Assembly: GCF_000003195.3 (NCBI RefSeq)
Contig: NC_012873.2
Coordinates: forward strand, 24,029,317 to 24,093,316
DNA: 64,000 bases
Direction of reading: 5' to 3'
Source of the DNA: Sorghum bicolor
Lineage: Eukaryota; Streptophyta; Magnoliopsida; Poales; Poaceae
Each line of letters starts with the position of its first letter. The stretch's first letter is position 1. Below, one piece after another: positions 1-64,000 of this stretch. The translations under genes were made by a program, and so were the position numbers. A model generated the notes under the pieces. It saw nothing but the letters and a program-made list of their open reading frames with translations, was not told the origin of the DNA and searched no databases.

Positions 1-1955
1 TTAAAGATATGCATTTAACATGTATCAAGGCATTTATTTCATAAATTCATAGACATGACTTATATAGTGTCAAACAACAGATTTCAGATTATTTATATCT
101 TAGGAATACCATAAACAAGTTTACCACCAAAATAGAGCACCAGCATAAGCACCAATTATTTTATGTGATTTAATTAAAGAAACAAGTCATATTTCAAACA
201 CAAATTACATATCACAACTGCAGTGCTCCAAAAATCATGAAATAATTATCAGAGCACTCTAATGCCATGCAAAGACCACCATAAAATTTTCAGAGCAAAC
301 TAATCAGTAAAACCAGAGATATGCATTTATCCATAAATAACAAGATTAAATCCTTAATAAATAATTTCTCAGAAAACATGATTCATTTTATATTTTTATT
401 AAATACTAGCCATCTCAAGAAACAACACAAAATTTGTTTCACAATTTTTGGATCACTAGAACTAGAGATATGATTTTTACAAAATCAGCTCAAACCCTGA
501 TTTAAACAAAGGAGAAAGAGAGACTGACAGAGGGGACCCGCGCGTCAACGGACCCCACCTGCCAGTGACCCGGAAGCAGAGGCGCGGCCTGACCGCCGGA
601 GATCTCGCCGACGGCGAGGTCTCGGCGCTGGCCAAGGGCACCATCGTGCTCCCCACTGCATTCCGCATCTAGCGGTACCCAAAACCCTAACTCTACCGAG
701 CTCTAGGTACCTTGCCCTCGCGAATGGCGGCACGGCGGTGGTGCGCGGCCGACCGCCGGCGTCTCTGGCCGGAGACAGGGCAGAAGAGAACGCGGACGAG
801 CAACAGCAAGACCTAGCGAAGCTTTTGGGACAAGAATGAGAAGGAATGGTGGACTACAGAGCCCTGGCCACGACGCCGGTGGCCATGGCGGAACTCCGGC
901 GAGGTAAGCTCGCGTCGGAGCAGGCAATGCGGGCTCACCGAGGCTCGGCAGTCGCAACCAGCTCGACGACGGTGGAGAGGAGAGGCTTGCGGAGCGCTGG
1001 ACCGAGCTGCTTGGCCGGAGACACGGAGATGTGCGCGCGCGAGCTCGCCGAAGCAACGGCGGCGACGCGGAAACGACGACGCGCGAGAGAGAGAGGACAC
1101 CGGGAGCGGAAATGGCTCTGTCCACGCGACCGGGGCGCCGGGGCGAGATGAAGGACGCGCGGAGGACTGACGGGCGGGGCCAACGGCGACGTACGGACGC
1201 CACGAGTCCAACACGCGGCACACCGGCGAGCTTCCCCTGACTGACGACGACGCGATTCAGTTTCCCCCGAGCCGACTGAAACTCAATTTTGCCCGACGAT
1301 TTACTCCCTAATCACTCGATGATTTTGCTGGCTAATTGCTCCATGCTGGAGAGCTACACGAGTACTCCAACATTGCTTACAAGATCAAGGCTTGATTCGC
1401 TCTAGAATTCAAACGGGAAGGTGAAGAACACCCCCTCGAGCAAACTGCAAAGCACCCAGGACTTAGAAAATTTTCTAAGTGTTGAAAACAGCCCCAAATC
1501 TGCCTTGTGGGCCACTTTTGAGCTATTTGTGATCATTTTCATGAGATGGCCATAAAACAACTTTTGTTCCTTATAAAATTTGCTACAACTTTGATGTAGG
1601 AAGTTTTGACATGCAAAAATTTTATGAAACACTTTTTAAAAGCCTAAGCAAAAGAGGTTTCTAGGGCCTATTTGCATAAGTAGGACTTAAGTGATTATTT
1701 TGGAGAAGTGATCAACATGAACATTGTTCCCAAGATTAAGTTAAGCATAGATAAGCTATTTACCAAGGCATTAAGCACAAACACAAGCATTGTTCACTCA
1801 AACATAAGCATAGGAAGCCCATTTAAGCAATTTAAAACACATTTTTGCAAAGAATGACATGTCTCAAGATAGATGATGATCATGGATGCTTTGAATAAAT
1901 GATGATGCTCATGCTATGCACATGTTTGATGCAACCATAACACTGGGGTGTTACA
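1..1955 (-). repeat. Tek1 3' LTR (partial)
   Basis: Last 1955 bases of a roughly 4.4 kb LTR, colinear with 11080-13034. On the minus strand the LTR begins TGTAACACCCCAGTG at 1955 and runs off the window. It contains an AT-rich part (1-480) and a GC- and CpG-rich block (about 530-1250). Short frames in the GC-rich block are read equally on several strands and are identical in the other LTR copy; I do not call them genes. Confidence 0.93.
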
Positions 1956-1968
1956 GCCCTCCCCCCTT
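1956..1968 (-). other. Tek1 polypurine tract
   Basis: Read on the minus strand, AAGGGGGGAGGGC lies immediately before the TGTAACA start of the 3' LTR. This is the expected position and composition of the plus-strand primer. Confidence 0.85.
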
Positions 1969-1997
1969 ACAAAAATCTCGTCCCGAGATTTGAAAGC

Positions 1998-4900
1998 TTA
2001 CTGATTTTCGAAGAAGGTTTTGTAAACTTCTTTCAAATAATCCTCCGTGTCCCAAGTGGCATCTTCTTCCCCGTGGTTACTCCACAACACCTTGTAGAGT
2101 TTAACCACACGATTACGCGTTTCCCGTTCCTTGCGATCAAGAATCGCTACGGGTTTCTCCTCATACACCAAGTCTGACTTCAACTTGATATCTCGAACAT
2201 CCACTCGTTCTTCCGATACACGAAGGCATTTCTTCAATTGTGATACGTGGAAAACAGGAAAAATGGCCCGAAGCGCAACTGGGAGTTGAACTTTGTATGC
2301 CACATTCCCTTTCTTTTCGAGAATCCGATAAGGTCCCACATAGCGAGGTGCAAGCTTTCGCTTGACTCCGAACCTTTGTACACCCTTCATCGGAGACACC
2401 TTGATGTACACATGGTCACCAACTGAAAACTCAATCGGCTTCCTTCTCTTGTCAGCTAACTTTTCTGACGAGCTTGAGCAGCTTCCAGGTGTTGCTGGAT
2501 AACACGGACTTTCTGCTCCGCTTCGTTCACGAAATCGATGCCGTAGTATCTTCGCTCTCCAGCTTCTACCCAATTCAACGGGGTTCGACACTTCCGACCG
2601 TACAAGGCTTCAAATGGAGCCATCTTGATACTCTCCTGATAACTATTGTTGTAGGAGAACTCAGCTAATGGCAACCACTTAACCCAAGAACCTTTTGATG
2701 AGAGAGCACATGCCCTCAACATATCTTTAAGGATCTGGTTAACTCGTTCTGTTTGACCTGCTGTTTGGGGATGATAAGCAGAGCTGCGGACCAAATGAGT
2801 ACCAATTTGCTCATGCAGACATTCCCAAAAACGAGCAGTGAACTGTGGTCCACGATCAGATATGATTGTTCGAGGCACACCATACTGACGAACAATGTGC
2901 TTGAAATACAACTCCGCATACTGATGCGGACGATAATCAGTTCGGACTGGAATAAATCGAGCAACCTTGGTTAAACGATCCACAACCACCCAGATGGAGT
3001 CATAACCCTTAACAGAAGTTGGGAGTCCACTGATGAAATCCATGCTGACTTCTTCCCATTTCCAACCAGGAATTGACAAGGGTTGAAGCAAACCAGCTTT
3101 CATGTGAACCGCCTTCACGCGACAACAATTGTCACAACGAGCGACAAAAGCAGCTATCTCTTTCTTCATCTTTGTCCACCAAAACAAAGGTTTCAAATCC
3201 TGATACATCTTGCTACTACCAGGATGGATAGACAATTTGGATGAATGGGCTTCAGATAGGATCTGATTTTGCAGCTCACGGTCTTTTGGGACCACAAGTC
3301 GATCCTTGAACCAAAGGATTCCGTTTTCATCAACCCGGAAATGCTTGGTTTCTTCTTCCTTCATCTTCCTCTTGATATGGTGGATGCCTACATCTGTCCG
3401 CTGCAATTCGATGACTCGATTGCGAATGGTACTTTCCAGAGAAATCTGGTTGAGCACAAGTGGATGCATAAGATGTGACAACAACGGATCTTCCACTTGG
3501 ATTGAGTGACAGTGCGCTTTCCGACTCAAGGCATCTGCCACCACGTTTGCCTTGCCCGGATGATAGTGCACTTGGAGATTATAGTCTTTAATCAACTCAA
3601 GCCACCTTCGCTGCCGCATGTTCAGTTCAGGTTGAGTGAAGATATACTTGAGGCTCTTATGATCGGTGTAGATATTACACAGATTACCCAGCAGATAATG
3701 CCTCCAGATTTTCAACGCATGAACAACTGCCGCCAATTCTAAGTCATGAGTGGGGTAATTGACCTCATGCTTTCGAAGTTGGCGCGAGGCATACGCGATA
3801 ACGTGACCTTCCTGCATCAACACACAGCCTAAACCAATGCCTGATGCGTCACAAAAGACATCGAAGGGCTTCTCGATGTCAGGTTGAGCTAGGACAGGAG
3901 CTGATGTCAACAGTGTTCTCAACTTGTGGAATGCCTCCTCACACTCAGGTGTCCACACAAACTTTTCATCTTTCTGAAGTAGACGAGTCATAGGCTTGGA
4001 TATTTTGGAGAACTCCGGAATAAATCGACGGTAATACCCAGCCAGACCGAGAAAACTCCGAACCTCGTGTACCGAAGTTGGAACTTTCCAATCCAGCACC
4101 TCTTGCACCTTAGCCGGATCCACCGATATGCCTTCTTCAGATAAGACATGGCCCAAGAAAGGTACCCTCTTCAGCCAAAACTCGCATTTGCTAAACTTAG
4201 CATAAAGCTGATGTTCGCGCAAACGCGACAACACTACACGCAGATGCTCAGCATGCTCCTCTTCATTGCAAGAATATACCAAGATATCATCAATGAAGAC
4301 CACTACAAACTTGTCCAATTCGGGCATGAATACCGAATTCATAAGATACATGAAATGAGCAGGTGCATTCGTAAGCCCGAAGGACATGACAAGGTACTCA
4401 TACAACCCATACCTCGTCGAGAAAGTTGTCTTAGGTATATCTTCAGGACGGATCTTGATCTGATGGTACCCAGATCGCAAATCAATCTTGGAGAATACCT
4501 TAGCTTTAGACAACTGATCAAACAAGATATCAATGCGAGGAAGAGGGTATTTGTTCTTGATAGTCACCGCATTTAGGGGACGATAGTCCACACACATGCG
4601 CAAAGATTGATCCTTCTTCTTCACAAAGATAGCCGGACAACCCCAAGGAGAAGAACTAGGACGAATAAGACCCTTCTGCAACAACTCATTTAGTTGGGTC
4701 TTAAGCTCAGCTAATTCATTAGGCGGCATCCTATAAGGTCTTCTAGAGATCGGAGCGGTGCCTGGAATCAATTCAATTTTGAACTCCACATCCCAATCCG
4801 GAGGAAGCCCGGGTAGATCATCAGGAAAAACATCCGGAAACTCACACACCACCGGAATATCCTGAATAGCCTTAGAGGTAACTGCATTCACAGTGCTACG

Positions 4901-5539
4901 GATTTGAATATCACGAGGGAGTTGCACTAGAAATGCCTCCTTGGTATTTGGGTCTCTCAACATCACTACACGAGTGGTGGTGTCTATAAGAACTCCATTA
5001 CCACTCATCCACTTCATCCCCAGAATTACATCTATGCCCACACCGGGTAGAACAACCAGATCAGCAAGATACTGACGGCCTCCTATCTCCAGAGTTGCCC
5101 CCAAAACCACTTGATTGGTGGAAATATCATTTCCCGCAGCACTAATACAATAACTGCCCTGATCAAGTGTGATGGTCTTGATGCTATGCTTAGATACAAA
5201 TTCAGAACTCACAAAAGAATGCGATGCTCCAGAATCAAAAAGCACGAGTGCATCATGTTGATTGACCAGAAACTTACCAGCCGTGACTACCTCACTAGCA
5301 GGGATTGCCTCCACAGTTGTGTAATGAACACGCCCTTGACGGACGTTCCCCTGGTTGCCCTTCTTTGGCGGGTAAGGACAGTTGCTGTGCCAATGCCCGG
5401 TCTGATTGCAGTTCCAGCATGGACGGTTGGCAGGTGGAGTCTTGGCATAGTTGGGACCCGTGTTGCCCCTAGGAAGCGCAATAGAGTACCCCTTGCGAAA
5501 ACCCGTCTTGGCCTGATTCTTCTTCACTGGAGGGCGGTA
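1998..5539 (-). pseudogene. Tek1 pol: protease, RT, RNase H, integrase, chromodomain
   Basis: Polyprotein part for reverse transcription and integration. Counting residues from 5527: zinc knuckle C-x2-C-x4-H-x4-C at 37-50; protease DSG at 98-100; RT active site FIDD at 411-414; RNase H acidic residues D560, E597, D622; integrase zinc ligands H761, H768, C798, C801; catalytic triad D830, D891, E927. The C-terminus (1998-2150) has the chromodomain pattern LYKVLWSNHGEEDATW, which marks the chromovirus class. The frame is lost near 2456-2470: Tek2 has one more base at the matching point (gtcagcataac versus gtcagctaac), so the integrase tail and chromodomain are now in another frame. All catalytic residues I can see are intact. 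Confidence 0.92.
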
Positions 5540-6361
5540 TCACTGGTTGGGGGTTGGAGCACGGAACGGTGGCTTAGCTGCCACTGGAGCCTTAGACTGA
5601 GATGATCCTGCCCCGGCCTCAAAAGCCCTCTTGCGAGTCTTGGTCGCAGTGTACACAGTATTATAGTTCTCTTGAGTAAGAGCATCACTGACAAACTCGT
5701 TGAAAGTTGCACACTTAGTGCGGCCCATAGTCTTCAGCAATTTGGGACCCAGACCCCGCTTGAAACTAGCGATCTTTTTCCCCTCTGTGTTCACAAACTC
5801 AGGAGCATATCTAGACAAGTGATTGAAAGCATGCAAATACTCCTTCAGAGTCTTGTTGCCCTGAGTCAGCTGCATGAACTCGGTGTGCTTCATCTCCATA
5901 ACACCCGGAGGAATGAAATGCCCTTTAAAAGCATCACAGAAAAGATTCCAATCAAGCACGGTGTCGGCTGGAAGAGCTTCCCGATACTGATTCCACCAGA
6001 TGCCTGCCGGTCCTTGCAGTTGATGAGCTGCATACTCCGCCTTCAAACCTTCCGTCAAACGAAGTAGGCGAAACTTTTGTTCCACCGTATTCAGCCACTC
6101 TTCAGCTTGAAGGGGTTCTTCAGCTTCTCTGAAAGGTGGGGGCTTCGTATCCATGAAGTCCTTGAAGCTACTATACTGGTTAGGAGCTGGCCCTTCCTGT
6201 GCATTACGGCCACCCTGATTTGCCATCCGATTGATGGTCTCAGTGAGCATCCTCTGATTTTCCACCATCATTTGCATCAGTTCCGCTGGATTTGGTGGTG
6301 GAGGAGGAGGTGGTGGATTCATGTTTGCACGCTGTTCCGCACCCCGGGTGCCACGAGACAT
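5540..6361 (-). pseudogene. Tek1 gag
   Basis: Capsid-type Gag starting at the ATG at 6359-6361 (MSRGTRG), followed by a run of eight prolines, a [10 protein letters not shown] helix and a capsid core with WLNTVEQKF and the [17 protein letters not shown] segment. Gag, zinc knuckle and pol are one frame in this family, but a TGA at 5540-5542 now separates capsid from knuckle; Tek2 has an arginine codon there. Upstream codons in the same frame back to 6589 look like leader sequence because gag similarity starts at 6361. The 357 bases between this ATG and the extra ORF (6362-6718) show nothing I recognise. Confidence 0.88.
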
Positions 6362-6718
6362 CTGTAAAGACACAGTCAGTGAGCATTGATGATGACAAGA
6401 TTTGTCGTAGAAGAACTTATATTCATGCCTGAAAGTATTCGAGAGAATAACTTCACAGAAAGGCACAACAATTCCATTCCACAAAACAACATCACCAATC
6501 CAACACATGACATAGATATCCGCAATACGCACCACAACAGAAAACATTGGCATAACATAACGATCATAAAGACTGCACATAGGGTCCATGAAGTTATTAC
6601 ACCCTTACAGTACATGCCATGGGTCAAGGTCAAAGTTTCGGATTACAACATGGTTACAAAAGCACCACAGCCGACTGGCATACAACAAAAGATCCTGGCA
6701 GCAACTACCCACTACTCC

Positions 6719-7804
6719 CTACACTCCAGGCTCGTCGTCCGAATCAGCGTCGAAGATCGCCTCTCCATCCTCGTCGCTAACCGGCTCAAGCTCCTCGTCC
6801 TCCACGTCCTCGTGTAAAGGTGGTGCAGCCGCTGCTGGTCCATCAACCTCCATACCATCATCATCGGCCACAATCACCTGAGGTCCCACCTCTGGATACA
6901 CGGGTATAGGGCGAGGAATAGGGTGTAGCAAGTTGTTGAGACGGTGAATCTCCACAAGACCAGCCTCAATCTGACCCTGTAGATAGTTCTCCCGCTCAAG
7001 CGACTGAACTCGGTGCATCTCCCATGCTTGGCGCCTGTTCTCCGACACACGGAGTGCAGTATCCCTCTCACGGGTGAGCTGCACCAAGCGCTCCTGCAAA
7101 GTCTCCCTCTCTCGAGCTAACTGGCTCATCTGATCCTGCTTATGATCTCTCTCTCTGATGGCCTTCACCCACTGCTGTCTACGGTACTCCGCTATGTCCT
7201 CCCAGTCATTGCGGTCCTTCTGAGTTTGCTCCAGGAGTCTAGCTTGCTTGCGAAACTTGCGAGCACGCTTTTCAGCCTTCCGCTGCATCTCCTGGGCCCT
7301 GCGAACAGCCACCATCACCTGTGCATAGGTGCCCTCTCGCTGACTGATCAGCTTGAGTACAGCCATCATAGCACTCATAGCAGGACTAGAGCTCTCAGCT
7401 CTCTCTCCTCTGCCTCGAACCAAAGCACAACCATCAGCCTGTTTCCACTCCGCGGCTGCTGGGTCAGCACTAGGAATGGAGGCCGCTGGTCCTCCTGTCA
7501 GCTCGTCACCACACCTCTGACAGATGTCGAGCAGGATAGTCTGGGCTGCAACCTGAGCTGCCTCCCAAGGAGTCTGCCCATCTGAGCTGCACGTCCAGCC
7601 TGTCCATGCAGGCTTGTCCCCATGTGGAGGGACAACTCCCTGCACAGCAAACCACTGGATCCCTCTTGTGCTCTCCATCTCCCACCAAGAATATTGAGGT
7701 GGCTCAGTATACCCAACAGTCCGTAACACTCTCTAGAGCAGGGTAGGAGTGCCAAACTCGTGCAAGAAAGTGTCACTGGGACGAGGTGAAGCGGGTGCGT
7801 CCAT
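6719..7804 (-). pseudogene. Tek1 extra ORF before gag: dsRBD-like domain, coiled coil, acidic tail
   Basis: 361-codon frame from the ATG at 7802-7804 (MDAPASPRPSD) to 6719, upstream of gag on the same strand. Residues about 18-95 have helix-strand-strand-strand-helix spacing: GTPTLL, then GYTEPPQYSWW, then WFAVQGVV, a GW turn, and the helix TPWEAAQVAAQTILLDIC. The last is like the second helix of double-stranded-RNA-binding domains. Residues about 150-285 are a charged heptad coiled coil rich in R, E, K and Q. The C-terminus is very acidic (DVEDEELEPVSDEDGEAIFD). A TAG at 7733-7735 interrupts codon 24, where Tek2 has Trp. The frame is also present in Tek2, with a different stop. The dsRBD reading is inference from spacing; the function is unknown. 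Confidence 0.75.
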
Positions 7805-8610
7805 CTGTGGAAAGGAATGGGAATACCATGGGTAAAAGAGGATTAGTTGAAGCAACATTTATTTATTTAAAAAGGGACGAAATTGTAAGGGAAGGAGCAG
7901 ACAGAATGTATGTATGAATGCGACATGATGCATGCACGAACCGTACGTCCTCACAAACTTAGAAAATTAATATTCTAACGGATATATGGTGGCATACATT
8001 CGTCTCTCGATACGGTAACTATCGGTTTACACGTGCGCTGTTAGAGTACCTGCAGAAAACTTCACTTCAGCCCAACAGTTCCCAATATATATCACTCAAG
8101 AAAGCAGTAAACTAAGTGCACATTGCTTGGACATGCCCAACATGCCCCAACAATGACACCACAACTACCCGAGAAATTAAATACTCCCCAATTAAGTTTC
8201 TTTCGTGGTTCCATGGTTTCGACATGTAACCACTCCAGAAAACCACCGCGAACACTCCCCTAGACCGCCGTTTGGACGATCATGCTCTCACAGCTCACAC
8301 TTACCTGAGCGTAGGTGCGACGTTGCATAATTTAAATCTAGCGACATATGTGGCTAATTCACATATGAAGGCTACCTCCACCATTAGACCACAGGGTAGC
8401 ATAGTGCGGTCATCACACATCCATACCTGAGTACTGCCGGAGATGCATAATTAAAACCCCCCAAGTCAGTACTTAAATAGCCACCTAGAGTCCTTATGTG
8501 GGCAAGGAGGATTCGACCACTGGCATAACTTAATTATTTGTTTTACACCATTTTATTTAAAAACTCTTTTGTTTTAAATACACAAACGCTGCATTTATAA
8601 TGCTGAATTT
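7805..8610 (-). other. Tek1 5' leader, non-coding
   Basis: About 800 bases between the PBS and the extra ORF, colinear with 53602-54403 in Tek2. I see no ORF, and no structure beyond a conserved leader that probably holds packaging signals (inference). Confidence 0.6.
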
Positions 8611-8622
8611 GCTCCGATGCCA
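8611..8622 (-). other. Tek1 primer binding site (initiator Met tRNA type)
   Basis: Minus strand reads TGGCATCGGAGC, two bases inside the 5' LTR. It differs at two positions from the usual plant iMet site TGGTATCAGAGC. Confidence 0.85.
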
Positions 8623-8624
8623 GC

Positions 8625-11600
8625 TGTCACAGAACCGACCAAATTATAAGAGTTCAAGTGCAGAAACGATCGTCAAACAATCAAGTTTCTAAACTTGAGC
8701 CCATATAATCCCGGTAGTCAATCGAAATCACGAAGGACTTCAAACCAACCCGCAACAAACCAAGATCGTAATAGTTCAACATAAACACAACGAATGTTAC
8801 ATAGTCATTCATTGCCGTCGAAGCGGCACCATATCGGAGTATTAAGTTATTACAACACTTGTTCGAAGTAGCGGAAGCAAAATAATTACACACATCCGTT
8901 CAAAGTTCAGTTCACAAGTTTGTTACTGCCAGAGTCTAGGTCATCCTTCCAAAAGCATCATAGACGAGAAGAGTAGAACACCGTGCCCAACGGTTAGTCC
9001 TCATCCCCAGCGGGATGGAGACAGGTCTTGCAGAAACCGTCATAGAAGATATCATCTGCAACAGGTGGGAATAAACCCTGAGTACGAGGATGTACTCAGC
9101 TAGACTTACCCGTCTAGTAAAACATAAAAGACACCAAGGATCATGCAAGGCCAAATTTTAAGTGGAGCTGGTTGACTCACATTTTGCCAAAAGCTTAACT
9201 TACCACTAAGTCATTTTAAGAGCATCATATTTATTTATCTTCAGCCTACCACTAGATTAGCACTTGTACTACAACACATCACTTGATTATTACAAACAAT
9301 ATTAACCATATCAAATTCGTCATATGTTCTTCTTGCTATCATCATTATCATGAACCAAATTCATTAGTGAATGCTACGTTTGCCGCTGCTCTGTCAAGTT
9401 CTCACTAACCGGGAGAGACGGTGATTCGAATCGAATTCCTATCCAGCTGGAGGATTATTCCTAGCACTCACCCAGGCATCCCCTGCCGGAGAGCCAAAGG
9501 GTCACCTTTGGTACGACTCAGAAATCGCGGCTCCGATCAGCGCCGCACTCCTAGGGCTACCACTCTGCCAGGGAGGTCAGGAATTTTAACTCACCTGCCT
9601 TTGGACTTACGCCAATGGTCCCCCGCACACCGCACTTCCTCCGGTAGTGCGCACTTTATACTTGCCGGTCTTCCGGCCTGAGTCATACTACTCGGCTTCG
9701 CAGTCGGAACGAGTTATCCGGCCAACTAAGTGTCAGGCATGCGTTCAACATGACAAGAGGACGTACAACGATCGGTCCTTAGCTGCCACATACGGAGTTA
9801 CTACAAACTTGCAAAACTCCGCCCGGCTTAAGTCAATTTAACCAGGTTCCATCCACGATAGCACATATAGACCATCGTGACCCGACACAACCCTATATCG
9901 CGCGGATGACAGGATATCACCCGACTTCTACCGATTAAAGCATAGCTAAGCTGCTACTCAGACCTAACTCTACAACCAGGGAGGGTGAGTTATCTGGACA
10001 AGGATAAAGTAGAATGCAGCAACATTTTCATCACAACTCCTATACGTAATGCATCAATAGATATAACGTATTAAGTAAACTTTCGAAAATAGAGGAGGCT
10101 TAGAATGCTCCGGGGCTTGCCTTTCACGAACGATGCCGGCTCGTGATTCGGGCACTCAACTTCTTCTTCGGGCTCCTCGAGTCCGGCTTGCTGGACCTCC
10201 ACCTCCTGGCTGCCTTCCTGGCCTTCGGGGTTCGCTTGGAGCTCGAAGGAAACTGCCACGTCCGGTGCACCTATTGCATGCTCGATGAATGAGAAGGTGC
10301 ACATGCTACAGATGAATGCTTAATAACACAAGCAACTCACTGGACACTCATTTACGGAGCAAGAGTTATACTAACTCACATGAATAAGCAAGTTAACATA
10401 ACCCAAAACCTATCATGACACTAAAGCAGCAAACGACACAAAACATGTATGCTCAGTAAATAAATCATAACTAATGGTAGGCAGATCCAACAAACATGAG
10501 TGAAGACATTCTGGAAAGCTTAGGAAATTGTCTACAACTCATCTGTAAACATGACAGCAAGATCCAAACATTAAACTAGTCATTTTAACAAAGTTCCAGG
10601 TTCTGTCCCAGAAAAACAGAGAACCCCTATTTCTGGAACCCAACTTGGAACAGCTATAACTTTTAAACTACTTGGCCAAATGACCTCAAATTTAAACCAC
10701 AGTTAGTTCAACAAGTTTAGAACAACTTTGTTTTATACAAGTTTCACAGAAAGTCAAGTTATCATTAAGCAAAGTTAAATTACTCACTTGCTGTCCAGAA
10801 CAGCATTTAACCCTATAGTTAATTATTTAATGACATGATCAAAACACAAACCATGCCAACCATATGACTCATGAGCACAAACATATTACAAGGTCACCAG
10901 ATCATCAGTTGAAAACCCCAAAACAATTACTTAACAAGGCATTTATTAATTAATTTTAGATAAGGCATATTTACAAGATATTAGTTAAAGTGCTCAGAAA
11001 AATCTACAAAAATTACAGAGGCACAAGTATAACATCAGATCACCACCATAAAAATTTCAGGACCAATGCACATGCCAAATTAAAGATATGCATTTAACAT
11101 GTATCAAGGCATTTATTTCATAAATTCATAGACATGACTTATATAGTGTCAAACAACAGATTTCAGATTATTTATATCTTAGGAATACCATAAACAAGTT
11201 TACCACCAAAATAGAGCACCAGCATAAGCACCAATTATTTTATGTGATTTAATTAAAGAAACAAGTCATATTTCAAACACAAATTACCTATCACAACAAC
11301 AGTGCTCCAAAAATCATGAAATAATTATCCGAGCACTCTAATGCCATGCAAAGACCACCATAAAATTTTCAGAGCAAACTAATCAGTAAAACCAGAGATA
11401 TGCATTTATCCATAAATAACAAGATTAAATCCTTAATAAATAATTTCTCAGCAAACATGATTCATTTTATATTTTTATTAAATACTAGCCATCTCAAGAA
11501 ACAACACAAAATTTGTTTCACAATTTTTGGATCACTAGAACTAGAGATATGATTTTTACAAAATCAGCTCAAACCCTGATTTAAACAAAGGAGAAAGAGA

Positions 11601-13034
11601 GACTGACAGAGGGGACCCGCGCGTCAACGGACCCCACCTGCCAGTGACCCGGAAGCAGAGGCGCGGCCTGACCGCCGGAGATCTCGCCGACGGCGAGGTC
11701 TCGGCGCTGGCCAAGGGCACCATCGTGCTCCCCACTGCATTCCGCATCTAGCGGTACCCAAAACCCTAACTCTACCGAGCTCTAGGTACCTTGCCCTCGC
11801 AAATGGCGGCACGGCGGTGGTGCGCGGCCGACCGCCGGCGTCTCTGGCCGGAGACAGGGCAGAAGAGAACGCGGACGAGCAACAGCAAGACCTAGCGAAG
11901 CTTTTGGGACAAGAATGAGAAGGAATGGTGGACTACAGAGCCCTGGCCACGACGCCGGTGGCCATGGCGGAACTCCGGCGAGGTAAGCTCGCGTCGGAGC
12001 AGGCAATGCGGGCTCACCGAGGCTCGGCAGTCGCAACCAGCTCGACGACGGTGGAGAGGAGAGGCTTGCGGAGCGCTGGACCGAGCTGCTTGGCCGGAGA
12101 CACGGAGATGTGCGCGCGCGAGCTCGCCGAAGCAACGGCGGCGACGCGGAAACGACGACGCGCGAGAGAGAGAGGACACCGGGAGCGGAAATGGCTCTGT
12201 CCACGCGACCGGGGCGCCGGGGCGAGATGAAGGACGCGCGGAGGACTGACGGGCGGGGCCAACGGCGACGTACGGACGCCACGAGTCCAACACGCGGCAC
12301 ACCGGCGAGCTTCCCCTGACTGACGACGACGCGATTCAGTTTCCCCCGAGCTGACTGAAACTCGATTTTGCCCGACGATTTACTCCCTAATCACTCGATG
12401 ATTTTGCTGGCTAATTGCTCCATGCTGGAGAGCTACACGAGTACTCCAACATTGCTTACAAGATCAAGGCTTGATTCGCTCTAGAATTCAAACGGGAAGG
12501 TGAAGAACACCCCCTCGAGCAAACTGCAAAGCACCCAGGACTTAGAAAATTTTCTAAGTGTTGAAAACAGCCCCAAATCTGCCTTGTGGGCCACTTTTGA
12601 GCTATTTGTGATCATTTTCATGAGATGGCCATAAAACAACTTTTGTTCCTTATAAAATGTGCTACAACTTTGATGTAGGAAGTTTTGACATGCAAATATG
12701 TTATGAAACACTTTTTAAAAGCCTAAGCAAAAGAGATTTCTAGGGCCTATTTGCATAAGTAGGACTTAAGTGATTATTTTGGAGAAGTGATCAACATGAG
12801 CATTGTTCCCAAGATTAAGTTAAGCATAGATAAGCTATTTACCAAGGCATTAAGCACAAACACAAGCATTGTTCACTCAAACATAAGCATAGGAAGCCCA
12901 TTTAAGCAATTTAAAACACATTTTTGCAAAGAATGACATGTCTCAAGATAGATGATGATCATGGATGCTTTGAATAAATGATGATGCTCATGCTATGCAC
13001 ATGTTTGATGCAACCATAACACTGGGGTGTTACA
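8625..13034 (-). repeat. Tek1 5' LTR, 4410 bp
   Basis: Begins tgtcacagaaccgacc at 8625 and ends ggggtgttaca at 13034 on the plus strand, so TG..CA on the element strand. AT-rich ends flank a GC-rich CpG-dense block at about 11610-12330. Frames within it (for example 11782-12300) are compositional and not supported as genes. Promoter and polyadenylation sites must be here, but I could not place a TATA box with confidence. Confidence 0.93.
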
Positions 13035-15541
13035 ATGCCGACGCATATTGGGCCGATAAAATTGCTGAAGTAATGAGGGAACAATTTGGGATAAAACCCA
13101 AAGTCAACACTTACTCTTATCGGACACCGTATCCTCCTGCATATGATTTGATCCCGCTTCCACATTGGTACAAGGTACCGGATTTTACCAAATTTTCCGG
13201 GCAGGACGATACGTCAACCATGGAGCATGTCAATAGGTTCATCATTCAATGCGGAGAAGCTGGTAACAGGGACGAATTGAGGGTTCGTCTATTTTCATCA
13301 TCATTATCTGGATCGGCCTTTACTTGGTTCACATCATTACCTCCCAACTCAGTGATTACTTGGGCTGATCTAGAGAAACAATTCCACAAATACTTCTTCT
13401 CCGGGGTTCATGAGAAGAAGATCACCGACTTGGTCAAGTTGAGACAGCGCAATGATGAATCAGTTGAAGGTTTCGTGCAGAGGATACGGGAAGTTAAGAA
13501 TAAATGCTACAGTCTGGTTCTAGATGATCGGCATCTAGCCGATTTGGCTTTCCAAGGTTTATTGCCACACATCAGGGATTAGTATGCTTCTCAGGAGTTT
13601 GAAAGCTTAAGTCATTTGGTGCAGAGGATTTCTGATCAAGACGTCAAGCCTTTCGAGCCCAAAAGAGCATGGAACAAGAAAGTATCATTTGTTGATGAAG
13701 CAACGAGCTCCGATTCCGATGAGGAACCAGTCATCGGCTTGGCAGAGTGGGTCAAAAACAAGAAGCCGATGTCTTGTCCTTTTGGGCAAAAAGAACCAGA
13801 GAAGTTCGCTTTCGACACCGCTAAGGCCGATAAGATATTTGATTTTCTACTCTAGGAAGGTCAGATCAAGCTGTCTTCTAATCACGTGATCCCATCGGCT
13901 GAGGAGTTGAAGAGGATGAGATATTGCAAGTGGCATAATGCAACTTCTCATGACACTAATGAATGCAAAGTTTTCAGACAGCAGCTGCAATCGGCAATAG
14001 AGTCTGGGAGGATTAAGTTTGACAGTTCCAAGACCCAGAAGCCGATGAAGATAGACCAACATCCTTTCCCGACAAACATGTTGGATGTCAAGGGGAAGGC
14101 CAAGGTCTTAACATCGGAAACAGCCGAGAAAAGTGCATCGGTAGATCCTCAGCATGAAGTTACTACTGCCGATGCAAAAAGTAAGGGTTTAGTCCAGGAA
14201 GGAACCAGTTCGGGTAGGCCCCCTCGGTCTGGTATCGTTATAACTCATAGAAGACCTCGAGAGAACTGGCAGCAACGGGAAAATCGGTATCGGCGCCAGC
14301 ATGAAGATTATCGACGGGAGGAAGAAAGACGCCGACAGGAGTGGAATCGGCATAGAGATCATTGGAACTGCCCGTTCTTCATCCATTGTTGGGAGGAAAA
14401 TATTAAGCTTCCTACTGTCAGAGACTGCCCTGAGTGCAATGGTTATGATCGATACGACAGGACTGATCGGCGTTATCATGATGACAATCGGCGATTTGAT
14501 GGGCCGATCAGAGGAAGAGCATCGGTTCATGATCGGCTGGGGGGCAGGCTTAGCGTGCACGATAGGCATGGTGATCATGTCCAATATTTTCCCAGGAACC
14601 AGGAAGAGCTCGAGGAGATGGCTAATGCGCGAGTTCCCGATGAGTTTATATTTTGCAGAGATGCTAACACGTATCGTATGGAGTCAAGGGAGAACCGACG
14701 CCCGGCAGTAAGGCAAAAGCCACTCCCTCCATGGTGTCCTGAAGGGTTGACCAAGACACAGAAAAGGAGATTGCAGCGTGAAAGACAAGAGGAGCTAAAC
14801 AAGGGCGAAAATTCTGGTCAGTCTGGAGATCAGCAGCAATCAGATCCTAAGAAGGGAGGTCCATCGGCAGGAGTTAACATGGTCTTTATGTTACCGATGG
14901 AGTTTCTTGCACCATCTAGTGATGATGAGTTGGAATTTTCCGATCAGATAGCTCAGCTGGCTCTGGATCCGATGACGGCTATCTTTGAGAAACCTGCCGA
15001 TGACGAGAGACAGCATCTCAAAGCTCTGTTCGTCAAAGGAAGGGTTGATGGGCAGCCAATGACCAAGATCCTAGTTGATGGTGGAGCTGCTATTAATATT
15101 ATGCCATATGCAGTATATCGGAAGCTTGGGAAAGGGGATCAGGACTTGACCAAGACCGATATGATGCTCAAGGATTTTGAAGGAAACGTGTCTCCAGTCA
15201 AAGGAGCAATATGTGTGGAGTTGACCATCGGCAGCAAAACCTTGCCAACAACTTTCTTCGTGATCAGTGGAAAGGGTGCTTATAACTTATTGTTGGGAAG
15301 AGATTGGATTCATGCCAATTGTTGCATCCCGTCTACAATGCACCAATGCCTGGTTCAGTGGGTAGGCAACAAAATTGAGATTGTCCCAGGAGATTCTTCT
15401 TATGTGATTGCATCAGCAGAGGCGGATACCTATGAGAGGACTAGGTGCATTTCAGGGGAAGTTTGGGAGAAGGATTTTCTCAAAGTTGCCGATTACGAGA
15501 TTCCACCGATCCAAGCAGTCGGTTCTGACGACGGTTTTTAA
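13035..15541 (+). pseudogene. Tat1 gag-protease (5' end lost to the Tek1 insertion)
   Basis: One frame runs from the Tek1 boundary to a TAA at 15539-15541. It starts inside the capsid (HWYKVPDFTKFSGQDD, FTWFTSLPP) and continues with a knuckle-like CKWHNATSHDTNEC (near 13927). A basic RE/RR-rich linker at 14220-14360 follows, then a protease with VDGGAAINIMP (near 15079) and LLLGRDWIHANCCIP. DGG in place of DTG/DSG is seen in Tat proteases. In-frame stops lie at 13580-13582 (TAG) and 13853-13855 (TAG, probably from CAG). The 5' end of gag lies to the left of Tek1 outside the window. Confidence 0.87.
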
Positions 15542-18500
15542 TGGATAGGTTCGCTGATGATGGAAAATTAGGCCAGGGATTCACATCGGCCGATGATTTG
15601 GTAGAAGTAGATATAGGTAGTGGTGATAAGCCTAGGCCTACTTTTATTAGTGCTAAGTTAAATCCTGAGTGTAAGCAGCAATTAACCAATTTGTTAAAGG
15701 AATATAAAGATTGCTTTGCTTGGGATTATACCGAGATGCCTGGTTTAGACCGATCAATTGTTGAACATCGGTTACCCATCAAGTCTGGATTTCGGCCACA
15801 TCAGCAGCCAGCTCGCCGATGTAATCCTAATATTCTACCTGATATTAAGGCCGAAATCACTAAGCTTATTGAAGCTAAGTTTATTCGGCAGTGTCGGTAT
15901 GCCGAATGGATTTCCAATGTCGTTCCGGTTTACAAGAAAAATGGGAAGCTTCGGGTGTGCATTGATTTCAGGAATCTCAATAAAGCTACGCCGATGGATG
16001 GATACCCAATGCCTGTTGCCGATCTGTTGGTTGACGCCGCTGCTGGTCATCGGGTCATCAGCTTTATGGACGGCAATGCAGGATACAATCAAATATTCAT
16101 GGCAAAGGAAGATATTCCAAAAACCGCATTTAGGTGTCCTGGTCATGTTGGGTTATTTGAATGGATAGTCATGACCTTTGGGTTGAAAAATGCTGGTGCT
16201 ACTTATCAAAGAGCCATGAATTTTATATTTCATGAGTTCATCGGCAAGCTGGTGGAAATCTATATTAATGATGTGGTGGTTAAGTCTGGGGATTTCTCAA
16301 AGCATCTTGCCGACTTACAAAAGGTGTTGGAGTGCACAAGGAAGCATGGGTTGAAGATGAATCCCAATAACTGTGCATTTGGTGTATCGGCAGGGCAGTT
16401 TCTTGGTTTCATGGTACATCAAAGGGGGATTGAAATTAGTCGAAGATCTATTGATGCCATCAATAAAATAGTGGCCCCTACCAACAAGACTGAGCTCCAG
16501 TCCTTGATCGGCAAGGTAAAGTTTATCAGGAGATTTATATCCAATCTGTCTGGTAAGATTCGTGCTTTCAGTCCTCTCCTTAAGTTGAAAGCTGATCAAG
16601 AGTTTATTTGGGGAAAAGAGCAGCAGTTGGCTTTGGATGAAATCAAGAAATATCTAGCGAATCCTCCAGTTCTAATTCCACCTCAGCAGGGAAAGCCCTT
16701 CAGATTGTATTTGTCTACCGACGGGGCGGTTATCGGTTCAGCTTTGATTCAAGAATTTGAAGGAAAAGAGCGTGTAATTTATTACTTAAGCAGGAGATTA
16801 ATTGATGCTGAGACCAGGTATTCGGCCATTCAGAAGTTATGCTTATGCTTATATTTTTCGTGTATTAAATTGAGGCACTATTTATTATCGGCCGAATGCA
16901 CTGTTGTTTGCAAAGATGATGTGGTCAAAAACATGCTATCTATGCCGATTATGAGTGGTAGGATCGGTAAATGGATTTTAGCACTGTCAGAGTTCGATCT
17001 GCGTTACGAATCGGCTAAGGCAGTTAAAGGACAGATTATGGCTGATTTTGTGACTCAGCATTACGGTGTAGTGGAGGCCTTGGAAATTGTGCCCTGGACA
17101 CTTTTTTTTGATGGATCTACATGTGACCGGGGGGCAGGAATCGGCACTGTATTAGTTTCCCCTAAGGGGAGGAAGTATGAATTTTCCTTGCCGATTGTTG
17201 CTAGATCGACAAATAATCAGGCTGAGTATCAGGGCTCTGATCAAGGGATTGGAGTTGTTAAGAGAAGTTCGTGCTGATGCTATTGAAATTTTTGGGGATT
17301 CTATGTTGGTTATAAATCAGTTGGCCGGGAGTTATGAATGCCGAAGTGAAGTTCTCATAACTCATTTCGAGAAAAGCATGCGGCTGTTGAAAGAATTCAA
17401 AGATTTCCGATTAGAGCATATTCCTCGATTGCATAATGAAGAGGCCAATCGGTTAGCTCAGCATGCCTCAGGATATCAGCCTATGATTAATGCAATATCG
17501 GTAAACGGTGCCGATGATTGGAGGAAGGAAATTATTGATTATCTAAAGGATCCATCCAAGAAAGTTGAAAGACGAGTTCGATTTCAAGCAACCAAATATG
17601 TGCTCCTCGAAGATGAATTGTATTATCGAACTATTGATGGAATTCTTCTCCGATGTTTGGGTGATGATGAAGCTAGGAGTTTGATGGGAGAGATCCATGA
17701 AGGGGTATGTGGAGCACATCAGTCGGCTTTCAAGATGAAATGGATGATTAGAAGGAATGGATATTTTTGGTCGACTATACTTGAGGATTGCTTTAAGTAT
17801 TTCAAGGGATGTCAAGGTTGTCAAAAGTTTGGTAACATTCAAAGAGCACCCGCATCGGCTATGAATCCTATTATCAAGCCTTGGCCGTTTCGGGGATGGG
17901 CTATCGATCTGATCGGCCAGATTTATCCACCATCTAGTAAGGGGCATAAGTTTATTTTGGTTGCCACTGATTATTTCACTAAATGGGTTGAAGCTATTCC
18001 TTTGAAGAAGGTTACCTCGGCCAATATGATTGATTTTGTGAAGGAACACATTATTTACCGATTTGGGATTCCTCAGACAATTACTACCGATCAGGGCACT
18101 ATGTTCACATCGGGGGAGTTTGATGAATTCGCAATCGGTATGGGGATTAAAGTGTTGAATTCTTCTCCTTATTATGCTCAAGCCAATGGGCAGGCCGAAG
18201 CATCTAACAAAGGGATTATCAAGCTTATTAAACGAAAGGTTGAAGAAAATCCTAAGCGGTGGCATGCATTGTTAAATGAAGCACTGTGGTCTTATCGGAT
18301 GGCTTGTCATGGATCAACCAAGGTGTCACCCTATCAATTGGTGTATGGACATGATGTAGTGTTGCCTTGGGAGATTAAGGCCGGATCCAGGCGATTATCT
18401 TTTCAAGATCGGTTAACCGCCGATGATTATGCTACTTTGATGACCGATGAGTTGGATGATCTAGCAGGGCATCGGTTAAAAGCTTTAATGAGTATAGAAG

Positions 18501-18775
18501 AAAATAAGAAGAGAGTTGCTAGATGGTATGATAAGAAAGTGAAGGCTAAGGAGTTTGTCGATGGGGATTTGGTATGGAAATTAATTTTGCCAGTCGGGAC
18601 TAAAAGTACGAAGTTTGGAAAGTGGTCTCCTAATTGGGAAGGTCCTTATCGGATAAGACGATCGGCTCCTGGTAATGCCTATATTCTTTAAACTCTCGAA
18701 GGAGTTGAATTTCCTAGAGCATTAAATGACAAATATTTAAAGAAGTACTACCCCAGCATATGGGTCGATGCATAA
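15541..18775 (+). pseudogene. Tat1 pol: RT, RNase H, archaeal-type RNase H, integrase
   Basis: Starts at an ATG overlapping the gag-protease stop (TAATG, 15539-15543) in a different frame. RT shows RVCIDFRNLNKATP and DGNAGYNQIF, but the active-site box is YINDVVV: codon 243 (16267-16269) is Asn where Asp is normal, so the copy should be RT-dead. The first RNase H (about 16680-17000) is followed by a second with FFDGSTCDRGAGIG and NNQAEYQ (17106-17230), the extra RNase H of the Tat lineage. An extra G near 17234 shifts the frame there. Integrase has GAHQ with GCQGCQ zinc ligands and catalytic AIDLIGQ, TTDQGT and GQAEASNK. A TAA at 18689-18691 precedes the last 28 codons. Confidence 0.9.
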
Positions 18776-18918
18776 AAGTTTAAATGCCGATAACACTCCT
18801 ATCGGCTGGATTCAAATGTTTGGGGGCTTAGTGTTTCAAAAGATGCCGATAACAGTCCTATCGGCTAGACTAAAGGCTGAGGAAGCAGGAAAGCACAGAT
18901 ATGATGCCGATGAAAACT
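18776..18918. other. Convergent spacer between pol and the antisense gene
   Basis: 143 bases between the pol stop and the antisense stop. It holds two near-copies of tgccgataaca-tcctatcggct (18785 and 18844), each a GCCGAT...ATCGGC inverted pair with about ten bases between. They could fold as small hairpins and might end either transcript (inference). Confidence 0.6.
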
Positions 18919-21900
18919 TTATGTGTTAAGCAGCGCCTGGATTGCTGATATAGCACGTAGCCGGATTTGGTTGGCTGCTTCTATCTCCTTAATGTCATCA
19001 TCGGCAGAACCCTCTATCGGCTTCAATTTCTTCTTCAGTTGAAGTGCCTTGCGACCATGAACGTTTCGCTCGTGCTCAAGGAGCTTGATGGTCTCTGGCA
19101 GTTGGCTCTCTTCCTGTTGAGCTTGGGATAAGGCGTCCTCCACTTCCTTGAGTTCTGCCAACAAGGATTCTCTTCTTGCCGATAGATCGGATATTTTCTG
19201 CTTCAGCGCGTCTCCTGAAGATCTCAGGATGCCGATGTTCTTGTGCTTCTCATCAGTCAAGAGCTTCTCTTTCCTCATTTCGTCGGAGAGTTGAGTCTGA
19301 GCAGCTCTATCGGCAGGACGCCGAGAAGCTCTCTGGTACTGCAGCTGGCGACTCTCCAAATGAGCGGCTTGGAAAAGGGTTTCTTCAACATCGGCTGGGA
19401 TTTGGCCTCTGAGAGTTCTGAACAGGGTCTTGGTAGGGTCGGAGTCGTCAACCAACTGCGCTGTGTCCTGGTGAAGGAGAGCTGACAATTCCTCCAGTCT
19501 GGTCCTGATCTCTGCCGATGTAATGCCAACTGTCTGAGAAGAGCTTGCCTCTTCGCCTTCTTCTTCAGAGAGATCGATGGCGAAGGAGAACAGGCTATCG
19601 GGAGAATCTTGTTCCTGGGAGGGAGAGCAAAGTTAGTTCATACTCAGAGAATCGGCAAATAATACTGGTAAAGGTTGGGTGGCTTACTTGTTTCAAGGCT
19701 ATTTCCTGCCTTTGTCTGAAAGATGCCAATGGAGATGCAGGTTGATCGGCTAAGGTTGCCGATGGGACGATATCAACTGAAAGAAGACAGAAAGGGTTAT
19801 GAGACTAAATAAGAATAAGTTTATCGGCAGAAGTATTGTTGAAATATGTTACCTGGAGGAGGAACAACAGTTGTCTGAATCGGGGGAACCGCCGATGATA
19901 TAATTGGACCTGCCGGGCCAGTTGTTTGTTCACCCACGTCGGCTGATGTACCTTCTGTTTGAGGTTCTTCCTGCTGGGGTTCTTCCATCTGTGGTGCTTC
20001 CTACATCGGTTGGGGAGATGGTGCTTGCTGTGTCTGAACTCCTGGAGAGGAAGGAGAGGACTCCACTGGAATTGGAGACACCGGAGGAGGAGGGGGACTT
20101 GCCACTTTCTGGCGCTTTGTTCCAGCCTTAGCACCTTTGGTGCCCTTTCTCTTTGGCTGGCTAGACTGGGGGGCATCGGCACTTTGGCGCTTGGCTTTTG
20201 CCGATGCACCGGTTTGCTGCAACAACGAAAAGGAGTTTATAAGCGCAGATGTAGCCGATATAAAGATGGTCAGTGTAAAAGAAAAAGATTTGACAAATTG
20301 CCTTGAAAGCCTGCGCCACAGTGGAAGCAGCTACCGTAGGTGATGTCTGAGCTCTCTTGGTGGTGACTTTCCTAAGGCGCACACCCCGATGCACGACGAA
20401 AGCCAGAGTGGGAGCATTGTGGCCGATTGAGGAGATCGGGCCTGATGGAAACAAGTCAATCAGCTTGCCACTCCTACTAACCGATGGGGGGATGTTGTCA
20501 ACCTGCAAAAAGAATACAAGGGTAAGCTACCGATGGAAATAGTATTGAAAAATGAAACATCGGCTTAAAATACTTACAGTGTCATCGGGGACTTCGTATT
20601 CGGGGTCGATCATGCCGCGGTATGAGAGGGCCGATCTGCAGAATAGATGCTCTTTCCATTCTGCCCACCATAGCTTGTATGCCTGAGTAATAAAGGCAGC
20701 TGGAACCCATTCTGACAGATCTACATCTGTATCGGCATTTGGTGGTAGTTGGGCTACTCGAATCCATTCAAGAAAGTTGGTGATGGGTTCTCTGGGTTTT
20801 ATCACATCGGCTTAAGGAAGTGCAATCGGCAACTGGCTGAAAGCTAGCTGACGGGCTAAGGCCGATGGATTGTAAAATTCGTAGGTTTGGGGAGAGGTTT
20901 TTGTGCTACCAAAGAAGTTCACTGGTATGGCTCTGCGAGTCACAATTGCCATCATCACCTCATTATCCCTGTCAAGAGCTTCATCAAATGGATTGAAGGT
21001 TAGAGGGAGCATGCTGTCTGGGTCATCATAAGCCAACCATGGTCGTTCATCTCTGGCCAATCCCTCATACAGAGTCTGGAAGATTCGGCCGATTTGATCT
21101 GGATTACTCCCTGAACCAGGTAGAACTATGGCAGCTTCGCCAAAGTTCAGGGGGGCACGTGTTGCCGATTCCTCTTCGTCCAACACATGATTTTCGGCTA
21201 TATCTCTTGGGAAATGCTGTGTGAACAAGTTGAAGTCAAGGCGCTTATGCAAGTGCAGATTGAGCCACATGTTAATAAACCACCAGGGACCTCCCAAGTT
21301 GCCGATAGACTGACCAAGCATGAGTTTCTGGGCTACCTGATGGAGAAGATGGTAAGCAGCGCCAAGCAAGTATCGGCCGAGAGGAAATTGACCACCGTTA
21401 GCCAGTCTCTCTGCTGCCGATAGATAGACGGAAGTCGGTCCTGCCGATCGACCACAGAATACGAACTTGTCCAGCCACATGTTCAGAAAGGTGGTTTGTT
21501 CCTTTATGGTGACAGGCCCCTTCCCACGGTACTTCTGAATGTACCCCAACCAACCGCCGATAGCGCGAGTCTCCACTTTGGCACTAGGAGCGGTATCAAA
21601 GAAGTGGGTGCTATCGGCAGAAGAGACGTCTAGACCAGTGAGCATAGCTACATCGGCAAGAGTGGGAGAAACAGGGCCGTGGCCAAAGACGAAAGCATTA
21701 AGGATATCTGACCAAAAATAAGACGTAGCTATCAACAGCGACTCGTTCTTGTGCATATCGGCAATAGATAGCCTGATGCATTGGGCTAGCTTCCTTTCAC
21801 CCCACTGGACTTCATTCGAATTGCTGACCCTCAAGAACCAGTCTTTCCACCCTACAGTAGGGCTGGGCCAAGAGCGAAAGGTGTCTTTCCATAGGTCTAA

Positions 21901-22186
21901 AGAAAAATTTTCGGCTCTAAAGGGAATCCTGTTGGTTTCTGCATTGATAAGGTCAGTTGGATCTGGATCCCCTAGAGGGCCGAGACATTGGAGGTGTGGT
22001 TGATCGGTGGGGATGACGATTTTGTTGGACAACTCCTAGTGTTTTGGGGAATAAAAAAAATAAAATACAAAGAAAAAAGAAAAGGAAGATATTCAGTAAG
22101 ATGAATCGCGGATGAACAGGAATACGAGAAGAATACAGGAGATGAGATGGAGATCTGACCTCAGGGACGACGAAGCCAATGGCCAT
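18919..22186 (-). pseudogene. Antisense six-exon gene in Tat1: plant mobile domain (PMD) protein with coiled coil
   Basis: Gene model on the minus strand. Exons: 22186-22160, 22035-20578, 20502-20302, 20216-19853, 19776-19688, 19614-18919 (2835 nt, 945 codons). Introns are 124, 75, 85, 76 and 73 nt with GT..AG ends, except intron 3, which has GC..AG (AAG/GCAATT). Exon phases fit throughout. The ATG at 22184-22186 (aagATGg context) is the first after a TATA box. Exon 2 resembles the aminotransferase-like plant mobile domain (SYFWSDILNAFVFGHGPVSP, LADVAMLTGLDV, GWLGYIQKY). Exons 3-4 are basic and Pro-rich with a possible NLS (QPKRKGTKGAKAGTKRQK). Exon 6 is a coiled coil (SDLSARRESLLAELKEVEDA). 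In-frame stops at 20812-20814 and 20001-20003, each one C-to-T step from Gln, make this copy a probable pseudogene. Function is unknown; cellular PMD proteins of Arabidopsis (MAIN, MAIL1) affect transposon silencing. Confidence 0.85.
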
Positions 22187-22337
22187 CTTGTCGTGAAGAG
22201 AATGTTTGAGGGCACCGGAGTTGATGAAGAGGAGTGCTTGTCGGAGGTCTTGAAGGTTGTGAATGGCGCCGCCGCTGGAAAAGTAAAAGTAGGGATGGTG
22301 AAATGATGTGATGGAGAAGGAGTACCCGAGAAGGAAC

Positions 22338-22345
22338 TATTTATA
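22338..22345 (-). promoter_or_regulatory. TATA box of the antisense PMD gene
   Basis: Minus strand TATAAATA (in CCTATAAATAG), 150 bases before the ATG at 22186, with no ATG in between. Transcription should start near 22310 and leave a C-rich leader of about 120 nt. It is placed where a plant core promoter should be and reads away from the Tat1 3' LTR. Confidence 0.72.
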
Positions 22346-22830
22346 GGATAAAACGGGCAAGGGCAAATCTGACTTATCTCTTTGCCGCATCCGAGAAACC
22401 CAAGGATGCTCAGGTAGATATGGTAACAGTTCGCACGGTAATCAAGGGATTGTGCAGGTGATTTGACGGGGAACGGTCATTACCTGGAGATATTTTACTG
22501 TGCGGGATCTTCTGGTCGGTCCATCGGCAGCATACTGTAACGGTCATATTGCCGATGGGCGGATAAAGTAAAGGTAGCCATTTGTATGAACGTCCTGATT
22601 AGTCCATCGGTATATCTTCGTAACGGTAATATTGCCGATGTGCGAATGAGAAGGAAGTGCCCGTTCAGGAAGTTGAGGATTTCTAGGAATCTGCAGGAGA
22701 ATAGGATCGGAGTTGTTTGGATTGAGGTTGTCAGTTACCAGATTAGGAGCATTAATTGCGGGAAAAGGCATCATTACTGCAGAAAATTTCGGAGCATTAA
22801 TAGTTTCATACTCCGAAATTGGGGGGCATG
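22346..22830. promoter_or_regulatory. Promoter-proximal region of the antisense gene and end of Tat1 internal region
   Basis: Non-coding. It contains an imperfect direct repeat with an 83-base period: 22519-22567 and 22602-22650 share gtccatcgg, gtaacggt and atattgccgatg. The polypurine tract AAATTGGGGGGCA (22816-22828) closes the region, immediately before the LTR. Confidence 0.65.
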
Positions 22831-23533
22831 TGTTGACACCGTTTTTGCGCACGTGTCCAGGAAGGCCGGATGAGATGACAGTATGTGGTTTACAGGATGA
22901 GTTGCCGATGAGGATGGTTGCCGATAAAGGAGAGGTTGGACGTGACTAAGTTTACAGGTGATGATGTGTCTGTGCCGATGACTATGATGAAGAGGTCTGC
23001 CGATGACCATGGCAAAAGAGTCTGCCGATGATACAGAGGGGGAGCCTGGAAGCTGCTGACCGGGTTGTGGAAGAGTTTCAATTTGTCACGAGGGATAGCT
23101 GAGTTATTTCCTTATTTGTTTAAGTCGTTTTGTATACGGATTCCGTGTAATTTGGAATTCGAATTCTGGTCGTGTTTAGTTATAGCTCTTTGAGAAGGGT
23201 ATAAATATTGACCCTAGGGCTTTGTAATGAGACATCTATCAATCAATCAAACACACGTTTTTACTCATATTCCAGCATCTACTTTTCGACGACTTCGTCA
23301 TACTTTTTTCCCTTTTATTACGAGTTCTTAGGAATTCGTCGATTTAAGCTCGGCGTGTTCTCAAGTTCCGCGTGAGTACCTCTTAGCCGTGACATCCGGG
23401 CGCATCGCTGTTGTCAGGACTAAAGTATTCGAGTTATCACCTTTGCCGATAGTAAGGTCAAATCGGCTGGCACGCCTTAACATTTGAATTGGGTATTAGC
23501 CCTTTGTGTTTGCAGATCAGTTTTGCATCAACA
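22831..23533 (+). repeat. Tat1 3' LTR, 703 bp
   Basis: Begins TGTTGACACCG at 22831, just after the polypurine tract, and ends TTTTGCATCAACA at 23533, giving matching TGTTG/CAACA ends. The U3 part holds five GCCGAT copies within about 120 bases (22903-23027). A TATA box TATAAATA lies at 23200-23207 with a plausible start about 30 bases on. The 5' LTR lies left of the window. Confidence 0.88.
23200..23207 (+). promoter_or_regulatory. Tat1 LTR TATA box
   Basis: TATAAATA in gaagggtataaatattgacc, about 370 bases into the LTR, on the sense strand of Tat1. Confidence 0.65.
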
Positions 23534-25208
23534 AGTATCAAATTTAATTAACAAATAAACAAAGAAAAGGATCCAAATGAAATCAACATCTAGACTTAGG
23601 GTTTTATCTGACAGAATTCCATGAGTTTTGGTGTTTGTCTATTTCTACAGGGGGTTATCAGGAAATACGGGAGAAAGGCCCACACGTCGGGATTACATAG
23701 AGATATTAACGTGTCGTGCAATTATCTTACATCTAGAATACTCTAGAAGCCACGGGAACGAAGCGGAGGCAGAACGGGGCCTGGCCCAGGGTGCCCGCCC
23801 TAGGGACCTGGGCGCCCACCCACCTCTGGAGTACAATCAGGACTCTCTTTTGGGAACACGCTCCACCGACCTAAAGGATCAAGGATAACCATTCAATCAA
23901 TGTCGGTTTGATCCGACGGCCCATATTCACTTGGAAGGACTATAAAACCAGACCCCCTGGCCCCTGGAGGAGAGAGCCTCTCAACCCTAATTCATTATTC
24001 ATCAAGGGAGAAAAGCCTCTGATCAAGCCTAGAGCCACCACATCAATTAGACATCTAGATTAGCATAGCTACATAGGATTAGAACTAGAAGGAGTCAATC
24101 TTCGATTGGTTTCCGGATCTGTCAAGAGGATTCTTGGTAATTCTCTATTGTTCTTCAATTGTTCATCTCTGTTCTTCAATATTATGAATATGACTTTGGT
24201 CTACTTCAATATATTGCTTATGACTTTGCTCTATATACATCGGATCCATGGGTATATAGGTTTAGTTAGATTGGAACTATATATTCGCAATTATATTGTT
24301 CTTAGTTTATCATAGTTATATAGGTTTAGTTAGATTGGAACTATATACATGTTTAGGATCGTATAGCGTTTATCCATCGGATCCATGGGTAAATGATAGA
24401 TATTGTGTAGGCATGGTGCTTATACCGTATTTATCTACGATAGTACCCAATATGCCAGATCGCGGGGTAGTTCGTGATAGTGACAGCTCCATTGATTCTT
24501 ATATAGTCCCCCTCTCGTGTATTGGGCTGGCAGAGCAACATTATTACAGGAGAATGATTATGATGTTTCTCATATTCCTTGCTAATATCACTATGCATGG
24601 GCGTAGTCTTGTCTCACAATGATTGATAAGTATAATTGCACTAACTATGATATGCTAGACTGTATAGTTAAGAATAACTTAGGAAATATTCTTGTAGTTC
24701 GTTCTAATTCTGTGCTAATGACTTGCTAGAATATCTAATTGAGGTGCTTATCATATTTATTATGTGGCTAAGTTATGCTGATCAGATTAATTACCTTTGT
24801 CACTATTCATTAGTTTATATATCTTTTATGTGACACTTATCCCTGTATGAAAGAGCTAGATAAATGTTCTCAATTATACATGCAATGGTAGATACTCAAT
24901 CTTATATTCCATTCTATAATCAACATTGATGATTGCTAATCCTTTCCCAGTGGTAAAAATATAAATAACGATACCTAGAATACTTTCCGGTTAAAATGCT
25001 ATATCGGTATTAATCTGTGCGCTTGCAGATCCCATTTGTTATTTATTTAGACGAGGAATTGCATATTTCAATACCGCGTCTTTCATGTCATGCTTGGGAT
25101 GACAACTTGGCTTAAGTGGCATGAGGGATAGGTTTGGCATTTTTTGCGCCGTTATTAGAATTAGAAAACTAAGTCTACTTTTGGTAATGACGTTAAGAAT
25201 ACCCAACA
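23534..25208 (+). repeat. LTR-N: Athila-type LTR interrupted by Tat1 and inserted in Ath1 RT
   Basis: Same subfamily as the Ath2 5' LTR (41599-43132) and 3' LTR (63900 on). The first bases (tgttgacggtcctta plus target) are absent because Tat1 split it at agtat; that part should lie left of the window. The right end is ATACCCAACA at 25208. The next bases (gccac, 25209-25213) begin RT codons of Ath1, so LTR-N, probably a solo LTR, lies inside that coding region. TATA box at 23941-23947. A relic PBS-like gcattttttgcgccgtta near 25137 is discussed under findings. A 31-base direct repeat occurs at 24253-24283 and 24317-24347. Confidence 0.82.
23941..23947 (+). promoter_or_regulatory. LTR-N TATA box
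   Basis: TATAAAA in ggactataaaaccagacccc, conserved at 40789-40795 and 41902-41908 in the other Athila-type LTRs. Confidence 0.65.
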
Positions 25209-27604
25209 GCCACGAAAAAGGATCATTTTACTTTACCTTTCATAGATGAGATGCTAGAGCGATTAGCGAACCATTTGTTCTTCTGTTTCTTAGATGGATA
25301 TTCAGGGTATCACCAGATCCCGATCCATCCCGATGATCAATGCAAAACCACTTTTACATGCCCATACGGAAATTATGCCTACCGTAGAATGTCTTTTGGG
25401 TTATGTAATGCACTAGCTTCTTTTCAAAGATGCATAATGTCTATATTTTCTGATATGATTGAAGAGAATATGGAAGTTTTCATGGATGATTTCTCTGTAT
25501 ATGGAAAAACTTTTGATAGTTGTCTTGAAAACATAGACAAGTTTTTGCAAAGATGTGAAGAAAAGCACTTAGTCCTCAATTGGGAAGAATGTCATTTTAT
25601 GGTTAGGGAAGGAATAGTGCTGGGACACCTAGTGTCTGAAAGAGGAATTGAGGTAGACAAAGCTAAAATTGAAGTAATTGAACAACTACCTCCACTTGTG
25701 AATATAAAAGGAATTCAAAGCTTTCTTGGCCATGCTGGTTTTTATCGCAGATTCATAAAAGATTTTTCATTTATTGCTAGACCTCTTACTCTTTTGCTAG
25801 CCAAGGATGCTCCTTTCTAATTTGATGATGCATGCCTAACATTTTTCAATTTATTAAAGAATGCACTCATCTCTGCACCAATCATTCAACCCCCTAATTG
25901 GTCGTTGCCTTTTGAAATTATGTGTGATGCTAGTGATTATGCTGTGGGGGCAGTTTTGGGACAAACTAAAAATAAGAAGCATCATGCGATTGCTTATGCC
26001 ATTAAAACTTTGACAGGAGCTCAACTTCATTATGCTACCACTGAAAAAGAGCTTCTGCCCGTTGTCTTTGCCATTGATAAATTTAGATCTTATTTAGTTG
26101 GATCTAAAATAATTGTTTACACTGATCATGCTGCACTAAAATATATGCTCACTAAAAAAAGATGCTAAACCTCGCCTGTTTAGATGGATCTTATTACTTC
26201 AAGAATTTGACTTGGAAATAAAAGATAAAAAGGGAGTAGAAAATTCTGTTGCTGATCACTTGTCTAGAATGCATTTTACTCCGGGACGACATGCTCTACG
26301 GGATTCACAAGTCTGACCCCTAGTATGCAAATATTGTTAATTTTATGGTTTCAGGGTATGTACCACCAGGAGCGAACAAGAAGAAGCTTATTCAAGAAAG
26401 TCCACATATATGGGATGAGCCATACCTCTTCCAAGTATGGTCTGATGGCTTACTCAGAAGATGTGTGACCACCGAGGAAGGATGGAAGATCAACGACATA
26501 TGTCATTCATCACCATATGGAGGTCATTATGGAGCATTCCGTACACATTCAAAGATCTGGCAGTGTGGATTCTACTTGCCTACAATGTATGAAGACACAA
26601 AGCAATATATCAGAAGATATGGGCTATGTCAAAGGCACAGAAACATAAACACAAGAGATGCCATGCCACTCACCAACAACCTCCAGATTGAGCTCTTTGA
26701 TGTCTGGGGAATAGGCTACATGGGTCCATTTCCCCCATCAAAGAAGTGTGAGTTCATCTTGGTGGAAATTGACTACGTCTCCAAGTGGGTAGAGGCACTA
26801 CCTTGCAAACACGCCGACAACATCAGTTCAAAGAGGATGTTTGAAGAAGTTATATTTCCAAGATTTGGAGTCCCTAGAGTAGTGATAAGTGATGGAGGAG
26901 CACATTTCGTCGACAAACGCTTCAAGCACTATCTATCAAAACATGGAATCCATCACAACATCGCTACTCCCTACCATCCTCAGACAAGTGGCCGAGCAGA
27001 GACTTCCAACAAGCAAATCAAGAATATTCTTCAGAAAACAGTCAATGAGATGGGAACGGCATGGAAGGATAAGTTACCCGATGCACTCTGGGCATATCGA
27101 ACATCATATAAGACCCCAATTGGAATGTCCCCATACCAATTGGTGTATGGGAAGACTTTCCACCTACCTGTTGAATTAGAGTTCAAAGCACACTAGGCCA
27201 TAAGGAGATGGAATATGGACCTAGATGTCATTGGGGATCATAGAAGAATGCAACTATCAAAATTGGAAGAATGGCGAGAAAAAGCATATCACAATTCGAA
27301 GATCTACAAAGAAAGAGTCAAAAGGTGGCATGACAAAAGGATCAAAAAGAAGGAGTTCCCACCCAGAGATAAGGTATTACTTTTTAACTCTAGGGTGAAG
27401 CTTTTCGGGCATGGAAAACTCTGGAGTAAATGGGAAGGACCATTCAAGGTAATCAATTCATCATCCCATGGAGCTATAACAGTTCAAAATAACGAAGGTA
27501 CATTATTCAAGGTAAATGGTCAACGTCTTAAATTATTTTTAGAGCCCAATAAAGAATTAGAAGAAATAGACGTGATCCATTTCTATCTTTCGATGGAGAA
27601 TTAG
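25209..27604 (+). pseudogene. Ath1 pol remnant: RT, RNase H, integrase
   Basis: Begins in mid-RT (KKDHFTLPFIDEMLERLANH) and continues LDGYSGYHQIPIHPDDQ with the RT box FMDDFSVY. RNase H has MCDASDYAVG, ATTEKELLP and YTDHAALKY. Breaks: TAA at 25818-25820; an extra A in the A-run at about 26153-26160; TAG near 26320. Integrase (26345-27196) retains VISDGGAHF and [10 protein letters not shown], but the first catalytic Asp is Gly (codon 26714-26716, GIGYMG). The first Cys of the zinc CxxC is Tyr (RRYGLCQ). TAG at 27194-27196 precedes the C-terminal domain (27215-27604). RT palm residues are present, yet the copy is clearly dead. Confidence 0.88.
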
Positions 27605-27868
27605 AGCCTGACCTTTTTAATCTGACATTTTTGGACCACGTATATATTTTTCGGAATAAAATTTGCATCTAGAAGCATGCTCGAGGAGGCGGGCCCGCAG
27701 AGGAGCCAGGCACAGGCCGGGCACCCAGCCCCTATCTCCCCTTGGCCGCGGTCTCCTCCGTCGCGATAAACTCATTTATGGTAAACTAAATAATCACGCG
27801 GATGGATTGTCTCGCACGCATGGCGGCGGGAGTAGCCCGAGCAAACCCTAGTGGCACTTTTTGGCCCC
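27605..27868 (+). promoter_or_regulatory. Internal GC-rich promoter-like segment of Ath1
   Basis: After integrase the sequence changes to a GC-rich stretch (27662-27760, catctagaagcatgctcgag, gcgggcccgc, gggcacccagcc) resembling the stretch upstream of the TATA box in Athila-type LTRs (30040-30130). It leads into TATATAAA at 27869-27876. Confidence 0.5.
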
Positions 27869-27876
27869 TATATAAA
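27869..27876 (+). promoter_or_regulatory. Internal TATA box ahead of the env-position ORF
   Basis: TATATAAA in cccctatataaacagacccc, 96 bases before the ATG at 27965, with no earlier ATG and a CT-rich leader. This suggests the downstream ORF has its own transcript. Confidence 0.6.
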
Positions 27877-27964
27877 CAGACCCCTAACGTCAGCTTTCAA
27901 CACCAATTCATTCAATCCTTCTCTCCCTCCTCAACTAGAGCTTGCTTAGTTCCTCGCTGCTCCA

Positions 27965-28593
27965 ATGGCCGACGAGTTCCATGACGATTGGGAGGTCGTC
28001 CCCTACGACCTCAACTAGAAGCCCATGGAAGACCCCGACGCCTACGCTCTTGTCCCAGCCAACACAGAGCGACAGCTAGCAGCCATGCCATCACGCCACC
28101 GCAGCTCCATCCAATCCTACTATGCCCAACCAGTTCTCACCGTGCCACCGCAGCCCCTACTTCTCAAGGGGCCGTCAGCCAAGAAGGAGGCCACCGTCAA
28201 GGTGCCAGCCGGCACGAGGATCCTGCCACCCATGCCCAATGAGTGGGTCGTCGGAGTCAAGACCAACCGAAGCGGTGAGATCAGCAGCATCTGCTACACT
28301 ACGGAGGAGGAGAGGCTTACTTCGAGGGGGTTGGAGCAACCAAAGTCTGCTTCATCCCTCCAAAGGAAGCCCCGAAGCACGCCCTCAACGCTCTCGAGAC
28401 ACCTCCTAAGCGCCGCAAGGCTATAGCACATGTAGATGAGGACGTTCATAGGCTAGACAAGGTCATCATAGAGCTCCAGTCCTCGGTCAACTCCATCAAT
28501 TGGCAGCTCTCTAACCAGAACACCATTATACTAGGTCTTAAGCATGATTTTGCTACTGCTAATAAGAAAATTAGGGAGTTAGAGCGCCGCTAA
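27965..28593 (+). pseudogene. Ath1 env-position ORF: NLS and coiled coil, no membrane segment
   Basis: ATG at 27965 (MADEFHDDWEVVPYDLN), then a TAG at 28016-28018, then the same frame (MEDPDAYALVPANTERQL) to about 28315, where it shifts. The shifted frame reads YFEGVGATKVCFIPPKEAPK, a basic PPKRRKA (possible nuclear localisation signal) and a coiled coil ending KKIRELERR at 28593. The total is about 209 codons. I see no signal peptide or hydrophobic membrane helix, so it is not an envelope-type product despite its place between integrase and the 3' LTR. Function unknown; it might be a nuclear accessory protein. Confidence 0.6.
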
Positions 28594-29825
28594 GTTATCT
28601 AGATTAGATCTTGAGGCAGTATATCTTAGTTATTCATCTTTAGATTCGGCTTAGATCTATTATTAGCTTCAGTTCATTACTAGTCTGTTGTAATAAATGC
28701 CTCAAGATTAATAAAGATTATTATTATGTCCTTTGTGTCTCTACTTTATTTTTATGCAAGTAAGCAGAAAACAAGTATGGGGGAGATCCCCCGACATGCC
28801 GATTACACCACTCCACGATTCAGGTACATACTCTACACACTTTACACATACACATATATCTTGGTTTGTGTAGAATATTATCTCCGACATGATAAATTAA
28901 CAAGATTAAAATGTTTCTAATCATGATCAATCTCACTCTAATATTTCTTGAAAACTTGCAGTTATTAAAAATTATTTAAAAACCCTCTGTTACTTAAGTC
29001 ACTGTGGAATATAGAGTATGAGTACCTCATTGTTGATATCGTTGTTGCTTGGAGAATTTGTCTTAAAATCTTCAAAAATTCAAGCTACCATCTTCAGTGT
29101 TTTATATGCTTGCTAAAACCTGAAGATATTAATTATGAAAGCTATCTCCTTTGTATTGAGTTTGTTCAAAACGAGTTAGACCCTTGTTGAGAGATTTATC
29201 ATATTCCTAAGATCAAGACATTTATTCAGAAAGATTCACTCTTCCGAAGTATTATTGCGTTATAGGCCTGGGCTATGCAAAAATATGAATATTTCAAGGA
29301 AATAAAAAGGAGCAAGTGCTCAACAACCTCGTAGAAAAAATGGACAAGTGTCAGACAGTAGAATTAGGGATACCTCGGTATGCACTAGAAAAAAAAGAGA
29401 AAAGAAAAAAAATGATAGCCCGTGGTCCCTCTAATAAGTAATATGCCACTAAGAGTTGACAAGTTTTTAATTTCCAAAGTCTTTGATCTAAGAGTATGGC
29501 ATTCCTCTCCTCGGATCCTATTTTGATCAGGCAATAAATGCAAGGTAAGAATGCTTGAGACTTTCTGCAAATTAAAACATCCTCAGTGAGATATATAAAA
29601 GATAAATGAGCGATCTGAGAGAACCTATGAGGATAAAGGTATGCTAAATTTCTTCTTTTCAAAAATATACAAAAACTCCAAGTGACTGGATTGAAAAGAA
29701 CGGACCTCTACTCTTGACCATATATTTCCCTGACTACGGTACATAGTGGATTTTTACAACACCCTGCAGGTATGAAGAGAATGCTTTACAATGTTTTAAC
29801 CCCAGATATTTCCCTGTGGGGTGTT
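28594..29825 (+). other. Ath1 3' untranslated region
   Basis: AT-rich, no ORF. It includes tatgggggagatccccc (28779) and a segment at 29302-29370 (aaaaaggagcaagtgctc, ggacaagtgtcagacagtag) that is also present in Ath2 at 63064-63155, so it is conserved between the two element types. A weak purine tract gtggggtgtt (29816-29825) precedes the LTR. Confidence 0.65.
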
Positions 29826-30470
29826 TGTTGACGGTTCTTAAGTATCATTTTTAATTATGAAATAAATAAGGAAAAGGACCAATATACAAACAACACCTAG
29901 AATTAGGGTTTGATCTGACAGAATTCCATGAGTTTTGCTATTTATCTATTTCTACATGGGGTTATCAGGAAATATGGAAGAAAGGCCCACACGTCGGGTT
30001 TACATAGAGATATTAACTTGTCGCTAATTTTCCTCAGACTAGAAGGTTCCACAAGCCACACGAACGAGCGGGAGGCCGAGCGGGCCCGCAAGCAGGGCGC
30101 CCGCCCAGTCCCCCTGGGCGCCCCCCCACCTATGGTGGCCAATCAGGGTGCATCACATGGATTATGCTCCGTCGCCTTTGAGGATCAAGGAGAACCGTTC
30201 AATCAAGGTCGGTTTGATCCGACGACCCAGATTCATTTGAGAGGGCTATATAATCAAGGCCCGTGGCCCGTGGAGAAATCGAATACCCATTATTCATTAG
30301 CATATTTTCAGAGAGGATTCAGAGAGAGAGGTTCCTTAGGGTTCCAACCTCATAGGGCTTAGCATCCAATGTGAGAGTAGAATTAGGTCTACTAGATTGA
30401 GAGAGATAGAGTGGAGGTGTAGATCGGAGAAAGCCCGGCCTGTCGGTGTCTACTCCGAGGTTGTACCTCC
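29826..30470 (+). repeat. Ath1 3' LTR, first part
   Basis: TGTTGACGGTTCTTAAGTATC start, colinear with the solo LTR at 40368. TATATAA box at 30247-30253. Interrupted after cctcc (30466-30470) by Tek3; continues at 34649. Confidence 0.87.
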
Positions 30471-33400
30471 TGTGGCAGAACCTCCTAAGTGTTTGGGTCC
30501 ACCGACACCTGTCATCGTCCTATGGACCGGTGATGCTGGGAATCCTTCCACTTTGGAAGCCCGACGAGCACCCCAGGATGCCCATCTCACTGCTACCTGT
30601 GGCGTAACAACCAAGCTCGTCCTGACCACCGATGATGGTCAACTAATGAGAACTTCTTCTTCTCGTCCTTACAGGATAGCGAGTTGCCACCTTAACGCCA
30701 GGATCACTCGTTGCGAAGACATTGCAGTATCAACAATGAAATATAACCAAAATAGCATTTTGGAGTAAAACAGCGGAAGCATTAAATAACTTAATTTACA
30801 AAAGTAGTTCTTCCAAGTAGTAAAGTGTTATTACAAGCCAAGTCTAGCGGAGCAACTTAAACCTTAGTACACAGATTACAAATTTACAGACCCTGCCCAT
30901 GGGTCACGCTTACTCCTCCTCCTCGTCAACCTCGACGACGGTCACACAACAGGGTCCGAAACAAGTCGGCTCCTAAGCTTCACCTACAATAGGGGTTATA
31001 AAACCCTAAGTACGGGAGTACTCAACAAGACTTACTCGATAGAAAAATCGGAGAACTTAGGAATGCAGGCTTAGGGTAGAAAAGGAGTGGTTGAGCAAGG
31101 AGCCAAATTGTTTTGCTAAAAAGCTTACTAATAGTGCATGCTTACATTCAAGTTTTACCCACGAATTCCTCTCCTCAAGAGGCTGAGGAGTTCGAGACAG
31201 TATATCTAGTTGCTTCTCACAGACAAGTCTGTGAATTCCTAGTCCTTAATAAAAGTGTTGTCCATCCAACGGCCATAGCTTCATGTCACTCTGAGTCTGG
31301 GAATTGGGATCTGAACCTCATGAGACATCTCCCCCTTTCTCATTTTACCACTTAGTTGCATATTTAACTACGATGAGAGTCAGTGGATCGAGTCTCCCAA
31401 TCGGGGAGCAACGACGATTCGAATCGCTTAGCAATCTAGCTGGAGTTCCTAACAACCCGACATATGTAGAACCAAATATTGCGTATGTCAACCCAAATGT
31501 AGCTCTCCCCAAATTTGACCGGGTTCGCGGCACCCGAGAGCACAGTACCCCACCATCCAGCCCATTTGCCAGGAGGGTATACGCAACTCTCGCCATCGCT
31601 CCACGCCCAGTGCGCGAGTAGCCTTTCGCGTCGAGGGATCACAAGACCGGGCTTACCGAGGGCAAGTGGCTAGTACTACAAATTCTCAACCCAGCAGGCC
31701 ATCAATGGAATGGTCCTTAATCGACACAGTTGGAGACACTACTTTAAGACTCCATTCTTAAAGCAAGTCCACCGACCGGTCTCAAGTTGAAACATCATTG
31801 ACCATAAGGTATTCCACAACAACCCTTCAAACTTTCTTGTTTGAAAACCTATCTAGTAGCAGGGCTAAGCATCACTACGCAATTTTAAAGTAAAACAGGT
31901 GCCAAGGACAAGATAACAAACATCAAGGTAGTAAATTCAACAAGTAGGTTAACCCAATTCTCAACTACCTAATGCAGCATTTTCAATTCATAAGTGACAA
32001 AAGATTTAAAACATTCAAGGAGGGGTTAATGTATCCAGGGCTTGCCTTGGTTGCAGAGCTGAGAGGGTTCCTCGGAGACTTCTCAAGTCTCGGATCCTAC
32101 TTCCTCGAACGGAACACCGATCTTGGGGTTCGGTTCAACGGTCGCTCCTTCTGTCACGTGCACTATACGCAAAATGATGAATGCTCATGATATGCGTATG
32201 ACAAATATTTAAGAAGGACCGAGTTGAGTACAAGTGTCCTTCTCGGTGCAAGGACGGGTTAAATAGTAATTAAAGTGGGTTATCATTTTAGTGTTTTTAC
32301 CCAAGAGGTTGCATCAGAAAATTAAGATTTCTCTAAATTCATAATTATTCTTAATTAACTAATTATTAATCCTTTTTACCTTAATTAATTCTTGATTAGG
32401 TATTAATGACAGTAATTAAGCATTAATATCAAATAATAATTAAATGCCAAAGGTCATTAAGGTTAATGACCTTAGGTCATCATTCAATCCCAAAAGCACT
32501 CAAATCCTAATTTGAGAGATTAGGCTAATCATTACTTAATTATTTTGGAATTATTACTAAATTACTAATTAAGGGTACAACAATATTTTATTCAAACATT
32601 ATCCAAATGCCTCCAAATTTTGTGGTAAGCTAGGGAATAATACTCATAGACCTCCCACAAATTTTGGTGATTTTTGGATATATTAGTAAATTATTAAAAT
32701 TCATGGAAGTTTTATTTACTAATTAAAGGAGGCAATTTTTATATAGATGTAAACTACCAGAAAATGGAATCTAGTATTTTTCCTGTCTTCTACTCATTTT
32801 ATAGAACCTACACAAAAATTTCCATAATTTTTGGATCAGCACATGATTTATTATACAACATCAAACATAGATAAAATTCTGCACAAAAGGAAAAAGAAAA
32901 AGTCACTGTGCCGCGAGCGGCCCAGGAACTCGGCCCGCAGGCCCGCCCACGCACACTCGGCCCACGCGCGCTGAACCCGCCCTCTCTCCCCTCTGCAGGT
33001 CGCTGATGGGGAGGCCCCACCCGTCAGCTCCTTCTTCCACGCGTGCGGCGCCTCTACCGCTGCTCCAGCCGCCGCTAGCGAGGGTCTCAGCGCGAGCTAG
33101 GGTGCGCAACAGCTTCGCCTCGACTATGCAACTCTATTGCCATCCCCCAAACATGCTCTATTCTCTCCCTCCACCTCGGCCGCACGAATGGCGGACGACC
33201 GCCATAGTTGTTCACAGACCGGCCACTAGGGCTCGGTAGAGCGCAAACGGACGTGCTAGAGAGCTTCCAAGAAGGTTAGGCAGTGTGGTGCTCACGTTGC
33301 GGGACTCAGGGAGGTAGCCGAGGTTGCTGGCGACGGGGGCGGCTCCTTTGTGCAAGCGCTATGATTTGACGGCGTCGTTCCGGTAGACCTGCACGTGCGT

Positions 33401-34643
33401 AAGACCAACAAGCGAGCGCATGAGCTACGGGGCAACACGGCAAAGCTCTAACGTTGCTCACCTCGGCTTAGTACCTTACGGAGTGGTCTGGCCACGAGGA
33501 AGGGGCCCGCGGCGGAAGTTGGCCAGAGTTGGAGAAGAAGGGCTCGGCTAGGAGATTCAGGGGGTTAGAGCGCGGGGTGAGGGGTCTAGGAGGTAGTTGG
33601 GTCGTGGGCGAAGCGAACACGACACAATGGGGAGATGGAAAGGGCATGTCAACGGCGAATTTCACGGTGGCGCAGGCGCTGCTTGTCGGTGTTATCAGAG
33701 GCGAACGGAGGCGCGTCGGCCGGTGGAGCGGCTTTAAGCATGAGTGGAGCAGGCGTGGAGCTTCCACATTCGCGAGTGACACAGGCAAGCAGGCAGGTGC
33801 GTGGCGGCGAGGATGCACGCGGCGGCCACGCGGGGCTGGAGCTCGTGATCCCTTTCAGGACAATGTAGCAAGCTCTATCCCACCCTTTCCTTTTTTTTTG
33901 CAAAATTCATCCAAAATTTGAACTGAAGTCAAAATTTGGTTAAAACCAAAGTTGTGAAGCATAAAATTTCCTACAACACTCCTTTAAGGCTCAAATTCAA
34001 ATTCTAAAAGGAACCAAGTGAATTTAACCAAAACAGTTTGGAATTCAAAATCACATTTGGGGGAAATTCAAATTTTGAATTTGACCAGAACAGAAATTCC
34101 AAAATTACTTTCGATTTTCCATAACAACTTGAAAAATTCCCAACATGAAAGTTGTTCCAGTTGTTGAGCTCTACAACTTTCATGTTGGTTACTTTTCAAG
34201 ACTCCAAACAGATTTTGAATTAGGGATTCAAATTGGAAAGGGGACAATTTCTGGAAATCTGTATTTTCAAAATTACTTTGAATTTTGTATTGAAACTTCA
34301 AAAACTCAAAACACCAAAGTTGTACATCTTGACAAGGTCTACAACTTTGCTTTTGAACTCAACCTCAAATTTTGCTTGGTTTTTGAGTTACACAAAAGGG
34401 GGCAAAACTAGGGTTTTAAAATCACGGTTCCCCCCCCTTTTTCTCGGAAATCTTCAACACAAGGGATTTCACAACCATGCTAGCATCAATGCACAATATA
34501 AACACACTTTAGTTCCCTAAGCACAAGCAACCAAAGTAAACTTGTTTTAATTTGATGCATCTAGTGGTGCTTAATCAATATGCTATGCAATGCTTATGAT
34601 GTCATGATCCAGTTTTAGTAACCGTAAAATCAGGGATGTTACA
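30471..34643 (-). repeat. Tek3: solo LTR of a Tekay-type family, 4173 bp
   Basis: Starts tgtggcagaacctcc and ends cagggatgttaca on the plus strand (TG..CA when read on minus). The flanks are cctcc (30466-30470) and cctgc (34644-34648), a five-base duplication with one mismatch, within the Ath1 LTR. Organisation matches the Tek1 LTR: ctaagtacgggagtactcaa versus ctgagtacgaggatgtactc, then cgattcgaatcg, an AT-rich tract (32280-32880) and a GC-rich block (32920-33860). No internal region is present. ORFs such as 33529-33921 fall in the GC-rich block and are not supported. Sequence similarity to Tek1 is low, so it is a separate family. Confidence 0.83.
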
Positions 34644-35186
34644 CCTGCGGGATCAAGTCTCCTAACCGGAGGCTTGCTCCTAGAATTCTTCAGTATTTCG
34701 ACTTCTAAATTCTAGTAAGTTCTTTATTTTATTGTTCTTTGGTTTATGAGTCTACTTTGATATCTTCGCGTAGAGTTTAGAGTAACCACCTCTAGCGTAA
34801 ACGTGGTGTTTGGGCTAGGATACTCATAGATATCCCCTGTCTAGCCGGACCGTGGTAGTAGTGAGGAACGTGACATTTCCAAGTTACCTTTGTAGCCCAT
34901 AATCCCTTTAGCAGGTTCGATAGGGTTTGCTGGTGTGGGTCGAACATCCTCTATGGTGTCTAGATTCCATGAGCCTCCCCAATAGAACAGTAGATCATCC
35001 TTACCAAGGTTAGAACGAGGGTGCAGTTGAAGTCTACTCTATACATCACTCACATCGAGTGATAGTGGTTGTAGCCTAAACATTAGTAGTAATAGACCTG
35101 GTTAGTCAGATGCACGCTTCTCATAGTGCTCACCGATATCCGTGCGCTTGCGGATTAATTCCTGATTGCGTTACCAAATATCAACA
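34644..35186 (+). repeat. Ath1 3' LTR, second part
   Basis: Resumes with the target duplication cctgc and gggatcaagtctcctaacc, colinear with 41010-41598, and ends CCAAATATCAACA at 35186. Both halves total about 1.18 kb, close to the 1231 bp of the solo copy. Confidence 0.85.
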
Positions 35187-36069
35187 TACGGAAAGAGCAT
35201 CGAGCGAATTAGCAAGCCTCGAGCGTAAAAGCGTTCCCCGCCGCCTGTCGTTGGTATGGGAGCTAGAGCATTTAATGCGACTGCCATGCTCCCACCTAAC
35301 CCGATAGTCACGGGAAGCGTGATAGGGGAACAAGCACCAGTCACATCTCCACCTTTTCCAGCTTTATCCTCAAGATTGAGAAAAGTACAACTCGGCATAG
35401 TGCAGCATGTGTAATATCCCATCACGACACCCCTCGAGATGTTCAAGGCTAGCGCTCCTACATAACAAAGCCGCCCGTGCCGCCTGACCCTCGAGCAGGC
35501 ATGCTCCTTCCTAGGGAAGGATCGAGTGATAGAAGTCAGCGCTTCAACCACTTCGGACATGGTGATTGTCACGACGTACGAGCGTGCTCACGCCCAAGCC
35601 AATACCAGACGAAGTACAGAAGATGAGTTCAAACAGCGCATGCGCCATCATCACCAAAGTACCCTGTAACAAGACGGCTCGAGGCCACGCCGGTACGGAG
35701 GCCTCGAGTAGGTCATCACCATACCCCTATCGAGCCCTACTCAAACACCTACATCCTGTAACTTAGGCCTCCCCTTGGAACTATAAAAGGGGACGCTGAG
35801 GATGATATCAAACAAGACATCCAGAGTACACAGTTCACACTCCACACAATCGGCTAGGACTTAGAGCCCTCAGCTTCATTCACTTGTCTTCGCCCCTATA
35901 CAAGCACTTAGGTGCAAGATAATACACACTCTCCCCCCGCTAGACGTAGGGCCTTCTTTAGCCTGAACCAGGATAAATCTTTGTGTCACTCTTGCATAAC
36001 CATTCACAAAAGGGAGCACGCATACAAATTCACTCGTTGGTGTTACCTCCCAGGGTCAAAACATCGACA
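35187..36069 (+). repeat. Tat2 5' LTR, right part
   Basis: Carries a TATA box TATAAAA at 35782-35788 (ggaactataaaaggggacgc) and ends aaaacatcgaca at 36069 right before the PBS. The left part should lie beyond the left edge of the window, on the far side of Ath1. Confidence 0.7.
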
Positions 36070-36071
36070 GT

Positions 36072-36089
36072 TGGCGTGCAAGGTAGGGA
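36072..36089 (+). other. Tat2 primer binding site
   Basis: tggcgtgcaaggtaggga two bases after the LTR end. It resembles the tggcgcgccaggtaggg site of grass Tat elements; I did not assign the tRNA with certainty. Confidence 0.6.
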
Positions 36090-36189
36090 TCCTGCGTGTT
36101 ACTATTGATTCCCATCTTTTTTCGGATGGCTACCCATGTTTCGCCGATCCCACGCTCCACGGTGATCTGGTTTGGGAGCCTTGAGTTCA

Positions 36190-38512
36190 TGTCCACCGGC
36201 TGCGGCTATGACATGATCCTGCTCTCAGTGAGAGGACCAGAGGGGCATGCGTCATGCCCACACGATTGAAGGCTCCATGGCGGCCTCACCACCAAGAAGG
36301 CGTGATCAGCACTGCCACCACCCCACTGATGTTGCACGATCGTCGCCCCGTATAGGAAGGGCAACGGTGGAAGAGTCGACAGCTCTCCGCACCAAGATAG
36401 CAGACACGACGGCCGGTCAGCAGAGTGGCTGCACGACGGCACCAAGGGGCAGCTTACCCCGTGCCCCGTTGCCACCATCTGCCCTATTGCCACATGGCCT
36501 GTTCGCCACAAGGCGTATGCTCCCATTTGGCTTGGACAACGCTACGACGTCGCTCGCCAGGACAATATGTCCGGGCACCAGCACGTGCGTGGATCGGCCA
36601 CTAGCCCTCCCACGTGACATGGAGACGCATGGCAAACTCAACATGAGGCTGAGTGTCCAGGTTTTCTCCAGATACGCCAGCCTCGACGGTTGGGACCTAG
36701 ACGGTACACCCTCACCACGCTCAGGCAGTAGTTGGCAGAGGAGTGGCACGGCTGCTTCTACACCACTGAACTAGACCCTGACTCCGAGTCCGACAGCTAT
36801 GACGCTTCGAGGAAGTGCTTCAACGTCGATGGGGCTGTGGCCACCGATGACACGGAGGACGCCGCCACCGGTGCTTGAGCTCCAGCAGCAGGGGAGATCC
36901 TAGGACACCTGAGAACCAAGGGCAGGTGGATCCGCCACCTCAGGACGACATGGCTCCACAACTTGCGCAGCTATGGGAGTTGAAGGCCAAGCTTGACGAG
37001 GACCGAGAATGCCTCAGCCAGCTAGAGCAGGCCCTCGAGCGAGACCAACCGCACCCGCATGGTGGGGGCACACGTGGACACGCTCGAGACGTGTACCGAC
37101 AGATCGTTGGGGATGAGGAGCCTGAACTGCTCATCAGCCGTTTCGCTCGAGCTGATCAGAACATCATAGCAGCAACCATGCTGCTACGCAACATGCCTGA
37201 GCCCTCAAACTCCCAGGCATGACACATTCAAGACTAGGTGCAAGGTTTGCTCCACGTGGCGGTGGCTCAACAAGCAGAGATCTCGGCCTCTCGATGTCGA
37301 GGGCGGCTATAGAAAAGCACCCTGAGCCAGCCCGAGATGAGAGGGAGGTGTCAGTTCACCAAGAACCGCCACCTCGAGGCAAGAAGACAACGCCGATCTA
37401 GGAGGACCTCGTCGACAATCATGAGCCTCACAACGCTCGATGCGACATCAACGAGCATCAATGCCACAAACATGGTGACGCTGAGGAACGGGGCTACAGC
37501 ACCCACCGCAGCGGACGCTACGATAGGGATGAGGACCGGATGGCTCCGAAGCCACCGGGACCTCGAGTCTTTAGCAGGGCAATCCGTAGCACGCGCTGCT
37601 AAGCCCATTCCGACCCCCGACCAGCATCGCCAAATACAACAGCGAAACCAATCTAGGGCTATGGCTGGTGGATTTTCAGCTGGCATGCTAGTTGGGAGGC
37701 GCTCGAGGAGACGATCAAGCCATCATCTGGCAGCTTCCGCTTTTCCTCTTTGACACGGCTCACAGGTGGCTCGAGGAACTATCGGCCAACCAAATCCACG
37801 ACTAGACCAACCTGGTCCGGGTGTTCGATGGAAACTTCAAGGGGACCTACATCCGCCTCGACAATTCATGGGACCTCAGCAACTGCAAGCGGAAATCTAG
37901 AGAATCTATCAGATAGTATGCTTGACGCTTCTCCAAGCAAGGCACGGAGCTCCCACACATCCCCGACCACAACATCATTCTAGCATTTGTCTCAGCGTTT
38001 TCTTTAGCCATGAGAGCGACAAAGGGAAGGCACCAACCGATGATGACGAAGGCCCTAGCAGGGGGCCCAAAAAGAACAACAACAAGAAGAAAGGATGGCA
38101 GATCAAGCGAGAGGCCATCGACGATGATTTCATCGCCGCAGTCGAGCGCAATAAGCCTCGAGGCCCTCCAGAAGGGGTCGTCTTCGACAAGATGCTCAAG
38201 GAGCCCTGCCCTTACCACAAGGGAGGGTCTAATCAAAAGCTTGAGGAGTGTCGCATGCTGAAGAAGTACTTTGACAGCCTTGGGCTGAAGAAGGACGACC
38301 AAAGGAAAGACAAAAGCGACGACAAGGTTGGAAGCAAAGACGATGAGGGGTTCTCCACCGTCCATGATTGCTACATGATCTACGGTGGGCCCTCGATGCA
38401 GCTCACGTCACGCCAATGCAAAGAGAGAATGCCGGGAGGTTTTTGCGGCAAGGATGGCAGTGCCACGGCACCTCAATTGGTCGAGCACCCCCATCACCTT
38501 CAATCGCGATGA
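36190..38512 (+). pseudogene. Tat2 gag, decayed
   Basis: No long open frame, but Gag is clear in pieces. The capsid core reads SIAKYNSETNLGLWLVDFQL, WLEELSANQIHD, NFKGTYIRLDNSWDL and RFSKQGTE across 37610-37945, with stops at several points, including one after IHD where Trp is usual. The knuckle region (38040-38400) has CPYHKGGSNQKLEECRMLKK. The stretch 36190-36870 before it is leader or N-terminal gag with stops in all frames. The family resemblance is to Huck/RIRE2-type Gag. Confidence 0.75.
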
Positions 38513-39360
38513 CCACCCCGACAGGGTTGTCGCCCCTGGCGTCTATCCGCTTGTCGTCGACCCCATCATTGTCAACACTCGACTCTCAGAGGTATTGATG
38601 GATGGCAGCAACAACCTCAACATCATCTACCTCGAGACTCTTGATCTCCTAGGCATCGAGAGAGCACAGCTCCATCCTAGCATGGGCGGCTTCCACGGCG
38701 TCGTACTAGGGAAGAAGGCATTGCCAGTAGGTCGAATTGACCTGCCGGTCTGTTTTGGCATGGCAGTCAACTTCAGGAAGGAGACCCTAACTTTTGAGGT
38801 GGTGGGTTTTTGAGCCACCTATCACACCTTCATTAGATGACCGGGGTACACCAAGTTCATGGCGATCTCCAACTACACCTACCTCAAGCTGAAGATGCCC
38901 GGGCCCAAGGGAGTTATCACCATCAGCTCCTCTTACGAGCACACATATGAATGCGACGTTGAATGCGTCGAGTACGGAGAGACGGTCGAGAACACCACCG
39001 AGCTTGCCTCAAAGCTCGCGGCCCTTGCCACCGAGGCTCCAGAACCAAAGTGCCATGCGGGCCCAAAGAAGGTCCCGCTCGACCCCGACAACTCTGATGG
39101 CAAGGTGCTGACGATCAGGGCCAACCTCAACCCCAAATAGGAGGCCGTGCTCGTCGACTTTCTCCGTGCGAACGCCGACATGTTCGCATGGAGTCCCTCG
39201 GATATGCCTGGCATAACGAGAGAAGTCGCCGAGCACTCCTTGGAAATCCAAGCCGGTTCCAGACCAGTGAAGCAACGCCTGCGCGCCGCTTCGACAAGGA
39301 GAAGCGTAAGACCATTGGCGAGGAGGTCCACAAGCATTTGACAGCCGGATTCATCAAGGA
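38513..39360 (+). pseudogene. Tat2 protease and start of RT
   Basis: Protease-like VDPIIVNTRLSEVLMDGSNN (DGS where DGG/DTG is usual) to about 38830, then a linker (AISNYTYLKLKMPGPKG). The RT N-terminus follows with ADMFAWSPSDMPGI and GSRPVKQRLR, then GFIKEV, where the element breaks at 39360. Stops at 38811-38813 and near 39138, and a frameshift near 39285. Confidence 0.75.
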
Positions 39361-40243
39361 GGTTTATTGGATTTGTTGCTTGCCCAAATGTTTGTTCCAT
39401 TTAGTGAAAGTGTTCTGCATATTACATATTTAATTAAACTAGTATTTCTGTAACATGCAACAGCCTAATGAATATATATATTTAATTAAACCAGTTCATC
39501 TTTATAACCTTTCCATTATCTCAAGTAGGATGTTTTGCTTAGATTAATATAGCTATTTGTTTCACTGATTGCAGAAAATATTTTCTATTGACTACTGTAT
39601 TCCTGCAGATCGGAGATTCATCGGCTATAGATGTGGCTCGTGTGGCTCCCACTTGAAGTCTCATTCCAACTTCTAGATACGTCTAGCTTGCTCCAGCTTG
39701 CCAGCTTGCATCAACGTGCCATAGTGCAATGTTGATGGGATGTTTTATGAAACTTTGTATGTTCACGGATGAAAATCTGATGTTGGATGGAAATTTACGA
39801 TTGTTATTTTTTATAATGCGCTGCTAGATGTATATGATCTATGTATGTGGGCTGTACATGTTGTGGTAGTGGGTTGAAAATTGTGCTGCAAATTGGCTAC
39901 AAAATTGGGCTGCAAAATGGCTGCAATTGGGCTGTTAAAATGGCTAAAACAGAAAAACAAAATTGTTGCATTTTGGCTAAAAATTGGCCCATCATTGAAT
40001 GTGGCCAGTTAATAAATGGGCTGAGGTATTTTTCACGTCATCATTCATGTAAATATCCAAGATGATACGGCAATTCATCCGTGACGGTTATTTTTCATCA
40101 TAGGAAATGGGCTTGGGCTAGGCTAACTAGGCTTCGGGCTATACCGTGACGGTTTGAAACCGTCACCGATTTCATATTGTGACATTTGTTTTCTCCCTGC
40201 CATGTCAGCTACCATGTGGCAAGGCCAACGATTTTGTGACAAT
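39361..40243. mobile_element. Probable end fragment of a CACTA-type DNA transposon
   Basis: AT-rich, no ORF. The right part has short repeated words (aattgggctgcaaaatggct-like, 39880-39960) and repeats of gtgacggtt: one at 40081 and an inverted pair 40146-40155/40157-40166 with a one-base loop. Such subterminal gtgacggttt/aaaccgtcac repeats are typical of grass CACTA elements. No CACTA terminus is visible, because Ath2 starts at 40244. It could also be a different DNA transposon. Confidence 0.42.
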
Positions 40244-43132
40244 TGTTGACGGTCCTTAAGTATCAAATTTAATTTTCAAATAAACAAGAAAAAGGATCCA
40301 AATGAAATCAACAACCAGTCTTAGGGTTTTATCTGATAGAATTCCATGAGTTTCGGTGTTTGTCTATTGTTGACGGTTCTTAAGTATCAATTTTAGTTAT
40401 CAAATAAACAAGAGAAAGGACCAATATGCAACCAACACCTAGAATTAGGGTTTGATCAGATAGAATTCCACGAGTTTTGTTATTTATCTATTTCTGCAGG
40501 GGGTTATCAGGAAATAAGGAAGAAAGGCCCACATGTCGGGATTACATAGAGATATCAATGCATCGCGCAATTTTCTACCATCTAGAAGACTCCAGAAGCC
40601 ACGGGAAGGAAGCGGAGGCCGAACGGGGCCAGGCACTGGGCGCCCGCCCTGTTGACCTGGGCGCCCGCCCCCCTCCGGACTTGGTTCGGGACACTTTTCA
40701 CAGACGACGCTCCACCGACCTAAAGGATCAAGGATAACCGTCCAATCAATGTCGGTTCGATCCAATGGCTCACGTTCATTTGAGGGACTATAAAACCAGA
40801 CCCCCTGGCCCCTGGAGGAGACAAGTTCATCATAGAGTTGAGAGGAGCCCTCGAAGGAAAACCTCTCCTCCAAATAAATTTTCTTTTTAGGCTTAGCATC
40901 CAATGTAAGTAGAAATAGATCTTCTAGTTTCTACTAGATTTTGAGAGATAGAGTGGAGGTGTAGATCGGAGGAAGCCCGGCCTGTCGGTGTCTACTCCGA
41001 GCTTGTACCTACGGGATCAAGTTTTCCTAACCCGAAGCTTGCTCCTAGGATTCTTCAGTATTTCGACTTCTAAATTCTAGTAAGTTCTTGTTTTATTGTT
41101 CTTTTGGTTTATGAGTTTACTTTAATCTCTTCGCGTAGAGTTTAGAGTAATCATCTCTAGCGTAGACGTGGTGTTTAGGCTAGGATACTCATAGATATTC
41201 CGTGACTAGCTAGACCGTGGTAGTAGCGAGGAACGTGACAATTCCGAGATACCTTTGCAGACCATATCTCGTTAGCAGGAAGGATAGGGTTTATAGGTGT
41301 GGGTTGAACATCCTTTGTGGTGTCTAGATTCCATTAGCCTCCCCAACAGAACAGTAGATCATCCTTACCAAGGTTAGAAGGAGATTACGGTTGTAGTCTT
41401 CTCTATTTACCACTCACATCGAGAAACATTCTTTGTAGCCTAAAGGGTTAGTAGTAATAGACTAGATTAGTCAGATGCACTCTTTCTCCGAGTGGTAAAA
41501 AAATAAATACGATACTCTGGATAACCTCCCGGGTGAAGTGCTCACCGATATCCATGCGCTTGCGGATCAATTCCTTATTGCGTTCCCAAATATCAACATC
41601 TATTTTTGTAGGGGGTTATCAGGAAATACGGAAGAAAGGCCCACACGACGGGATTACATAGAGATATTAACGTGCCGCGCAATTATCTTACATCTAGAAG
41701 ACTCCAGAAGCCACGAGAATGAAGCGGAGGCAAAACGGAGCCTGGCCTAGGGCGCCCGCCCTAGGGACCAGTGCGCCCGCCCACCTCTGGACTCCAATCA
41801 GGACTCTCTTTCGGGATTATGCTCCACCGACCTAAAGGATCAAGGATAACTGTTCAATCAATGTCGGTTTGATCCAACGGCCCATATTCACTTGGAAGGA
41901 CTATAAAACCAGACCCCCTGGCCCCTGGAGGAGAGGACCTCTCAACCCTAATTCATTATTCATCAGGGAGAAGAAGCCTCTGATCAAGCCGAGAGCCACA
42001 ACATCAACTAGATATCTAGATTAGCATAGCTACATAGGATTAGAACTAGAAGGAGTCAATCTTCGATTGGTTGCCGGATCTGTCAAGAGGATTCGTGGTA
42101 ATTCTCTATTATTCTTCAATTGTTCATCTTTGTTCTTCAATATTATGAATATGACTTTGTTCTACTTCAATATATTACTTATTACTATGCTCTACTTGTT
42201 TATATTTGCAATTATATTGTTCTTAGTTTATCATAGTTATATACTTGGCTTAGTTAGATTGGATTTATATACATGTTTAGGATCGTATAGCGTTTATCCA
42301 TCGGATCCATGGGTAAATGATAGATATTGTGTAGGTGTGATTCTTATACCGTATTTATCTGCGATTATACCCAATATGCCAGATTGTGGGGTAGTTCGTG
42401 GTACTGACAGCTCCATTGATTCTTATATAGTCCCCCTCTCGTGTATTGGGCTGGCAGAGCAACATTATTACAGGGGAGTGATTACGATGTTTCTCATATT
42501 CCTTGCTAATATCACTATGCATGGGTGTCATCTTGTCTCACAATGATTGCTAAGTATAATTGCACTAACTATGATATGCTAGACTGTATAGTTAAGAATA
42601 ACTTAGGAAATATTCTTGTAGTCCGTCCTAATTCCATGCTAATGACTTGGTAGAATATCTAATTGAGGTGCTTTTCATATTTATTATGTGGCTAAGTTAT
42701 GCTGATCAGATTAATTATCTTTGTCACTATTCATTACTTTATATATCCTTTATGTGACACTTATCCCTGTATGAAAGAGTTAGATAAATGTTCTCAATTA
42801 TACATGCAATGATAGATACTCAATCTTATATTCCATTCTATAATCAACATTGATGATTACTAATCCATTATTAGTGGTAAAAATATAAATAACGATACCT
42901 GGAGTACCTCCTGGTTAAAATGATACGTCGATATTAATCTGTGCTCTTGCAGATCCCATTCATTATTTATTTAAATGAGCAATTGCATATTTCAATACCG
43001 TGTCTCTCATGTCATGCTGGGGATGAAAACTTGGCTTAAGTGGTATGACTGATAGGTTTGGCATTTTTGGCGCCGTTATCAGAATTAGAAAACTAAGTCT
43101 ACTTTAGGTAATGACGTTAGGAATACCCAACA
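40244..43132 (+). repeat. Ath2 5' LTR (with a 1231 bp solo LTR inserted)
   Basis: Starts TGTTGACGGTCCTTAAGTATC, identical to the 3' LTR start at 63900, and ends ATACCCAACA. Without the insertion at 40368-41598 it is about 1.65 kb. TATA box at 41902-41908. Colinear with LTR-N. Confidence 0.88.
40368..41598 (+). repeat. Solo LTR of the Ath1 subfamily, 1231 bp
   Basis: TGTTGACGGTTCTTAAG to CCAAATATCAACA, flanked by perfect tctat duplications (40363-40367 and 41599-41603) inside the Ath2 LTR. TATA box at 40789-40795. The ORFs at 40477-40737 and 40484-40903 are compositional. Confidence 0.92.
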
Positions 43133-43140
43133 AGCATTTT

Positions 43141-43158
43141 TGGTGCCATTGCCGGGGA
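43141..43158 (+). other. Ath2 primer binding site (Asp tRNA type)
   Basis: tggtgccattgccgggga, eight bases after the LTR end, close to the Athila-lineage Asp-tRNA site tggcgccgttgccgggga (two differences). Confidence 0.78.
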
Positions 43159-43174
43159 AGGTTGATTACCAATC

Positions 43175-46100
43175 TGTCACAGAACCGACCAAATTATAAG
43201 AGTTCAAGTGTAGAAACGATCGCCAAGCAATCAAGTTTCCAAACTTGAGCCCATATAATCCCGGTAGTCAATTGAAATCACGAAGGACTTCAAACCAACT
43301 CGCAACAAACCAAGATCGTAATAGTTCAACATAAACACAGCGAAGGTTACATAGTCATTCATTGCCGTCGAAGCGGCACCACATCGGAGTTATTAAGTTA
43401 TTACAACACAAGTTCGAAGTAGCGGAAGCAAAATAATTACACACACTTGTTCAAAGTTCAGTTCTTAAGTTCGAGTTACTGCCAGAGTCTATGCCATCCT
43501 TCCAAAAGCATCAGATACGAGATTGTTAGAGAACCGTGCCCGACGGTTAGTCCTCATCCCTAGCGGGATAGAGACAGGTCTTGCAGAAGCTGTCATAAAA
43601 GATGTCATCTGCAACAGGTGGGAATAAACCCTGAGTACGAGGATGTAAGACTTACCCGTCTAGTAAAACATAAAAGACACCAAGGATCATGCTAGGCTAA
43701 GATATAAAAGTAGAGCTGGTTGACTCGACATTTTTGCCAAAAGCCTTTATTAAGACTAACCCAATGTAAGAGCATCATTTTTATTTATCATCAGCCTACC
43801 ACTAGATTAGCACCTGTACTACAACACATCACTTGATTATTACAAGCAATAATAAACATATCAAGTTCATCATATTTTCCTCTTGCTATCATCATTATCA
43901 TGAACCAAGTTCATTAGTGAATGCTACGTTTGCCGCTGCTCTGTCAAGTTCTCACTGACCGGGAGAGACGGCGATTCGAATCGAATTCCTATCCAGCTGC
44001 AGGGTTATTCCTAGCACTCATCCAAGCATCCCCCATCGGAGAGCCAACGGGTCACCTTTGGTACAACTCAGGAATCGCGGCTCCGATCAGCGCCGCACTC
44101 CCAGGGCTACCACTCTGCCAGGGAGGTCAGGAATTTTAACTCACCTGCCTTTGGGCTTACGCCAATGGTCCCCCGCACACCACACTTCCTCCGGTAGTGC
44201 GCACTTTATACTTGCCGGTCTTCCAGCCTGAGTCATACTACTCGGCTTCTTGGTCGGAACGAGTTATCCGGCCAACTAAGTGTTAGGCATGCGTTCAACA
44301 TGACAAGAGGACGTACTACGATCGGTCCTTAGCTGCCACAGACGGAGTTACTACAAACTTGCAAAACTCCGCCCGGCTTAAGTCAAATTAATCAGGTTCC
44401 ATCCACGATAGCACATATAGACCATCGTGATCCGACATAACCCTATATCGCGCAGGTGACAGGATATCACCCGACTTCTACCGATTAAACCATGACTAAG
44501 CTGCTACTCGATCCTAACTCTATAACCAGGTAGTGGAAAGATATCTGGATAAGGATTGAGTAAAATGCAGCAAAGGTTTCATCACAACTCCTATACTTAA
44601 TGCAGCAATAGATATAACATATTAAATAGACTTTCAAAAGTAAAAGGGAGGCTTAGAATGCTCCGGGGCTTGCCTTTCACGAACGAAGCTAGCTCGTGAT
44701 TTGGGCACTCAACTTCTTTTCCTTTGGGCTCCTCGAGTCCGACTTGCTGGACCTCCACTTCCGGGTTGCCCTCCTGACCTTCGGGAATCCCTTGCAGATC
44801 GAAGGAGACTGCCGTGTCCGATGCACCTATTGCATGCTCGGTGAATAAGAAGGTGTGCATATAAAAGAATGAATGCTTGATAACATAATGGATTCACTGG
44901 GCACTCATTTACGGAGTACACAGTTATAACAAGTTCACACAAGCTAACAAGTTAACCTAGTCCAAAACTTACCATGATACTACAACAGCAAGCAACATAA
45001 AACAGGAGTAACTCAGTAAATAAATCCTAACTAATGATAGACAGATCCAACAAACATAAGTGAATACATTCTGGAAAGATTATGAAATTGTCTACAATTC
45101 ATCTTTAAACATCGCAGCAAGATTCATACATTAAACCAATCATTTAAACAAGGTTCCAGGTTTTGTCCCAGAAAAACAACACCTATTTCTGGAACCCAAA
45201 TTGGAACAGCTATAACTTTTAAACTACTTGGCCAAATGACCTCAAATTTAAACCACAGCTAGTTCAATAAGTTTACAACAACTTTGATTTAGACAAGTTC
45301 CACAGAAGGCCAAGTTATCATTAAGCAAAAGTTAAATCACTTCCTTGCTGTCCAGAACAGCCTTTAACCCTTTAATTAATTATTTGATGACATAACCAAA
45401 ACACAAACCATGCCAACCACATGGCTTATGAGCACAAGCATATCACAAGATTACCAGAACATCAGATGATAACCCTCAAACATATACTTAACAAGGCATT
45501 TATTAATTACTTCTAGAAAGAAGCATAATTACAAGATGCCTAGTCAAATTGCTCAGAAAAATCTACAAAAATTACAGGAACACAAGTAAAGCATCAAAGC
45601 ATCACCATAAAAATTTCACAGCAATTGCACACACCAAATTAAAGATATGTATTTGACATGTGCCCAAGGGTTTATATCATAATTTTAGAAACATGACTTA
45701 TATGGTGCAAACAACAGATTTCAAATTATTTACATATGAGGAATACCATAAACATGATTACTACCAAAGTAGAGCACCAGCATAAGCACCAATTATTTTA
45801 TATAATTTAATCAAGGAAACAAGCCAAATTTCAATCATAAATTACATATCAAAGCTGCAGTACTCCAAAAATCATGAAATATTTACCAAAGCACTCTAAT
45901 ACCATATAGAGGCTACCATAAAATTTTCAGAGCAAACTAAGCAGTATAGCAAGAGATATGAATTTATCCATGAATAACAAGATTAAATCCTTAATAAATA
46001 TTTTCTCAGAAAACATGGTTCATTTTATATTTTATTAAAAACTATCCATCCCAAGGAACAACACAAAATTGGTTTCACCATTTTTGGATCTCAGAAACAG

Positions 46101-47756
46101 GAGATATGATTTTTGCAAGAAAGCCAAAAATCAGGATTTTGAATAAAGAAAAGGAGGGAAATAGAGTGACGCTGACAGTGGACCCCGCCTGTCAGGGTCG
46201 TCTTCCTCACGGCCGAGGCGACTTTCGCCGGCGATTTCTCCGCGACGGCGAGGTCTCCGGCCAAACCAAGGGCACCAACGTGATCCCCAGACTCTAGCGA
46301 CTCGATTGACCCCCTTTTCCCCACGGCGGAGCCACCGGAAAGGGCTCGCCGTCGACGATGGCGGCTCGGCGGAGGTGCTCGGCGTTACGCTGGAGCCCTC
46401 AGGCCGGTGGAGCGCGACCTAAGACCTTCTACAGCACCAGCGAACTACGGCGGAGCTTCCTAGGTACGCGGCTTGGCTTGAAACTTCGTGGAACACGCTG
46501 GCCACGAGAGCACCCATCTCCGACGGAAACACGGCGGCGCTGCGCATCGTGTCCGGCGACGGAGAGCTCGGTAGAGCATCTACCAAGTGGCGCAAACGCT
46601 CGCTAAGGACCTACTCTACCTCTATGACCTGACCAGAGGAGACTAGAGGCTTCACCGGGCTCGGCATTGGGCTCGCCGGAAAAGATGATCACGGCGACCC
46701 GATTTGGGGGAAGAAGAGATTGGCGGCTCACCGGTGGATTTCACGGCGAGATGGTGGGTGGAGAATGGAGAGCGGTTCACGGCGGAGCTGTGGGTGGAGT
46801 TTGGTGAGTAATGGCGCAGCAAGGAACGCGCGCGAGCTCGCCGGAGTAGGCTCGCGACGGAGAGCTCACGGCGGCCGCGTTTCTGGCGAGAGTTGCGAGG
46901 CAGAGCGGAAGTGGACGCGTCCACTCTGCTCGGGGCGTCGCCGTGGACGTCATGCACGCGCTGGGAGCTGACGAGCGGGGCCATCACCGGCGTACGGACG
47001 ACATCTGGCGGACAGGTGGTGCTCTGGCCATCCCCGACGGTGAGCTCAGCTTCGATTCAGAGAACACGGCAACCGACTGACAGAGCGACTTCAGCAATGG
47101 ATAACTCCCAATCCAGCCCAAGATAGAAGATGATACAATTGACAAAGTTGGAGTTTCAATCGAGTTCTATAGCTTTGTCAACAAGAGCAAAACCCAGATC
47201 GGCCGGGATTGAGAGATATAGAGTTTTCAAAATCGATCAAGCAAACTGGTTTCGTTCCAAGACTTAGAAAATTTTCTAAGTGTTGGAAACAGCCCCAAAT
47301 CTGCTTTGTGGGTCACTTTTGAGCTATTTGTGATCATTTTCATGAGATGGCCATAAAACAACTTTTGTTCCTTATAAAAGTTGCTACAACTTTGCTGTAG
47401 AAAGTTTTGACATGCAAACATTTTATGAAACACTTTTTGAAAGCCTAAGAAAAAGAGGTTTCTAGGGCCTATTTACACAAGTATGACTTAAGGACATATT
47501 TTGGAGAAGTGATCAAATGAACATTGTTCCCAAGGTTAAGTTAAGCATAGATACACTAATTACCAAGGCATAGAGCACAAACACAAGCATGGTTCACTCA
47601 AACATAAGCATAGGAAGCCTATTTAAGCAATTTAAATCACATTTTTGCATAGAATGACATGGCTCAAGATAGATGATGATCATGACATGTTTTGAGTAGA
47701 TGATAATGCTCATGCTATGCACATGATCAATGCAACCATAACACTGGGGTGTTACA
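43175..47756 (-). repeat. Tek2 3' LTR, 4582 bp
   Basis: tgtcacagaaccgacc to ggggtgttaca. The GC-rich block (46180-47100) is homologous to but strongly diverged from that of Tek1 (shared ggaccccgcctg, ggcgaggtctc, ccaagggcacca), while the AT-rich flanks are much closer. No gene supported. Confidence 0.93.
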
Positions 47757-47770
47757 GCCCTTCCCCCTTA
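47757..47770 (-). other. Tek2 polypurine tract
   Basis: Minus strand TAAGGGGGAAGGGC directly before the LTR start. Confidence 0.83.
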
Positions 47771-47798
47771 CGAAAATCTCATCCCGAGATTTGAAAGC

Positions 47799-50700
47799 TT
47801 ACTGATTTTCGAAGAATGTTTTGTAAACTTCTTTTAAATAATCCTTTGTCTCCCAAGTAGCACCTTCTTCCCCGTGGTTACTCCACAACACCTTGTAGAG
47901 CTTAACCACACGATTACGAGTCTCCCGTTCCTTGCGATCAAGAATCACTATGGGTTTTTCCTCATACACCAGGTCTGACTTCAACTTGATGCCTCGAACT
48001 TCCACTCGTTCCTACGGTACACGAAGGCAGTTCTTTAATTGTGATACGTGGAAGACAGGGAAGATAGCTCGAAGCACAACTGGAAGTTGAACTTTGTACG
48101 CCACATTCCCTTCCTTTTCGAGAATCCGATAAGGTCCCACGTAACGAGGTGCAAGCTTTCGCTTGACTCCGAACCTTTGTACACCCTTCATCGGAGGCAC
48201 CTTGATATACACATGGTCACCAATTGAAAACTCAATCGATTTCCTTCTTTTGTCAGCATAACTTTTCTGACGAGCTTTAGCAGCTTCCAGATGTTGTTGG
48301 ATGGTACGAACTTTCTGCTCTGCTTCGTTCACGAAATCGATGCCATAATACCTTCGCTCTCCGGCTTCTACCCAATTCAACAGGGTTCGACATTTTCGAC
48401 CGTATAAGGCTTCAAATAGAGCCATTTTGATACTCTCCTGATAACTATTGTTGTAGGAGAACTCAGCTAATAGCAACCACTTAACACAAGAACCCTTTGA
48501 AGAGAGAGCACATGCCCTCAACATGTCTTCTAGGATTTGGTTAACCCGTTCAGTCTGACCAGCCGTTTGGGGATGATAAGCAGAGCTACGGGCTAAATGA
48601 GTGCCAATCTGCTCATGCAGACATTCCCAAAAACAAGCAGTGAACTGTGGCCCACGATCTGATACAATAGTTCGAGGCACACCATACTGATGAACAATGT
48701 GCTCGAAATACAGTTCTGCATATTGATGTGGACGATAGTCAGTTCGGACTCGAATAAATCGAGCAACCTTGGTCAAACGATCTACAATCACCCAGATGGA
48801 GTCGTAACCCTTAACAGAAGTTGGGAGTCCACTGATGAAATCCATGCTGACTTCTTCCCATTTCCAACCAGGAATTGACAAGGGTTGAAGCAAACCAGCT
48901 TTCATGTGAACAGCCTTCACACGACAACAATTGTCACATCGAGCGACAAAAGCAACAATCTCCTTTTTCATCTTTGTCCACCAAAACAAAGGTTTCAGAT
49001 CCCGATACATCTTGCTACTACCAGGATGAATAGACAATTTGGATGAATGAGCTTCAGACAAGATCTGATTTCGCAGCTCGTGGTCTTTTGGGACCACTAG
49101 TCGATCTTTGAACCAAAGAATTCCGTTCTCATCGGCTCGGAAATGCTTTGTTTCTTCCTCTTTCATTTTTCTCTTTATGTGATAGATGCCTACATCTGTC
49201 TGCTGCAATTCAATAACTCGATTGCGAAGAGTACTCTCCAAAGAAATCTAGTTGAGCACAAGTGGATGCATAAGATGTGACAACAACGGATCTTCCATTT
49301 GGATTGAGTGACAGTGCACTTTCCGACTCAAGGCATCCGCCACCACGTTTGCCTTGCCCGGATGATAGTGCACTTGTAGATTATAATCTTTAATCAACTC
49401 AAGCCATCTTCACTGCCGCATGTTCAGTTCAGGTTGAGTGAAGATATACTTGAGGCTCTTATGATCGGTGTAGATATTACACAGATTACCCAGAAGATAG
49501 TGCCTCCAGATTTTTAAAGCATGAACAACTGCTGCCAATTCTAAATCATGAGTAGGGTAATTGACCTCATGCTTTCGAAGTTGGCGCGAGGCATACGCGA
49601 TAACGCGACCTTCCTGCATCAACACACAGCCTAAACCAATGCCTGACGCGTCACAAAAGACATCGAAGGGCTTTTCGTTATCTGGTTGAGCTAGGACAGG
49701 AGCTGATGTCAGCAATGTCCTCAACTTGTGGAATGCCTCTTCACACTCAGGCGTCCATAGAAACTTCTCATCTTTCTGAAGTAGCCGAGTCATAGGCTTG
49801 GATATTTTTGAGAATTCGGGAATGAATCGACGATAATATCCAGCCAGACCAAGAAAACTCCGAACCTCATGTACCGAAGTTGGAACTTTCCAATCCAGCA
49901 CTTCTTGCACCTTGGCTGGATCCACCGATATGCCTTCTTCAGATAAGACATGGCCCAAGAAAGGTAGTTTCTTCAGCCAAAACTCGCATTTGCTAAACTT
50001 GGCATAAAGCTGATGTTCGCGCAAACGCGACAACACTATACGCAGGTGCTCTGCATGCTCCTCTTCATTGCAGGAATATATCAAGATATCATCAATGAAG
50101 ATCACCACAAACTTGTCCAATTCGGGCATGAACACCGAATTCATGAGATACATGAAATGAGCCGGTGCATTTGTAAGACCGAAGGACATGACGAGATACT
50201 CATACAACCCATACCTCGTCAAGAAAGCTGTCTTAGGTACGTCTTCAGGACGGATCTTGATCTGATGGTACCCAGATCACAAGTCAATCTTGGAGAATAC
50301 CTTAGCTTTAGACAACTGATCAAACAAAATATCAATGCGAGGAAGAGGGTATTTGTTCTTGATGGTCACCGCATTTAGGGGACGATAGTCCACACACATG
50401 CGCAAAGATTGATCCTTCTTCTTCACAAAGATAGCCGGACAACGGAGAAGAACTAGGACGGATAAGACCCTTCTTTAACAACTCATTTAGTTGGGTCTTA
50501 AGCTCAGCTAATTCGTTGGGTGGCATTCTATAAGGTCTTCTAGAGATGGGAGCGGTACCTGGAATCAATTCAATTCTGAACTCCACATCCCGATCCGGAG
50601 GAAGCCCGGGCAAATCATCAGGAAATACATCCGGAAACTCACACACTACCAGAATGTCCTGGATAGCCTTAGATGTAACTGCATTCACCGTGCTACGGAT

Positions 50701-52154
50701 TTGAATATCACGAGGGAGTTGCACGAGAAATGCCTCTTTGGTATTTGGGTCTTTCAACATCACTACGCGAGTGGTGGTGTCGATAAGAACTCCATTGCCA
50801 CTCATCCACTTCATCCCCAGTATTACATCTATGCCCACACCGAGAACAACCAAATCAGCAAGAAACTGACGGCCTCCAATCTCTAGAGTTGCCCCCAGAA
50901 CCACTTGATTGGTGGAAATATCATTTCCCGCAGCACTAATACAATAACTGCCCTTATCAAGTGTAATTGCCTTGATGTTATGCTTAGACACAAATTCAGA
51001 ACTCACAAAGGAATGCGATGCTCCTGAATCAAAAAACACAAGTGCATCATGTTGATTAACTAGAAACTTACCAGCCGTGACTACCTCTCCAGCAGGGATT
51101 GCTTCCACAGTTGTGTAGTGAACACGCCCCTGACGGACGTTCCCCTGATTGCCCTTCTTTGGCGGGTAAGGACAGTTGCTCTGCCAGTGCCCGGTCTGAT
51201 TGCAGTTCCAGCACGGACGGTTGGCAGGTGGAGTCTTGGCATAGTTGGGACCCGTGTTGCCCCTAGGAAGAGCAATAGAGTACCCCTTGCGAAAACCCAT
51301 CTTGGCCTGATTCTTCTTCATCGGTGGGCGGTACCGCTGGTTAGGCGTTGGAGCGTGGAACGGTGGCTTAGCTGCCACTGGAGCCTTGGACTGAGATGAC
51401 CCTGTCCCGGCCTCAAAAGCCCTCTTGCGAGTCTTGGTCGCAGTGTACACAGTGTTATAGTTCTCTTGAGTGAGAGCATCACTGACAAACTCATTGAACG
51501 TTGCACACTTAGTGCGGCCCATAGTCTTCAGCAACTTGGGGCCCAAACCCCGCTTGAAACTAGCAATCTTTTTCGCCTCAGTGTTCACAAACTCAGGAGC
51601 ATACCTAGACAAACGATTGAAAGCATGCAAATACTCCTTCATAGTTTTGTTGCCCTGAGTTAACTGCATGAACTCAGTATGCTTCATCTCCATAACACCA
51701 GGAGGTATGAAGTGCCCTTTGAAAGCCTCACGGAACAGGTTCCAATCAATCACAGTGTCGGCTGGAAGAGCTTCCCGATACTGATTCCACCAGATGCCTG
51801 CCGAACCTTGCAGTTGGTGAGCTGCATACTCTGCCTTCAAACCTTCAGTCAACCGAAGCAAACAGAACTTTTGTTCCACCGTGTTCAACCATTCTTCAGC
51901 TTGAAGGGGTTCTTCAGCCTCTCTGAAAGATGGGGGCTTAGTATCCATGAAGTCCTTGAAGCTACTGTACTGGTTAGGAGCTGGCCCTTCATGTGCATTA
52001 CGGCCACCCTGATTCGCCATCCGATTGATGGTCTCAGTGAGCATCCTCTGATTTTCCACCATCATCTGCATTAACTCAGCAGGATTTGGTGGTGGAGGAG
52101 GAGGGGTGGATTCATGTTTGCACGCTGTTCCACTCCTCGGGTGCCACGAGACAT
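47799..52154 (-). pseudogene. Tek2 gag-pol remnant
   Basis: Same domain order as Tek1: Gag, knuckle [14 protein letters not shown], protease [20 protein letters not shown], RNase H, integrase ([27 protein letters not shown]) and chromodomain. Gag and pol are fused in one frame here, since Tek1's gag stop is an Arg codon. Breaks: a length change in the Gly/Pro-repeat near 52088-52106 shifts the frame just after the gag ATG (52152-52154); a five-base deletion near 50446 in RT; TGA 50277-50279 (from CGA); TGA 49410-49412 (from CGA); TAG 49248-49250 (from CAG); and a frame break with a stop near 48012. Catalytic residues look intact, but the protein cannot be made from this copy. Confidence 0.9.
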
Positions 52155-52515
52155 CTATAAAGTCACAGTCAGTGAGCATTGATGATGACAAGATTTGCCG
52201 CAGAAGAACTTATTTTTATGCCTGAAAGCATTCGAGAGAATAGCTTTACAGAAAAGGCACAATAATTCAATTCTACAAAACAACATCACCAATCCAACAC
52301 ATGACAAAGATATCCGCAATATGCACCACAACGGAAAACATCGTCATAACATAACAAACATGTCAAGGTTACACATTAGGTCCATACAGTTATTACACCA
52401 TCACAGTACATGCCATGAGTCAAGGTCAAAGTTCCGGATTACAACATGGTTACAAAAGCACCACGGCTGACTGGCAAACTACAAAAGATCCTCACAAAAC
52501 ACTACTCACTACTCC

Positions 52516-53601
52516 CTACACTCCAGGCTCGTCGTCTGAGTCAGCGTCGAAGATCGCCTCTCCATCCTCGTCGCTAACCGGCTCAAGCTCCTCGTCCTCC
52601 ACGTCCTCGTGTAAAGGTGGGGTAGCTGCTGCTGGTCCATCGACCTCCATACCATCATCATCGGCCACTATCACCTGAGGTCCCACCTCTGGATACACGG
52701 GTATAGGGCGAGGAATAGGGTGTAGCAAGTTGTTGAGACGATGAATCTCCACAAGACCAGCCTCAATCTGATCCTGCAGATAGTTCTCCCGCTCAAGCGA
52801 CTGAACTCGGTGCATCTCCCATGCTCGGCGCCAGTTCTCCGACACGCGGAGTGCAGTGTCCCTCTCACAAGTGATCTGCACCAAGTGCTCCTGCACTGTC
52901 TCCTTCTCTCTAGCTAATTGACTCATCTGATCCTGCTTATGATCTCTCTCTCTAATGGCCTTCACCCACTGCTGCCTACGGTACTCCGCAATGCCCTCCC
53001 AGTCATTGCGGTCCTTCTGAGCTTGCTCCAGGAGTCTAGCTTGCTTGCGAAACTTGCGAGCACGCTTTTCAGCCTTCCGTTGCATCTCCTGAGCTCGGCG
53101 AACAGCTACCATCACTTGTGCATAGGTGTCCTCTCGCTGACTGATCAGCTTGAGCACAGCCATCATAGAACTCATAGCAGGACTAGAACTCTCAGCTCTC
53201 TCTCCCCTGCCTCGAAACAAAGCACAACCATCAGCCTGTTTCCACTCCGCTGCTGCTGGGTCAGCACGGGGAATGGAGGCCGCTGGTCCTCCCGTCAGCT
53301 CATCACCACACCTCTAACAGATATCGAGCAGGATAGTCTGGGCTGCAACCTGAGCTGCCTCCCAAGGAGTCTGCCCATCTGAGCTACAAGTCCAGCCTGT
53401 CCATGCAGGCTTGTCCCCATGTGGAGGGACAAGTCCCTGCACAGCAAACCACTGTATCCCTCCTGTGCTCTCCAACTCCCACCAAGAATACTGAGGTGGC
53501 TCAGTATACCCGACAGTCTGTAACACTCTCCAGAGCAGGGTAGGAGTGCCAAACTCGTGCAAGAAAGTGTCACTGGGACGAGGTGAAGCGGGTGCGTCCA
53601 T
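52516..53601 (-). pseudogene. Tek2 extra ORF before gag (dsRBD-like, coiled coil, acidic tail)
   Basis: Counterpart of the Tek1 frame at 6719-7804: ATG 53599-53601, the same length, N-terminal GTPTLLWRVLQTVGYTEPPQ with Trp at the codon where Tek1 has a stop, and the same C-terminal acidic stretch. A TAG at 53314-53316 (Gln CAG in Tek1) ends the domain after LLDIC. Nearly all other differences are substitutions that keep the frame, so the frame was maintained until recently. The 361 bases between it and gag (52155-52515) hold nothing I recognise. Confidence 0.75.
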
Positions 53602-54403
53602 CTGTGGAAATGGAATAGAAATACCACGGGTAAAGGAGGATTAGTTAAGCAACATTTATTTATTTAAAAAGGGATGAAATTGTAAGGGAAGGAGTAGACA
53701 GAATGTATGTATGAATGCAACATGATGCATGCACGAACCGTACGTCCTCACAAACTTAGAAAATTAATATTCTAACGAATATACGGTGGCATACATTCGT
53801 CTCTCGATATGATAACTATCGATATACACGTGCGCTGTTAGAGTACCTGTAGAAACTTCATTTCAGCCCAACAGTTCCCAATATATCACTCAAGAAAGCA
53901 GTGAACTAAGTGCACATTGCTTGGACATGCCCAACATGCACAAACAATGACACCACAGCTACCCGAGAAATTAAATGCTCCCCAATTAAGTTTCTTTCGT
54001 GGTGCCATGGTTTTGACATGTAACCACTCCAGAAAACCACCGCGAACACTCCCCTAGACCGCTGTTTGGACGATCATGCTCTCACAGCACACACTTACCA
54101 AAGCGTAGGTGCGACGTTGCATAATTTAAATCTAGCGACATATGTGGCTAATTCACATATGAAGGCTACCTCCACTATTAGACCACATGGTAGCATAGTG
54201 CGGTCATCACACATCGATACCTGAGTACTGCTGGAGATGCATAAATAAAACACCCAAGTCAGTACTTAAATAGCCACCTATAGTCCTTATGTGGGCAAGG
54301 AGGATTCGACCACTGGCATAACTTAATTATTGATGTACACCATTTTATTTAAAAACTCTTTTGTTTTTAAATACACAAACGCTGCATTTATAATGCTGAA
54401 CTT
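53602..54403 (-). other. Tek2 5' leader, non-coding
   Basis: Colinear with 7805-8610 of Tek1. No ORF. Confidence 0.6.
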
Positions 54404-54415
54404 GCTTCGATGCCA
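54404..54415 (-). other. Tek2 primer binding site
   Basis: Minus strand TGGCATCGAAGC, two bases inside the 5' LTR; one change from Tek1. Confidence 0.8.
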
Positions 54416-54417
54416 GC

Positions 54418-57400
54418 TGTCACAGAACCGACCAAATTATAAGAGTTCAAGTGTAGAAACGATCGCCAAGCAATCAAATTTCCAAACTTGAGCCCATATA
54501 ATCCCGGTAGTCAATTGAAATCACGAAGGACTTCAAACCAACTCGCAACAAACCAAGATCGTAATAGTTCAACATAAACACAGCGAAGGTTACATAGTCA
54601 TTCATTGCCGTCGAAGCGGCACCACATCGGAGTTATTAAGTTATTACAACACAAGTTCGAAGTAGCGGAAGCAAAATAATTACACACACTTGTTCAAAGT
54701 TCAGTTCTTAAGTTCGAGTTACTGCCAGAGTCTATGCCATCCTTCCAAAAGCATCAGATACGAGATTGTTAGAGAACCGTGCCCGACGGTTAGTCCTCAT
54801 CCCCAGCAGGATGGAGACAGGTCTTGCAGAAGCCGTCATAAAAGATGTCATCTGCAACAGGTGGGAATAAACCCTGAGTACGAGGATGTACTCAGCTAGA
54901 CTTACCCGTCTAGTAAAACATAAAAGACACCAAGGATCATGCTAGGCTAAGATATGAAAGTAGAGCTGGTTGACTCGACATTTTTGCCAAAAGCCTTTAT
55001 TAAGACTAACCCAATGTAAGAGCATCATTTTTATTTATCATCAGCCTACCACTAGATTAGCACCTGTACTACAACAGATCACTTGATTATTACAAGCAAT
55101 AATAACCATATCAAGTTCATCATATTTTCCTCTTGCTATCATCATTATCATGAACCAAGTTCATTAGTGAATGCTACGTTTGCCGCGGCTCTGTTAAGTT
55201 CTCACTGACCGGGAGAGACGGCGATTCGAATCGAATTCCTATCCAGCTGGAGGGTTATTCCTAGCACTCACCCAAGCATCCCCCGTCGGAGAGCCAACGG
55301 GTCACCTTTGGTACAACTCAGGAATCGCGGCTCCGATCAGCGCCGCACTCCCAGGGCTACCACTCTGCCAGGGAGGTCAGGAATTTTAACTCACCTGCCT
55401 TTGGGCTTACGCCAATGGTCCCCCGCACACCACACTTACTCCGGTAGTGCGCACCTTATACTTGTCGGTCTTCCGGCCTGAGTCATACTACTCGGCTTCG
55501 TGGTCGGAACGAGTTATCCAGCCTACTAGGTGTTAGGCATGCGTTCAACATGACAAGAGGACGTACAACGATCGGTCCTTAGCTGCCACAGACGGAGTTA
55601 CTACAAACTTGCAAAACTCCACCCGGCTTAAGTCAAATTAATCAGGTTCCATCCACGATAGCACATATAGACCATCGTGATCCGACATAACCCTATATCG
55701 CGCAGGTGACAGGATATCACCCGACTTCTACCGATTAAAGCATGACTAAGCTGCTACTCGATCCTAACTCTATAACCAGGTAGTGGAAAGATATCTGGAC
55801 AAGGATTGAGTAAAATGCAGCAAAGGTTTCATCACAACTCCTATACTTAATGCAGCAATAGATATAACATATTAAATAAACTTTCAAAAGTAAAAGGGAG
55901 GCTTAGAATGCTCCGGGGGTGATTTGGGCACTCAACTTCTTCTCCTTCGGGCTCCTCGAGTCCGACTTGCTGGACCTCCACTTCCGGGTTGCCCTCCTGA
56001 CCTTCGGGAATCCCTTGCAGATCGAAGGAGACTGCCGTGTCCGATGCACCTATTGCATGCTCGGTGAATAAGAAGGTGTGCATATAAAAGAATGAATGCT
56101 TGATAACATAATGGATTCACTGGGCACTCATTTACGGAGTACACAGTTATAACAAGTTCACACAAGCTACCAAGTTAACCTAGTCCAAAACTTACCATGA
56201 TACTACAACAGCAATCAACATAAAACAGGAGTAACTCAGTAAATAAAGCCTAACTAATGACAGACAGATCCAACAAACATAAGTGAATACATTCTGGAAA
56301 GCTTATGAAATTGTCTACAATTCATCTTTAAACATCGCAGCAAGATTCATATATTAAACCAATCATTTAAACAAGGTTCCAGGTTCTGTCCCAGAAAAAC
56401 AGAGAGCACCTATTTCTGGAACCCAACTTGGAACAGCTATAACTTTTAAACTACTTGGCCAAATGACCTCAAATTTAAACCACAGCTATTTCAATAAGTT
56501 TACAACAACTTTGATTTAGACAAGTTCCACAGAAGGCCAAGTTATCATTAAGCAAAAGTTAAATCACTTCCTTGCTGTCCAGAACAGCCTTTAACCCTTT
56601 AATTAATTATTTGATGACATAACCAAAACACAAACCATGCCAACCACATGGCTTATGAGCACAAGCATATCACAAGATTACCAGAACATCAGATGATAAC
56701 CCTCAAACATATACTTAACTAGAAAGAAGCATAATTACAAGATGCCTAGTCAAATTGCTCAGAAAAATCTACAAAAATTACAGGAACACAAGAAAAGCAT
56801 CAAAGCATCACCATAAAAATTTCACAGCAATTGCACATACCAAATTAAAGATATGTATTTGACATGTGCCCAAGGGTTTATTTCATAATTTTAGAAACAG
56901 GACTTATATGGTGTCAAACAACATATTTCAAATTATTTACATATGAGGAATACCATAAACATGATTACTACCAAAGTAGAGCACCAGCATAAGCACCAAT
57001 TATTTTATATAATTTAATCAAGGAAACAAGCCAAATTTCAATCATAAATTACATATCAAAGCTGCATTACTCCAAAAATCATGAAATATTTACCAAAGCA
57101 CTCTAATACCATACAGAGGCTACCATAAAAGTTTCAGAGCAAACTAAGCAGTATAGCAAGAGATATGAATTTATCCATGAATAACAAGATTAAATCCTTA
57201 ATAAATATTTTCTCAGAAAACATGGTTCATTTTATATTTTTATTAAAAACTAGCCATCTCAAGGAACAACACAAAATTGGTTTCACCATTTTTAGATCTC
57301 AGAAACAGGAGATATGATTTTTGCAAGAAACCCAAAAATTATGATTTTGAATAAAGAAAAGGAGGGAAAGAGAGTGACGCTGACAGTGGACCCCGCCTGT

Positions 57401-58951
57401 CAGGGTCGTCTTCCTCACGGCCGAGGCGACTTTCGCCGGCGATTTCTCCGCGACGGCGAGGTCTCCAGCCAAACCAAGGGCACCAACGTGATCCCCAGAC
57501 TCTAGCGACTCGATTGACCCCCTTTTCCCCACGGCGGAGCCACCGGAAAGGGCTCGGTGCTCGGCGGAGGTGCTCGGCGTTACGCCGGAGCCCTCAGGCC
57601 GGTAGAGCGCGACCTAAGACCTTCTACAGCACCAGCGAACTACGGCGGAGCTTCCTAGGTACGCGGCTTGGCTTGAAACTTCGTGGAACATGCTGGCCAT
57701 GAGAGCACCCATCTCCGGCGGAAACACGGCGGCGCTGCGCATCGTGTCCGGCGACGGAGAGCTCGGTAGAGCGTCTACCAAGTGGCGCAAACACTCGCTA
57801 AGGACTAATCTACCTCTATGACCTGACCAGAGGAGACAAGAGGCTTCACCGGGCTCGGCATTGGGCTCGCCGGAAAAGATGATCACGGCGACCCGATTTG
57901 GGGGAAGAAGAGATTGGCGGCTCACCGGTGGATTTCACGGCCAGATGGTGGGTGGAGAATGGAGAGCGGTTCACAGCGGAGCTGTGGGTGGAGTTTGGTG
58001 AGCAATGGTGCAGCAAGGAACGCGCGCGAGCTCGCCGGAGTAGGCTCGCGACGGAGAGCTCACGGCGGCCGCGTTTCTGGCGAGAGGGGCGAGGCAGATC
58101 GGAAGTGGACGCGTCCACTCTGCTCGGGGCGTCGCCGTGGACGTCATGCACGCGCTGGGAGCTGACGAGCGGGGCCATCGCCGGTGTACGGACGACATCT
58201 GGCGGGCAGGTGGCGCTCTGGCCATCCCCGACGGTGAGCTCGGCTTCGACTCAGAGAACACGGCAACCGACTGACAGAGCGACTTCAGCAACGGATAACT
58301 CCCAATCCATCCCGAGATAGAAGATGATGCAGTTGACAAAGTTGGAGTTTCAATCGAGTTCTACAACTTTGTCAACAGGAGCAAAAGCCAGATCAGCTGG
58401 GATTGAGAGATATAGAGTTTTAAAAATCGATCAAGCAAACTGGTTTCGTTCCAAGACTTAGAAAATTTTCTAAGTGTTGGAAACAGCCCCAAATCTGCCT
58501 TGTGGGTCACTTTTGAGCTATTTGTGTTCATTTTCATGAGATGGCCATAAAACAACTTTTGTTCCTAATAAAATTTTCTACAACTTTGCTGTAGAAAGTT
58601 TTGACATGCAAACATTTTATGAAACACTTTTTAAAAGCCTAAGAAAAAGAGGTTTCTAGGGCCTATTTACACAAGTTTGACTTAAGGACATATTTTGGAG
58701 AAGTGATCAACATGAACATTGTTCCCAAGGTTAAGTTAAGCATAGATAAACTAATTACCAAGGCATAGAGCACAAACACAAGCATGGTTCACTCAAACAT
58801 AAGCATAGGAAGCCTATTTAAGCAATTTAAATCACATTTTTGCATAGAATGACATGGCTCAAGATAGATGATGATCATGACATGTTTTGAGTGGATGATA
58901 ATGCTCATGCTATGCACATGATCAATGCAACCATAACACTGGGGTGTTACA
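54418..58951 (-). repeat. Tek2 5' LTR, 4534 bp
   Basis: tgtcacagaaccgacc to ggggtgttaca, colinear with 43175-47756. GC-rich block at 57390-58270. The frames seen in both copies are not supported as genes. Confidence 0.93.
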
Positions 58952-58956
58952 TAATC

Positions 58957-59241
58957 AGGAATGAATATAGAATTTTAAGTTATCATTCGCATCACTAATA
59001 TGATTGAGCTTATCAATTCTCTCATACAGTTTTACCCCGATATTTTTCTAATTTATCTTATGTATGGGAATGTATGAATAGAAGACATCTTCCAGGAAAT
59101 TTTGTTGACAATCCCGAAGCGTTATTCAGAAAAACAAGAGCCAAGCTCAAGAAAAGATAATCAACACTTCAGCAAGAAGCTTCATCTAATCAAGAAGATC
59201 ATCGAAGTTTCACCCGAAACTTGTCTTCAGAGTTCGAAGTC
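58957..59241 (+). other. Ath2 leader after the Tek2 insertion
   Basis: Continues the leader that starts at 43133. A/T-rich, no ATG-led ORF of note before the gag ATG. Confidence 0.6.
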
Positions 59242-60525
59242 ATGGCGAACAAATCGATCCGTGAGTTCTCAGCTCCCACTACGGACAACATCCGCACTGG
59301 ACCTACTGCAGAGATCAACGGCAACTTTGAGCTCAAGCCTAGACTTATCAACATGGTGCAATCCAACCAGTTATGTGGGAAGGCACACGAAGATGTTAGT
59401 GCTCATCTCCAACACTTCCTGGAGATTTGCAGCACATTCACCATATCAGAAGACCCCAGAGATGCTATACTACTTCGCCTCTTCCCATTCTCACTATTAG
59501 GAAGAGCGAAGCAGTGGTTCTACGCTACAAAGGAGAAGAATACTACGTGGGCACTCTGCTCCACGAACTTTCTGGCTAAGTTCTTTCCCATGGGCAAGGC
59601 CAATGCTCTCCGTGGGAAAATTACAAGTTTTCATCAACAACATGATGAATCCGTTCCAGAAGCATGGGAGCGCTTCCAAGACTACATCCTCTAATGTCCC
59701 CATCATGGAATGGAGAGTTGGCTACTAATGCAGACGTTTTATCATGGGCTCGGCAATAGTGCCCGAGAAACCATGGATGCTGCAGCTGGAGGAGCATTCC
59801 TATCACTCACCATATCACAAGCCACAGCTCTTGTGGAGAAGATGGCGTCCAACCAAAGCTGGAATGAAGAAAGGACCTAGACACGCAAGAGAGGTGGAGG
59901 TATGCATTAGCTCAAGGAGGTAGACATGCTGTCTGCTAAGCTAGACCAGATCATGAAGAAGCTCGATGATAGAGCTGGAGATAAGGAAGTTATGCACATT
60001 TACGACTCTCACATGACTTGTGATAAGTGTGGAGATACTAGACACTCTGGCAATCACTGCCCTGAGATGCTTGAGGATGTGAACTGCATCAACAACAATA
60101 ACAACAACAACTACTACAACCGTCCTCAACAAAATCAAGGTTAGAATCAACAGAGGCCTAACTACTTAGGTAATTATCAAGGTAACAATTCTTACAACAA
60201 TAATAATAATTTTCCACCTCTGAGAGAGTTAGTGTCTAATCAAGGAAAGCTAATGGATAACCTATTTAAGAAATTGGCATCTAATGATAAAATGCTAGAA
60301 AATATAAATAACAGAAAGGATAATTTCTCTACTGCCATCAAGAATCAAATTAGCTTTAATAAAATGATTGAATCTCAGTTAAATCAAATAACTGTTGTTG
60401 TTCCTGCTACTAACCCTGGTATACCATCACAACAGGAAGGATTAGAATCTGGAAATCTTGTAGACATGTTTGATGCAGGTAATTGGAGTAACCCCGTCAC
60501 TGAAGTTACTACTGACCTTCTGCCG
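59242..60525 (+). pseudogene. Ath2 gag
   Basis: ATG 59242 (MANKSIREFSAPTTDNI). Athila-type capsid: HLQHFLEICSTF, RLFPFSLLGRAKQWFY, FFPMGKANALRGKI, FHQQHDESVPEAWERFQ. Knuckle C-x2-C-x4-H-x4-C at 60019-60060, then an Asn-rich linker (60088-60215) and a lysine-rich helix. One frame throughout, but with four stops: TAA 59692-59694, TAG 59877-59879, TAG near 59910, TAG 60142-60144. Each is one C-to-T step from a Gln codon that fits the family. Confidence 0.83.
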
Positions 60526-60930
60526 GTCAAGAGAGGCGATCTAGGACGCCCCGTCATCCTGATCACCAACGGCTTGGTGGACTTCCCAGAAGCACTCTGC
60601 GACTTTGGCTCTAGCGTCAACATTATGCCCTGGGTACTCTATGAAAAATTCTTTACATATCCTTTATTAGAAACAACCATGTGTTTGCAGTTTCCAGATC
60701 AGACGATAAGTTTCCCAAAGGGAATATTAAAGAATCTTTGCGTCCGAGTTGGTACCTTGTACGCCCCAGCAGACTTCGTGGTGATAGAGACCGGTAATGA
60801 TGAGAGGGCACCATCATCTTAGGGAGGCCATTCTTAAACACCTCACGAGCTGTCATCTATGCTAGTGCTGCCAAGATCAGTTTCTACATCAAAGGGAGGA
60901 AGGAGACATTTTCCTTCAAGAACAAAACTA
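60526..60930 (+). pseudogene. Ath2 first retropepsin-like domain
   Basis: KRGDLGRPVILITNG opens the domain. The active site is LCDFGSSVNIMP (D codon 60601-60603), followed by ADFVVIETG and, after a one-base frame change near 60811, IILGRPFLNTSRAVIYA. Complete from the first strand to the C-terminal GRP motif. DFG in place of DTG/DLG is unusual. Confidence 0.78.
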
Positions 60931-61056
60931 CACAAATCCCAGAGCAATCCCAACATGAACCAAGGAAGAGGACCAATAGGAGGAACAGGAACAAGCAAAT
61001 GTGGACCGAGTCAGCTAAGATGGTCACTACAGTTCATGAAGGTCAAGATCATCGAC

Positions 61057-61763
61057 TTAAGTCACCATTTCTGTCCAAAAAGGACGACCTAGGAATGCCA
61101 AGCATCTACTGCTCCATAAATGGATACAATTTCTACAAGACGTTTTGCGACACTGGATCGGGCATCAATATATTAGCTGCAGTCACCTATCGGCTCTTGT
61201 TCAGAACCATGCCCCTAAAATCAACATACATTCAGCTCCAGATGGCAGATCAGACATTTTGAGAGGTTAAAGGTAAAGTAACTGATGTCCCTGTCAAAAT
61301 AGACGATCATTTTGTCTACATAGACTTTTAGGTTATTGACATGGGAGAAGATGAATACGATCAACCCATCATCCTTGGAAGACCGTTGCTCAGCACTGTT
61401 AAAGCAATCGTCTACATTGGAACCGGAGAAGTCCACATGCACTTCCCCTCAGAGAAGGTACACCGCTATTTCACTGACCCTAACTATATCGTTGAAGACT
61501 CTAAGCAGGTGAGAAAACGACGCAACCGCAACCAGAGGAGGCAGATCATCAAGGACGGATGGGCAGATTATGAAGGAGAAGTGATAAGGTCTGAAGACAT
61601 ACAGTTTAAACAGAATTATCCAGAGGAGACCGTAGCACCGAGTCAGGTGTGGAAAGAGAAGATAACTATACATGAAGAGGAGGCGCTGCCGGAAGCACCG
61701 ACTCCGCCACCCAACGAATTTCAGGATAACTGGGAAACGGAGAGTCCCGTTCGGAGGACTTAA
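61057..61763 (+). pseudogene. Ath2 second retropepsin-like domain and basic/acidic tail
   Basis: A second complete domain: SIYCSINGYNFYKTFCDTGS (D codon 61149-61151), QLQMADQTF, VIDMGEDEYDQ and IILGRPLLSTVKAIVYIG. Then a tail with a basic run (RKRRNRNQRRQ) and an acidic Pro-rich end. Stops TGA 61260-61262 and TAG 61328-61330 fit CGA and CAG origins. The stop at 61761-61763 closes the coding part of the element; no RT follows. Confidence 0.78.
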
Positions 61764-63899
61764 AAACACCGAACGCCTTGCCAAGAGGTAAACTTGGTAG
61801 TTATCTTTTTCCTTTCAAATATTTAAAATAGTTTATTTAGTTAATTATGTTCATACTATCCTAAAAAGAAAATAAAAATGTGAAAAATAGTAAGCCCCAT
61901 GTGAGTATACGAGTGGCATAAAACCCATAAGTACATTCACTGTGGTCGCATAAAAATAAAATAAATATTCTTTTCTGCTTTATAAAATGAAAATATAAAA
62001 ATAGAGAGTAATATTTATTGAGGAGGCTCAACATGATAAAGGCTAGATATTTATGCTAACACTTAATCAGTTCCACATAGCTTTGTTGTCTATTTGAGCT
62101 CCACATAATTTAAGAATCAAGAAGACTAGCAGACGGAGGACATTCTAATCGCTGTCAGAATGCTGCTGACTTTCAAATGCACCTCTGCCACCTTCTAGCT
62201 ACATCAGAAGAAATTACGTCAAAATTCAGCTTGGGGGAGAGCACCCCCATTTATCTCGCTATGTATTTCCATCTATCTTTATACTTATACTATATTAAAA
62301 TATAAATATACATAACTATGAAAAACCAAATAAAGATTTTGTGCTTATATATATCTTTTGCTTAGTGTGTTTAATAAATAAATAAAGTGGCTATGCTAAA
62401 CTGAATCTTAATAATAAAACTCTAGCATGGATATGATGAATAGTTGCTTTGCCTAATTTTCAAATTTGAGTTTTCTCTCTAATTTAGACATAACTGTTAT
62501 AATTTTAAGCTTGCTCAAAACCTGAATTGTGGGAAGAAAACATGATCTGAAGTCTAAGTTGTTAACGGATATGATATGGGAAGGTTGAGCTGCTGTTTAT
62601 CTGTTCCTATAGATGCTAGAATTCTAGAGAATTTTCTCTTTTAAAATCTTTAAAATAATACATAATGAGTTCCAGTATGATGAGAGTTTAAATTCCTACC
62701 ACAGCCATATATACATGCTTGCTAGATTTTAAGCCACACATTTACTTTTTACTGCTTATGAGCATTGAGTGTGGTAAAGCTATGTAGACCCTTAGGAGCT
62801 TGTCATGTGGTTAAATCAAGATTCACTTGCACGTTCACTCACACATGCTGCTTCTACTCCGAAAGTACGCATCCACATATATCCACCCATTTCCATCTCC
62901 AGAACCACCCAAAAATATTCTACTCCTAATCCGAGAGAGAATAGCCGAAAACGTTTTTGTTTTCCCCTGTGAAATAAATGCTCAAGTTATCTTGGTTACT
63001 ACCACTTGCTATATTATTTCAGGAGATGAGTGCTCTAAAAAAATAAAAAAAGATATGAGGAAATAAAAAGGGGCAAGTGCCCGGAACCTCGAAAGAAAAG
63101 AAAAAGTGAGACGAGAGGTAAAAATGGACAAGTGTCCGACAGTAGAATTAGGGGTGCAAGATACCCACCTGAGAGGAAAGAAAATGAAATATAGAGCATC
63201 TCATTCTCCTCACAAAGTTTCAAAAGAGCAAGAAAGGTATGTATCCCCTCAAAAGAGCAATAAGTAGAATTAGACTTTCACCATTGTTATCACCATCATC
63301 ACCATACACCATTCATTCGCCACACATGCACATCTTGATTTGACTTATTGATTTGTTTCTTTGGATCCATGATTTGACTATACAATAAATGTCTTGTAAG
63401 TATGTATACTCTATCTCCCACCTATGAGCTCCAAATATCAAAAGCCTTATTAGAGTAGGGTGAGAGAGAAGGCAATGTCACTATGTCGTATACCACAAAT
63501 ACTACATATTTTGAGAGAAGGTATATACCATCACTGCCTTGGTAAGAATCCAGAAATACCACAAAAGAGAGATCTGAGAGAGTCATATAAGGAATCTCTA
63601 AGTTTTATTTGAAAATCTGCAAAAACTCCAGAGCTATAGCTGATCAAGAATAAGAGACATGGCACTTGACTAGACCGTTCTATCTTTTAACTACTCAAGA
63701 CAGAAGAGACGGTTACAAGTCCCATGGTGAAAGGTAAAATAAGTAAGTTTTAAGTCTTGACAGTTTACTCTAACCCAGAGATGAGATCTCATTTAAAAGC
63801 ATGTGTACCGTCAATTTTTAAAAGTATTGCAGTAACTTCTGATCCATCGCTGAGATTATCCTTGCTCAGGGACGAGCAAGAGGTAAGCTTGGGGGAGTT
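61764..63899 (+). other. Ath2 3' untranslated region and polypurine tract
   Basis: 2.1 kb, AT-rich, no credible ORF. It contains a second purine-rich site cttgggggagagcacccccat (62230) and the segment shared with Ath1 (63064-63155), and ends aagcttgggggagtt (63885-63899) as polypurine tract before the LTR. Confidence 0.75.
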
Positions 63900-64000
63900 T
63901 GTTGACGGTCCTTAAGTATCAAATTTAATTATCAAATAAACAAAGAAAAGGATCCAAATGAAATCAACATCAAGACTTAGGGTTTTATCTGACAGAATTC
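63900..64000 (+). repeat. Ath2 3' LTR (first 101 bases)
   Basis: TGTTGACGGTCCTTAAGTATC onward, matching 40244 and the truncated 23534 copy; runs off the window. Confidence 0.9.

What the first reader, a model, noticed from the sequence alone, without database searches (positions are those of the whole stretch)
13035..23533. GCCGAT/ATCGGC is about 17-fold over-represented across Tat1, in all contexts
My eye count gives about 86 copies of GCCGAT or its complement in 10.5 kb; a random hexamer pair predicts about 5. Tek1 (13 kb) shows 2 and Tek2 (15.8 kb) about 3. Copies occur in gag, pol, integrase, the antisense exons and introns, the convergent spacer and the LTR. Sense copies use all three codon phases (Ala-Asp, Pro-Met/Ile, x-Arg), so protein sequence cannot explain them. 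The motif contains CpG, which methylated plant transposons normally lose. This looks like a nucleotide-level signal kept by selection, such as a protein-binding or packaging code. I know of no description of it.
Basis: partly seen in the sequence, partly recalled or inferred. Interest (0 to 1): 0.92.

Follow-up and report, generated by a model that had tools for sequence, protein, structure and literature searches.

The report
Retrotransposon's own dispersed six-letter DNA code
A large retrotransposon family in a plant genome (likely sorghum) carries one six-letter DNA word, 86 times in this copy, through genes, spacers and promoters alike; selection keeps it even at silent codon positions, and it is predicted to be the mark by which the element's own antisense protein finds the element's DNA.

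Summary
Confirmed, and stronger than claimed. GCCGAT/ATCGGC occurs 86 times in 13035-23533 (44 forward, 42 reverse); dinucleotide shuffles give 4.2, and codon shuffles that keep every protein give 10.7 against 57 in the coding pieces. It is the top hexamer in the window copy and in all 57 other same-genome family loci held, 29 of them found by protein alone. Selection keeps it: at 75-79% nucleotide identity 61% of copies survive against 20% for matched CpG hexamers; codon third positions are 95% identical inside the word and 69% outside in gag-pol (86% group), 92% against 57% in the antisense gene. Flanks are unrelated, so most copies arose independently.

The element is a Tat-lineage Ty3/gypsy retrotransposon whose antisense gene encodes a Plant Mobile Domain protein. 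Word clusters lie upstream of both TATA boxes.

Best mechanism (inferred): the antisense protein reads the word on its own DNA and shields or activates the element. This works like VANC/VANDAL anti-silencing, but with words spread through coding sequence rather than packed in non-coding tandem repeats. Binding and anti-silencing are untested. A neighbouring, probably Tat-lineage, fragment has a different excess word, CTCGAG (14 against 1.4).

The parts
13036..23533 (.). Tat1: part of a Tat-lineage Ty3/gypsy retrotransposon from inside gag to the end of the 3' LTR; carries 86 GCCGAT/ATCGGC and 23 ACCGAT/ATCGGT; its 5' LTR and leader lie upstream of the window, cut off by the nested Tek1
13036..13582 (+). 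gag (Retrotrans_gag PF03732), its start cut by the Tek1 insertion; 4 words
13886..15541 (+). gag C-terminal part and aspartic protease (PF13975); 14 words
15541..17277 (+). reverse transcriptase and RNase H (PF00078, PF17919, PF17917); 13 words; active-site motif reads YINDV here where most of the 16 aligned relatives read YIDDV, so this copy's RT is probably dead
17177..18691 (+). second RNase H (PF13456) and integrase (PF17921, PF00665); 5 GCCGAT and 8 ACCGAT from 17279 on
18786..18865 (.). convergent spacer: two 21-bp blocks, each an inverted pair GCCGATA-7-TATCGGC, 59 bp apart (one of the few local duplications)
18919..19488 (-). probable 3' part of the antisense gene; E/K/L-rich, coiled-coil-like by eye; 6 words
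20001..20225 (-). probable part of the antisense gene, basic proline-rich stretch (KRKGTKGAKAGTKRQK), nuclear-localisation-like by eye
20527..20805 (-). antisense gene, continuation of the PMD reading in another frame in this copy (relatives read on in one frame, by eye); 3 words
20812..22032 (-). antisense gene, Plant Mobile Domain (PF10536, E 6.3e-15); 12 words; proposed reader of the word
22338..22345 (-). TATA-like box (TATAAATA on the - strand) in front of the antisense gene
22523..22639 (.). word cluster upstream of the antisense TATA-like box: 3 GCCGAT and 1 ACCGAT in a degenerate tandem pair; 2-4 words in each of the 9 of 10 family 3' pieces that align there
22904..23029 (+). U3 word cluster: 5 same-strand GCCGAT 171-296 bp upstream of the LTR TATA box; 4-5 words in each of the 9 of 10 family 3' pieces that align there
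23200..23207 (+). LTR TATA-like box (TATAAATA)
22831..23533 (+). 3' LTR, 703 bp, 98.3% identical to the 5' LTR (12 differences); 7 words

Best explanation
GCCGAT is a family-specific self-word that selection keeps along this retrotransposon's DNA, and the element's antisense Plant Mobile Domain protein likely binds it there and would thereby shield the element from silencing or switch it on. Shown: the excess, its presence in every family locus examined, strand symmetry, mostly independent origins, constraint at silent sites, turnover with density held, clusters upstream of both TATA-like boxes, and purifying selection on the PMD frame (codon positions 1+2 89% identical, third positions 57%, outside the word). 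In the model, words in U3 and in the antisense promoter control the two transcripts, and words spread over the body bring the protein to coding DNA too.
For: Excess and nulls. Family-wide: top hexamer in 58 of 58 family loci L003-L060 (L031 is the window's own copy) at 4.0-10.6 per kb; 29 of them (L032-L060) came from a protein search that did not use the word. Genome-wide GCCGATGN8GCCGAT: 1353+1355 places against 6+5 for the pattern read backwards. Selection, pooled against the window copy over 56 loci: word kept 612/692, 170/206, 583/706, 160/213, 110/181 as identity falls (>=95, 92-95, 88-92, 80-88, 65-80%), one-CpG/four-GC control hexamers 3273/4057, 758/1233, 2328/4120, 432/1276, 203/1004. 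Codon third-position identity inside/outside the word .949/.692.793/.595.917/.574.875/.595.933/.799.986/.791 in six groups (16 loci, inside n 32-285). Gains in the six groups 33, 13, 21, 13, 43, 14 against control means 0.96-3.85 and control maxima 22, 13, 19, 5, 22, 14. DNA-level: 44/42 strands, 13-28 against 15-25 per piece in the 20 pieces. Degenerate like a binding site: T before and G/A after preferred, ACCGAT the strongest secondary word and the commonest single-change fate of a lost word (24, against 18 and 13 for the two CpG transitions and 16 for C2>T). Independent origin: flank identity .256 against .253 for random places. PMD. Precedent: element-encoded VANC proteins bind short motifs dense in their own element and demethylate it (PMC5735166, parts 1-3 of 6 read); Grande's antisense protein is nuclear with its own promoter (PMC7264820, passages); Retand antisense TRP28 is predicted to bind DNA (PMC11963269, abstract and Discussion); host PMD proteins MAIN/MAIL1 are tied to TE silencing and a promoter motif (PMC7156037, passages).
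Against: No binding, methylation or expression data. The PMD model is modest (pLDDT 64.5) and had no match in solved structures (0 of 31 listed with E<=0.001), so a DNA-binding role for PMD gets no structural support. VANC motifs sit mainly in non-coding tandem repeats; these do not. No test could link PMD divergence to word change: searches for distant PMD families in this genome did not complete. A protein-only proxy for relatives was inconclusive: motif-compatible dipeptide gains 66 against 57.8 expected, and retention at such positions no clearer than for reversed dipeptides. Three of the 56 pooled loci, all at 96% identity or more (L023, L034, L037), keep the word slightly less often than the controls. 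MAIN/MAIL1 promote silencing, so the sign of a PMD effect could be opposite.
Confidence: 0.45

Rival explanations
1. The word is read by a host DNA-binding protein (an AP2/ERF-like activator or a chromatin factor) that the element has come to exploit along its length.
For: The word is close to the DRE/CRT core RCCGAC (recalled) and is clustered upstream of both TATA-like boxes; host factors drive many plant LTRs (general knowledge).
Against: The DRE core GCCGAC is not notably in excess (5 against 2.4; 4 against 4.8 under codon shuffle) and T6>C is a rare fate of the word (4). A promoter factor does not explain 57 words in coding pieces.
Confidence: 0.2
2. The word lets the element's antisense protein (or Gag/integrase) pick out and carry the element's own double-stranded cDNA: nuclear import, compaction or integration, not chromatin.
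For: Strand symmetry and whole-element spread fit a cDNA mark; a basic, NLS-like stretch and a coiled-coil-like part; a role of antisense proteins in the path of the preintegration complex has been raised (PMC7264820, passages).
Against: Clusters upstream of both TATA-like boxes, kept to about 78% identity, point to transcription or chromatin; a cDNA mark would not need them there.
Confidence: 0.15
3. The word is an RNA-level signal (packaging, export, RNA-protein binding or evasion of small RNAs).
For: It covers the transcribed length of the element.
Against: Both orientations are similarly common in the sense genes (17/22), in the spacer plus antisense gene (19/18) and in relatives; a single-stranded RNA signal would be oriented. 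The LTR is one-sided (6/1).
Confidence: 0.05
4. Composition bias, codon use, spread by tandem duplication, or chance.
For: A few local duplications exist (18786/18845, 22551/22634, 22999/23024).
Against: Dinucleotide and codon nulls fail by a wide margin; flanks are random; silent sites are constrained.
Confidence: 0.01

Closest known systems
VANC21/VANC6 of Arabidopsis VANDAL elements (sequence-specific anti-silencing; PMC5735166 parts 1-3, PMC10398659 passages)
   Same: A mobile element carries a short word at high density that is rare elsewhere, differs between families (YAGTATTAY; AGTTGTCC/AGTTGTAC), and encodes an accessory protein that in VANDALs binds it.
   Different: VANDALs are DNA transposons; VANC has DUF1985/DUF287, not seen here. 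VANC words lie mainly in non-coding tandem repeats in one orientation and spread with the repeats; here they are dispersed, unoriented, in coding DNA too, with unrelated flanks.
Tat-lineage (Ogre/Retand) LTR retrotransposons with antisense 3' ORFs (PMC6317226, PMC11963269, PMC7264820)
   Same: Second RNase H before integrase, long pol-3'LTR region, antisense gene; PMD is reported in 57% of Ogre elements.
   Different: No dispersed word is mentioned in the passages, abstract and Discussion I saw of these papers; Retand's domain is TRP28 (PF04195), not seen here.
MAIN/MAIL1 plant mobile domain proteins and the 'DOWN' motif (PMC7156037, passages)
   Same: PMD proteins linked to TE control and to a promoter motif.
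   Different: Host genes that support silencing; whether they bind the motif is open; the motif's letters were not in the text I saw.
Bacterial DNA uptake sequences (recalled, no call)
   Same: Short word dispersed through coding and non-coding DNA on both strands that marks DNA as self.
   Different: Another kingdom, another purpose (natural transformation); analogy only.

Membership tests
Tat-lineage Ty3/gypsy LTR retrotransposon | Ty3/gypsy gene order gag-PR-RT-RH-INT | tested here: met
   Pfam domains in order
Tat-lineage Ty3/gypsy LTR retrotransposon | second RNase H (aRH) between RH and INT | tested here: met
   PF13456 at residues 18-97, before PF17921 and PF00665, in ORF 17177-18691; first RNase H in the preceding ORF
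Tat-lineage Ty3/gypsy LTR retrotransposon | two LTRs and target-site duplication | tested here: met
   LTR pair 98.3% identical over 703 bp; AGTAT on both outer sides by eye
Ogre-type Tat element | antisense 3' ORF with Plant Mobile Domain | tested here: met
   PF10536 E 6.3e-15, 19 of 19 members of alignment A1
Ogre-type Tat element | RT phylogeny within Ogre | not tested
   no tree was built
Retand | antisense TRP28 domain PF04195 | tested here: not met
   not among Pfam matches at E<=0.01 of the six antisense ORFs scanned, nor at E<=10 in the 19 members of the PMD alignment
VANC/VANDAL anti-silencing system | VANC protein with DUF1985/DUF287 | tested here: not met
   neither among matches at E<=10 of the 19 PMD alignment members (HMMER's filters drop most weak matches); the other antisense pieces were scanned at E<=0.01 only
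VANC/VANDAL anti-silencing system | family-specific short word dense in the element | tested here: met
VANC/VANDAL anti-silencing system | words mainly in non-coding tandem repeats | tested here: not met
   57 of 86 in the coding pieces tested; flanks random
VANC/VANDAL anti-silencing system | element protein binds the word and removes methylation | not testable with these tools
   needs EMSA, DAP-seq and bisulfite data

The most novel reading that the evidence does not exclude
Tat-lineage retrotransposons write a family-specific self-word through their whole sequence, coding DNA included, and each family's antisense protein reads its own word (GCCGAT here, CTCGAG in the neighbouring, probably Tat-lineage, fragment): a self/non-self DNA code by which an LTR retrotransposon escapes silencing without waking its rivals.
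Probability: 0.3. Interest if true: 0.97.

Novelty: new variant of a known kind. Interest (0 to 1): 0.9.

Why it matters
The antisense genes of Tat retrotransposons are described as of unknown function as late as 2025 (PMC7264820 passages, PMC11963269 abstract and Discussion). A word kept by selection throughout the element turns that open question into a direct binding test. It could also offer a short, orientation-free handle for studying chromatin targeting in a cereal genome.

Tried and rejected
Rejected: chance, base composition, codon use; tandem spread; helical or fixed spacing (CV 1.02; no preferred pair distance by eye); density homeostasis of GCCGAT plus ACCGAT (variance/mean 0.38-1.17, none significant; one correlation of -0.74 at 1.5-kb bins, P 0.045, one of eight bin tests; longest gap of the two words together as expected); RNA signal (strand symmetry).

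Led nowhere: relatives in viral contigs (4 scans), genome contigs (2 scans: only two bacterial-strain contigs with a 32%-identical RT), plasmids and phages (RTs under 60% identity in 3 plasmid records; no match in phages). Protein-only proxy for the word in relatives: motif-compatible dipeptides about 2-fold enriched in Tat1 and its >=75% relatives in PMD and RT (PR 1.58-1.9), reversed controls 0.61-1.34; but new gains only 66 against 57.8, retention no clearer than for reversed dipeptides, and residues at motif codons more conserved than others in PMD and RT (.866/.770.869/.825) but not in PR (.824/.837): inconclusive. Structure and fold search of the PMD frame: no match. Solved structures by sequence: best E 1. 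Papers, ten searches: PMD, VANC, GCCGAT with retrotransposon or transcription factor, extra ORFs, anti-silencing with LTR retrotransposon, hexamer excess, Tat/short motif, PMD/Ogre, sorghum Tat: the listings showed no description of the word; most hits were seen as listings only, and most subscription papers are not in that library. Read: PMC5735166 parts 1-3 of 6; PMC11963269 abstract, passages and Discussion; PMC7156037, PMC10398659, PMC9289625, PMC6317226, PMC7264820 passages only.

Limits of the comparison: L003-L030 were chosen through the word itself, so their density is biased upward; L032-L060 were not, but are the best-scoring 29 of 102 scored PMD matches after the window's own. Several loci are the same copies (L003/L011, L008/L015, L009/L017, L010/L019, and L004/L005/L006/L013/L014). 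In one search, L001, L002 and L031 were left out and L006 (368 bases aligned) was dropped from the pools: 56 loci pooled. Retention is measured against the window copy only; the six groups use 16 loci picked by identity, and gains shared by related copies are counted more than once. In one search (8 far loci) the word ranks 9 of 460 hexamers by retention (216/323; median of the 460, 0.33); the words above it have 8-14 copies in Tat1 or overlap it, but some of those (CCACCA 23/32, ATGAAT 32/47) do not overlap it.
Full report
What is there. GCCGAT or its complement occurs 86 times in window 13035-23533, 44 and 42 on the two strands, against 13 in the remaining 53.5 kb. Dinucleotide frequencies predict 4.3 and 300 shuffles give a mean of 4.2 and a maximum of 11. 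When codons are shuffled among identical amino acids in seven coding pieces, the mean is 10.7 and the maximum of 300 is 19, against 57 observed; no other hexamer departs as far from that null. Piece by piece the excess is clear in protease, RT, PMD and 18919-19488 and weak in the short gag remnant (4 against 1.35) and integrase (5 against 1.36). Under a dinucleotide model the word has z 39.6; in the seven other segments of the window the best word has z 4.9 to 10.8. Copies use all codon phases, follow Poisson spacing, and have flanks no more alike than random places in the element (.256 against .253). They were therefore not spread by recognisable duplication, apart from a few local pairs.

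The element. Pfam finds gag, protease, RT-RNase H, a second RNase H and integrase in order on the + strand, and a Plant Mobile Domain (E 6.3e-15) on the - strand between integrase and the 3' LTR. A second RNase H before integrase marks the Ogre/Retand part of the Tat lineage, and PMD has been found in 57% of Ogre elements (PMC6317226, passages). The 3' LTR is 22831-23533; the 5' LTR lies upstream of the window beyond the nested Tek1 and is 98.3% identical (12 differences in 703), which at a recalled rate of 1.3e-8 per site per year is about 0.7 million years. The antisense gene has its own TATA-like box at 22338, and further - strand ORFs are basic or coiled-coil-like by eye. This copy's PMD frame ends near 20806-20812 and the reading goes on in another frame; of the 102 best-scoring same-genome matches (the window's own included) 93 have no stop in the matched part, and the 101 others lie in open frames of 423-624 codons.

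The family. The window lies in a 709-Mb assembly, by size, contig pattern and some protein hits probably sorghum (inference; no name was given). A protein search with the PMD frame had 5428 first-look candidates, of which 102 were scored, all at 94% identity or more. GCCGAT is the top hexamer in all 58 family loci held, the window's own included, at 4.0 to 10.6 per kb; 29 of them were found without using the word. The pattern GCCGATGN8GCCGAT occurs 1353+1355 times genome-wide against 6+5 for its reverse. Two Ty3-like contigs from bacterial assemblies, as outside controls, have none.

Selection. Compared with the window copy, the word is kept in 612/692 cases at 95% identity and above, 170/206 at 92-95%, 583/706 at 88-92%, 160/213 at 80-88% and 110/181 at 65-80% (in fact 75-79%). 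Control hexamers with one CpG and four G/C are kept in 3273/4057, 758/1233, 2328/4120, 432/1276 and 203/1004. Three of 56 loci, all at 96% identity or more, go slightly the other way. CpGs inside the word are kept in 95, 92, 94, 90 and 76%, CpGs elsewhere in 88, 78, 77, 57 and 51%. In coding DNA, third codon positions inside the word are .949 identical against .692 outside in gag-pol at 86% identity, and .917 against .574 in the PMD gene of the 78% group, which comprises the 3' pieces of the same three copies. All six groups agree in direction. Gains of the word at new positions (33, 13, 21, 13, 43, 14) exceed the largest gain of any control hexamer in four groups and tie in two; gains shared by related copies are counted more than once, and distinct new positions are 14, 10, 12, 13, 13 and 6. 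Among 460 hexamers with at least 8 copies the word ranks 9th by retention in the far loci, below rarer or overlapping words. The word is thus maintained by purifying selection with turnover.

What kind of signal. Similar use of both strands in sense genes, antisense gene and relatives points to double-stranded DNA; the LTR alone is one-sided (6/1). The word has soft edges like a binding site: T before it in 47 of 86, G after it in 36 of 86, with the same preference in the far group. ACCGAT is the strongest neighbour (23 against 3.8), and G1>A is the commonest single change of a lost word (24) although it is not a CpG change, ahead of the two CpG transitions (18 and 13) and C2>T (16). In U3 five copies lie 171-296 bp upstream of the TATA-like box, and a second cluster lies upstream of the antisense TATA-like box. 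Of ten family 3' pieces, nine align there: U3 has five words in eight and four in one; the antisense promoter has two to four.

How it most likely works. The element encodes one extra protein, placed and oriented like the antisense proteins of Grande and Retand, of which Grande's is nuclear (PMC7264820, PMC11963269). In VANDAL DNA transposons, an extra protein binds a short family-specific word dense in the element and strips its methylation, locally at CG and over the whole element at non-CG sites (PMC5735166). I propose that the PMD protein reads GCCGAT in the same way. Against it: the PMD model has no structural match, VANC words are non-coding and tandem, and Arabidopsis PMD proteins MAIN/MAIL1 act in silencing (PMC7156037). 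A host factor or a cDNA-handling role remain real rivals.

A second word. The neighbouring fragment 34900-40242 has CTCGAG 14 times against 1.4 expected (z 10.8, maximum z of 60 shuffles 5.8; 200 block-wise shuffles reach at most 5 copies), with unrelated flanks; the 23 other palindromes tested occur 0-4 times, and ATCGAG (8 against 2.6) and GTCGAG (9 against 2.3) are also raised. Its RT start matches Tat RTs at 41-47% over about 45 residues, but it was compared only with the 360 proteins collected as Tat1 relatives, and its other ORFs had no convincing Pfam match, so the Tat label is probable, not shown. It is one fragment, its relatives could not be fetched, and GC-rich Tek regions also exceed their shuffles (z 7.5 in the Tek1 LTR, 10.5 in the third Tek, where each LTR is counted twice).

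Novelty. Ten literature searches showed no description of such a word in an LTR retrotransposon in their listings; the library lacks most subscription papers.

Noticed in passing
window 34900-40242: Probably Tat-lineage fragment with its own excess word CTCGAG (14 against 1.4), raised ATCGAG/GTCGAG and unrelated flanks: possibly a second self-word.
   Followed up: partly
window 13035-23533: ACCGAT, the secondary word, is concentrated in gag-pol (18 of 23), while the 3' half uses GCCGAT almost alone; three far copies use more ACCGAT in the 3' half (111:30 against 276:27 in six near copies, Fisher P 7e-4, grouping chosen afterwards, L014 left out).
   Followed up: partly
window 18786-18865: Two near-identical inverted word pairs (GCCGATA-7-TATCGGC) 59 bp apart in the convergent spacer between integrase and the antisense gene.
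   Followed up: no
window 46245-46939 and 57453-58133: ACGGCG/CGGCGA excess in the duplicated GC-rich ends of the third Tek element (z about 10, each end counted twice); probably local composition.
   Followed up: partly
L001, L002: Two bacterial assemblies (Solirubrobacter and Geminicoccus, both CPCC strains) hold contigs of 9-10 kb with a Ty3/gypsy-like RT, 32% identical to Tat1 in both: likely contamination.
   Followed up: no
G000, whole assembly: The PMD-bearing family looks very large (5428 first-look candidates, 102 scored); 93 of the 102 listed matches have no stop in the matched part.
   Followed up: partly
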